A DNA stretch of 64,000 nt, from positions 36,481,001-36,545,000 of the forward strand of contig NC_068560.1 of NCBI RefSeq assembly GCF_022201045.2. Direction: 5' to 3'. The DNA is from Citrus sinensis (Eukaryota > Streptophyta > Magnoliopsida > Sapindales > Rutaceae). Positions within the stretch are counted from its first letter, which is position 1. Each line of letters begins with the position of its first letter. A program made the translations under genes and the position numbers. The notes beneath the pieces were generated by a model, which saw only the letters and a program-made list of their open reading frames with translations, was not told the origin of the DNA and did not search any database. Below, piece by piece: positions 1 through 64,000 of the stretch.

Positions 1-79
1 AATATCATCATTGTTAGTATGCATCGTGTAGCTGTGCAAGTTTCATCACACTTGGCTCTGCGATCGAATTTAATAATTT

Positions 80-700
80 TTGAAAATAAGAGATCTTCAT
101 AACCATTTTGTCAAATTAGGGGATGTTACCGTGCCTCCCTTTCTTTCTTTTCCCCCTCAAATAACAATTCTGAAGGTGGCTCGTACTGTAGTGGAATTGC
201 AGCAATGGCGTAAAGTGGAGTTTCATGGGTGGCAGCGGCGGGTAGACTATAAGATTAAAGAATTGCATTATTTACAGTTTCAAGATTATTTTTATGTCGA
301 TGGGGACAAGGTACGCCGCCTTGAAAATGAGACTGACAGACTTTTACATTTTAATTGGTTGCTTCATAATTTTGCTTTAGCTTGTCAGCGAAGAAACACA
401 ATCCGGGGTTTGATGGATGAGGATGGGCACTCTATTACATTTGCAGTCGGTATTGAGCAAATTGTTTTGCTTGTATTTCTCTACGATCTTTTCATCTTCA
501 GCCCCTGATGTCTCACAGTGGGATTCGGTGCTACAACAGTTGCCTGGAACAGTAACTCCTACTATGAATTAGGAGTTGACAAAGGAGTTTACGGGTGATG
601 AAATTCAGAGGGCTATTAAGCAGATGCGTGAATGCATTCTCCGGAACCGGACGGTTTGTCACCTACAATTTTCAAGGATCATTGGGTTGTAGTTGCGCTG
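80..700 (+). mobile_element. Degraded LINE (non-LTR retrotransposon) ORF2 fragment
   Basis: The frame open from about 80 to 508 contains a stretch like the spacer before the reverse transcriptase of plant LINE ORF2: residues near the end read ACQRRNTIRGLMDEDGHSIT, close to the usual RRRRNTIxxLxDxxG pattern. Further on, in another frame at about 573-640, ELTKEFTGDEIQRAIKQM matches the LINE motif that precedes the KAPGPDG block. The frame shift between these pieces and the missing RT core show a dead fragment. The 5' boundary is not visible and no target duplication was found. It is not a host gene. Confidence 0.6.
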
Positions 701-2114
701 AGGTAATCCATTGGTCAAGTTTGATTAAAGCCAGCAGGGAAATATAAATTAAAAATCATACAATACTAATTGATACTTGTTGTTTGTTAATATTTCAGTC
801 GATTTGAAATATTTTTGTTTACAATTTAAAGAAAAAAAAAAAGAAAAGAAAGAAAGTGTCTAATTGTTCAATCTACCTAGTAGATGCCGGCTAATGCTAA
901 TGATTTAGTTTCGAGTATTCAATTTTTCTCCGGTTGATTGATAAGTGATGATAGGGAGAAATCAAGTATAAAAAAGGAGGATGATTTCTAGTTTAGATCT
1001 CATATCACACAAATAATACGAATCGTTTATTGCTTTGCTTTTCCACTAGCAAATTCATTCAAGTGCACATTACTAATGCTTCTTGTTTAATCACTAGAAT
1101 CTACTTTCGGATACAATATATAATTAGAGTAATAATATAGGTACAAATTCTTGTACAAATACAAATTGACGTGACATGATTTAATTGGTTGAATTAGATA
1201 TCTCTTGATCCACATGATTTATTTTTATTATTTTGTATTTTTATTCAACTAATGAGTTAATGATAAATCAGATTACATAAAATAAATTTATAAAAGAATT
1301 TGTAGTTGTACCATCACTCATATAATTAACATTAATAATATTATACTATTAATATTATACTATTGAGAATATAATAGATTAGTTAAAAAAATAAAAGAGA
1401 CAGTAACAACAATCACAACCCCAAGCTTAGTAAAGTAAGAATTAGAGTGAAAGGCAATACAATAACCGCCTGGAAATATACATACAAGAATCATCATCTT
1501 TAAATCTCGCTCCATCTTAGTCAATCAAGGAATATAATTATGATTGTTAGTAATATATTCCTGTTATTTGATAGTTATGTTTCTTTAGAAAGTGGTTTGA
1601 CCGAACAAAGTCCAAACCCGCAAATAAGTTGAGTATAAATCACCAAGGTTATATGCTTTTTTTAAATCAAAAAACTAAATCTAGAGGATAATTCTTCTTT
1701 AAAAAATTATACTAATTTGTGTAAAATGCGGCAAGCAAAATAATTTTGACTACAAATTACATAAAAATTAAATAGCGGATGTGAGCTTATTTTTTCATTT
1801 TATATATTACTGTTCCTTATTCTTTTAAGAAAGAAAAAAAATGAAAAAGAATATCTATAAAAAAAAATGTGATGCCAAGAACAGACAGCCCTGAGCCAAC
1901 CATTACAAAAACAACCATAAAAAAGGAATTGGTTCTCCATTAAGAAACATTATTTGCTTACTTATTACCCCACTTCTCCCACTGGGAAATGAGGTCATGC
2001 GAATGAGATGCAGATGCTCTTTAATAATTTACATGGCACAAAAAGCTGAGATAATTGTTCGTTTTTCATCTCTCTTCCTCTCAACATCAAGGGCTCTAGT
2101 GGTCGTTTAAGCTG
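701..2114. other. Intergenic, AT-rich, upstream of the UGT
   Basis: I see no open frame with a family signature here. The stretch is AT-rich with poly-A runs (about 830-855, 1855-1870). It presumably contains the promoter of the glucosyltransferase at its right end. Confidence 0.6.
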
Positions 2115-2122
2115 TATATATC
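2115..2122 (+). promoter_or_regulatory. TATA-box candidate of the UGT gene
   Basis: TATATATC lies 90 bp before the ATG at 2212 in an otherwise C/T-rich stretch. That spacing fits a TATA box with a 5' UTR of about 60 nt. No experimental support is available from sequence alone. Confidence 0.4.
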
Positions 2123-2211
2123 CACCCTCCCGGTCATCGGTGCGGTGCAGTGGGAGTGGGTGACTTAATTATAATTGAAATCAAGAGATCAATATAAATA
2201 TATAATACAGC

Positions 2212-3642
2212 ATGGTGGAAACAGCGGCTAAAAGCTCGCGGCCACATGTGGCAGTCTTAGCGAGCCCAGGACTGGGCCACGTCGTTCCTCTATTGGAGTT
2301 CGCTAAGCGACTTGTCATTAACCATGGCGTCCACGTCAGATTCCTCGTCATCACCACAAACGAAGCCTCAGCAGCCCAAGAGAAACTCCTCCGGTCACTC
2401 CCGGATGGTCTCGACGTCGTTGACCTGCCACCGGTTGACGTCTCAGCTGTCACTAGGGATGACATGCCCGTCATCACTCGCCTTCACGCCATTGTAGACG
2501 AAAGCCTAAAGTCATCCCTAAAGGCGGTCCTAATTGAATTATGCAACCCACGAGCTCTTGTTATCGATTTATTCTGCACCCAAGCTTTCGAAATATGCAG
2601 CCAACTTTCCATTCCAACGTACTCGTTTGTTACTACATCCATCCACTTCTTTGCCTTCGCCCTGTACCTTCCCACTCTTGACCGTGAGGTACAAGGCGAG
2701 TTTGTTGATCTTCCTGAACCGATTGAGATCCCGGGTTGCCCCCCTGTACGACCCGAAGACTTGCTGGATCAGGTCCGGAACAGGAAGATTGATGAATATA
2801 ATTTATTTTTACTTCACATTAGCCGTTTGCCTCTTGCAGCTGGAATTTTCCTTAACCGTTGGGAGAATCTTGAGCTTGTCCCACTTAGAGCAATTAGAGA
2901 ACACTCTTTCTATCTACAAATTCCTACACCGCCGATTTACCCAATTGGGCCGTTGATCAAGCAAGACGAAACGTTGAGTGCCTCAGATGAAGAGTGTCTG
3001 GCTTGGCTGGGCAAGAAGCCGTCTGATTCAGTCATCTTCGTAGCGCCAGGTAGTGGTGGCACTTTAACAGCTGAGCAAGTCACTGAGATGGCATGGGGTC
3101 TAGAACAGAGTAAGCAAAGGTTTATATGGGTAGTACGGATGCCTAGCGATGCTAGTGCCTCGGCTACGTTTTTTAACGTCGGAAGTGACGTTAACGATCC
3201 CCAAGCATATTTGCCAGAAGGGTTTTTACAGAGGACTCACGGAATGGGGATGGTGGTACCATCGTGGGCTCCACAGGTCGAAATTCTCCGCCATTCCTCC
3301 ACTGGTGGCTTTTTATCTCACTGTGGGTGGAACTCATCTTTGGAGAGCATATGCCACGGTGTGCCAATGATTGCGTGGCCGCTCTACGCAGAACAGAAAA
3401 TGAATGCTGCAATGTTAACAGAGGAGATAGGGGTGGCCGTAAAGCCAGTAATAGAATCGGGAAAGAAAGTGATCGGACGGGGAGAGATAGAGAGGGTAGT
3501 GAGGTTGGTGATGGAGAGTGAACAAGGGCAGGTTATGAGGCGGAGGGTTAAGGAGCTCAAAGAAAGTGCTTCCAGAGCATTGGAGGATGGTGTCTCTTCT
3601 TCTGATTCGCTTGCTCGTTTTGTTAAGAAATGGAAAGACTGA
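2212..3642 (+). CDS. UDP-glucose glycosyltransferase, UGT72 type (anthocyanidin 3-O-glucosyltransferase 5 / hydroquinone glucosyltransferase-like)
   Basis: Intronless 476-aa family 1 glycosyltransferase (GT-B fold), a cytosolic enzyme that transfers glucose from UDP-glucose to small phenolics. The expected catalytic His is H23 in SPGLGH and the activating Asp is D119 in ALVIDLF. The 44-residue PSPG box runs from W352 to Q395 and contains HCGWNS and a terminal Gln, the residue usually linked to UDP-glucose. Overall wording and the long loop after WVVRMP (about 310-333) fit UGT72, whose members act on monolignols, hydroquinone or flavonoids; the acceptor cannot be read from sequence. Odd point: the strand before the UDP site reads FVAPGSGGTL where most relatives have (Y/F)VSFGSGG. 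The start is the first ATG in frame, just before the conserved N-terminal strand. No neighbouring gene suggests a pathway. Confidence 0.93.
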   Translation: MVETAAKSSRPHVAVLASPGLGHVVPLLEFAKRLVINHGVHVRFLVITTNEASAAQEKLLRSLPDGLDVVDLPPVDVSAVTRDDMPVITRLHAIVDESLKSSLKAVLIELCNPRALVIDLFCTQAFEICSQLSIPTYSFVTTSIHFFAFALYLPTLDREVQGEFVDLPEPIEIPGCPPVRPEDLLDQVRNRKIDEYNLFLLHISRLPLAAGIFLNRWENLELVPLRAIREHSFYLQIPTPPIYPIGPLIKQDETLSASDEECLAWLGKKPSDSVIFVAPGSGGTLTAEQVTEMAWGLEQSKQRFIWVVRMPSDASASATFFNVGSDVNDPQAYLPEGFLQRTHGMGMVVPSWAPQVEILRHSSTGGFLSHCGWNSSLESICHGVPMIAWPLYAEQKMNAAMLTEEIGVAVKPVIESGKKVIGRGEIERVVRLVMESEQGQVMRRRVKELKESASRALEDGVSSSDSLARFVKKWKD

Positions 3643-4786
3643 TCATGACGTCCGACTATTACTCTTTAATTTTTTTCCTTCTTATATTTCGAGAATTTGA
3701 AATAAGCTGTGCTGTTGTTGTGTCTCGCGCTATGTATACATTCAGTATTACGGTGACCGGCCACTGGTCAGCCGTCTATATAACTCGCAATTGAAAAAAT
3801 TTTAGTGAGTCAACAATTAAAAATAAATTAATATAAGTAAACAATAAGAAAACAGGCTGCAGTTAATCATTGAAGCAGTAATAAAATAAACAATTAAAAA
3901 ATAAAAAAATAAAAAGCACAGGAAAAATCTGAGGCCTGTTTAGTAGCAGTCTCTTTAAAACAAGTTTACCATATACTACGGTGTTTTAGGTTCGTTGGTA
4001 GCTGTTTTTTATGATACAACCGGAATGAATTATTTGTCAAGCACTCACGAATAATTTTGACGAACACAAACAACGCAAAATCTCAATAAAAAACAGAATG
4101 TCAGAGAAGTAAAAAAAATTTAAGTGCTCTATGTGTTTTTTGTATTTATTGTGTGTATAAAACAGAAGAGAAAGACTGTCTTTTTATATACATGAGGGTA
4201 TGTAACTGTTAATTTGAATATTTGAATTAATTTGGCACTTGTTATGCCCAACTAATGAAGAATGAGGTTGCATGAAGTTTCCTACGCACAGTTGATTTTC
4301 AGTTTCTGCACTGTATTTACACGTGTATTATGAATTGTACTTCTTTTTACTATTAGCATAATCGATTAATTTTAGAATAAATTAGAGGTAATATAACTAA
4401 TTAATGTATATATGACATGTATAACTAAATTTAATATAACCTTTATTTGCTTGGAGGTTTTCTAAAATAAATACACATATGTCATATTATTATTTACTTG
4501 TTGTATAACTGACATATTGCTTCTGATTTATTCTATAATTTCTTGTCGGTGACTTTTTTTATATTATAGCTAAGCTTAATTAAGCTACAAGTGTCCCCTC
4601 CTTTAATTTGTAATAAAACACCATTTGCATGCATGGTTTGTAATCTCACTTTGTTTATTTGTCAAATATAAGTTTTTTTCGTTTCTTTCACCGGTATGCA
4701 ATGAACAAACTTCCACCATGATACATTTAAGTTTATCTAATCAAATTTAAATAACTATTGTCATAACCCGTATCCTCAATAAACAC
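3643..4786. other. Intergenic, 3' side of UGT to hAT copy 1
   Basis: It contains the UGT 3' UTR and AT-rich sequence. I see no coding signature. The 8 bases at 4779-4786 (ATAAACAC) are the left target duplication of the next element. Confidence 0.6.
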
Positions 4787-5785
4787 TAGGGATGGCAATG
4801 GGGAGGGGAGGGGAGGGGACCGATCTCCCCGTACCCATCCCCGATATTTTGCGTATGTCCCCGTCCCCTCCCCGTCCCCGTCAGAATTACTTGAGAGAAT
4901 CCCCATCCCCTCCCCGAATAATAACAGGGGATCCCCGAGGGTCCCCGATCCCCGAATAACTAATACATTTTTTTTTCAATTTTGAGTTAATCATATTAAA
5001 ATAAAAAATTCAAATAAAAGTAAAGTTCAAAATATATCTTACATTAATATATATTACAAAAGTCACATACATTAAATTAGTAAGTAACGCAACATGCAAG
5101 GAATACAAAATTCTTTTACAAACTATCATAAACAAATTAATAGTTTAATACAGAATTGTTACAAATAAAATCGAATTTAGATTCAAAATTAACTTTTTCA
5201 ATGGTGGCGTGGGCACTTTATAAATGTGGATTATTCCTTTTACAACACAATAGTTAAATCGGAGCAAATCAAAAGCAAATATTAGATTAGATTAGATTAG
5301 ATTAGATATTAAAATTGTGATTCGCTGTGGGCAATTATAACATCTAAAAATAAATAAAAAATAGATTTAAGTTTAAAATATTTAAAGAATATTAAAATTA
5401 AAAAAAATGTTTGGCTAATAGAATCTACTCGATCTTTTTAATGTCCTAAATAAAAATTTAGAACTTTAATTAGTTAATTAGGCCTAAAAGTTTAATAGTA
5501 TAAATATTTCGATATTTTTTATTTTTACCAATATTTATAATTTTATTATTTATTTACTAGTAATTTTAAAAAATTAAAATAAAATTAAAAATTAAAATGG
5601 GGAAATGGGTAGGGGATGGGGATTCCACCTCATCCCCGTCCCCTCCCCGAATAAGAAATTGGGTAAAAAAATTTCCCCACCCCCTCCCCGAATAAGAAAT
5701 TGGGTATGAAATTATCCCCATACCCTCCCCGAATGGGGAAAATCCCCGAGGGTACCCGTCCCCGTGGGGATTTTTGCCATCCCTA
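4787..5785 (+). mobile_element. Non-autonomous hAT-type DNA transposon, copy 1
   Basis: A 999-bp element starts TAGGGATGGCAA and ends TTGCCATCCCTA, a perfect 12-bp inverted repeat of hAT type. It is flanked by a perfect 8-bp target duplication ATAAACAC (4779-4786 and 5786-5793). Both ends are packed with GGGG/CCCC runs (CCCCGTCCCC, CCCCTCCCCG), while the core is very AT-rich and has a short (AGATT)n run near 5285-5306. There is no transposase frame, so it depends on an autonomous hAT elsewhere. Two further copies lie at 26998-28003 (opposite orientation) and 47674-48677. Confidence 0.93.
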
Positions 5786-5793
5786 ATAAACAC

Positions 5794-6752
5794 GTTACCC
5801 CCAAATATTAACTATATAAGGATAATGATAATACTAGGTATTTAATTATATAATCATTCTAAGATGCGTGCATTTATATTTTTTTAATATAAATTTAAAT
5901 TTACAACGTTGTAAAAGGGAACAACTACAAAAAATAGATTGGCATAGACCACTATATAAAATTATTAAAAGGACGGACCACACTTACCAAATAGATTTAA
6001 GTTCGGATCAACCTAATCAAATTTTGAGTTAATAGAATTGAGAAAAAAATCATTCAAACACAATCCAAATTTATAATCCAAACCACACCTAATTCATATT
6101 GGATCGGATCAAAAACTCGAATTGACCTCGGATCAAACCAAATTTGGGTGGTATTATTTTTTAACCAAGGTAGTAGTGGGAATCTATTTCAAATTTTTGT
6201 TATAAAATAAATAAATAAAAACAAATTCGAAGACAGGTGTACCCATTGAGATTTGAAACTTGGGATCTTTATTAGTTTCTACACTCTGTGTGAGTGGCAA
6301 AGCTATACAAACTTTTGTCATTGAAAGAAATCTCAAATGTGTACAGAGCTGCTATTTGGCAGCAAAGACAATTTTCTGGATCTTATTTTTATTAACTAAT
6401 CTCAAATTTCAAACGAATGAAAATGGATGAAGGAAATATTTGTGCAGAATGGCAATTGCAGATTATTGGAGAGATGGTAAAAGTTTTATTCAATATAAAT
6501 AAATAATGTGTATATGACTGTATTCACCTTTCACGATTGCCCTTTGTTCATGTCCGTTAGATCATGATATAAATTTGGTCAATAAACCACTGCCACTAAT
6601 TCAAATTGAAATGGTGTGATGAGTAAATGCATCTTTAAATAAAAAGATATATTTTCTTCAAGGCACCATTAATTGATCATATCTTTATATTAACACTTCA
6701 TTTATTTTGAAAATATTACAAAACAATCTTCTTATTATTTATGTTACTCATC
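5794..6752. other. Intergenic, AT-rich, possible SINE-like relic
   Basis: No gene is visible. Around 6235-6320 the reverse strand reads AGTTTCAAATCTC after GATCCC, resembling a pol III B box, so a decayed tRNA-derived SINE is possible. The match is weak and no tail or target duplication was found. Confidence 0.3.
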
Positions 6753-7505
6753 TGCCCTTATTTTTTTATTACTTTTACAATAATACCCTTGCAATTATAT
6801 TGGGGATATTAAGGGTAAAAGCTTGTTTAGTCCTTATATTATATATAAGAGGTTAGTGTCCATTTAGTCTCTGTATTTTTAAAAACACCTCAAAACGTCC
6901 CTGCTACTAAATATTGACACTTGTGCCATTATTTTTTATTATTTTTAACTTGCTTTTACAATATTACATTTTTACAATAATGTTTCTTTTTTGGATGTTA
7001 ATAAAAAATTAAATTATTAAATTAAACTAAAAAATAAAATAAAAACAAAAAAGGTATATATTAATTTTTGTGGAAGCTCACGTATGTCTAAAAAATTAAT
7101 ATCGTAAAAAATTACATTATCAATTTTTTTAGAAAAATTAATATTTTAACTCAAGAGTGTGTTCCACAAAAATTAATATATATTTTTTATTTTATTTTAT
7201 TTTTTGGTGTTAAACTGGTAATTTATTTTTTTCTTTTTAATAATGTCTAAAAAAATATAGGAACTAAACGGACACTAACTTCAAAATATAGGGACTAAAC
7301 GAGCTTTTACCCGGATATTAATAAAAAGAAAATCAAATAATTTTTCAAGCTAACCCTAAAAGAAAAATAATAACATGAAAAATAAAATTAATTCTTATTT
7401 TATTTTTAAGGTTAAGTTGGTAAATTAATAATTTTTTATTCTTTTTAATGTCCTCAAAATCAATAGAAGGATATTATTGTAAAAGCACAAAAAATAAAGG
7501 TGGAA
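6753..7505. mobile_element. Older inverted-repeat element split by a younger MITE
   Basis: The left arm at about 6753-6812 (a TTTTACAATAATACCCTT core) is matched in inverted order by the right arm at about 7448-7505 (AAGGATATTATTGTAAAAGC). The 500-bp Mutator-type MITE at 6813-7312 sits inside it. Outer ends and target duplication are not clear, so the family is unknown. Confidence 0.45.
6813..7312. mobile_element. Mutator-type MITE with 9-bp target duplication
   Basis: A 500-bp element starts GGGTAAAAGCTTGTTTAGTC and its far end is the inverted counterpart (GGGTAAAAGCTCGTTTAGTC read on the other strand). The imperfect inverted repeat extends for about 70 bp. The flanks are a perfect 9-bp duplication GGATATTAA (6804-6812 and 7313-7321), the length typical of Mutator-like transposons. 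The interior holds a second palindromic section around TTAATTTTTGTGGAA and has no coding frame. Confidence 0.8.
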
Positions 7506-8154
7506 GTGCAACAAATTTAACAGCAGAATATCTTAAAAAATCATTTAAGATATAAATACTAAACAAACACTTAAAACAACCTTTTTCCCTTAAGAAGAAA
7601 AAAAGGAAAAGAAGGAAGCAATACATGTATCCTATGGAATAAATTACGAGTTTGCAGACGATCCGAAAGCTATCAATTTTAGAAGTGGGGAGTCTCAAAA
7701 GTCAAATGTGCATTGCGAAATCAACAAGGCTTAAATTCTTCCGCACTACATAGTAAACTTTTGTGGAGCTAGGGTCCAGGCTGGGCCTACTTTGTTCTTC
7801 CGAAACTAAGTATTGGCCCAAATTCGTCCTGGCTCTGACGATCGCCCGCTATCTAAAAGAGCACCGTGATTAGCCCCTACCAGACGCCCACGCGCCCTCC
7901 TCCGTTGCGTTCGCGCCACGTCATGACTTGAAGTGGCACGCACAACAATGACTAGCAGATTTCCTTTTTAAAAAATTTTAAATGTACCGAATCACGTTCA
8001 ACCAAAAAATGTTCTCTTTTACAAATCCCGCCTTAAAACTTCGTCGTTTCACGTACAACCAATTCAGTCAGTCAGCCAACTATGCGTATTGTGATTATAC
8101 CGACCCACACAGCTGCTTCCCCAAGAGACCCTTCAAATTAGCAATCGCAATTCC
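7506..8154. other. Upstream region of PEX11A
   Basis: GC content rises after about 7760. This stretch likely holds the PEX11A promoter and 5' UTR. A short frame at 7982-8236 overlaps the true start in another frame and has no recognisable content. Confidence 0.5.
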
Positions 8155-8934
8155 ATGGATCCCTCCAAAGCTTCAACAGCCCTCGCTCCCTCCAAATCGT
8201 CCGCTGATTCAAAGCCCAAAGATAGAGACTTCTTAAACCATTTAGAAGCATATCTCGCGAAACGAGACGGCGTTGACAAGCTTCTCAAACTCTCCAGATA
8301 CGCGACGAAGATCATCTTAGCCTCTTCAGTCCTTCCAGAAACTCTTCCCCTAACTGGCCGACTCAAGAGCTTCGAGTCCAGCGTGGGACTGAGTCGCAAA
8401 GCCTTTCGACTCGGAAAATTCGTCCAAGACGTCAACGCTTTGCGGAACTCTCATCTCGATTCCCTTTCCAGGGAAGATCTTATTCTCTCCGTTATCGCCT
8501 ACGGAGGTGAAGGCTTGTATTACTTCGTTGAGCAGTTTATTTGGTTGGCTAAATCGGGATTAATTGATCCTAAACACTCGCGTAGTTTGCAAAAGATTAG
8601 TGCTTGGGCGGAGTTTATTGGTTATATAGGTAGCATTAGTCTGAAATTTAGGGATTTGAAGATGATTCTTGAAGACGAAGCGTGCTTGGCATCCACCATT
8701 GACATTGCGATTTCGAGAGGAGATGGATGTAAAGAAGAAGAGCAAAGAATGAAGAAATTGAAAGCGAAGAAGTTAATGAAGAAACTTTCTATTGTTCAAG
8801 ATTTGGCTGATGGATTAATGGCTTTAGCTGATATTCGTGATGGCAAAGGAATGCTATTTGGTCCGCTCTGGGTGGCCTCTGCCGGTCTTTTGTCGGCCGT
8901 CATTAGTACTCATAAAAATTGGCTGTCTTGCTGA
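8155..8934 (+). CDS. PEX11A: Peroxisomal membrane protein 11A (peroxin-11)
   Basis: A single-exon 259-aa protein of the PEX11 family, integral peroxisomal membrane proteins that elongate the membrane before peroxisome division. The N-terminal half has the family pattern FLNHLEAYLAKRDGVDKLLK followed by a conserved segment ending in SFESSVGLSRKAFRLGKFV. The middle has GEGLYYFVEQFIWLAKSGLI, and the C-terminal hydrophobic segment is LFGPLWVASAGLLSAVIS. A basic stretch, EEEQRMKKLKAKKLMKK, lies before the last segment. Length is close to plant PEX11A (about 250 aa). The ATG chosen is the first in frame and gives a short Ser/Lys-rich leader typical of the A-type. A degraded copy of the same gene follows 470 bp downstream, on the same strand. 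Confidence 0.92.
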   Translation: MDPSKASTALAPSKSSADSKPKDRDFLNHLEAYLAKRDGVDKLLKLSRYATKIILASSVLPETLPLTGRLKSFESSVGLSRKAFRLGKFVQDVNALRNSHLDSLSREDLILSVIAYGGEGLYYFVEQFIWLAKSGLIDPKHSRSLQKISAWAEFIGYIGSISLKFRDLKMILEDEACLASTIDIAISRGDGCKEEEQRMKKLKAKKLMKKLSIVQDLADGLMALADIRDGKGMLFGPLWVASAGLLSAVISTHKNWLSC

Positions 8935-9404
8935 TTTTCTTTCATGGCTATTTGACAAGGTATGATTGTTTGTTTTGCTGATTGAATTATCAACTTCAGG
9001 CCTACTGTTTGTGAACGAAGGTGTCATACTGCAGTTATGTATTTTAGCTGCAAGTGTGACAGTGACTGTGAGGATTCTTGTACTGTCACTTAAATTATAC
9101 CATACGAACCCATGAAAAGTTTGGGGTTCTCTTTTTTTTCCACCAGAATAAAACTATATGCAGGCAGGGAATCAAATGAAATTTGTTCAATAATAATTTT
9201 ACGTTATAAAAACAAATGATAAGTTCAACATATTCATTATGCAACAGCAATTCTTTCATGGATCATTTTTAATTTGTTACATGTGGTTATAAATTTAATT
9301 TAATTTTTTACCATTTCTCTGTGAGCTCTTTCTAATTCTACTCCATTGATTCTGAAGCTTCAATTATTAATCCTTCACTGAACTGAAGGAAAATCAGTCA
9401 ATTA
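8935..9404. other. Spacer between PEX11A and its pseudogene copy
   Basis: It probably holds the 3' UTR of PEX11A. No open frame or repeat with a clear identity was seen. Confidence 0.5.
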
Positions 9405-10048
9405 ATGATCAAAGATAAAGAGTTCTTGAACCATCTCGAAGCACACCTAGGAAATAGATTGAGGTTTGGGTGGTTTTCTCCTTTTTTCTCATGTATGCTG
9501 CCAGGTTCATCTTAAGTTTGTTGGTTAATCCAAAACCCAAACCTTAAAATGCCGACAGAGAGCTTTAGTCCAGTGTAGAATTGATTCACATAGCAGTCCG
9601 ATTCGTCAAATTCTAAAAAGTATCTTTTCCTTTCTATTGTACATTAATATCTAGGTAAGGGCTTGTTTTACTTTGTCAAACAAGATACTCTGTTACTTTA
9701 TTTGGGGTTGTTTGACCATAAGCACTTGCATAAATTTGGAAAGGTTAGTACTTTGGCTGATCAAGTTTATTGAATGCTTTGGTAGTTTAGGCTTACTTTT
9801 GGGCAATTTGAAGGGGGTAAATGGAGATGAGGGATGTTGGAATTTAACTAATTTCAAGAGGGAATGGTTATCATGAAGAAGAGAAGAACTTGGTCAACAA
9901 GATTTTGATTGTTCAAGGTTAATCTGAGGGATTAATGTTATTGGATGGTATCTGGGATGGGAAGGGAAGGCTCTTGGGGCCACTTTTGGTGGTCTGTCTA
10001 GGACTTCTTTTAGTGGCTGTCAGTTCTCACGACGCTTGGATTCGCTGA
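9405..10048 (+). pseudogene. PEX11A tandem pseudogene
   Basis: A decayed, partly deleted copy of the gene upstream. At 9405 the reading MIKDKEFLNHLEAHLGNRLR aligns with the PEX11A N-terminal block KDRDFLNHLEAYLAKRDG. At about 9655-9775, GLFYFVKQ, then a stretch like FDHKHLHKFGKVSTLADQVY, matches GLYYFVEQ...IDPKHSRSLQKISAWAEFIGY. At about 9870-10048, EEEKNLVNKILIVQG and DGKGRLLGPLLVVCLGLLLV followed by AVSSHDAWIR-stop match the C-terminus. Part of the N-terminal half is missing, and frame changes and stops separate the pieces, so no full protein is possible. The order is collinear with the parent and there is no poly-A tail, which points to tandem duplication rather than retroposition (PEX11A itself is intronless here, so this is not decisive). 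Confidence 0.85.
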
Positions 10049-12291
10049 TTTTGGTGGCTATTTTTGAGGTATTATTATTGTGTGCATTTAGCCATACACA
10101 GGCCGCATTTCAGTTAGGATTTGTTGTAAAGGCGCTTTTGCTTTGTTTTTGGTGTTAATTGTTCAATCTCATGAATGTCAATTTTAGCTGAGCTGTTTAA
10201 GGTGAAGGATAGTTGTCATAGTTGTGTTTGTCGTTATGTGATTTAAACTATTCATATCTAGTTTTAGATAGAATCATATCTTGTAAAGAAAAGCAATCTG
10301 AAGAGATCACTTTCATTTGTAGTTTTCTCACTCCTTTTTGCCTAGGCATCCTCATAACTCAGTATAGCTATCCAAACACATAAAAATTCTATTTCCTTAT
10401 ATCATTCTTCTATAGTTGCTTTCCATTTTTTATGACAACCAAATCGGTCACAGTGTCCAGTAGCAGTCCAGTGACTTTGTGTTGTGGTTATTGCTTGACC
10501 CTAAGTTTGGTAGGCTCATCAAGATTGTTGTGAACTGGACTTCAATGGTTGATAATATAGTTAATAACATATTGGTATTGTTAAACATAATTTAATTCTC
10601 TGGCAGGTCTTTATAGACCGAAACCGTCATAAATTGCAATGCTCACCTAAAACAGTCTGTTTGAATCTCACTTCATTTGGTGACTGGTCCTAGCTGCACT
10701 GAACATACAATTGCGGATTTGAAATGCAACTGTGGAGACTATTTCACTGGAAATCCAAACTCGGGTGAAACAATAAGTGGAAATGCGAACTCATAAAAGC
10801 AATTAGAAAATCAATGGTCTGACACTTCAGAAACCTTGGATTTTAGATCGAAGCACAGATGGCATACCTACTGTATTTGGTACTGTTCTGCGTTGTTGCC
10901 CCCTCTTCCGTAGGTTATTGTTGCCTGGTTTCTATTTATTTATCCGAAGACTCTATAGTCTCTTCAAAATCAAAATCACCCAACCTAGTAAGGATTAGAT
11001 TTAGTTTGAGTAATGTGGTGGTGTTTTGGAAAGAAATATGCAAAAGTCGATGTATCCGTTTTATGCCAATTCTTGACATTTGACAATGATACATCTACGC
11101 TCAAAAGTTGACTAGAGTAGCATTCTTTAGTCGCTCACTGTCTGTATCTATCAGCTTTAAATTCAGCTATTCAATTGTGATACAAGTAATGGGAGTTGGT
11201 TTGCGGCTTCTTCTGATTTATTATGCATTTAAAATCCGGATTAAATGCTTGTAACAAGGCAGCGACGCTCTTGGTGGTGTACTCGTATCTCGGTCGGGTG
11301 TCGCGATCGAACGGGAAGTTTTAAATCTGGATGAAACAATAGATGATACAAGAATGTTAACTGGGTTCCAAGTACAACTGGCAAAATTTATAGGTATAAT
11401 TGATTTGATTTGATTTGATTTTTTTTTTTTAAAAAAAAAGTACAAAACTTGATTTCAATCTCTTGGTTGCGACATTCATTTAAACTAATGCCACGTAAGG
11501 ACGGAACGATGTAGTGAGTGATGGAATAACTTTAAATTCGTACAACCGTTTCATTTATGATTGGAAACCTTCAAAAGCTAAAAATATTTTTGATTTTAGA
11601 GTTAGTACACTAACATAAACTATAAACTAGTAATGTCGTGAGGAAGACGTATCTGTCTGTATTATAATCAATGTGGGTCTACATTAACAATAACATTGGG
11701 TTATTGTCTCCATTGATGTTGTATACGTATTATCCACTCTCAAACTCCCACGAACTCAAGTTAATTATAAATACAGATTTAATGAATATCCATAAAATTA
11801 TCACTTATTTAGGATAGGAAAAACGCAAATTTAAAAAAAAAGAAAAGAAAAGAAAAAAGAAGTTAAAAAACAGGTGAGCCAGGTTTAATCACTACCTCAC
11901 GCGAGTGGAAAACAGAGTAGCTTTCAAAGCAGCTTGGACAAAAAGAAAACAGAAACAGATAGATAAGGCTACGGTGCATGAGATTGTCGAATTAGAGTCG
12001 TAGCCGTCTACATTCTCCATCCAACGGCTGATCCGCCAACTCAAAATCTGAGCTTTCCAGGTGGCATATTTTAAGGAATTTTATCACGCACTCGCATCCT
12101 TCACGAGACGGGAGAGGGGAATATCGGAATCGATCATGACACTACCCTTCTTTCTTAGATCCACAATGCTAGCTTTCCTCTTCTTTGCTCAAAGTTTAAT
12201 ACACAACAAGATGCCTCAATAATAAATAAAAACAAGCTTCAAAGTTTGAACCAAATACTCAGTTCTTCAATAAAATTAATTTTAATAAACA
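10049..12291. other. Intergenic between PEX11A copy and LPEAT1
   Basis: I see no gene signature. There is a short (GATTT)n/poly-T/poly-A patch at about 11400-11440 and a purine-rich run near 11830-11860. The last few hundred bases should include the LPEAT1 promoter and 5' UTR. Short frames at 10859-11083 and 11221-11445 have no recognisable content. Confidence 0.5.
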
Positions 12292-14256
12292 ATGGAGTCC
12301 GAGCTGAAAGACCTTAATTCAAAGCAACTCAAGTCGACGGCTTCCTCCGACGATGGCGGCTCAGCGAAAGACGACCGGCCGCTTCTCAAACCGGACGCAG
12401 CTGAGAACATTCAGGAATTGGAGAAGAAATTCGCTCCGTACGTGCGCAACGACGTGTATGGCACCATGGGCCGCGGCGAACTACCATTGGCGGAGAAGTT
12501 TCTCATTGGTATCGCCATGGTCACGCTGCTTCCAATACGCGTCGTTTTGGCGATGACTGTATTGGTTATTTATTACTTGATTTGTCGCGTCTGCACGCTC
12601 TTCTCTGCGCCGAATCGAGGCGAGGACGAGCAGGAGGATTACGCGCACATGGGCGGCTGGAGAAGGTCCGTTATTGTAGTCAGTGGCAGATTTTTGTCCA
12701 GAGTCATGCTTTCTGTGCTTGGCTTCTATTGGATTACCGAAACGTTTCGGATTCTAGATGTGCAAGAAAAGTCTGAGGTTATATTCATTTTGACGTCGAA
12801 CTTTTTTTTTTTTTAAATTAAGAGTTTAATAGTAGTTTATTAGAGTATTGGTTTATTATACAGAACGAGGCCAAAAATCAATCTAAAGATGAAGATGAAG
12901 CTAAAGATCAAGATGAAGAATCTGGAAGGCCCGGGGCAATAATATCTAATCATGTATCATATTTGGATATTTTGTATCACATGTCTTCTTCTTTTCCAAG
13001 CTTTGTTGCCAAGGTTAGTTAACTTAACAATCTTGAGGTTATGTTAGTATTAGGTTGGTGCATCCACTGACTTGTTTCTGTTTGTATTTTGTCAATTTGT
13101 TTCATTGTCTATAAAGAGATCGGTTGCTAAGCTTCCCCTCGTTGGTCTCATCAGGTTCGTTCACTTTATACTAACTTTCTCAAATTTCATTCATAATTGA
13201 GAATTAACTTATTTCATATTCTGAAAATTGCCATTTTTTTTGGGGAAGTTAGTTACAGTATTTGAGGATTCACATTTTATTTTGTACCTTAATCTTAATC
13301 GTTAAGGGGAAAGATAATACTTTGATTGTTGTTTTTGTTGTAAAACGTATTGAATTCTTTTTCTTTCCGCCCCTAGTTGTATTTGTATCTACAAAATGTG
13401 GGAGGAGATTAAATTTGTTTGACTTGTTTTTGCAGCAAGTGCCTTGGTTGTGTCTATGTTCAGCGGGAGTCTAAGTCATCTGATTTCAAGGGTGTTTCAG
13501 GTAGATGTTCCCCCTCCTCCCTCCCCCCTCTCCCCCTCTCTCTCCCCCCCCCCCCCCCCCCCCCCCCCCTCCCCCCCCCCCCCCTCCCCCCCCCCCCCCC
13601 CCAACGAGGCCAAAAATCAATCTAAAGATGAAGATGAAGCTAAAGATCAAGATGAAGAATCTGGAAGGCCCGGGGCAATAATATCTAATCATGTATCATA
13701 TTTGGATATTTTGTATCACATGTCTTCTTCTTTTCCAAGCTTTGTTGCCAAGGTTAGTTAACTTAACAATCTTGAGGTTATGTTAGTATTAGGTTGGTGC
13801 ATCCACTGACTTGTTTCTGTTTGTATTTTGTCAATTTGTTTCATTGTCTATAAAGAGATCGGTTGCTAAGCTTCCCCTCGTTGGTCTCATCAGGTTCGTT
13901 CACTTTATACTAACTTTCTCAAATTTCATTCATAATTGAGAATTAACTTATTTCATATTCTGAAAATTGCCATTTTTTTTGGGGAAGTTAGTTACAGTAT
14001 TTGAGGATTCACATTTTATTTTGTACCTTAATCTTAATCGTTAAGGGGAAAGATAATACTTTGATTGTTGTTTTTGTTGTAAAACGTATTGAATTCTTTT
14101 TCTTTCCGCCCCTAGTTGTATTTGTATCTACAAAATGTGGGAGGAGATTAAATTTGTTTGACTTGTTTTTGCAGCAAGTGCCTTGGTTGTGTCTATGTTC
14201 AGCGGGAGTCTAAGTCATCTGATTTCAAGGGTGTTTCAGGTAGATGTTCCCCCCCC

Positions 14257-14322
<66 letters not shown>

Positions 14323-16985
14323 CCCCCTCCCCCCCCCCCCCCCCCCTCTTTTGGTCAAACTGCATTTGTTGCCATGTCTCTTAGTGTTTGATCTAGTGTT
14401 GGAAAGATTAAAGAACCAGGTTTAGCTCACACCAAGCATGGTTTCCATATGACCCCGTAGGCTGTCAACCTTGTGTACTGTTCCAGACTATTGTAGGGCA
14501 GAAAAGGAAGCTCGCTTCTGGAGCATGGAATCTCGTTTTAGCTTCATCATTCAAACTAAATCAGAACATCATTTGTAAATTACAGGACAAATTATGCTCA
14601 CCTGTCTTGGCCGTGTCATACTTTTCTCCCCCATTACAGTGCCCTTGCTATAAACGATCAAGTGTTCCAAAAGCCATGTGTCTATAGCCCACAGCTTCCT
14701 TTAATTGTCTATGCTTCTCGGCTCTTCAAAGAAACATGCATTGGTCCCTTGTAGAAATGGCCTAAAGACAAAGTCACCTTTTGAGCGAAATTATTTTAAC
14801 AACCACTGAATATCTGTCCTTTGCTGGCAGGTGTTGTGACTGAAAGAGTTCGAGAAGCTCATCGGGATAAATCTGCTCCAATGATGATGCTTTTTCCAGG
14901 TTAGTATTTCTGGATCTTGTTTATGTATCATAGATTGCTATGTCAATCTGATTATAAACAAAAGTGTTATAAGGATTACCCCTGAACTGGCAATCAGATA
15001 TTATGTGTATTACTTGCATTGCTCGCATGGCACATTTTTCATTTTGTGATAAATAAGTGATTTTAGAAAACTAGGATTTTATGTGTGGCTTTGTATGATT
15101 CAAGGTATGGTTGGAGGGTTTACCTGCAAATTACTTTATTTTCTTTTCCTTTAAATTTACAAATCCATAGCTAATGCTGGATTCTTGAACCACATGATTT
15201 TAAATTTCTGGAATTGAATCGATAAAGCTACGAGAACTGATAATCCCTATGATGATATCTTCTAAAGTTGACATGCATGTAAATTCCCGGCTTAGTAACA
15301 ATTGCCGATTTCATGTTCATCTTCAATTTCATTGCAGAAGGTACAACTACAAATGGTGATTATCTCCTTCCATTCAAGACTGGTGCATTTTTAGCAAGAG
15401 CTCCAGTGCTCCCCGTTATTCTTAGGTATCCTTATCAGAGATTCAGCCCTGCCTGGGATTCAATATCTGGGGTAATTCTCCTCAAACAATTTCATACAAT
15501 GAAAGCTGGTTTGTTCCTTTTGACTTTTGGACACTTAAGAGTTGAAATGGTGGATGCAAGTTACCAAATATGGTTTGGCTTCACTTTGTTTTACAGAACC
15601 ATCAGCGATACACATTAATATTTCAAGGTTTGGTCATCTAATCGTTCCTTGGCATATGGGACCATCTGTACCTGATTGATAGGGTACTGCCAGTAGAATT
15701 ATTAACTTAGGAATTGATTTTAGATTTTGCATGATACAAGTTTCACCAGTTTGAGGGAGATTTGATTTTTGAAGACAGTTTGAACAATGCTGTATAATGC
15801 CATAACCAATACTGAACACAGAACATTCTTTTTATTCAAACAAAATTTTCTCTCCCTTTCTCTCACCATTTTCTTTTTCTGTAAATTTGAAGAGATTATT
15901 CTTCTGGTGCTGATGATAAGATTTGTGGCATCAGTCTGTGAAAACTCCACCTGTATTCTTGGGCTTAATTATTCATCCTGCATTGAGATGTTCGGACTAT
16001 AAAAAAGTTGGTGGTTTTGAAACATGAAAAGCTGACTATTTTGGGGTTGCTACATTCATTCTTGTTCTTCTTAATGACAAAGGCATATAATATAAAGAAT
16101 CTGGTGTTGCTGTGTATTGATCTGTTAATTGCTCATGTATTAACAGTGTCAGGATAATTTGATATATTTCCGTCACATCCTTTTAATTTTTCTCTTAATG
16201 TCAATGTGATCTTTCCATTTGCAGGCACGTCATGTTTTTTTTCTTCTCTGTCAATTTGTAAATCACATAGAAGTGACAAGCTTACCTGTCTACCACCCCT
16301 CGCAGCAAGAGAAGGATGATCCCAAACTATATGCTGAAAACGTTCGAAGGTTGATGGCTAGTGAGGTATGGATTTCGTCCTGCACAAAAGCTGAACTTTT
16401 GACTTCAAACTGAATTTTAAAGGTCATTCCATGATGACCGCTACAAAGGCCAATGTGTCAAAGCCAATAACTTTGTTGCCTTGAAAAACTTAAATGGGAA
16501 CCTGTGATTTGATTTTATTGTTGTCTGTTCAGGCTTTGTTGGGACATATCCATCCAAAGGATTAAAATTGTAAATGTATATCAATGGTTGAAATCTGTTG
16601 ATATTCTGGTAAAATGAGCAAAAAGATATTCGAAAGAGCATCTGGATTAGGTGTTGACAAACCGGTGATGTAGGAAGTATAGCCATGTTAATGGTTATAT
16701 GATAGTGTCCCAGTTAGTCTCTCATCTATTGAAGGAAAAATTGTTCTGGTAGAAGCAAGTTGATGTTGATGCTTAATCTTTTACTTGAATTATGGTCTGC
16801 ATGGTTAATATTGCCACTAGAGGTTGGACTGCCATTTGTATCAACATGCATTTGTTTCTGCTTCTGTTTTTGTGCAGAGAAATTTGACAGTGTCAGATAT
16901 TGGACTTGCTGAGAAGCGAATATATCATGCTGCTCTCAATGGTAATAATAGCCTGCCTAGTGTTTTGCATCAGAAAGACGATTGA
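12292..16985 (+). CDS. LPEAT1: Lysophospholipid acyltransferase LPEAT1 (contains an internal exon duplication)
   Basis: ER-membrane acyltransferase of the PlsC/LPAAT family that re-acylates lysophosphatidylethanolamine and related lysolipids. Exons: 12292-12777, 12864-13013, 13117-13154, 13436-13500, 14831-14899, 15338-15471, 16225-16365, 16878-16985. These keep phase throughout and give 396 aa, near the Arabidopsis length. A long hydrophobic segment lies at about residues 70-98. The catalytic H(X)4D is H192-D197 in SNHVSYLD; VYVQRE at 231-236 is motif II; FPEGTTTNGD at 268-277 is motif III. There is no EF-hand extension, which separates it from LPEAT2. Odd point: exons 2-4 occur a second time at 13603-13752, 13856-13893 and 14175-14239. 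The second exon 2 lacks its AG acceptor because poly-C replaces the intron end, so it can be skipped and the normal mRNA can still form. Confidence 0.92.
13508..13602 (+). repeat. Poly-C / CCCCT low-complexity tract 1
   Basis: About 95 bases almost wholly C with scattered T, lying in LPEAT1 between the exon 4 donor and the duplicated exon 2. The other strand is a G-run able to form quadruplexes. Confidence 0.9.
14247..14346 (+). repeat. Poly-C low-complexity tract 2
   Basis: About 100 bases almost wholly C, with few T or G, after the second exon 4 copy. It is purer in C than tract 1 and is followed by unique intron sequence (CTCTTTTGGTCAAACTGC). Confidence 0.9.
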
Positions 16986-17133
16986 TAATTTCTTGGCCTC
17001 GCTCCCATGTGTTATCTGGTCTCAGTTGAGTTTCTTAGTTTCAGTTGGTATTATCTCAGGAAAGCACTGCTGGAAAAAGTGGTGTGCCATTGTTGTCTTG
17101 TAATTTTTTATAAATAGAAAATATGACCATTGA

Positions 17134-17139
17134 AATAAA
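17134..17139 (+). promoter_or_regulatory. Poly(A) signal candidate of LPEAT1
   Basis: AATAAA lies 149 bp after the LPEAT1 stop codon, followed by T-rich sequence. Position and context fit a plant near-upstream element. Confidence 0.4.
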
Positions 17140-18883
17140 GTTTTTAGCTTGCTGGTGGATATCTTTTCTGAAAGCATCCAACTTATGAGCTACTGACTAA
17201 TGTGTCTCGGTTTTATCGTACATTTTTAGTAGGTTAACTATTAGATGCCCTGACGCAGTTTTAGACAGAACTATGCCCCTGTAAATCTGAATCATCTCTT
17301 TCATGTTCCTGCAGGTTTGTTATCCCAAAGCTAATTCGGATTCGCCGTCTGTATATTCATTGTATGATTCTATTTTTTCATGGAAAGATTAAAAAAAAAA
17401 AGAAAAAGAAAAAGAAAAAGAAAAGCTGTGCAGATGTTTCAACTGTCATTTGTCTTAGTTAATAACACAATCACCTCAATTTTGGAGTACTGTTGGGAGT
17501 TAAACTAGAAGCAGGTGTCTCTCTCTGATGTTTCTACTCTTTTCAGTTAATAGACATCCAGGAAGTTGATCTATTCCATTAATTCATTATGAGGTGGCTT
17601 AGGAATTTACTGGAGCTGCTTAAATGGTGAATACATAGAGGCTGAAAGTTCCCAGCTCTATCGACTGTCACAGTCTGCTGTAGGTTATGGCATCAGCACC
17701 TCCACAAGTGATGAGGAGCTTGTCAAAATTTGCAAATTGAATCGACATGAACATTAGAATTGTCTTTTGGAGCTAAGCCCGTATCCGACGGATGTTGTCC
17801 TAATGTCCAGTGGGATATTTTAGAGCATGTAACATCACTCATTCGCTTGTAATATCTATTGAGCTAGTAGGCCTTAGAGAGAAATGAAAAGTTAGGAGAA
17901 GAAAAGCTGTTCGTTGTCCAATGAAAAAGGAAGTCTTTCTGCCTCATCTCAATTTAGTGAAAACGAATCGTAAAAGAGATGCAAAATACTTGAATCGTAG
18001 CTCAAAATCTTAGGTGTTTGTGGTTATGAGAAGCGTCATAACTATGCATTCCTCCTATTCTTAACGTATTCACTACTCAAATTATAGGACAGTTTATGGA
18101 AGCTAAAACTGTGGAATCCTCTGCTTTCCAAAAAAACTGGGTGGGTGCCATGCTAATTCAGAGCTTGAAAATGGCGCCCAGGTTCTAGCCGAAGTGCATT
18201 TTTTATCAGCTTTTGAGGCGAGTTGGTGCCCCAATTGGTTGGACCTACGGCTAGGCTAAGGGATCGATTCCCCTCAACAACCTTGGAGGAAGAGTGAGTT
18301 AGTTTAATAGGTAGTGTGTGCAAAAGTCTGAGCACGTGACCTTCCCTTGTTGGTGAGGGGAGACTTCAGTTTCTGCATTTTCATTCTCAAGATTCGTTCC
18401 ATTTTCTTTTTTAACGCTCACTTTTATTTTTTTGCTCCCCTACAAATACAATCCATGTATTGTACCAACCAAATAACGTCCATCAAACTGTGGGCTGCGG
18501 CAGCGCATTATGTACAAATTGATGAACATCTTCCAGTAGCATAAAATAAATGAGACATTACAGTACTACTTGAAGGATACAGAATTTCTGCAGACAAATC
18601 TATTTGCTAAGAACAAATGATATCAGAATATTTGAGTCATAGGAACATATCTTCAAGATGGCAATTAGTTGATCTACCTTAATTCACAATAGTTTCTGAC
18701 AGCAGAAGCATAGATGGCAAGCATCATTCAAACTTGCTAAACCAAGAATACTCGAGCGATGGCATCACATTTTGGCATACGTAAAGAACAGATTTAAAGA
18801 AAATCTCTTCATCAAGCTTATGCAGCTCAGTCTCCACATTAAAAGACTGCGTCGATGCTAAAGAAATCCTCTAAGCAGTTGTC
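17140..18883. other. Convergent intergenic region between LPEAT1 and the deSI gene
   Basis: The 3' ends of the two flanking genes face each other here. There is an (AAAAAG)n run at about 17391-17424. At 18130-18350 a more GC-rich stretch contains GGGATCGATTCCCC, which loosely resembles a pol III B box; a SINE relic is possible but unproven. No coding signature. Confidence 0.45.
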
Positions 18884-20410
18884 TCACCTTTCCTTCAATG
18901 AACCATTGTTTGACCTTCTCAATTCCCATGATGGTAGGCAGCCTTTCAAGGGTGATTGTAGAAGCAGGGAGGACGTAGACAACTGTTTTTGCCGCATTGA
19001 GATTGATGACAAGCAACTAAATGCACTTCTTAGCCTCCTTTTGTCACTATCAATCGGCTGGTAATTAGGATCATGCCGCACAGCGGAAATCTTCAGGGCT
19101 TCAGGAAGCACGCAGTTGCAGACTGAACCTACCTCGAAGGAAAAATAAATAAATAAATATTGTAAAGATTAGAAAGAGGTGACCAATCAATCTTTATGCA
19201 CACCATCTATTGAATTGGTCTGCCACCCAGAAAAAAAACAAGTATCAGGAGGCATAAGGCACATAGCAGATAGTACTTTAAATTGACAACTACCTTGGCA
19301 AGGAAAATAATACAACAAGAAAAGAGTACCTATTTTTGCCAGTCGATTCACCCATTTTGGAATTGGCTTCCCGGTTAGCTTATAACAAATGTCCTTGCAG
19401 AAATGATTGCAATTCTTAACAATCAAGTGATATGTATCACCATTATAGTGTGCAGATTGTCTCTCCATGAACTCTCTAACCTGAATAGGGTCCAAGCATG
19501 TGGTCCCAATGAATATTGATTTCCTGAACTTGAAGCCTGGGCACAGCCGTGGTTCAACCTCAAAAACGCCACTTGTTGGGTAGTCATGAGCTCCAAATGC
19601 ATATTCTACACCATGGACTGCACAGAGCAGGTGCAGCAGATCAGAAAATCTGAAACTTCACTTGAAACTAGAGCGTAATATGAAGAGAAATAGACGTAAC
19701 ATGTAAAAGTTTCAACTGTTGTTTACTGTATAACTAACTGATCAGTTTACTAGCTGTTCACAATAGACCTATATTCCCTCTCCCACATCATGAGGACAAT
19801 GATCTGTATCTTTAAAAGCAGGTTTGATTATAAATTTACAGTTGTAATTGGCACTGCCATAATTTAAGCCTCATATATGAAGCTTCGGTTTTCGCCTTCC
19901 ATTTGCTTATGCACTATTAATCCTACGAAGAAGAGAAAAGAAATTTATCTCTTCCTTACTCTTTCAAAAACAGCACTTGGCTTGCACTGTTAAATGCGTA
20001 TCGACACTTCATATAATATAACATCATTAACGAAATTCAATTTGAGATTGCCAGCAAGAATTTAGCAGACAGTAAATTATATTTTTAAGCATCAAATTAT
20101 TCATAATTTAGAAAGTCAATAACTACAGTGAGGCATACGGTAATCCCAGTACAAAATTTAAGAAACACAAATGCATGTGCCAAATGAGTTAGAGCTCACC
20201 TTCCACACCAGAGTGATAGATACCGAGGCCTGCCCAGTGGACATAGCCATTCATTGGTGTCAAGTCATACACATTGAGATAAACTGGTGCTCGACCTGGA
20301 CTATAGCTAGTTGACTTTGCTTTGGGGAACAGACAAAAACGTGTTGCTGATTTGCCTTTCAAGCGAAGGGGCACCACTGATTTCCAACCTTTCCTTAATC
20401 CAAATTTCAT
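18884..20410 (-). CDS. deSI-like PPPDE thiol peptidase
   Basis: Predicted cysteine isopeptidase of the PPPDE/DUF862 family, whose animal members remove SUMO or ubiquitin; plant members are similar to At4g17486. Exons in gene order: 20200-20410, 19330-19617, 18884-19128, giving 247 aa with consistent phase. The family His is in GIYHSGVEVHGVEY (H66) and the catalytic Cys is C140 in IVKNCNHFC. Also typical are VYLNVYDLTP near 43-52 and KPIPKWVNRLAKIG at 154-167. The C-terminal tail, ending in SWELRRSNNGSLKER, is like that of close plant homologues as I recall them. The 5' side shows an intron acceptor at about 20461 before the ATG, so a 5' UTR intron is likely; its first exon may be near 22100-22250. 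Confidence 0.9.
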
Positions 20411-23400
20411 TTTAGTGCAATCGAAAGACCAGAACTCAATCAGTCCCCGTGTCCAACCTGTTCATGCATGCAAATATAAGAGAATTAGGCAAAACCATTA
20501 ACCAATGGGGAAAGCTATCCATTGCGAGAAATCAAGACAAGCATATATCCGTGCACTAATGTCTCAAGCTTCATAATTTTTGAATCACAACCCTGATTCC
20601 AGTCACGAGCTACCTCCAAGAATCTGTTTGCTATTGTCCTGACCTTAGAATGCTCTTCAGAGAAAACATCAGAAGTTGACTTTCTCATTAGCTTATTAAA
20701 TTAACCACCAATGCAACCAGCCAAGATTTTCTACAGCCTTTAAATGTATCAACGATTATCAAGATAATAAGGACATATGCAACCATGTTAAACTCTTGAT
20801 AGATCTGCCTTTTAAATTCTAGTAAAATAAGTTATAAACAGACCATCAAAATTTGGCCACAATGACAAACAAGCAAACGGTAATGCTGGATTTCGTAAAA
20901 CAATAAAGCTTGCAAATTCAATAAGGTGAAATAATAATAGAGTAATCTATAAACTTCATGTCAAAGCTTCAGTTTGATGTTGATTCATTCCAATGACCTA
21001 AGAAAATCCTTTTGCAGCATCCATCTATTTTCCTCTCTAATTTACAAACTCCAATGATATTATCATCTACCATCAAGGTTCTTATGAATCTTTCCTTAAC
21101 TTTAGACATCAATTTACTGGAGTGTATTATTTTTATAGGTGAAAAATTGAAAAAATCCATCAACCAATGATTAACGGAAAGGAAATGATAAATAATCAGC
21201 ATACTTGTCAACTCATAGAAACTATCTGCATCAGAAGTTGACAGTAGTTCTAAAAAAATTGCATAAAAATATTTTAGCAAAAGACAAATGTGGCTGGACG
21301 AGGGTAATGAAAAAAAAAAGGGTAATGGTCAACTCCTAATCTTGAGAAATTCATTCCGACTGCTTGGGGTTGGCAAGAACACATAATCCATTTTATACAG
21401 AAGCACAGGACGTTGAAACCCAACAATAATCTACATCGGTACTTTTGTTGTAGATGAAGCAGAATAATATGAGCATAAAGTCATGGTAGACAACCATGAC
21501 TTGAAATCTTGAAACTTTGGAAACTTTTAAAGCAGGAAACAATTTTCTCCATAAAAATTACGTACCAAATAGAGTATTTTTCTCCATAAAGACTAAGAAC
21601 TTCAACAATCAAGTATTGAAAATTTTCAAATAAGCAATGAATATAACCAAATTCCACACAAACTGACTGGAATTGCAGCGTTCTGGTGAAGCTATGAGAA
21701 GAAGAACAAAGTCTAATGGGTGCTTAAGATAAAAGGGTCGGCTTTTTAAGTATCATACAAAGAGAAATACTTCGGAGTTAGCAGAAGCAATTCACAACAA
21801 AAGTCAATAACACTAAAGTATCGGACCAAGCAAAACAAAATTGCAACTTGTCGTCCCAGACAATCATAAATGACAATGAAAGGGAAAAAAAGAAGAAGAA
21901 GAAAACGAAAGAAACTTGATTTTGTTTGGTCTTCTTCTAAGTTTAACAAAGACAAAAGGAAGCCAACTCATGATAAAAATCCAAATCCTCATTGTTTCTT
22001 CAGATATTTCCCAGCAACCAAACAAACGCATACGAAAGCAAAGTGGAAAGCACAAAATAAGAAACAAAGAGAAATGTACGCTGAGTAATATGGAGGCGCA
22101 ATTTAGAAGGAAACAACCGGAGGGTGCATTAATAGAACTCACAGATTTAGAGTGGATGGACATTGATTTGAACTTCCATGTTGATTAAAACAAACCGCCT
22201 ACCTACAGCTAAGGCCTAATTGTTCCCATTTCCCAGTTCAGGCAACAGGCGAAAATATCTCAAATTTGGCAGTTAAAGAGGAAAGCTAATTGCTTAAAGA
22301 GCTTTTTGTACTTGCTCTTTATCTTATCTCTCACTATTAACTACCTAAATCACAGGCAGCATGTTTTTTTTTTTAACTAATCCGGATAAATTAATTAAAT
22401 ATATATACTGTGAGTTATTTCCTCTTCAGTTACTAAAAAAAAACAAAAAAATAATTGTGAATTTACGGGTCATCGTCTTACCCAGGACCCCCATGATTGG
22501 TGATAGTTCGACTCATTGTCTTTCTCAGCACGTGGCATGTTATTTTCTTCTTCATTTTTTCCAATTTGCCCACAAAAATAACAGAAACAAATAAAATTAC
22601 TCAATTCTTTTCATTCAAGTGACCCATGACACAAGCAGGGAAAATCTGATACCCAAGAACTTTTATATCTCTTTCAATCGAAAACAAAAAGAAAGTGTAT
22701 GTGTAATTATGGCAGTTGGGGTCCGCTGTCACCTAATTTCAAACTTCACATGCGATCAGATAAAATTATGTATTTCATTTGGTCAATTGGCATTTACTCT
22801 TTCAAGATTTTTAGCGTTTTTGGGAGCATTTGCATTCGTCGCGTTATCAACCGACATCAAAATTAGAGCTCTCAAATAAGTATTAAAAGAAAACATTGGA
22901 ATTTATAAACATGTTCTATGATTCTTTCTTGATTTACTGATCTTCTAACAGTGGGTTCGCATGTCGTTTTCTGAAGACGTAAAACGGACGTTATATATAC
23001 ACGGCAAGCTCTCTGAATTGCAAGTTTAAGGATGCAACAAAATGTGCATAGAACGTGCGCGTATCAATCAATTTTCAAGTCTAATGATCATTTTGTTAGT
23101 AATCTATTCATGAATAAGAATAAAAATCAAAATAACTTAACTCGGTTTCATTTGTATGTATATTTTTTCTGAGGAATTTTAAATTCAACAATAAATGATG
23201 CTGGGCCTCGGGCGTTATTCTATTAACGTTACATTAAAGTTTCTCTTGCTTTCAAAGTCAACATTATTACATTAATACATGAATGTTCTAAAAAACAAAG
23301 AATAAAATTGCCAGCTCTTCATTACAGAGATACAGCTGCTTCTGTCATGTCAACTGCCTCCATGAATATCTTGTGTTTTCGTTCATTAATCACCATCGTT

Positions 23401-25397
23401 CCATTTTCTGCATGGCCACCACTTTTCATAAATTTATTCAATTAATTTTGGAAACTTTATTTATTTATTTACTGAGAAAACAATTTTAGAAATTTCGGGG
23501 AATGGAGAAACTGTTGAGTGTTGAGTTTCATTTATGGGCAATTTTCATCTCTGCTCCAATGTCGTCTGTATTCTTGTTCCCCACGTGGAAATGCACACAG
23601 ATATTATGGGCTTTTGCCATCTGGTCTTTTACACATCAGCCGGGAATCAATCATCTGGGGTTAATAACATATGGATAACTAAATTTTTATACTTCTACAA
23701 ATACGAGCATAATTTCCCCATTTGTTTGATCAGGCCCCAGACTGGCGAGTGCTGCTGCAAGGTAAATTGCCAATCATTGTCAATTGATCAAAATTTAAGG
23801 TGCGTTTGGGGTTGAGATTGAGCAGTTGTAACTTAAAAGATATAATATTAAAGTATTTGATAAACATTAATTGTTATAGTTTGGAAACTGTGTTGATGAA
23901 GAAAAATCTATTATATTTTTAATAATTTTGTCAAGATTATTATTTAAAAATTATATTTACTATGTCTTTAATAATTAGGTCTCTAAATTTATAGTTGTAA
24001 CTTAAAAATTATGAAACCTTAATCCTAAAGAAGCTCTTAGTAAATGAACAAAGCTTCACCATGTGCCACAAGCAAGATCCACAAACAATTTGAAAAATAT
24101 TATTATTTTGTCTGTTTTTCGTTATTTCTCAAATTAACTAATTATTATTTATTAACTTTGAGAGACAATGTTATTTTTTTTAATTGTTTGAATAATGGTA
24201 CAAAATTAGTGAATGAAATACACCACTCACTTGTTTCCTTCTCTGATTTATTGCTCACACAATTTAATATTCGTTGTTTTAAATAATAGAAGATTAATTT
24301 GATCCGTTTTACATGATTTACTTGATCATGATCGGGGACCCGTTTGATAGCAATGATAAAAATTATACTTTATTTGTGAAAAATAAAAAAAATTTAGGAA
24401 CCTAATATTATTGTTACTTGGCTTCAATTTTGACGTGCGAAGGGCAAAACTGCAGGATAAACTCAGGTACATCAGGGGAAGGTGAAGGTGCGGATTACCA
24501 CACGAGGAGTGTCGTGCATACGATAACAAAGCGTGGTTGGCCGAGTTGTTGTCGCTCGTCTGTCGATGGCGTTGCACATTTCTTCTGAGCAATTCCCACG
24601 CTCTTCCAGTCAGGCTCCGGTCACATGGAGTCAGAAGTATTTCTTAATGGGACCACTTTGGTCATCAGATTGATTGATTTGACGTCGGTGCTCCTTAGTG
24701 TGGTTCTTTAAGCCAAACAATCAATCTTTGCTAACCAACGAAATTGATGCGGTTTAAGGTCTAAATTGGCCGTCACAAAGAGAAATTAGGATTTTCTTGC
24801 GTGTACTTAAAAGTAGATTTAGGCTATTATATACTAGAACTCTAGAATAAAGGGTACTTTCAAATTCTTCATGATTATGGAAGGTTGTGAAAACTGCTGC
24901 AGCTCTGTATATTCAAACCTTGCCAATCGCCAAAGAGAGAAAAACAATGGTGAAAAAACAAGCATTGATCCATTATTGATTATTACCAGTCCTTACCTTT
25001 ATATTCTTTTTAGGTGACAAATTCGAATAATAGTACCCAATGCTCGTCATTTCAAGACCCTTTTTCTTTCAATTCGCTGATTGGTCAATGTGCATGAAAT
25101 TAAACGATTGAGTAGTTTGACTAAACATCACCATAACAACTTTTACTCGTACAATAGAAGAAACCCAAAAACACAGGAATCGGTTCTTAATTCAAGTGTT
25201 GTGATGGGAAAGGAAAAGCACTTTCGTGATATACACAATGTGGCAATTTGAATGCTCTATATAACAAATGCTGTATAGTATAACCTATATGAACAATCAA
25301 AATGATGTCGACATGACACAATAAATTTCATTTTGTACACTGCCAAACGACGAGCAAGATCTCGGTGACAGGTGAATCGACATTGAACATTTCCTAG
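20411..25397. other. 5' UTR intron and intergenic region
   Basis: From 20411 to about 22250 this is probably 5' UTR and intron of the deSI gene. From there to 25397 it is AT-rich intergenic sequence with one MITE (23799-24032). Several short open frames (21746-22188, 22361-22879, 24326-24592) have no family signature and I do not call them genes. Confidence 0.5.
23799..24032. mobile_element. MITE of the GGGTGCGTTTGG family (PIF/Harbinger-like), copy 1
   Basis: The left end GGTGCGTTTGGGGTTGAG follows TAA, and the interior shares the AAGTATTTGATAAACA and AGTTGTAACTTAAAA segments with copies at 47322, 59498 and 60499. The right end is eroded, so the boundary is approximate and the 3-bp target duplication is not certain. 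Confidence 0.6.
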
Positions 25398-28300
25398 TCA
25401 CAGCGAACCAAGTGAGTTGAAATGAGTCCATGCCTCCTGTATGCCAGTAGATAAACTTTGTTAGGTCTGCTTAAACTCACAACTATATCAGAAACAAATT
25501 TGTCTTGCCATGGAGATGTTTCACTAGCCACTCCTCGTGGATAACTTAGCAGCTAAAGATTTTTTTTTTTAAACACTCAGATGTTATTTGCAACAAATAA
25601 CTATGATCTGTTTTTCATTCCATTGCTCCAAAAAAATGAGAGATATTATAAAGCAGCCAAATGATCAGAGAGTTCGGGTTGAAGTGGACATCTAGCTGAT
25701 CATCCCATGTTCATCAGTTCCTCATAAAAGAATTTGCTTGCCGATTGATCAGAAATAGTGTACAATCATAAAGAAGCTTCCCATTTCCAAAATCACATGA
25801 AACGTAATTTCACGTCATGAATATCAGAGGTTGAAATTAAATATGGATGCAGGGTACTTAGAAAGACAATCGTCAGGCTAACAATTTCATCTCTTATCAG
25901 GCTGAGAAGCATGAAGAGATCTTCTAATCGCGAGACTAAGTTGGCAGAGCCAGCATGCAAAGGGGTGCACTGCCCAGTTATGGAAATAACTACTCTGCAG
26001 TATATAACTAAATCTCCCTAGCAAGAAAATAAACATACGTCAATCCATTACCTGCAAAATATCGAAAACCTTTTCTGCAATGTATGTTTGTTGACAAGTT
26101 GCACCCTTTTGCTGCAGCTTATCGGGGTGTAGACAGAGTAAAGCTTTTTGATAAGATCTTTTCACTGCATTTCCCTCAATTATGTCAACAAGAGGAACAG
26201 GCTTCCATCCACTCGCAGGCCATAGAATCTGCATTTTTGGCCAAAATTAGTTCCAAGAAATCAAAGAAAGTGAAAAGGAATGTGGCTTAAGACTCCGGAG
26301 AGTAAAACCTTACAACATCCAGTTTCCAAGGATATAACTAAAAGTCATCAATCAGATAACCTACACCTAAAGTCATGCTAATTGCACACAACAAAGCGTC
26401 ATGGTTCAAGTTTACAAGTTATGACATAAGAGATATTTATTGACGCCAACAAATAAGAAGGTTAGAGAAACTAGACATAAACTAGAAGCACACCAATTCA
26501 AACGAGGTCAAGTCCTTTTATTGCCATTAACATAGTATATCCAGTATATGTCTCAAAGTACAACAAGAAACAAAGAGGTCTCCAAGAAGAAGAAAAAAGT
26601 GCTCAGAACTGAATCCATCCATACGCTAAACTCACATATTGTAGAGTTGACAGCAGTGAGCGTATGTTTCCTTCCTTTCCATTTGACCATTTTCGTATTT
26701 GAACATCAATTGCCTGCACCATCTGAAGTTTCAAAATTACTGTTCTACAAGAAGTTGTAAGCAACATGTTTACAGTGCATGTACTCTATATCACCTGGAA
26801 CTCTTGAGGATCATTGCCAAGTTTTCGTAGTTTGTTGTCATCTTTTGTTACCTGATTTACCTGTCACATAAGCCCAAGTGCGCCAACTTCTCAGAAAATG
26901 CAATTTATAACTAGATATTATACATGTGGAACATAATGCCCTTACATTCAAATGTAAGCATTCTTAGATATAAACCTTAATCTTATCGGATTGGATTTAG
27001 GGATGGCAAAAATCCCCACGGGGACGGGTACCCTCGGGGATTTTCCCCATTCGGGGAGGGTATGGGGATAATTTCATACCCAATTTCTTATTCGGGGAGG
27101 GGACGGGGAAATTTTTTTACCCAATTTCTTATTCGGGGAGGGGACGGGGATGAGGTGGAATCCCCATCCCCTACCCATTTCCCCATTTTAATTTTTAATT
27201 TAATTTTAATTTTTTAAAATTACTAGTAAATAAATTATAAAATTTAAATTATAAAATTATAAATATTGGTAAAAATAAAAAATATCAAAATATTTATATT
27301 ATTAAACTTTTAGGCCTAATTAGCTAATTAAAGTTCTAAATTTTTATTTAGGACATTAAAAAGACTGAGTAGATTTTATTAGCCAAATTTTTTTTAATTT
27401 TGATATTCTTTAAATATTTTAAACTTAAATCTATTTTTTATTTAATTTTAGATGTTATAATTGCCCACAGCGAATCACAATTTTAATATCTAATCTAATC
27501 TAATCTAATATTTACTTTTGATTTGCTCCGATTTAACTATTGTGTTGTAAAGGGAATAGTCCACATTTATAAAGTGCCCACGCCACCATTGAAAAAGTTA
27601 ATTTTGAATCTAAATTTGATTTTATTTGTAACAATTTTGTATTAGACTATTAATTTGTTCATGATAGTTTGTAAAATAAGTTTGTATCTCTTGTATGTTG
27701 CGTTACTTACTAATTTAATGTATGTGACTTTTGTAATAGATATTAATGTAAGATATATTTCGAACTTTACTTTTATTTGAATTTTTTATTTTAATATGAT
27801 TAACTCAAAATCGAAAAAAAAATGTATTAGTTAATCGGGGATCGGGGACCCTCGGGGATCCCCTGTTATTATTCGGGGAGGGGATGGGGATTCTCTCAAG
27901 TAATTCTGACGGGGACGGAGAGGGGATGGGGACATACGTAAAATATCGGGGATGGGTACGGGGAGATCGGTCCCCTCCCCTCCCCTCCCCATTGCCATCC
28001 CTAATTGGATTCATGTGTATGAGTTAAATAACTTAGCATCGACATTTCTCTTCTATATGGCAAATGATCAAGTAGGTAATAAGTGGAAAAAATATATATA
28101 TAGAATCGTTTTCTTCTGGGATAAATCACAAACCAGAGAGTTTCCTTGGAAGGACTTATCTATATCGCCAGTTTCCTTTGAGCCATTACCTCCTGATTCT
28201 GGAAAAAGTACATGTATAATCATGATCAAGTACCAAATGAAAAAGTTAAATTGTATGTTAAACAAGCTGTGGTCAGAGGGTCTGATGGCAAAATAGTGAT

Positions 28301-31300
28301 GGCAGCTGTCAAAACTGTACCATTTAGAGGAGAAGCAAGATACTCAGAAGCTGAAGCTGTGGAATGGGGGGTCCAGGTTGCAACAGAAGCAAAAATGCAG
28401 TCAGTGATTGTAGAAACAGATTGCCTGGAAGTGACTAATTTAGTCAACAAGAAGTTAGGAAGCAGGACCGAAATTTTTTGGGTGATTTCAGAGATTCAAA
28501 GCATGTGTAGGCAGTTTGAGTTTGTCAGGATTGAGCATACCCCCAGAACTTGTAATTTAGAAGCTCACTGTCTAGCGAAATTTGCCATAGACTTTAAAGA
28601 GTCAGTTGTATGGGCCAATGAAATTCCTCAGGCCGTTTTGGATGTATTCACAAAGTTGAAGCAATGAAAGTCTTACTTTCCTTCTCAAAAAAAAAAGAGG
28701 GAAAAAGTTCAGTTTGGGGGGGGGGGGGGGTGTTGGGGACAGAAATTGCACAGCACAAGAATCGACTTTGACATGTCAACAAATTGCTACACTGGAGACT
28801 AGATTAGCCTAAGCTATTATTTCACCGTAGTTGATGGTGAGAAACTGAAAATGCTGGTGCAGCTCATAACCTGCCAGCTGACAAGTACTAAATAAATCCA
28901 CTTCTACGATAACAGAAGGTTAGAATAACTAACCAGTACTTGAGCTATCCTTCCATTCAGGAGTCCCATTAGACATATGGTTGGTGGTGTTAGTGGCAGC
29001 CTGCTGTTTTTCTGAGTGTGGAAGATTTCCATTGACCTGAAAGATTACAGAGAACATTCATTTTTTCAGACTCACCAAAACTTCGGAGGGAAAAAGGAAA
29101 AAGATTTTTGCAACTGGAAGATCTCACATTCAATGTATCATTGGTATGTAATTGAGAGAAATCAAATTATAGTAAGTTGAGTACCATGATAGGAGTATCA
29201 GGGAATGATTTTTTCTCATGCTTAGTGGACTTGTGAATTTTCCCATCTGGTGCAATCTTGCTAAAATTTGCATCTTTCTCTGGTTTCGAATTGCCCGTAC
29301 CCTTCCATCTAGAGCTCTTACTCTGAGGGTCGACATTGATTTTTGATTTTGATAAACCTTCCTGGTTGAAAATTTTAACAAACTCTTTGACCTTTCCCCT
29401 AACTCCGGTTTTGCAGAGATCTTTAGAGTTCATGGGTGAACCCTGTAGGCCACCTTTACCAACTTCACCACACTCCCGCTTTACATCTTGTTTCTTTTTG
29501 TTTTTACTGAAATAGGGAACTACCGATGATTTTTTAGTACATTTCACTTTACTTTCTTTTTCACTAGCATTTTTGTTCATCTCTTCATTGCCTGCCAGAA
29601 TCAGAAAAACCACTTTTAGTTTAAGGAAGATAAATGTAAAATAAAATCATAAGACAGTACAGTTCACCACTGATATAATTGATCTAGAACATGGCTCACT
29701 TCGTTCATAATGATCATTGTAGAACAGAGAACAAAGAGGTTTCAACTCAGGCTTGTGAGCTTCTTCAGCAACCACTGAAACTTTCTCTAATTCATTGTGC
29801 AAACCTATCTCAGACTGTGAATGGGATTTTGTTTCTTCTCCTGTATTCTCTAAGGTAGCATCACCAGGATCAGCTGTTGGCCACGTTTCTACTGTATTTT
29901 CAGTGCTTGTATCAGGAGGTGCAGTGTCATTTTGTTTGTTATGTTCTATTCTGAAGGACTCGCTATCTGCTAAGACTCCAACATTTAAATGGAGTTTAGT
30001 ATCATGTAATGTCTCTGTAGGTAATTCTTTCTCACCTCCTACCCATCCATCAGAGCTTGAGCATTTATCAGCATCATTATTTTCTTTTGATTTTGATCTA
30101 TTCACTTCCCTGAGAGGCATATCAAATGGCACCCTCTTGCTTGCCCATTTGTATATTGAGAAGTGAAATAGGTTGCCACTAGTCAGAACTTCTGAACTAT
30201 TTGATTCCATTTTTGAATTACCTACTGTCTCTGTATCAGCATCTTTGTTGCTAAGAGAAAACTCCCGGGATAAGATGCTTTGGCGATACGAAGATCGAGT
30301 CTCATTTCCCTCCTCACGACTCAGGTTTAGGCTTGATGATCTCAAAAGAGAAGAAGAATGATGGTTTATACCATTTGAAGTACCATCCTGGCTTTTATAT
30401 GGGCTACGAGGAGCTAAACCAAATGTTGGAAGTTCCATCCCTTTCGTGAATTTAGCAGGGAGGCTGTAAAGTAAAATGAAATGCAAGTATGCCAACAGGA
30501 AACATGAACCATGATCAGAAAGTAAAACATGGGAACATATCCACATTCAGTATACATGTTGTCATGTTGACAAGCAAACAGGCAGTAATATGCATATATA
30601 ATAAAAAAGGCTAATGTAGGAAACTTGGCGAGTCTTAGCTTGGTATTCAGTTATATGAATCAACATAGAAGTTCCTAATTTGTACATAGGTAGATGTTTC
30701 TAAATGCCAGCCAAACATAGCAGTTTGTGTGCGTCAAAACAGAAGAGGCACTGGATACAGTGAGTTAAGGTAAAAGAAGATTCAAAATATTGATAACCGG
30801 AAACCATTTAAGTCAGGTTATTCACCACATCATTATTGTCTTTTCTCTCAAATTTTCCAATAATTAAATGGAACTAAGAGTAAAAACCTGAATTCTGCAT
30901 GAATTGAAATCCCAGAAGGCTCAGCTTTAGGTGGCAGCGGGCGTGCAGGGCTTAAAACTCGAGAAGCCGGTGACGAAGAAGAATAAGGGTCCCGGTCACA
31001 AATCCTGGGAGAAGAACTCAAAGACCCGTTGCCTCTAAAAATGTCATCAAAAAAGTTCTCACTTGGATAACGCCTCCGATTCATGCCCTCTTCCCCGAAC
31101 ACCGGCTTCTCCCTTACACCATTCCAAGAATTACGAGAAGCAACAGTTTCGTCATCCCCTCTAAAGCCATCGTTTTCTGTAACTTCACTGGGACTGTAAC
31201 TGCATCGTGTCTCATGCATTGAGGACCGCCTCGGTGGGCCACCAAACACGTCGTCAAAATCAATATCTGAGTTTCCGCCAGCTGCCGTGGGCTTGGGGGA

Positions 31301-31381
31301 AGATGAAGAATGCTCGTTCATGAATGATCTTTGGGGACCATAGCCCAGAAGAACGCTTTCTCTTTGAGAAAATCTCTCCAT
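25398..31381 (-). CDS. JAC1: JAC1-like auxilin-type J-domain protein (chloroplast accumulation response)
   Basis: Auxilin-like J protein; JAC1 in Arabidopsis is needed for blue-light chloroplast accumulation movement. Exons in gene order: 30888-31381, 29700-30463, 29185-29591, 28934-29036, 26795-26860, 26636-26713, 26052-26228, 25398-25436. The N-terminus has the family block [14 protein letters not shown], and [18 protein letters not shown] at the end of exon 1. The middle is Ser/Lys-rich and disordered. The C-terminal J domain has [20 protein letters not shown], then [13 protein letters not shown], the HPD triplet in [13 protein letters not shown], and ends [12 protein letters not shown]. 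All joins keep phase except exon 4 to 5: exon 4 ends in phase 1 but exon 5 must start in phase 0, so a short exon is missing from my model or a non-standard site is used. That 2-kb intron holds hAT copy 2 and a LINE tail. Total about 710 aa. Confidence 0.82.
26998..28003 (-). mobile_element. Non-autonomous hAT-type DNA transposon, copy 2 (reverse orientation)
   Basis: A 1006-bp element with the same 12-bp ends (TAGGGATGGCAA / TTGCCATCCCTA) and the same G/C-run termini as copies 1 and 3, in the opposite orientation. The 8-bp target duplication ATTGGATT is perfect (26990-26997 and 28004-28011). It lies in an intron of the JAC1-like gene, next to a LINE tail. No transposase frame. Confidence 0.93.
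28012..28690 (+). mobile_element. 5'-truncated LINE tail with RNase H domain
   Basis: The frame to 28667 encodes a plant LINE-type RNase H (RVT_3) domain: [55 protein letters not shown], then [22 protein letters not shown] near the end. The ordered acidic residues (E in AEAVEWG, D in ETDCLE) and the late N-AH pattern fit the domain. The stop is followed by a short 3' UTR and an A-run at about 28687-28698. It sits antisense in the JAC1 intron. The 5' part is lost; the first part (28012-28210) is in a different frame. No clear target duplication was seen. Confidence 0.75.
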
Positions 31382-33017
31382 TTTAAACAGCACAGTACTA
31401 TTATCCCTCCAAAAACTTCACTGACTTAAAAGAAAATTGGCGGGAAATGGAAATCCCATAAGCACGAGACGAGACTGACGGCTAAACGAAACGCAAGAGT
31501 GATTTCAAACTTTTCAATGTTTGCTGTTGATAAAATTGTGGAATGATGTTGGCGAGGCGATGGTTTGAAAGAGAGAAATCGGAGGAAGAAGAAGACAGAG
31601 TGGGGCAGTTTTGCGAGGTTTTGAAGCCACACAAGACCGGTAGTGAGGATCTATCTATCTACATGTTTGGATCGGATAAGAAAAATCCAATTGACAAAGT
31701 ATAATTTGTCATGTACCATGCACGCATATTCTTTTATTAATTAAATTCTCTTGGTGACCGTTACATTGGAATTAAATTAGTTTTGTGATACTGCTCTTAC
31801 TAGCGTTCGCTTTCTTTTTGTACAAGCCACAGCCTGATAGTTATGGCTGTGGAATTATGGTCTCTTATTGGTTTTCCGATTGGATACAAACATCATCAAC
31901 TAGATAAACTTTTTTTTTATTTTCTTCGGCTGTTTGTTTGCTTTTCCTATTTTGGAAATAAGCGGGGTCAGCTGATTGCCTGATTCGGCTCCCACGATGG
32001 GTATCAGCACCGTTAATCTTTTCAGGTTCTCTCAAATCTCAATCGGAGCGCATGGACCACCGCTCTCACGGGACCTCACCTCACAATGCTCGTGAATCGA
32101 AGAGTCTTGGACAATATCAATGTACTTGCCCGGTTGCCCTTTTAACTAGTATTGTCTAAAGGCTAGGCGCACGACAGTGGGGACACCCTATAACCTGACA
32201 GAAGATTATTTCCTTGTAAAATGGGGTCTTAAGTCCATGTGCTTTTATAGAGTTGATTTTTTTTTTTCTTCCAAGTATTTATAACTAAATCCATAAAAAT
32301 AAATTATGATATAATAATGTATTATTTAAAATATAAAAAAAAAAATTCAAACCATGGATGGTTAGGGTGGTAAGGGGTTTCCAATAAATTGTCAACTTCA
32401 ATTTCACAGTTAGCGAGCAGTTGATTTCAGTTAAAATTAATAAAACTTGAAAGAAAGCACCCCTGTTTTCTGATCATAAGCCTTAGGCTCGGGTTTGGTG
32501 TTGCTGTTAAGTGGCTGCGGTTCCAAAGCCAAGTTGTTAAAAGAATTTTGGCAAAAACTTTCAACTTCCAAACTCTTCCAGGATTAGTACTCCTACGCCA
32601 ATTAATTGCCTTATTAGATTCCTCCAATCACCTCTACCTAGCCTATCCATGATCCAAACACTACAAGGGTTTACACCAAACAACACATAGAAAAGCTAAA
32701 AAGACGACACATAACTGTATATCAAAGCTCTTTACCATTAAAGACAACAAAACCTTGATAAGATTTTTTCGGTATACAAGATATAGAACAAAAGTATCCA
32801 TGTGAAGCACCCAGGTGAAACCTAAACAAAAAGTAAAAGCAATCCAAAGGAAAATTTGAAAAGAACAACCAGGAAGGAGGAACTGAGAAGTTTTGTCACA
32901 TTTCTCTCAGGAATCTAAGATCAGATTAAACTACCTGCATGAAGAGAACAATAGCAACTAGCAGGAACTGAACTTATGTGGCCATCAGGGAGACAAACTA
33001 TATCTTTTGTTCCATTA
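31382..33017. other. Intergenic: JAC1 5' region and RRA 3' region
   Basis: The left 250 bases are likely JAC1 5' UTR and promoter. The right part holds the RRA 3' UTR (to about 32700). No gene signature was seen in between; the short frames at 31426 and 32427 look like chance. Confidence 0.5.
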
Positions 33018-34760
33018 CTACCAATCAGAACCAACAGGGAAACCATCCAGTGCGTCTTGCTTGCCATTGACATAGAATTCTACAATTGCTAACATTCTTG
33101 GAAATTTATCTGGGTGGTAATTTACATGAACGACTACTGGCTTTAACTTTTTTAGATTAGCATCTTTCCTTACCGTCTTGAAGAGGACCTTACTGTTCAT
33201 AAATAGATAGAAATCCATAACTCTCTTAGAAGCATGAAGCCCATAATACCCAGGATGTGAAGGGAAAAAGAGCTCCTCATTAAAAACCGCTTGGTCCCAT
33301 GCCTTTTCCTTACCCAATCGATCTGCCACACGATCCAAAAGCTCAATGGAAGGAATCGTAGGCCTTATGTAAAAGAAACCAGAATTAAAAACCCATATCC
33401 TCATAGTATGAGCATATCGAGCCCAACCCATGGCTGGTTCATCAAAGACATCATTATATCCATAAGCAGTCATATTATTGTGACCATCAGTCATAGACTC
33501 CACATCTGAATCTCGATACAGATACTCAAATGGGTTTTGCAAGAACACTATATCAATATCTGAGAGAAGAACACTGTAACCCAGCTGCAAAAACTCTCTC
33601 AAAACACGAAACTTCAATCCAGAGACAGCATGGTTACCACCCTTCCTTGCAATTGAATCAATACCCTCATCTGGATCTCTCTGGTACACTGGAATATCAT
33701 TCGTTTTGCAGTATTCTGCCGTCTGATCATCTAATGCCACAACAAGATAATTGGTTATACCAACTCTCTTGATGTTGGTAGACCACACCTCTAACATACT
33801 TTTCACATTCGAATTGGCGAGCGCAACTATGAGTTCTTTTCCAACAGCAACTTCCTCCAAGATCTTTGCCAATCGTGGATTTACAGATTCATCAGGAACA
33901 ACAGTAGGGCTAGTTCTCAAAGCCTTCACAGTTCCAAAAGGCCCAACTTTATGCTGTTCACCCAATACCATCACCTGCTTCTGAGCTTGATCTTTTCCTT
34001 GTTCAGCCAGCCGTAATTTTGCAGTGAGCTGCCTGACCTGCTTCTGCAACTCGGCATTCTTCTCTGTTAGTGATGCAATATCTGACTTCAGCATGTTAAC
34101 CCGTTCTGGTGACTCACACGAAGAGCCAGCCTAACAAACGAGCAGTAGAAGTAAGACAGAAAGACAATTCTTCAATAATGAATACCAATTGCAAATTGTC
34201 ATACCAACAACACCAAGGGAGTAGTCACCAGCGAAGAATATAAAAACAAAGCATTTTATGCTACAACATCCCAGAACGTCATTGTACCAAGAGTAAATAC
34301 AAACACAATACTTACATTAATCAGGGCATAAACGATAAACGAAATTCATTGCCCATCACAAATTATGCATTCAATACACTTTCAAAAAGTCAATCAAAAT
34401 AAGTCAACGTTCTCAAGTTGACGAAATATTAAAAATTTTAATCTAACTGAGCATCACAGTTAATGCCATTGAGTCAATTGAGAACAAATAAACAGAAATA
34501 CTAACAAATTAGCAATTCAAACTAAAAACCTAAGAAAACGGAGTATTTTGAGATTCAGGTACAATGATGAATCAAAGCAAGATTTTTGAAACCTGGACAT
34601 TTTTCTTGACGAGTTGACGATCTTGGATAGGCAAATTGGAGCTGAAGAAACCATGAGGAAACAAGAAAGCGAAGACGCAACCAACAAGGACTCCAATCAC
34701 AATGGCTATTGCTATTCGAGATCCGCGAATCGATTGTACTTTTTCTCTACGCCCAGCCAT
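33018..34760 (-). CDS. Arabinosyltransferase of the RRA (reduced residual arabinose) family, GT77
   Basis: Golgi type II membrane glycosyltransferase that adds the second arabinose to hydroxyproline-linked arabinans on extensins (function known for the RRA family). Two exons, 34593-34760 and 33018-34130, give 426 aa, the usual family length. Exon 1 has a short basic cytosolic tail and one membrane anchor ([19 protein letters not shown], about 17-35). A coiled-coil stem follows ([19 protein letters not shown]). The catalytic region has the DxD motif in [18 protein letters not shown], then [20 protein letters not shown] and [30 protein letters not shown]-type and [17 protein letters not shown] blocks follow. 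Exon 2 opens with [15 protein letters not shown], matching family members. Which RRA paralogue it is cannot be told here. Confidence 0.94.
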
Positions 34761-36321
34761 CTCTTCACAATCTCTCTTCGCAGCTCACAATTTATACGAA
34801 TATTCAATTTATACGAATATACTTTTCCTTTCTGGCATCAATAGAGCCAGATTTTGATAGATCTTGTATTCGAGGAGATTAACGTGATGTTTGAACGCTA
34901 TCTCCGGATTCTCCTTCAGTGTTTATACTACGGAATCAAGATCATTTACTGAAGGGAGACAGAGGGAAAACGTTTTGGCAAGGCAGATTAGACTACCGTC
35001 CGGATCCAGTGTTTTGCGGAGTAGTTGTTAACTGATCCTAGCCAGTAGATGGTGAGACTTCACTTGATGTTTGAAACAAGATGTGATCGCACGGCTCAAA
35101 ATTTCTCGATGACTTTTGACTTATTTGTCGACGGCGATTCCTTCAGGATTTAAAATTGATTAATTACATAAACACGTTTTTGACAAAAAATAACGCATTT
35201 CATAAAGGAAAGGAAAAGGTCTTCCCATTCTATTGTGATTATTAACTTTCGGGATAAGCACTACTATTGTCTGAACCTCAAACATGTCGTGACTCACGAG
35301 GCTGCTGATGATAATAAACCTGGATCAGGTGAGTGTACTGTGTACTTGGAACTAAAAATCTCCATTCGTTTTTGTTCCCTAAGAGTAAAATGCATTTCAA
35401 AACATGATCGATTCACACCCATGACCTTGATTGTATATGGTGTCAAAAAAAATTGATATATTTTTGGAGAAATTACTTGCACATTTCTGTTCTTTTTCCG
35501 TGCTGATGGACATACTTATTGAGTTCGCGCCAACATCAGACAGCTTCAATTCCAGCCAAATATTTTTATACGTAGATGTTCACACTACTTTTACAGGCTA
35601 GGCCACTTCAACATTCGTGAAAAAAACAAACACACATCCGGCATCAGAGCCTTTTAACCCTTTAACCAATCATACAAATTTACATCAAATCTTATATAAC
35701 ACTATTCAGACTTTAACCCTCAACCTTCACTCAAATTTAAAAAAAAAATTAAATTAAATTAAACACCCACAATACATCTGGAGAGATTCGAACCACTTCC
35801 CCTCCACAAGTGGTTATATTTAATCTCATGAGCAATCATCTCATTAATTTTTTTTTAAAAAAAAAAAAAATTAACCAACCAAACAATTTATCTTTAATCT
35901 CGCACTAGATGGCTGACACAATTGTGGACTGGCACCAACTACTCTTGAATTGTGGTATTTCTCCGTTACTTATATTTTAATTACGCATACCTGTCTGCAT
36001 AGCTGTAATGACTAAAGGGCTTTAACAACCAACTAGTTCATATCATACATTATTACTAAAAATAAAAATAAAAAAACAAAAAATATATATATATAGTTAC
36101 ACAAGTTGCGGTTCTATCGTGGGAACTGGAAGCACCTCGATCACCAAACTCTCTCACAATTATACAGCACCTCGACAACGATAAACTATAAACAGACAAA
36201 AATAGAGGTGGTCCCGGGAATCTCAGATGCCCACAAAATACCAATCGATTAAACAGATCTGCTTCCTAAAAAAATCATCTAGAAGCTGTTAACAGGGTCC
36301 TTTCAAGTCCTTGTAACATGC
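34761..36321. other. Intergenic: RRA promoter to PP2C 3' end
   Basis: RRA 5' UTR and promoter lie on the left; PP2C 3' UTR on the right. A tRNA-derived SINE candidate lies at 35745-35870. Nothing else recognisable; the frames at 35235-35482 and 36056-36244 carry no family signature. Confidence 0.5.
35745..35870 (-). mobile_element. tRNA-derived SINE candidate
   Basis: On the reverse strand AGTGGTTCGAATCTC is a near-consensus pol III B box. Upstream is GATGATTGCTCATGAGATTA in the A-box position, and the 3' end is a T/A-rich tail (TTTAATTTAATTTAATTTTT). Total about 125 bp fits a small plant SINE. The A box is weak and the target duplication is not clear. Confidence 0.45.
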
Positions 36322-39300
36322 TTAAGAAGAAGGCTTGTTTTCCTGTATAACAAGAATAGATGAATGTTACTAAATCAGTTTGACATTTATAACTCCCTGC
36401 TACATACAGAGGTTATATAGACCGCCTAAAATTCAATCTTCAAACATTGCCGATTTGGTGGCTTGTTGATCCGCTAAGAAGACAGAACCAAGAACGAAAG
36501 TGGACTCCTACTATCAATTATAGAGCATTTGTAGCATGCAAAATAGAATGTGCACTAAGACAGGCTAGGCAGGAGAGAGATCACAAGGACATAAACTGAT
36601 CTAAAGTTTGATTTGCCAAAGCAATAAAACAACGAAATCATATGACAGGTATAAAGAACAAGGAACATACATCTTCACAATTAGTAATGTATGAGACAAC
36701 AACTGTGATGTCGTCCAGCTTGCCACCATAGTAGCGGAACCCAGCATCTTGAGCAGCAGTGGAAAAAGGTGTCTGCCGGTCTTTATCCTGTGCTCGTTGG
36801 CGTGCCAAGGCTGCTATCTTCTGAGCTGTAACCTGAGGCCCTAAGCCAGCTCTCATAGCATGGACTACCACTGCAGTAATCTCATTGTTATACAAATTAT
36901 CAAACAGCCCATCAGTGCCGGCAATTATAACATCTCCAGGAGCTACAGGAATCGTGAAAACCTGAACCAAATGGCATAGACATAAATATTGCAAAAACAT
37001 AATTAATTCTCTTTCAGTAAACAGGTAGCGGGGAAAAAGGGAGAGGAGAGCTGCAACCAGATTTGCTAACAAGAAAGATCTCATGAAAGCAATGTTAATA
37101 CGGTGAAGCATCAGAATAATAATAATAGTAATAATTATAGAAATAGAAGTACAGTAGAAAGGAATCGAGGATACGAACAGGAGAACAAAATACAGAGAAT
37201 CATCATTTCAGTGACCAGCTAAAAAATACTCCATAACAGAGTAGCGAATAATGCTCTACAAAACCTGTTCCGAGGAATAAGGTTCAGTCCTCCTTAAAAC
37301 ATATCAATTGAGGACATTATATAAGAGCCAAATATACAAGCACCAGAACAACTTTGCAATATTTCACGGTGCCGTGTGCACCAAAATAGATTGGAACATC
37401 ACATACATGTGTTTTCCTTCGCAAAATATTTTTCAAACTTTAATCCACACACAATTCTCTAATAATATATTTAAAAAAGGGTGAAGCCATTTGCACTCTA
37501 AAATTACTTTGTACACCCATTTTTTGAACACTCATTTATTAAATTTAAAAAAAAAAAAAAACTTTTGCTCTGTACCCTCATTAAAATTCCAAACATACCA
37601 GAATACACAAGGCGATTCTGCGCTCCACTTACAAATTAGATGTGTATTATTTCTTCATATCATGAGTAACAAATAAGCATTTTTTTCATTTTCCATTTTT
37701 TTCCCCACCAGAATCGAAATAACAAATAAGCAATTTTAAACTAGTAAATTATGAAGTTCTCCAGTATTAATTGATTTTCAGGCCTTTACCAAACAGCAAC
37801 CTATCATGGGATTTAATAATTGAATGACATATGTCCCTCTAATGAGAAATAAAATGGGAAAATTCGATTGAATTTGAAAAAAAAAATGATTAGTTTTTGA
37901 TAATTGAATTTTTCAAGGTTAATTGTTTGATATTGAGAATTAAAAATAGGACTTAAAATTCTTTAGTTTTTCTGTATTTCATGGTTGCATAAGATGGGTG
38001 TCTAGAATACTTATTTATCATTAAAATATTCTCAATGAAAAATGACACAATGGGTATAGTTATAATATAAAATTTTACAAAAAGATGAGCATTCCAAGTA
38101 TTTCTTACACTGCAAATAGCCCCACCCTTAAAAAAATGTACAAGTTTTGTGAGAAATGGTGAGCGCAAGGGAATATGAAAGAACCAACCTGACCAGAGCT
38201 AGGTAAATCACTATTGCTTCCGTACTCAAGTTGATAGGTGAAATTGAAATCATGCTGCTGTACAGGAGATCGGAAAACAGTACATCCATCTCGAACCACC
38301 ACAAATCCACTGTCTCCTAGATTGATAGCACGGAGACCCTGCATTGGTAAACCATTTGCCAAAAGTCAGAATATGAAGATATGATAAACTGTAACATATT
38401 TCGCTGCACAAACAGGACTTAGTATGGGAATTTCATGCACTGTGCTGTCACAATGAATGAGAAATCTAATACCCGCAAATCTAATTCACAATAAGTACAC
38501 TAGCTGGTTTATGTAACTTGAGCTTTCATTTCAGGTTCACAATGCCACCCAATTAGCTGCCATTATTCTAAATACTCAAAAGTGTTTCTGTAGTATACGT
38601 ACTTGGAGTGTATGTAATAAGGTAACTATTCAAGGTTCTTGTTCTTTTGTCTGTTCGCCCCTGAAGTTAGCTAGGTAGGTAAACTGATAAAGTAAAAGTA
38701 AAAGTCAAACTCTCGGATCATATAACCCTGATTTGATGAGAAGTATCTAATTACAACTTCCTTGGATTGGTTAATCATAGAGAGATCAGCAAGCGGGTAG
38801 ACGTAAAATTTTTAAAGACTATGAAAAGGAACGCAATAGTGGAAGCAGAAAATGATTGCTCAAATTAAAACTAGAAGAAATCTTTGGAATTTAACACATT
38901 ATATGATGGTGTGCATTCCCCTAAGTGCCTATTAAAAGAATAAAATCATATTAAGAGCAGTCATCATGTCATTAAAACATAGGTGGAATTAAGCCATGCT
39001 TAGGAATTTAACCAGCATACCTGGTCGGTGAGTGCTATGATGCAAGCTGTTGAAGATCCTTTTGCTCTTGTGCTAGAGTGAGCTTTCTCTAAGACCCTAG
39101 CTGGGTCAATTGAACCATCTGGTTCCTCTTGAATTGCAGCAACTGAATTGGACATAAGTTCCCGGGAATACAGCCCTGCATTTACACCATGATTGGCCCA
39201 GCCGCCAACGCCATCTGCCACGCCTATTGCTTGTTTGTCAGAAATGAAGTGAGCATCTTCCCCACCAGTTTCTTCTTTATCAGGATGGGGCAGGCAGCAC

Positions 39301-40273
39301 GCTCCTGAAAGTAGCTTTAGAGTTTTTCCAGCTGAAATCTTCCTGCAACCAATGAGTCCAGCAACATGAAAATGTAAACCTAACAGAATTGTATAACAAG
39401 TAAATTTATCAACATCGAAAATATATATTTCCATCAAAATCTAATTCACTGACTAGCAGATTCTCATAATATTATTCAGAATGGAAAATTATACTACTAA
39501 TAAGAATAATTAAACTAGCATTTGAAAACATACTGCTCTGATGAAGCTGCAGAAGTTGCAAGCTGCTCCTCGCGAGAAGCAGAATCAAAGGAGACGTCAG
39601 GAACTGTCCCAGCAGAGAAAGATGCAGGTGATAAGCTATGAAAACATCTTAAACCTGCATCTATCTGTGGAAAGAAGTTGAACCACCGTTTTGCAAAATT
39701 ACAAATGAAATATCCATGAAACAGATGATTGTTTGATTGCTTGCTGCTTTTTAAACTCATGGTAGCCCTTCGGCAACCCTCAACACTCCTAATGACATAA
39801 GATACAGCAGCATTGTTTGTTGACAATGAAAACTGCCCACTCCTTGAAGTTAGATAATCTACAGATACAGCCTTTGAGGCAGAAGCCGCCATTAGTTTCT
39901 TCTGGCAGTTACCACTAACTGATGATTGACTGGGATCAGAGAGTGCACGATCGATGTGATACCCACAAACTTGAAATGAAGGGCCTGACACAGATGGAAC
40001 AGAGAAAGGCCGAGAGATTGCTCCTACAACAGAGAGGTTCCTTTTTTGGTTTGCTAACAGCAAATCAGATCTTGCAGCAAATATGGTTCCCGGCCGAAGA
40101 AGTACATGCAGGTCTGAAAGGGTTGAGAATCGTAAACTATGAAGAAACCTATAGTTCCCCAGCCCAAATAGAAGTTCTACTGAATCCCGAATCACACCTT
40201 CTTGCCCAAGTAATGGTCTCTGAGTTCCATTTTGAAGCACAGTTCTCAATCTTGAAAAATAATTGGATGGCAT
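36322..40273 (-). CDS. Protein phosphatase 2C, PTC7 type (PP2C 55/80-like)
   Basis: Mg/Mn-dependent Ser/Thr phosphatase of the plant PP2C 55/80 group, related to yeast mitochondrial PTC7; targeting in plants is to chloroplast or mitochondrion, not readable here with certainty. Exons in gene order: 39534-40273, 39021-39342, 38189-38338, 36671-36961, 36322-36342; phases agree and give 507 aa. The first about 245 residues are a Ser-rich, poorly conserved N-terminal region starting MPSNYFSRLRTVLQNG. The catalytic part has GGEDAHF, VADGVGGWANHGVNAG (metal-binding D290, G291), RAINLGDSGFVVVRDG, IIAGTDGLFDNLYNNEI and LDDITVVVSYI (metal-binding DD). The tiny last exon codes ENKPSS-stop. A 5' UTR intron upstream of the ATG is likely (pyrimidine-rich AG sites near 40440-40620). 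Confidence 0.92.
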
Positions 40274-41959
40274 TTTACTCTCTTAGACAAAACAGTTTTG
40301 ATTCAAACTGTTTATTACAGAGAACAACACAGCTTCTAAACAAAATTTTCATAATTCTTACAACATATGTGCCTAAACTAAAAGCACCAGAAGCACAGTT
40401 TCTCCTCTACCTTTTACATATTACTATAAGGTTTCAGATACCTGAAAACAAGAACGAACAATAAATGAACTGAAGCCAAAAAGATAAATAAATTTAATCT
40501 GTTTAAAAAAATAAAATATAAAATCACCTTATCTGATCAATATATTTGTATTTAAGACTAACAAAGAAAAATCGATAAACGAGATAAAAGAAAAAAAATA
40601 GGAATATCATCACCTTGGAGAAACGAATTCAAGAGCTCAATCAAACAGAACGCAGAGTTCAATCAGATGCGATTCCTGAAATTAAATTATAAATAATAAA
40701 TAAACAAACAAGCCACAAAATCTTGAAAGCGGTAGATACGACACGAGCCCTCCGGCTACTTCTCCCCTGATTTAGTAGCGGTCGACTGATCGGTTAATAA
40801 ATGACAGAATCCGGAATGTTCGTACGTTCGGGATGAAACCCTAAATTTACAGAAAGTGACAACTTAGTTAAGGCTCAGGTTTTTACTTTGGACTTCTGGA
40901 TTAGGGATGGTCACGCTTGCAGGGCATATTTTACCTCTTGGACTATTTTGACACCGACTACACGGAACAACTCACGTGCTTTTTGGAGTTTACTGAGGGC
41001 ATTTTCGTAACTCTGGCTGCTTAGCCACGCGAATCGTTTGGTTTGTGGTGTGATGTCGTCATCTTTTTCCTCCGTAGTTTGGTTTCCTGTTTCGTCCAAC
41101 TTGGTGGGAGAAATTTGTCATTTGCTAAACGTGCGATGCGTAGTTCATATATTTTTGGCTAGACCTCTGAGTTTTGCTTGTTTGTCTGAATTAACACTTT
41201 TTATTATTTTCCATCTATTTATTGTCCACTTAATAATAGTGGCAACATTCAGGATCTAAGATTTAAATCGTACAAACTTCACTAATTCAGACCTTATCCA
41301 ATAACTTGGTTCACAAATTGTTTGAAAAGGATATACCCAATATTCTATGGATTTATAAATCTCGTCTTATATATCATACAATAACCTTATTAATAACTAG
41401 ACGGATACATATTTATTTTACGCATGTTAACATAACAATTAGTTACTTTTTAAACAAGTTGCCACTGTGGGTCATGATCGAGGCACGAAAAAATAAAAGG
41501 GAAATGGCTCGTGAAAAAAAAAAAAAAAAATTGGGGCTAATTGCGACTGCTCACACTGATCTTTTTACTTTTAGTTGAATCTTTCATCTCAAAGTCTGCT
41601 CCATGTTTGTTCCAATTAGACACCAAAACAATTTAACGCTGATCTTCATTATCTAATGAAGTTCCAGACTTCGGTACATTCACTCTGGTGCATTAGAAAC
41701 TACAACAATAGACGATCTAATGAAGTTCCATTGCATTCAAAACTACAACAATAGACAGCCGTCAGATTTCGTTTGTGTACGGTGGTAAGACAACAACATT
41801 TTACATTTATTTATTTTTTCTTTTGACCAAGTATTGTAGATTCATACTCCATTCTTTCTCTGGCCTGTCAATTCCGGGTCCATATATAAACTCTTGAAAC
41901 TCAATCCATGAAAGCTGAATCGTCCAGGGCCGATGAAATCTATGCAAGCCGATAAATTT
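40274..41959. other. Intergenic: PP2C 5' region to P450 3' end
   Basis: Left part is PP2C 5' UTR and promoter. A 62-codon open frame (40911-41099, reverse) is listed separately. A duplicated phrase ATCTAATGAAGTTCCA occurs at about 41651 and 41715. No other gene signature. Confidence 0.45.
40911..41099 (-). CDS. Small open frame, possible short protein, unrecognised
   Basis: 62 codons from ATG to stop. The first third is acidic and polar (MDETGNQTTEEKDDD); the rest could form an amphipathic helix (ENALSKLQKARELFRVVGVK). I do not recognise a family. It lies about 640 bp upstream of the PP2C start, on the same strand. It could equally be a chance frame, or part of an unannotated transcript. Confidence 0.2.
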   Translation of the reverse strand: MDETGNQTTEEKDDDITPQTKRFAWLSSQSYENALSKLQKARELFRVVGVKIVQEVKYALQA

Positions 41960-44900
41960 TCAATTGTGAATCCTGCTAAACAGGATGTGGGCACCATGTT
42001 GAGGCTGCATGCTTATAAACAGCATTGGAGCATGAACATAACTTGGCGACAAAAAGAAATTAAATCTTCGGATAATAATAGCCAGAACAACTTTGGCCTC
42101 AACCATGGCTAAATTTTGGCCTACGCAGACTCTGGGGCCCAAGCCAAATGGGAAAAATGAAGCCAAGTGCTTTCGAGACTCGTTGAACCTCAGTGGATTG
42201 AATTCATTAGCATCTTCTCCCCACAGATCAGTGTCGTGATGTACTGCAGTCAATGCTATATAGAGTTGCGTACCGGCAGGAACGTCAAGGTTCCCTAGCT
42301 TTACCCCTCTAGAAGCTTGCCTCATCAACATTACAGCAGGAGGGTAAAGTCGAAGTGTTTCATTCAGTATCATGTTCACCTAGGTAACCAAAGATCAAGC
42401 AGTGATAAGGAAATAGCTTTATAAAAGAAAAAAACATTATATTCTCTAGAATGCCTTATAATTGAACAAGTGCAAGCCATTCAACGTTGTTGTATCCTCT
42501 AGTTTACTTTCTTTTGCACTATTACGATCATTATGTTATTTTTCTACTTCTCATATCCTTAACTTTCCATGCCTAGCTGCTAGCTAATTCTCTAATAAAG
42601 ATTCAACTCAGAGCATGGCCCATACCTATGTACTAGAATGCCTACCGGATTTTCTCTGTGATTCCAAAAGTCTAGTGCAATAAGTTCTCTCAAGTCTCAG
42701 GTAAATGAAACTCTACTTTGAACTATTGTTGCCTCAGCAGATAAGAAGTAAACTTACTATCTTCAGGTCACTTAATTTCTCCGCAAGTCGTAGGTCATTG
42801 TCTCCGCAAACCTGAAATACTTCTTCCCGTGCCTTGATTTGCCATTCTTGATGCATTGCTAGAAGTACAAGTGCCCAAGTCAAAAGATTGGCAGTTGTTT
42901 CCTTTCCAGCAAAGTAGAAGGTCTTGCATTCATCTATAATTTCTTCCACATCCAATCTCTCCTCTTGACCATCATGATTTTTACATGATGACATTAAAAG
43001 ACTAAGCAGATTTCTTGAACTTTCTCTTGTTTTGCCATTATTCTTGATCAGCATCCGTATTGATTCGCGAGTTTCTGATTCTAATCTCTGCCTCTCTCTA
43101 TTTTTCTTGGTGGGTAAGAACCTTAGTAAATAAAGGCAAAAGTGTCATAGAAAATGCTCGGGCTAAGTAATCAAGCAAATTAAGAACATGAACCTTATGC
43201 GTGATTCCAAGTGATGGCATTAGAATTTTGAAGTTGATTCAGAGAGATGAACAAAAGAGTTTCAAACCTAATGACATGTTCAAAGCATATTGTGATAAAA
43301 ACAAAAGTTACCTGAACCCTGGAATGTAGACGTTTCTTATTGCTTGAGAGAAGAGGTGCATCTGCTGTTCTTGCAAAATAAAAATACGCATGCCTTCTTC
43401 AAAACTACTTCCAAAAGCTGTTCGGGATATAATGTCTGCTGAGAGGTCATGAAGCACTTTATGCACATCAATTTCAAATTCATCTCTCCCTCCTCTAATT
43501 TCTTCCCAATTCTCAAACATCTTCGTGGTACTAGCCACAATATCTGGCACCCAGCCCTATTCAATACAGTTCAATCGGTTGTTAGAACTGACTCCCTCCC
43601 AAGAAAATGTGAAGCATTATCTTATTAACTTTTAGATGAATATTATAATTACATTGTTATATATTTGATTTGTATGTCAAGTGATATGCAGATAAAATAA
43701 TCGATAATTGTTACAAAAATAACATATTAATTAATCATAGTAATAAGAACCAGTTGGATACTTTTGATTCTCAAGTGGCTGTTAGTAAGAGTTGATTTTA
43801 ATCTATGGATATAAGGGCTCATTTGGAATTATTTTTAGGGGACTCAAAAGTGATTTTGAAAAATTAAAAGTTAATTTTAGTGTTTAGTAAATTTTTTCAG
43901 AAATTACTTTTAATAAAATCACCTCATTTTACTGCAGATTTTGAAAAACAGAAAAAAGAAATAGCTTTTCATAATCAAATTTTAAGAATCATATATATAT
44001 ATATATATATATATCAAAAGTATCCTTATTAATTAAGAAATAAAATCATTAACTTTAAAGGAAATTATTACTTTTACCAATTATATTGAGATAACAAAAT
44101 TAATAATATATAATATTTAGTTTAATTATCAATTATTATATGTACACAACAAGAATATTTTATATACAAGTCTATAAATGTTTAAATAAATTTTATTCAA
44201 CATTAGGTTTAATTATGTCTAATTCAGTAATTTATATTTTTATAATAATTTAATAATAAAATTTACCAAACACATACGACTGATTTTAAAACTCACAGCA
44301 CTTTTAAAAATAAATTTTATCAAAAGTTTATTTAATTCTTTTAACAGCCAATTATTTCTACTGCACGGCTTAATTATTTTAAAAGTTACAGTATTACCGA
44401 AATTGCCCTAAGAGATGTGTATGAACTTATACCCAGGATGCTCATAAAACTTTTATTCCCTCATGTTCTAATGCTGTTGACTCTCAACTTCAATCTTGAG
44501 TACCAAGCCAAGGTATCATTTTCTCACGACAATTCTATTAGTGACAGAGATTCATTGGAAAGACCAGTTAGTTATCACAAAATTTTAGCAAAAACAGTTG
44601 CGGAAAATATAAGAAAAAAGGACTCCAGAAACAACCAATCGTCACTCCAGGGCGACATAAGCTTCCAGGCTTCCAGCGTCTCCAAATGAGAATTAGCTGC
44701 TTTTTATTCATAGCAGCTTGTGGCGTCGCTTAAATTTGATATTAGTTTATCGTGTTGGTCTCCACTACGATTCAGTTCATTTATAGTTTTCTCTATTGAT
44801 GCTTTTGATCTTATTTTAATTTGATCTATTTAGGATTTAAGCCTTTTTGTCTACCCCCATTATATTACTTTCTAATTTTTTTTAATTTAAGCTTTCTTTA

Positions 44901-45617
44901 CGGAGGTTTATTTCAAAAAAGAGATACATATTAATTATGAATAATTAGAATTAACTTATTAAATATGAATAATTAAGTTACTTAAAGTTAAACAGAACAC
45001 ATAAATACATAATGATAGGTATTACGTAACACAAATACAAACTATATACGTCGGGGACTTGTTGGTTGTTACTGCGAAAAATTAATAAAAGCGCATACAA
45101 AATTAAAAATAAAAACTATTGCTAAAAGGAAGGGTTGTGTGGTCACCTTTACTCGTTCCATGTTAAAGGCTTGGTTCGAGATCCTTCTATGAATCGCCCA
45201 TTTATCACCGGTAAGCCCAACAAGTCCTTGCCCAAACAGTTGCCTTGACAACGGGTTAAACCCAATCTTTTCAAATGATCCACTCGTGTCCATTAGGACC
45301 TCCTTAATCATATCCGGGTCAGATATAGCAAGCCTGGGCTTTGACCCGAACCAATAGAGAAAAGTTTTCCCATACATGCGTGACCACTCGTGGTACAATG
45401 GAGCTGTGCGGTGAAGGATGTCGTGGTGAATTGGAGATATCGGTTTTGACTGTGCTTCTATGAATAGACGGCGGATCTCTGCTGAGTTTCCTGTGATCAA
45501 GCGGTAGCCTGGGCCACCTACGCCTTGCTCTTTGAAGTGCCGTTGGATTCGATGTGGGACCCATATGAACGAGTAAACGAATTTTAGAAGAGATGTTATA
45601 ATTACAATGAAGATCAC

Positions 45618-45650
<33 letters not shown>

Positions 45651-45656
45651 GGACAT
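41960..45656 (-). CDS. Cytochrome P450, CYP72 clan, CYP749A-like (tandem copy A)
   Basis: ER-anchored haem monooxygenase; substrate unknown. Exons in gene order: 45147-45656, 43313(43312)-43556, 42758-43121, 41960-42379; the four-exon plan and phases equal those of copy B and give 512 aa. The N-terminal anchor is a run of Leu ([16 protein letters not shown]) coded by a CTT repeat. Motifs: [12 protein letters not shown] (C helix), I-helix AGKETT (323-328), K-helix ETLR (380-383), FNPLRF, and the haem loop [12 protein letters not shown] with C458. The text [26 protein letters not shown]-type and YVHAPM...[10 protein letters not shown] is close to CYP734/CYP749 proteins of the CYP72 clan; CYP749A is my best guess. 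Intron 1 (1.6 kb) holds a Harbinger-type MITE. Confidence 0.9.
43815..44408 (+). mobile_element. PIF/Harbinger-like MITE (GGGCTCATTTGG family), copy 1
   Basis: A 594-bp AT-rich element inside intron 1 of P450 copy A. It starts GGGCTCATTTGGAATTA and ends with the inverted counterpart (GGGCAATTTCGGTAAT on the other strand). It is flanked by TAA on both sides (43812-43814, 44409-44411), the 3-bp duplication typical of Harbinger elements. The interior contains an (AT)n run at about 43990-44013. A second, reversed copy lies at about 45860-47267. Confidence 0.7.
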
Positions 45657-45859
45657 AGCGAAATCTCAAAGTGAAAGCAAGAAAGAAGAGAGAGGAGGAG
45701 AGCAATTCTAAATTCTAATGGCGGTTTGGTTTGATGATCAGATTCACGTAGCGTTGAAAATTTAACTATTTTCCTTAGTCAAAGCATTGTTGACTTGATA
45801 AGCTTTGGACTTCCAAGGTCAGTTTAATAATGTTAAAATTTTTAAAATGCTTGTAATTA

Positions 45860-47267
45860 GTTGCGTTTGAAAGTAGGATCAGTGGTACCGTGCCACTTTT
45901 TTTATTTTTTATGGCTGTGTTATTGTAAATTTTTCATATAACTCCTTCACTCATGTTTATTTAAGTTTTGTTTTACAAATATTAAGTTAATGTCTACTAC
46001 ATCTATATAAATATTTTAATTAGCACCTTGTATTATTTATTATTTATAAATTTTTATTCTATATTATATCTATATCACAATGCCCCACTCCTTATAATTT
46101 TGAGATTACATAATTAACAAGGAAAAGAATTGGATTGACCCGAACTTGTAAACCCAACCCGGATTCCGTTTTCATTTCCGGCCACTCCACCAGCCAAGGT
46201 TGGTACCGATCGAAAGATCGTGCGACGCCGGTCATCTCCATGTCATCCTTGTAGCAAAAGGAATCGGGTCAAACTGAACCCGCAAACCCGACCCGCATGC
46301 CGTTTCCGTTTCCGGCCACTACACCGGCCAAGGTTGGTACTGATCGAAAGCTCATGCGATGCCGGTCATCTCCATGCCATCCTTGTCGCTGGAAAGTGTT
46401 CGAAAAGCTGCAGATCGAAGCCGTGAAAAGCCGGATCAATTCGCCACGATTTTGTCGGTTTCCGGTGACGCCACCACCTGAGTTTTGTTCCCCACAATTC
46501 CCTCTGTCTTTTACGACCAACGATAGCCACGGGAAGAGCTGATTTGTCGTTGATCGGTCGTTGAAGGATTCACGGGTTTGGGAGAAATTAACTTAATACT
46601 TGTGAAACAAAGTTTAAATAAAAATGAATGAAAGGGGTTACATGAAAATTTACAATAACACAACCATAAAAAACAAAAGAAGTGGCACGGTACCACTGTG
46701 GTACCGTAGCCTGATCCTTAAAAGTAATTTGTAAAAAGAATCATATAAATATTTAGTAAAATTTATTTTTAAAAAATATTATAAATTTTAAAAAATAGTA
46801 GAATGTATTTAGTAAATTTTTCTATTAAAATATTGTAAGAATATAGATAATTAATTTGAATAAAATTTATTTACATGTTTATATTATATATAAATTTTTT
46901 TATTATGTATATATAATAATTGATGATTAAAATAAATATTTTATATTATTATTATTTAATTTTATTACCTCAATATAATTAGTAATAATAATAACTTTTT
47001 AAAGTTAATGATTTTATTTCTTAATTAATAAGGACGATTTTAGATCTTAATAATATACATAAAGATATATATAGAATTATATTAAATATAAAATTGATCC
47101 TTAAAATCAAATTTTAAAAGGTTATTCTCTCATATTTTTCAAAATTTATTGTATGATGGGATAATTTTATTGAAAGTAATTTCTACAAAATTTTATTAAA
47201 TACTACAATTAACTTTAAACTTTCTAAAATTATTTTTAAGTCTTTAAAAAATTATCTCAAATGGGCG
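45860..47267 (-). mobile_element. PIF/Harbinger-like MITE, copy 2, split by a Mutator-type element
   Basis: The reverse strand of 46727-47267 follows copy 1 (43815-44408) over most of its length, including CCTTATTAATTAAGAAATAA and the block around AATTATATTGAG. Its distal end is separated by the 842-bp element at 45876-46717; the few remaining bases appear at about 45860-45875 (a GTTGCGTTTG-like end). Boundaries are approximate. Confidence 0.6.
45876..46717. mobile_element. Mutator-like element with long TIRs and a GC-rich interior
   Basis: An 842-bp element. The left end GGATCAGTGGTACCGTGCCA and following about 75 bp are repeated inverted at the right end (about 46625-46717), with a 14-bp insertion of CTACGGTACCACAG type. 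Flanks are a 9-bp duplication with one mismatch: TTGAAAGTA (45867-45875) and TTAAAAGTA (46718-46726), as for Mutator-like transposons. The interior at 46130-46560 is clearly GC-richer than its surroundings and has a 134-bp tandem repeat (TTTCCGGCCACT at 46175 and at 46309). No transposase was seen. A captured gene fragment (Pack-MULE) is possible; I do not recognise its source. Confidence 0.75.
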
Positions 47268-47321
47268 AAAGGTTACGAATTATATATAGCATAAAAAGGT
47301 GAACCCTATTTAGTATTAAGG

Positions 47322-47568
47322 TTAAACAGTTGTAATTTTTAAATTACAGTATCAAAGTGATTCAATGCTAATTACCGTAATTTAAAATTTAAGTTAATTT
47401 GATCTATCACTTATATAATGAAAAATCTATGCTATATTTACTATTTTCATCAAATTTATTATTTAAAAATTATGTTTATTACATAATATTTACTTTTATC
47501 TCATAATTATAATTTTTTTTCTATAAAAATTATGGTTTAAAAGTTACAATAGCTTAGGACTAAACATG
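47322..47568. mobile_element. MITE of the GGGTGCGTTTGG family, eroded copy 2
   Basis: The interior (AACAGTTGTAATTTTTAAAT, AATGAAAAATCTATGCTATA, TTAAAAGTTACAATAGCTTA) follows the order of copies 23799 and 59498. The terminal GTTTGG motif is lost at both ends, so boundaries are approximate. Confidence 0.5.
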
Positions 47569-47673
47569 ACAAATTCCTATATTAACAGCCACGCTTTGAG
47601 AATTGTCAGATTTAAAGACATTAATCCAACGGATGTAAAGGCGTAGAACCAAAGAAGGAAGTGGGGTAAAAAC

Positions 47674-48677
47674 TAGGGATGGCAATGGGGAGGGGAGGGG
47701 AGGGGACCGATCTCCCCGTACCCATCCCTGATATTTTACGTATGTCCCCGTCCCCGTCAAAATTACTTGAGAGAATCCTCATCCCCTCTCCGAATAATAA
47801 CAGGGGATCCCCGAGGGTCCCCGATCCCCGAATAACTAATACATTTTTTTTTCAATTTTGAGTTAATCATATTAAAATAAAAAATTCAAATAAAAGTAAA
47901 GTTCGAAATATATCTTACATTAATATCTATTACAAAAGTCACATACATTAAATTAGTAAGTAACGCAACATGCAAGGAATACAAACTTCTTTTACAAAAC
48001 TATCATGAACAAATTAATAGTTTAATACAAAATTGTTACAAATAAAATCGAATTTAGATTCAAAATTAACTTTTTCAATGGTGGCGTGGGCACTTTATAA
48101 ATGTGGACTATTCCCTTTACAACATGATAGTTAAATCGGAGTAAATCAAAAACAAATATTAGATTAGATTAGATTAGATTAGATATTAAAATTATAATTC
48201 GTTGTGGGCAATTATAACATCTAAAAATAAATAAAAAATAGATTTAAGTTTAAAATATTTAAAGAATATTAAAATTAAAAAAAAATGTTTGGCTAATAGA
48301 ATCTACTCGGTCTTTTTAATGTCCTAAATAAAAATTTAGAATTTTAATTAGTTAATTAAGCCTAAAAGTTTAATAATATAAATATTTTGATATTTTTTAT
48401 TTTTACCAATATTTATAATTTTATAATTTAAATTTTATTATTTATTTACTAGTAATTTTAAAAAATTAAAATAAAATTAAAAATTAAAATGGGGAAATGG
48501 GTAGGGGATGGGGATTCCACCTCATTCTCATCCCCTCCCCGAATAAGAAATTGGGTAAAAAAATTTCCCCGTCCCCTCCCCGAATAAGAAATTGGGTATG
48601 AAATTATCCCCATACCCTCCCCGAATGGAGAAAATCCCCGAAAGTACCCGTCCCCGTGGGAATTTTTGCTATCCCTA
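47674..48677 (+). mobile_element. Non-autonomous hAT-type DNA transposon, copy 3
   Basis: A 1004-bp element, same orientation as copy 1. The left end is TAGGGATGGCAA; the right end has one change (TTGCTATCCCTA). The 8-bp target duplication GTAAAAAC is perfect (47666-47673 and 48678-48685). Compared with copy 1 it has scattered substitutions and a short deletion of one CCCCTCCCCGT unit near the left end. Confidence 0.92.
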
Positions 48678-48685
48678 GTAAAAAC

Positions 48686-50625
48686 CTGCTAGTAAAACAA
48701 CATCATTTGGAAAACACGTGCCTATTTTGGTTTTATTAGTACCATACATTTGGTCTAAGTCTAACCCTCTGGGCTTCTACTGTTCTATAACTTACTAAAA
48801 ATAATTGCGAATAAACCAAGGGTAGTACGTTGGATAAAATTTTAAAAAACTGTCAATAATTACTTTTATTTCATTTTTACATGTGGAATTTTATATCTCA
48901 GCCCCTATAGTACTACTGATAATGACAAGATTATTTTGTGCGAATTATTTAGATTACAAACCCAAGTATCTTACGCATATAACAGTGATTTTATTAGTAG
49001 AAATTGATTCGAAAATTGAGTGCTACAATATTAGTACTAAGACATAATTTTCGTAGTCAAAGAATCATTATTGACTCGTGTATTTTATACCAGTATTAAG
49101 AACAATAAATTTATACGAGACACATTAGATAATGAAATTGTCTTAAATATATAGGTGTATTACTCTTATTAATCGAGATTGATTTCAAAGGTAAAAAGAT
49201 TAACTTAAACTTGTCATTGTAGCATTAATAACAAAAGAAATGTATGGTGTGATACATTAAACAATATAAGTGTCTTATACATACCTCAACATTCTTACAA
49301 GGAGAAGTTGATTTCAATTGTGAAAAAATTGATTATGAGTACTATTACCTAATTTTCATTAATAGTACGGGGGACTGTATTCTATATATGACTTACAAGG
49401 AGTATTTCATTTTTAATAGATAATACAACACCTAGGTCATAGGCTACCAGCCTAGGTTTGATAGACAATATAAAAGGAAAGGATTGTATTAATTTGCGGG
49501 ATTACTATTAATATTATAGCCCCATTGCTAATAAGTTTCGAATTACTTGTCAAATAATTAAATTTAATTCAAAGTTGTTAAGATAAATTATCTCGTGTAG
49601 GGGTGGGTAAAAAAATCCATGCGATTTTGGGTGGATTGATAAAATTCTTTCAACTGATCAAATGAGTAAATTTTTACCAACCTACAATATTTGCGAATTG
49701 GGTCGGGTATGAAAATTGTAATCCATCCCAGCCCATCCCGCAAACCCCCACAGTTAACGATTTGTTCAAATAATGATATTAAATTATGATATAGTATTAG
49801 ATTAAAATTAAAAACGTGGGTGATTAATGTTTAACGAGGCTTTGAACTTTTGGATTTGTTTTAGAATTTTATGTTAGTAGTGCTGTGGACTATGAATTAT
49901 TATTTTATTTTTAGTCATTTCAAGTATTTAATTAATTTTTAGCTTTTTTAATTTTAAAATATTACCCAAAAAAACTGAAAAAAAAAAAAGGTCTTTAGGA
50001 TGATACCAAACCAACTCAATGTGCACTTATGTAGTTTGGATTAGGTTGAGTTAAGTTTCTCTAAACCCGTGCCTTGTCGTGCCCATATTTAATTTACGGT
50101 TATCACTCAGTTGTAATAAAAAGGTTTTTATTTCAGAAATTATATTTTTGTTACTCTTTCAAATCTTGACACACGCAATCTTTGTAGATCGTTCCTCGAA
50201 ACGTAATTATCAATCATATCAACTAAGTAAAGTGGACCAAATGCAATTCAACTAGCTACCGACCAATTAAGTTGGTAATTAAGTTGTACGATTTTAACAG
50301 TAACGAGAAAGTGACATAAGCTATGACATCACGTATGTCGTTGCAGGTATATGTTTATTATCATTAGAACGACTGACTGAGCTGGTGTGCATATGTTAAA
50401 TCGTGATAGGCTAAATGAATGTAATCATAACAAGTTGAGATTCATTGATAAGGCAAACGTTAAGGATAGAGATATTTACAACTTAAGAATTCCCCATAAC
50501 AACAGACCTATCATCTACGCGTGTGTGAATTGTGTAGTGCTGTTTTGATGAGAAATTAAGGCTGTCGATTGCATTACTCTAATGCTTTTCAAATACAAAT
50601 ACACCAAATATTGCCCGGGAGCTCT
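48686..50625. other. Intergenic between the P450 copies
   Basis: AT-rich with no coding signature. At 49599 TAGGGGTGGGTAAAAAAATC resembles the end of another hAT-type element with GGGTCGGGT-like subterminal sequence to about 49740, but I found no matching right end. Copy B promoter is not here (it lies beyond 53462). Confidence 0.45.
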
Positions 50626-53462
50626 TCAACTATGAACCCTGCGAAAGAGGATTTGCGCACCATATTGAGGCTGCGTTGTTATGAACATCGTGGGAGCATG
50701 AACATAGGTTGGCGACAACACAAAAGTGTATAATCGGATGATAACAGCTAGAACAAGTTTTGCCTCAGCCATTGCTAAGTTTTGACCTACACAGATTTTG
50801 GGGCCCAAGCCAAATGGAAAATACGAGGCTAAGTGCTTTCGAGACTCGTTGAACCTCACCGGATTGAATTCATTTGCATTTTCTCCCCAGAGATCAGTGT
50901 CGTGATGCACAGCAGTCAATGCCAAATACAATTGTGTACCGGCAGGAACATCAATGTCTCCTAACTTTATCCTTTGAGATGTTTTCCGCATCAAATGTAC
51001 AGTTGGCGGGTAAAGTCGAAGTGTTTCGCTGAGTATCATGTTCACCTGTTGTCAAAATTTCAAGCAGTAATGCTTAAGAATGTCAGAGAGCTGGAAACTC
51101 TATACACTTCACTATTTTAGGCTCAGCATATAAGTTTCGAAATATTAAACTCACAAGCTTAAGGTCGCTTAGATTGTCTGCTACTGGTAGCTCATTGTCT
51201 CCGCAGACACGAGCCACTTCTTCCCGTGCCTTGATCTGCCATTCTTGATGCAATGCAAGAAGTACAAGTGCCCAAGTCAACACATTAGCAGTTGTTTCCT
51301 TTCCAGCGAAGTAAAAGGTCTTGCATTCATCTATAATTTCTTCCACCTCTAACTTCTCTTCTTGACCATCCTGATTTTTATACGATGACATAAAAAGACT
51401 AAGTAAATTTCTTGAATCTCCTCTTGATTTGGCATTTTTCTCAATCAGCATTCGAATTGATTTGCGAGCTTCTGACTCTAGTCTCCACCTTTCTCTGTTT
51501 TGCTTGGTAGGCAAGAACCTGTGTATATGAACACAATAAGCTCGGTCTAAGGAATCAAGAAAATAACTCCCACAACTCACCTAAAGCCTGGAAGGTAGAC
51601 ACTTCTTGCAGCTTGAGCGTACAGTTCCATTTGCTGTTCTTGTAACATAAAAATACGGTTGCCTTCTTCGAAACTGCTCCCGAAAGCTGTTCTGGAAATA
51701 ATGTCTGCAGAGAGGTCATGAAGTTGTTTATGAACATCAATCTCAAATTCATTTCTCCCTCCTCTTGTTTCCTCCCATTTCTCAAGCATCTGCTTACAAC
51801 TAGCCACAATTTCGGGAACCCAACCCTGATCAATACAAATTTGATGTTAGAAGCGCTTGGGCACACAGCATCTAGCGCGAAAATTTTGAATCAAATTAGC
51901 GTCAACATTTCTCTGCAACAAGGGTTAAACGTGAGATCTCCTAATTTCTTTACAATAAAGCTAAACACATGGTGACTTGTGTTTTAACAATTCATCAAAT
52001 GCAGAAGAGCGCTCAAAGCTTATTTTTGCACTAAATGGACCAAACCTCAATGCTGAATTGAATCTCTGTTTCATCCTAGAAAGCATTTTTTTTCCCTCTT
52101 AAAGTTGTAAATTGATTCATGTGTCGGCCTGAAAAGTTAAATATAACTGTGTTTCGTGTTTCATGTTAGTATTGTGCCATGTTAAGCTTTGAAAACATTT
52201 TATTATATATATATATATATATATATATAATCTTGAAATAATTCAAATTATTGAAATATCCCTCAATTCAATGGCTACGCAATTGTCATAAAATTAGTAT
52301 TTTAGGAATTTGTAATCTTTAAATAAAAAAAAAATGGTAAATTTGCATGTGTTCGAATTAACAGTTTATTATTCTTTGTGATATTGTGCTTAGAAACGTG
52401 AGCACAACTCAAATCTATTGAGATATCCCACACTATTTTACATGATTTTAAACATGTCAAGTTAGTATTGTGCTGGTGCCAGCACGATCTTATACCTCCG
52501 CATTGTACTTTTATTTGCTAAATTAAAATGAATGTAAAACAAATTTGGGAAAATTATCTTCAGTACCTAAATTTTTCTTTTTATATCCAACTAACCAGTG
52601 AGCTGTTAGAATATGTAAAAGAATTATGTTAAAGGCTAGTTTGCCCTTTGAATAATTTCAATTGGTGCTCTCATTACGTATTGATAAAACTCATAGGCGA
52701 TTAGAAAGCAAAAGAAAAAGAAATCAATTAAAAATCCTGTTTAAATTATTAATTTTTTACTTAAGAGTTTATGATGGCTAAAATGATGAAATTGGGTTTG
52801 TGAAGTGATTAATTGATACAAAATGTAAAACCTAAATGACGCAGAGCCATTGCCAGAATTCTTTAATCACCATAGGAACATGATAATTTCCAGACAAGTT
52901 TTGTGGTGATTGCGGGATTAAAGAGTTTACGAACTCTTAAAAAAAAAATTAGAGCGGAGTGTTGTGTTGTCACCTTAACTCGTTCCATGGTAAAGGCCTG
53001 GTTCGCGATCCTCCTGTGAACAGCCCATTTGTGGCCAGTAAGCCCAGTGAGTCCTTGCCCAAATAGCTGCTTAGACAAGGGAGTAAACCCTATCTTTTCA
53101 AATGCTCCACCCGTATGCATGAAGGCTTCCTTAATCATATCCGGGTCAGATATAGCAAGCCTGGGAGTTGACCCGAACCAGTAGAGAAAAGTTTTCCCGT
53201 ACACACGCGACCACCGGTGGTAAAACGGAGCCGTACGGTGAAGGATGTCGTGGTCAACGGGAGAGATTGGCTTTGACAGCGCTTCTATGTGCATACGGCT
53301 GATCTCGGTCGAGTTTCCTGTGATCAAACGGTAGCCAGGGCCACTTATGCCTTGTCTCTGAAAGTGGCGTTGGATTCGATGTGGGATCCATATCGATGAA
53401 TGAATAACTTTTAGAAGGGATATAATAAGAATGAAGATCACAGTTACAATAAGAAGATGCAT
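50626..53462 (-). CDS. Cytochrome P450, CYP72 clan, CYP749A-like (tandem copy B)
   Basis: Paralogue of the P450 at 41960-45656, same strand, intron positions and phases. Exons in gene order: 52974-53462, 51581-51825, 51155-51518, 50626-51045, giving 505 aa. The anchor is [19 protein letters not shown], without the poly-Leu expansion of copy A. Motifs are intact: [28 protein letters not shown] and haem loop [12 protein letters not shown] with the Cys at about 451. Differences from copy A cluster in likely substrate-contact stretches (for example RNVYIPGFR versus RSVYLPGFR, and the region after ETLRLYPP). Intron 1 has a (TA)n run at about 52205-52229. Both copies look functional. Confidence 0.9.
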
Positions 53463-55081
53463 GGTGAAATCTTAAAGTAATAGAGAGAGGGAGACGGCAA
53501 ATTATAGTGGTGGTTTTGTTCGATGATCATTTCAGAAAGCGTTGACAAATTAACTATTTTCTTAAGTTAAAGGCTTAAAGCTTTGATGCCCTTTGCTTGA
53601 ATTAATAATTAAAATAATTAATTATATAATCAGCTAACAATATATTTTAAAGTGTGTCATCGCTAATGTCATTCGACGTGTCGTGATTAGCAGAATGATT
53701 TTAAACTTAAAAAGGGTGCTGGGATTCGCGGGAAATCATTGGTTGAGTTGAACTGAAAAATAATTGAAATTAGTTAAATGGTTCATATTAAATAATGCAC
53801 CACTTGCTAAAAAGAGACGTCCATTGATAGGGCTCCGTTTAAACCTACGAAGTTGATCAGGGTAATGCATTCAACTTGGACCACTTAGCACAGTGTGTTC
53901 GCTATTCTAAGCTTAAACATATGAATCCCCCAACTAGATAATCAAGCGACAATTGATATTCATAAGTTGACTTCCAAAATCCATGCACATAAAAAAGTTG
54001 AGGGAGTAATAGTACCCATATTTGTTTGTTAAAGAGAATAGGGAAGCCATCGGTTAAGAAATGTGCGCATGCGTCTGTCTCCGTCTCAAGCTTAAGCAAC
54101 GATAATAAAGATGAAGAAAGTTCCTTGTAGCAGTAGCAGAGATGCGGGTTCTGGTCACCGCATTTTTTTCTGCATGGGGCGAGCTACACAGCTGGAGTCT
54201 AGACATGGGTCACGATCACGTTATTTTATGTTAGATTAAAATTCTGGGCTTTTCTTTTCATTTTCAATTGGGAGTTGATTTACTCCTCCACGTAATCACG
54301 CTATTAAATCCTTGCATATGATATCAGCTACTAGCCACGAGCCTATGATACCATCATGTACATTCATATAATGAGAGCCGTCAAAAAGAGTCAAGAAGCA
54401 ACAGCTGGGCACGAAGGCAGCGACTTACAACCGGGCATGGGCCCCACCGACATAAATGATCGGACCCACAAAAAGGAGACAAATATGTATTATTGCCAAC
54501 TCGCCACATTAAATACTTTTGACAGTTTGACCAAGGCCCGGATACCCAAGTAGCCAGATTTCACGTCCATTAGCCAATTACTAAATTCCAAAATGGTATC
54601 CATCCGAAGAATGAAAATCCAAACCTAACAACTAGAGATGTTTCTCTCGCGCACGCATTATACTCGAACACAGTTTAATAAAACAAAAGCATTAGCTGCA
54701 TACATAAGATTTTGATCCCTTATTCACGTGAATATTTCTTGGGAAAAAAAATTTTCAATTCCCAAACGGGAAAGTAAACATTTAAAACAACAACAAGATC
54801 AAATAAACTAAACAAACTAACATAATTACTTAACGTCATCTTATGTGCTTGCATTTGCTAACTAGTAATTAACTACAGAGGCACCTGTACACCCGCAGAT
54901 TATAACTTCATTTTGGTAAAAGAAGGGGCAACTAATTAACCAAAATGCAAATGAGAGATGTACAAAGGTCTTTAAACTCTATTACCTTCTCTGGCTTCTA
55001 TCTATCTGTATTTAAGAGGATAAAAAGACACAGCAGAAATGAGAAAAATAAAGCATCATGGAATATGGATGGTGAAGATCG
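53463..55081. other. Intergenic: P450 B promoter to IDD 3' end
   Basis: No gene signature. The right part (to about 54950) may hold IDD 3' UTR. The open frames at 53902-54099 and 54356-54553 have no recognisable content. Confidence 0.5.
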
Positions 55082-57464
55082 CTAGGGGAATGCTGCCCCA
55101 TTGGGCTTTCTTTCAGGGGCACCCTCCCATGGATCTCCAGGAGAACTTCCTCTTCGTCCTCCATATGATGCAGCTGATGGTCTAACATTGAAGCCGCCGT
55201 TGAAGGAAGTGAACAATGCTGAAAGTCCAGTAGTGGAAGCTCCATCAGCACCAATACCAAGACCAAGAAGATCAAGTGTAGTTGGCTTGCTTCCAAAGAG
55301 AGAAGATGGGTCCATCATGGCATCAGTGAAACCAGAATTCAGTCCAAGCCCAAGACCAGCTGCGGCTGAAGCAGAGTTGGTGTTTTCTTGCTGATTATCA
55401 GCTGAAGATGATGACATTGTCAAGCCAAGGCCACGAAGTAGTGACGGGCTCGATGATGATGCACCAATTTGAGCTGCTTTTTGAAGCAATGCAGTTGCTG
55501 ACATTGCCGGTTGTGGAGATGGAGCATAGTGAATATGAGATGGTTCAGGCTTAGAGAACAAGTTATTGCTTGAGAGGTAAAGAGACGGGGAGAGTGAAAG
55601 GGATGTTGGTTCAATGCCGGTGCTTGAGACAGAGATTTGATTGGAGAATGAGGAAGGTCCCGTTGCTTGAGTTGGTTGTGAGATTGCTGAAGATGAAAAT
55701 ACACTTGCAAAGACAGTGCTGGTAGAAGTGGAGGCGCTAGGAGTTGTAGCCACAGGCCTCGGCGGGGAATGGATCAATGGATTATCAGCAGGCACTTCTG
55801 TAAGCATATTCACCAAAACAAAGATTAGAAACTACAAGAAAACCAGTATTGAAAAGGGAAGGAAAAAAAAAAGGTATGAAATGATGAAAACTAGTGTTAC
55901 TAAAATAATGATCAAAAAGGAAAAACAGTAGAAAAGGGCTCATATTTTTTATGAACTTTTCAAAGCCATTGATAAAAGCAATGAATAACAAGTTGAACTG
56001 GAAAGCTCATGAGTAGTAAAAGCAGAAGCAATTCTATCACCCAAAAAAAAAAATATAAAAAATAAAAAGACAGAAGCAATTAATAATGGCGCCCTTTCTC
56101 TCAAGTCTCTAAATTTTATCGATCTTCGAGCTCATTGACTCCGCAATCCATTTCAGGACTGTTGCTTCACATTACATTCAGGACAAGTCTATCTTTTCTC
56201 TCTTTCTTCTTTACCGACCAAATTTGCTGCTTTCTCTAGCCCGATTAATATAAGTTGATTAAGACCAAGAGGCGACAAATAAAGAAAGCGTGAAAAATTA
56301 AAACCCAAGTCGATCAAGCACAAACAATAATGATTTTTTTTTTTTTGGAAGGAAACTCATAATAATAGAGAATTACAATTTTAATGTCATCAACTACAAA
56401 GAAAATCATAAATGATAAAGCTTTAAAGTTTAACTCCTCATCTTTCAAGATTAATTTCCTCACTTCGTCAGTTTGACTACTCTTACAACTAAGCCCATAA
56501 ATTGTCTTTTATAAGGCAACAATTAATTGGTACCTGAACTCTGAATTGACAGACCCGGGGATACTACGCCAGTTGACGGAGTCAACGGAGGTGGAGGTGG
56601 TGAAGAAACAACAGTCTTCGCATTGGGGTTCCCTTCAATCGCTGGGGTTCGCGTCCTCGCGCTCTCCTCCGCCAACGCATCACAAAACGCCCTGTGCGTT
56701 ATAAAACTATCCCTCCTTCACCAACAGAAGCAAACAAAAATGTCACCACCAGCAAAAACTAACAAAAGATAGATTAATTAATAATTAAAAAAATAAGTAT
56801 ACATATATAAAATCCTAAACCTGGAAAAGATGGTGCCACAATCGCATTTATACTCTCTTGTTCCACAAGTCTTCATATGAGCTTTCCAATCAGACTGGAC
56901 GGCGTATTTCTTTGAGCACCGTTCACACTTGTATTTTTTCTCGCCATGTTTTCTACTGAAATGCTTTTTGATACCAGTGAGGTCACCGAGAGCTCTAGCC
57001 GGGTTGTGATGCACACACGTGGATTCGGGGCACACGTACACTTTCTTACGAACTTCTTTGCTGTTTCGCTGCTTAAGTTTCCACGGCAAATTGTGGCCTC
57101 GTCGGTGAAGCTGCAGGTTCTGGTCGCGTTGAAACCCTTTGTTACAGATCTCACACACGAACCGGTTTGTGGCTAACAAAGTTTTCGGCGATAAAGCGAT
57201 AACCTCAGAATCTGGATCTGGAGAATCAACATAAAGCACCAAAAAGATAACTTCTTCAGTACTATATCCAAATATAAGCACCATAATTTCCGATTTTTTT
57301 TTTCAATTTCAGGTTTTGATAAAGTTACCTGGCATTCCAGGAAGGTTACGCCTTTTCTTCTGCGTTGGTGGAATCACCTGAATCTGGCTGCCAGGAGATG
57401 ATACACTAGCTTCTCCAGTAGCTGAAGCAACTGTCATTGCTGAAGAATTTACAATCTCCGTCAT
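55082..57464 (-). CDS. INDETERMINATE DOMAIN (IDD) C2H2 zinc-finger transcription factor
   Basis: Nuclear DNA-binding protein of the plant IDD/BIRD family; members bind AGACAA-type sites and act with DELLA or SCR/SHR proteins. Exons in gene order: 57329-57464, 56821-57217, 56534-56715, 55082-55797; phases agree and give 476 aa. The N-terminus has GEASVSSPGSQIQ and the nuclear-localisation stretch KKRRNLPGMP. The ID domain (about 60-200) has finger 1 CEICNKGFQRDQNLQLHRRGH, finger 2 CPESTC...HFSRKH, finger 3 CERCSKKYAVQSDWKAHMKTC and finger 4 CDCGTIFSRRDSFITHRAFC. The C-terminal half is Ser-rich with MSATALLQKAAQIG and TLDLLGLG, both family motifs. Odd points: HFSRKHGEKKYKC replaces the near-invariant HFCRKHGEKKWKC. 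The N-terminus resembles IDD2/IDD12-type proteins; the exact subgroup is unsure. Confidence 0.93.
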
Positions 57465-59497
57465 ATGTGTAGCCGTATCCTCTCAACTCTTGTCTTATTA
57501 TGGAGGCTATCTCAGCTCAAAGAAGACAATTAACTGCGATTTCGGTTTTTTTTTTTTTTTAAAAAAAAGAAGAAGCTAAGTTTACTAACCGGTAAAATTC
57601 TGACAGTTCCTACCTACCACTGAAAAAAATATTGACTGTTGAAATTATCTTTGAACACCTTCAAAATCTAAATTAAAGCTACTGTTCGGTTCTCTCTTTG
57701 AATGAAGCCAAATAAAACAGCGACTGAAACTCAGCTGGTGAGTCATGGTCGGAGCACGATGGACTCATTAGGGGGCGATGGCATTTCTAGAGAGTCAGAA
57801 GTGATGAGATTTTGTTTAGAGAAGAGAGAGAGTAGAAGAGAGATTTGAATTGGAGTGTTAGAAAGCAATTAAAAATAATAATAATAATAATAAATAGTGG
57901 CTACAGCGGCGCTGTTTAACCATGGTTAGTACAATTAACTATGGTTAGAGGAGTGGCCGAGCTCCAAGACTCTCCTCATGCTGGCTGCGTAAGCACATCG
58001 GACCGTACACGTGGCAAGACAAGCGAGTTGCTGACATTTGTCGGGGGAAGTCGGACTAGGCGGTGCTTGTCGTTTAGCTAAAAAGCTTTCAATATTTCTA
58101 TGGACTGCATATTTTTTTGTGTTCTTACATAACTCTTTATCTAAAAGACGAAGATACCCCTACCCCTACACGCCAATTTTAAAAATCAAATCTGGACAGT
58201 TTTGGCTTTTTCAGCACGCAAGACAACGAGTGTTTCCGTCACCAGCCACCAGGGGAGTAATCTGCTCCATCGTCTACTTAATGATCGTGTGTTCTGTTTA
58301 TAGATAATATTTTATGTCGTGTACTAGTATAATGCCATGAAACCGATAAGGACGAACAAGACAATGAAAACAAATCTTATAATTTGTCTTAACGGGAGTG
58401 GCTTTAACGTAATTTCATTCAAAACCTTGTCCAATATCACCAAGTTCATACAGCTGTCTTTTTTTTTCTCCTTTATATGGCATGTTCCTCGTCAAAGTAA
58501 CAATTATACCTTCATGTTGTTTTTTTCTGACCTTTTCTTTATTTGATTTCTTCCTCTTTGGGGGGTTTAAATTATAAGCTTCGTGTGCAAGAAACGTTGG
58601 GGAAACCAAATGTGGCCAGCTCAGTGGCAATTTCGCGAATAAAATGGTCTTGTTGGGCTATACTTTAGTAGTAAGTATTGATTGTATCTGTTTACGCTGT
58701 ACGTTACAGTACTGTTCATGCGCCAAATGGCCGGGGAGCCCTCCCGTGCTTGCAGGCACGTCCTTGACTCTTCAGGAGGAGCTCTGATATAATACATGAT
58801 AGTCCATTACCTTTGGATGATACTGCGGGTTTAAAAGTCAGCACCTAAAACGAATCCCAACCGTTCGATAAATCAGCTGCAACTGAAGATACTGAGTTCG
58901 ACTTTGCTATAAAATTCTCTTTTAAAAAGGCGAAGGCACTTTTGTCTTTTATGCAGAGAGGCCATATGCCAAACGGCAAAGGCCATCTTCTTTTCAAAAG
59001 CTAGCATGATCAGCAAACGCAGGGTGTTTTCGACCTTTCGATCAAAGACGCAGTAGCCTCCATCGTTCAGAATTTGACAATTGCCACCGTCTTCGGCAGT
59101 TGGATTCCACCAACTCGTTCGTTGTTTGCTGACGTGGACGGCCTAGATGAATTCTACCTTCAAATACTATTTTATTCGGTCACTTTTGCCAAACGGATGA
59201 CATCTCCTAGGTTAATAATAATCCACTAATCATTGAGGACAATACGAAATTGCATGTACAAAGCGTCGAGAACGAACACGAATGCCCTTTTACAGATGGT
59301 TTAGCCGTTTTATGTATTAGTAATAACATTACATTATTTTATTGCGCTTTGCACATAAGCTACGAGTCAAAATTTCTTTATTATTTTTCATCTTGCTTCA
59401 CCGGTGGTGTTCAGCTTTGACCAATATAACGAGCTTATAATATAATAACGGGTCTCTTTACTCCCGATGAGAAGCACGTGATGATGAACTTAAGATA
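57465..59497. other. IDD promoter region and intergenic
   Basis: The first about 400 bases look like IDD 5' UTR and promoter, with purine-rich and (AAT)n runs near 57800-57895. No coding signature beyond. Frames at 58038 and 58337 look like chance. Confidence 0.5.
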
Positions 59498-59761
59498 GGG
59501 TGCGTTTGGAATTGTGATTGGACAGTTATAGTTTAAAAATTATAATACTAAAGTGTTTGGTAAACACTTGGTGTTATAATTTATAAGTTATGTTGGTATA
59601 ATTTTTTACTTGTATAATAAAAAATATATTATATTTTTTATAATTTTATCAAAATTATTATTTAAAATTATTATTTATTATATATTACTAATTTTTATTT
59701 TATAATTACAGTTTTTTTTCTACAACAGCTAAGTTATAGTATTTCAATCCCAAACCCACCC
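59498..59761 (+). mobile_element. MITE of the GGGTGCGTTTGG family, copy 3
   Basis: A 264-bp element from GGGTGCGTTTGGAATTGTGA to CAATCCCAAACCCACCC, terminal inverted repeats with a few mismatches, flanked by ATA on both sides (59495-59497, 59762-59764). Size, ends and 3-bp duplication fit PIF/Harbinger-type MITEs, although ATA is not the usual TWA site. Confidence 0.7.
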
Positions 59762-60498
59762 ATAAGCGTATGTAAGATCTAATCTTTGTTGTGTTGACAG
59801 AAAAAAGTGGAGGGTGGCCGATTGATAGATGATGCTTAAACTAGGAAATGTGAATTCGGTCTAGTTTTGGTGCACATGGTGGATCTAGAGATTTGAACAA
59901 AGTCAAGGGCCAGGAGAATCAATAATGGTTTTGTGGTGTTCAAAGAAAGACGGTCCTTGTGTGGGAAAATGACGTGGCTTGAGAAAATGTGTTCTCTAAA
60001 AAGCAAGTAGAAAAGCATCAAATTGCTTTTTCACGATCAATTTTAAGCTAATACATCACTTTTCGGATAGGCGGAAGAGATTTCGTTTGGGTTCCGCCAA
60101 TAAAATACGCGAAATTAGGAAGGGGATTGGATAATTAATTATATCGTGTGTTGGGTGGATTAGATTACTATTTCCATGTGCTTATTACTCGGAGTTTTTT
60201 AGAATATTATCTTAAAACGCTACATTATTTCTTGCATTTTCATAATATGTCTGTCCGTACAAAGCATAATATGCGCCAATAAGCAAATATAGAGAATTTG
60301 GCAAATATCATCAACTCTCCGCGAACATTACCACTCTCCAAGGATGGATGAATGTGTTAATAAGTGAAAATATAGAACACGAACTGATAAATGATAAGCA
60401 CAAATAACTCGCAAATTTTTTCAACCATCCCGTAGTCGATGGATGGTTGGTGGCTCACTTCCTTAACTTAGGCACTTGCAAGTGTGAGATGAGACTTA
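59762..60498. other. Intergenic between two MITEs
   Basis: No gene or repeat recognised. Confidence 0.5.
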
Positions 60499-60772
60499 GG
60501 TCCCGTTTGGAATTAAAATATTGTACCTTTTAAGTTATAACTGCTGTAGAAAAAAAAATTATAATTATAAAATAAAAGTTAATAATATGTAGTAAATATA
60601 AATTTTAAATAATAATTTTCACAAAATTATTAAAGATATAATAGATTTTTCATTACACAAGTGAAAAATCATATCAACATAGCTTAAAAGATACAGCAGT
60701 TAGTGTTTACCAAACACTTTAGTGTTATAACTTTTAAGTTACAATTACCTAACCTCAATCTCAAACGCACCC
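60499..60772 (-). mobile_element. MITE of the GGGTGCGTTTGG family, copy 4 (reverse)
   Basis: A 274-bp element starting GGTCCCGTTTGGAATTAAAA and ending CTCAATCTCAAACGCACCC, flanked by TTA (60496-60498 and 60773-60775). Its interior is the reverse of copy 3 (compare ACTGCTGTAGAAAAAAAAAT here with the TTTTTTTTCTACAACAGCT of copy 3), so the two copies form a large inverted pair. Confidence 0.75.
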
Positions 60773-60775
60773 TTA

Positions 60776-62459
60776 CTCCTAGTCTACTCTTATGTTTAAA
60801 TTTTCGAACAAACTTTCTCACCACAATAAATATATGATTGAGCTAATTCAAGCAAAGGCTAAAAGATTTACTATTCAAATATTGATAGGCTATAGTCTAA
60901 TATTTTAGAAAAAAAAAAGAAAAAGAAAAACTGATGTTTTACTCTCTCTTTTTCTCCTACCCAAATCATGTCCTTGTATAAAAATGTAAAGCAAAATCAC
61001 AGATCAAACCACGCATGCTCCATTTTTGTTTCCGCTAAAAACAAAAAGTAGGAAAAGAAGAAGGAATACAAGTAAAACTGTAAAAGTTTGTTTTCCTACC
61101 ATAAAGTTGTGCCGTTCTGAACCAATTAATTTATAAGCTAACAGTAGTAAATTAATTAGAAAAGTAGTCATACCAAAGTTCAATTATGAAGCAATCCAAT
61201 TTGACAAGTTTAAAACTCAAGAAAAACTCACATTCTTTGATGCCACCCACGCACTAAAATTGTCGTGATGTTCAATTGTACCGAGAATATAATCCACAGC
61301 TGTAATGGGAGGTAAGGAGCAATGAAAAATGATGAATACAGTGTCAAAAAGAATGAAATGAGTGACAGAACCGTGAGTAATGATAACCAATTTGATTATC
61401 TTGTAGCTGCTTTATCTTTTCTGAATCCAATACGCAACAAAAGTCCACCATGAATCTTGAGAGGGAAAGGAAATATACTGCCTTTCTCCAATTTCACTTT
61501 CAAAAAGTGTCGTCATTGGAGCCAAGCCAACCTTGCTATTATGAGCTACACAGATTGTGGGGTGTCATGGTATTATTATACTGAATCATGATGCATGGGT
61601 AACTAGCAACGACTCCTTTCACATCCAGTCCTATTACTATCACCATTTGCCTAACACCACTCCACCATGTACTCAATTATCAAATAGTGTATCTTGGCAG
61701 TTTAAAAGTTTTACCATTCTCGTTGCCATGTGCCAAAGACCACATCACGACACTATACACCGTGGAAAGCACCTCTCCCCTTTTCCTCTCTCAATAAAAA
61801 CCCGTTGATTCACACTTTTTAGGACCCACAGCCTTTCGCCGTTTTATGTCAAATTAAGAACAGCATATTAAAAACTAGTCCAATTTAAAGTCCCACGTGG
61901 TCTTTGAGTAATGAAGTAATCGAATTGAAAGTCCCCAACACGACACCGCGTCAGAAGATTCAACCCCACTGGCCCAATCAGACGCATGATTATCGAGGAA
62001 GCGTTTCCGACCCTGGCCTCTCAAAAACCATTAGCATCGTAATGCAAAGGTGACGTGAATTTGCCGGCACGTGTCCGATATTTTAGGTTGTAGCAAGTAG
62101 CAACAACGAAACACAACTGAGGGTGCTCGGCGAGACAACTGAAGAATTCTAAATACGGTATTTTTTCTTTTTATTTTTCCCCTCAAAAGAGCCTCTATAT
62201 ACATGCAACAATTTCACTTGTAACCCCAACCCCACTTCAAAAATATGATTCCAGGAGCTAATGAGATTACATAGTGCCAGATGATAAAACCCTAGGTGAG
62301 ATGATTACAGGAATACACCATCATTTTTATACACATGCAAAATTACAAAAGGGCTCTAAGTTCGTCTAACCATTTTATCTTTCAAGTTAATCGAGTTTCT
62401 ACTAGCAAAAGTACACCGACAAAAATAAGAGGTGAACTCCATAAGATCATGATAAGTAT
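60776..62459. other. Intergenic, 3' of the DUF4091 gene
   Basis: No coding signature. The last about 200 bases are likely 3' UTR of the gene to the right. The frame at 61557-61808 has no recognisable content. Confidence 0.5.
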
Positions 62460-63263
62460 TCAATGTCGGCAAGCACTGAAAATCTCGCCCCGCATGACAT
62501 CAATCGGCAGGTGCTCAATTGTGTACCGCTCGGGACCCAGGTACGTTCCTGTCTTCTCCAACAGAGCAAGCCCTTCATCTCTACCATATCTTGAAGCATA
62601 GAGGTTTAGGTATTCAATGTCCTAATACAGCATCCAAAAGAACACATCAGAGACACAAAAGACAATTTTACTTATCTAAGCGAAAAATAACTAATTGGAT
62701 GAAGGCACTGCACATAAATCTGTTTTTACTTAGAGCTAGAGATTCTGGTCAACTGAGAGTACTACTCGGAGACAAAGAATAAATGAAACCAAGACATGGA
62801 TGAGCATTAAAATAAATAATAACAAATCCACCTGACCTGCAAACCACTCAGAATTCTCTCTAGTCTTAAGGAAGCAACAGGTTGACGCGAAGACGAGAAC
62901 ACCTCACCAGGGTAGAATAAAACCCCATCACCAGGGGGAAGGCCACGCCTAAATCTTATCTGCTAGCAATTGAATGTCCTATTGTCAGGAAAGGGACAAA
63001 AAAAAAAAAGAAAGAAGAGAGAGAGAGGAGGAGAAGGGGCAGGCATCTTCGGACAAGACCAATCAAGCACTAAGCAGCCAGGCCAATACCTCAGCACTAG
63101 GAACTGTTGCCTTTTCATAACAGTTGGCACCCCAGTATAAGAATCCTGTTCCACCTTCTTTCCATACACGCCACATTACAGCACGATGCTGTGAACCTCG
63201 CATCCCAAGATGCCAATTCGGATGAGGATCAGATGGTCCCATGCAAACATATGTCCACCATTC
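62460..63263 (-). CDS. DUF4091 / GH123-like glycoside hydrolase, 3' end only (partial)
   Basis: Last three exons of a larger gene that continues beyond the right edge. Exons in gene order: 63090-63263, 62837-62959, 62460-62621, all in phase. The protein reads EWWTYVCMGPSDPHPNWHLG, then MWRVWKEGGTGFLYWGANCY, then IRFRRGLPPGDGVLFYPGEV with SLRLERILSGLQ, and ends DIEYLNLYASRYGRDEGLAL through MRGEIFSACRH-stop. This matches the C-terminal half of plant proteins with the DUF4091 domain (Pfam GH123 catalytic domain). Their role in plants is not well known. The N-terminal part is outside the window, and I could not place further exons in 63264-64000. Confidence 0.88.
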
Positions 63264-64000
63264 CTTTAACAACAAAGAATTCAGTTGTCTTCAGCACCGC
63301 TTAAGAATGCTCGGAAATTTTATAACACATCCAAACTTCCAATTCTCCAATAAAAAGCAAATTGTCACAATGCATCAATATGGAACTGATGTGCCATTAT
63401 AAAGAAATGGAACCCTTAACACAGAACTAATGGGCCATATACCTATTTTGCAACTAAAAGTCACAACCATAAAAGTGCAAGCCTGTTCAATATTGAATAA
63501 GTACAAGTTGTAAGGCATAAGAAATTTCTGTCAATCATGTCATCCTTCATCAGTTTCCCCCAAAAAACAAGCTATGCACATTAGATGACAATCACCAGGC
63601 CTAACAAACAGATATTGATTGACAGAGTAGCCACCATTAACATTACACATAACATTCTAACTCACATGACATTGAAATATATTAGTAAATAAATATGCAT
63701 CTTCACAGGCTGAAGACAAAACCATGCTTGCCCTGTATGCAGAAGTCGTATACGCTTCTCCAGCATTGAAATCAAAACTAGAGGTTTGTACGGGTGACCT
63801 CTGTATTGAGATATGGCACACCTAGGCAATCAGCACAGATGTACTAGTTTCTACCGTTCACAAATGCTGATACTAAGCTTTGACTTTATATTTTTCAAAT
63901 ACATGTAATGTGGAGTCAAACCATTGTTCTTTTGAAAATAAAAATGTAAAAGATTCAATATGTGACAAGTAGGACATTACAACTCCAAACATATTTAAAA
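63264..64000 (-). other. Intron of the DUF4091 gene to the window edge
   Basis: By position this is intron upstream (in gene order) of exon 63090-63263. I see no stretch with the expected earlier part of the domain, so the next exon probably lies beyond 64000. Confidence 0.5.

Follow-up and report, generated by a model that had tools for sequence, protein, structure and literature searches.

An exact repeat of exons 2–4 beside poly-C tracts in a sweet orange acyltransferase gene: false assembly duplication or young tandem duplication?

Does sweet orange carry exons 2, 3 and 4 of an acyltransferase gene twice, or does only its assembly? The question arises in the 64-kb stretch of DNA analysed here as a whole (the window), where these three exons occur in two successive units, each followed by a C-rich tract. 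The preliminary description of this DNA had offered two origins, a recent duplication by template switching and an assembly error; both are kept below, with the assembly error slightly the likelier.

The acyltransferase gene and its direct repeat

With the first unit used, eight exons join to an open frame, and the resulting protein contains the Pfam Acyltransferase domain (PF01553, E 2e-18), which bears out the earlier gene reading. We call the gene LPEAT1-like, after the name given to it in the preliminary description, which agrees with the plant protein; sequence searches support the assignment at the domain level. Among the protein matches listed for the genome, 9 of 11 lie inside this gene and are 81–100% identical. 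The other two, on contig C3 (G000:C3:49401507-49401698 and G000:C3:50732088-50732279), are 1.33 Mb apart and have the same scores (44% identity, E 2.9e-11), a pattern that would suit a related gene duplicated on one chromosome, or placed twice. The terms 'lpeat' and 'acyltransferase' have 0 occurrences in the main text of the sweet orange assembly paper (PMC9832951). The features of the locus, in window coordinates, are:

12292..16985, + strand: acyltransferase gene with eight exons; open frame of 396 aa, AG/GT at each intron
12292-12777, 12864-13013, 13117-13154, 13436-13500, 14831-14899, 15338-15471, 16225-16365, 16878-16985, + strand: coding exons (unit 1 used)
12864..13514, + strand: repeat copy 1; begins at the first base of exon 2 and ends five C into the intron 4 tract; 651/651 bases as in copy 2
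13508..13602, + strand: tract 1, 95 nt (82 C, 13 T), a C/T mixture on the left and C26-T-C14-T-C17 on the right; abuts copy 2
13602..13603, + strand: junction of tract 1 and copy 2; 0 nt microhomology, no base common to either side
13603..14253, + strand: repeat copy 2, with exon 2 at 13603-13752, exon 3 at 13856-13893 and exon 4 at 14175-14239
14247..14346, + strand: tract 2, 100 nt (95 C, 4 T, 1 G), including 64 C in one uninterrupted run; followed by unique intron 4 (TCTTTTGG...)

Comparison of the window with itself revealed a direct repeat in which 12864-13514 and 13603-14253 are identical at 651/651 positions with an offset of 739, which confirms the duplication of exons 2–4 described at the outset. 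These 651 exact bases are not a chance match. Backward comparison of both copies extended the repeat leftward beyond 12864/13603 by 0 bases. The units stand head-to-tail, in the order exons 2–4, tract 1, exons 2–4, tract 2, and the unique part of intron 4 occurs only behind tract 2, the base order being TCTTTTGG after tract 2 and AACGAGG after tract 1. Further copies of the unit elsewhere were sought in the whole genome (299,734,781 bases in 11 contigs), and the DNA search lists these two places only. No N marks a gap anywhere in the 64-kb window, and no contig end is visible at the repeat.

The C-rich tract starts seven bases inside intron 4. About 95–100 bases of nearly pure C had been described at the end of each unit; the lengths hold, as does the purity of tract 2 and of the right-hand part of tract 1, but not that of the first ~36 bases of tract 1, which are a C/T mixture. 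T accounts for 11 of the first 40 bases of tract 1 and for 3 of the first 40 of tract 2, while the adjoining 651 bases are without any difference. The tracts can be aligned in one register with mostly T-to-C differences (9/72 sites, at which tract 1 has T and tract 2 has C), which is weak evidence in sequence so rich in C. Interruptions fall mostly on the left in tract 1 and on the right in tract 2, that is, on the sides adjoining the unique flanks, and two further T lie in the right-hand part of tract 1. The sequence of the donor tract gave 0 matches in prokaryote contigs and 0 in viral contigs.

Predicted splicing and reading frame with two units

Exon 2 of copy 2 starts directly after the last C of tract 1, and its normal AG acceptor is gone; the copy coordinates and exon borders agree with the earlier statement that the second unit begins at the first base of exon 2 and lacks this AG. 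Another AG lies six bases into this exon behind a pyrimidine tract, and tract 1 is without any A. With the acceptor lost and no A in tract 1 as branch point, exon 2 of copy 2 would be expected to be skipped in the mRNA. Exons 3 and 4 of copy 2 keep both AG and GT, because their flanks fall within the 651-base identity, just as had been proposed.

A normal reading frame with exons 3 and 4 taken from either unit, also proposed earlier, is possible on translation up to exon 5, the joins 1-2-3-4-5, 1-2-3-4b-5 and 1-2-3b-4b-5 (b denoting copy 2) all remaining open. Joins with additional exons shift the frame and reach a stop within about 25 codons: at residue 251 with extra exons 3+4 (103 nt), at residue 271 with extra exon 4 alone (65 nt), at residue 254 with extra exons 2+3+4 (253 nt), and likewise early with extra exon 3 (38 nt; join 1-2-3-3b-4b-5). 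A variant mRNA with exons 3–4 repeated, suggested before as a further product, would thus not be a usable one. Since extra exons 3 and/or 4 shift the frame, an allele that really carried both units would probably make less normal mRNA.

C runs across the genome

Searches of the genome found at least 450 C runs of at least 24, 115 of at least 30 and 10 sites with pure runs of 40 or more, among which the run of 64 at this locus is the longest. Run lengths decay nearly exponentially, and the number of runs of 64 or more expected from this decay is ~0.03. Stretches of 58 bases with at least 56 C were found at four places, two of them being tracts 1 and 2.

From the C runs of at least 24, the flanks of 44 other sites were surveyed for exact-word repeats (best two per site). 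These comprised the nine remaining sites with runs of at least 40 (40–52 long, ~4 kb of flank either way), the 20 that head the list for contig C1 (2.5 kb flanks) and 15 hand-chosen sites with runs of 30–38 (1.2 kb flanks); L057, which is among the four places richest in C, was examined with flanks of 1.2 kb. A tandem duplication bordered by a C run was found at 0/44. Repeats that the tract does not border lie near L009, L012, L015 (satellite-like), L028, L044 and L050; near L017, a repeat with a 190-bp offset lies 1.7 kb from the tract, and at L034 two copies 2.6 kb apart have the tract between them, at neither border. Within these 44 sites, therefore, the association of the tract with a duplication reflects neither an assembly fault common to C runs nor a common habit of the genome.

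Two minor observations came from the same sites. L053 (G000:C2:2942200 region) has an interrupted C tract, in which two runs of at least 24 C start 38 bases apart with T/A interruptions, and shows no tandem duplication within 1.2 kb. Moreover, A-rich sequence tends to follow C runs on the same strand, at least 9 A occurring in the next 15 bases at 21/44 sites versus 2/44 for the preceding 15 (L009-L017, L025-L059).

Origin of the repeat and neighbouring sequences

What explains the repeat best, with a probability that we put at about one half, is a false 'homotype' tandem duplication made during long-read assembly. The gene in the plant would then probably carry exons 2–4 once, with a single long C/T-rich tract where intron 4 begins. 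Read correction or the joining of overlapping pieces would have failed there, in the most extreme C tract found in the assembly, about 740 bases of overlap would have been retained twice, and polishing would have produced a separate noisy consensus for each tract. The mismatch between the tracts counts in favour of such an error, since a young duplication, if real, should have carried the tract along with the 651 bases, and interruptions beside the unique flanks are as expected from a single tract split over two places; the two T on the right of tract 1 are not predicted by such a split and count against it.

The pure run of 64 C, far out in the genome distribution, also speaks for a false duplication, as does the damage that a real one would do to a gene with no other close copy among the matches listed. 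The assembly fits as well. It appears to be the sweet orange haplotype DVS_A, for which PMC9832951 gives PacBio continuous long reads and assembly by Canu with a 2-kb minimum overlap, some regions being redone with pb-falcon. The same PacBio reads served for three rounds of polishing, and the assembly section names no other reads. On the other side stand the window, which is without gap or N at any join, and the few, long contigs given for the DVS project (383, N50 15.4 Mb; PMC9832951), whose corrected reads, with an N50 of 42 kb, should span the 1.5-kb structure easily. The 44 other C runs, including nine of 40–52, are likewise without such an error.

Homotype false duplications of the Vertebrate Genomes Project (PMC8081667) resemble the present case in being exact repeats of a single-copy segment, similar to an exon duplication and beside a hard-to-read stretch. 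In the present case the consensus differs between the two tracts, though not over the 651 bases. The copies are identical rather than at allelic divergence (0/651 differences versus ~9.5 expected between haplotypes). Homotype duplications are often about as long as a read according to the same paper, whereas the 739 bases found here are much shorter and adjoin no visible contig end. If the duplication is false, the reference would encourage the annotation of phantom exons in a lipid-enzyme gene, and the site would be a compact test case for long C tracts upsetting long-read assembly.

Somewhat less than an even chance is given to a genuine tandem duplication of very recent date, on this haplotype, that arose from a break at the tract. 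The long G/C tract would have broken during replication, and the right-hand end would have used the sister chromatid as template, copying leftwards through the tract and exons 4, 3 and 2 as far as the start of exon 2; the copied end would then have been joined to the left side at its poly-C end. The head-to-tail layout, with one breakpoint at the tract edge and unique intron 4 only behind tract 2, is consistent with these steps, and the 0/651 differences limit divergence to <0.46% (95% upper bound). At a substitution rate of 2.2e-9 per site and year, such a duplication would be roughly one million years old or less. That the tracts differ while the 651 bases are identical speaks against it, although fast tract turnover could account for the differences; either the tract evolves far more quickly than the sequence around it, as long repeats can, or its consensus is noise. 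The 0/44 other C runs with such a duplication also weigh against it, whereas the 170 tandem duplications counted between the two DVS haplotypes in PMC9832951 weigh in its favour.

Small tandem duplications in C. elegans helq-1 mutants are comparable to a real duplication. In PMC8654963 these range from ~100 bp to 10 kb with a median of ~1 kb and are attributed to end-joining of failed repair intermediates. The direct 739-bp unit is head-to-tail like them, falls within their size range near the median, and has one breakpoint at a tract that may be prone to break. Their junctions, however, are described as rich in microhomology, with occasional templated insertions, and the junction here has 0 common bases, an inserted extra C being indistinguishable from the tract; the host, moreover, is a plant without known helicase defect, and the duplication is a feature of the assembly. 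G-tract instability in C. elegans dog-1/FANCJ mutants is similar in that a long G/C homopolymer marks the breakpoint, but the dog-1 study (PMC4369104) reports no duplication near G4 sites and describes deletions beginning at the 5' end of C tracts, opposite the present breakpoint, where a duplication ends at the 3' end of the tract. A literature search for tandem duplications and genome instability in connection with G-quadruplex and poly-G sequences found 0 papers. If the duplication is real, the locus would be a clear case of tandem duplication produced by a homopolymer G/C tract, not of deletion as in worms, and would predict an allele with less normal mRNA.

A random breakpoint would coincide with an exon border, as the start of the second unit does, in ~0.6% of cases (7 exon borders in ~1,200 bases; counted post hoc).

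Two further accounts are far less probable. In a heterotype false duplication, the parental alleles (mandarin, pummelo) would have been set one after the other, and sweet orange is indeed highly heterozygous and its assembly phased (PMC9832951). From the DVS SNV count in the same paper, ~9.5 differences are expected in 651 bases, and the 0 observed (P ~8e-5) argues against two alleles end to end unless both parents are alike here; with this account largely refuted, surviving only in the case of such likeness, we consider it very improbable. Slighter still is the chance of an RNA-templated insertion, by which a partly spliced or back-spliced RNA starting at exon 2 would have been copied into DNA at a breaking poly-C tract. 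The left breakpoint at the first base of exon 2 would suit it, but introns 2 and 3 are kept in both copies, poly-A is absent, and the junction consists of intron 4 sequence plus a C tract instead of an exon–exon join. An allele of this origin, which we hold to be just as improbable, would have its left border set by a splice site and would give a functional mRNA only if the extra exons were skipped or exchanged. The retained introns 2 and 3 and the lack of poly-A dismiss an mRNA retrocopy.

Two other sets of similar sequences lie in the window. An element of ~1 kb occurs in three copies (4780-5793, 26997-28006, which is inverted, and 47667-48685) that are mostly 94–98% alike, with one stretch at 81%; it carries GGGGAGGGG/CCCCTCCCC repeats and a 41-nt minisatellite and looks like a recent mobile element. 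Two neighbouring genes on the minus strand, 41959-45656 and 50625-53462, are 83–85% alike in three 300-nt stretches 7.8–8.7 kb apart, and their translations look like cytochrome P450, judging from a heme-loop motif.
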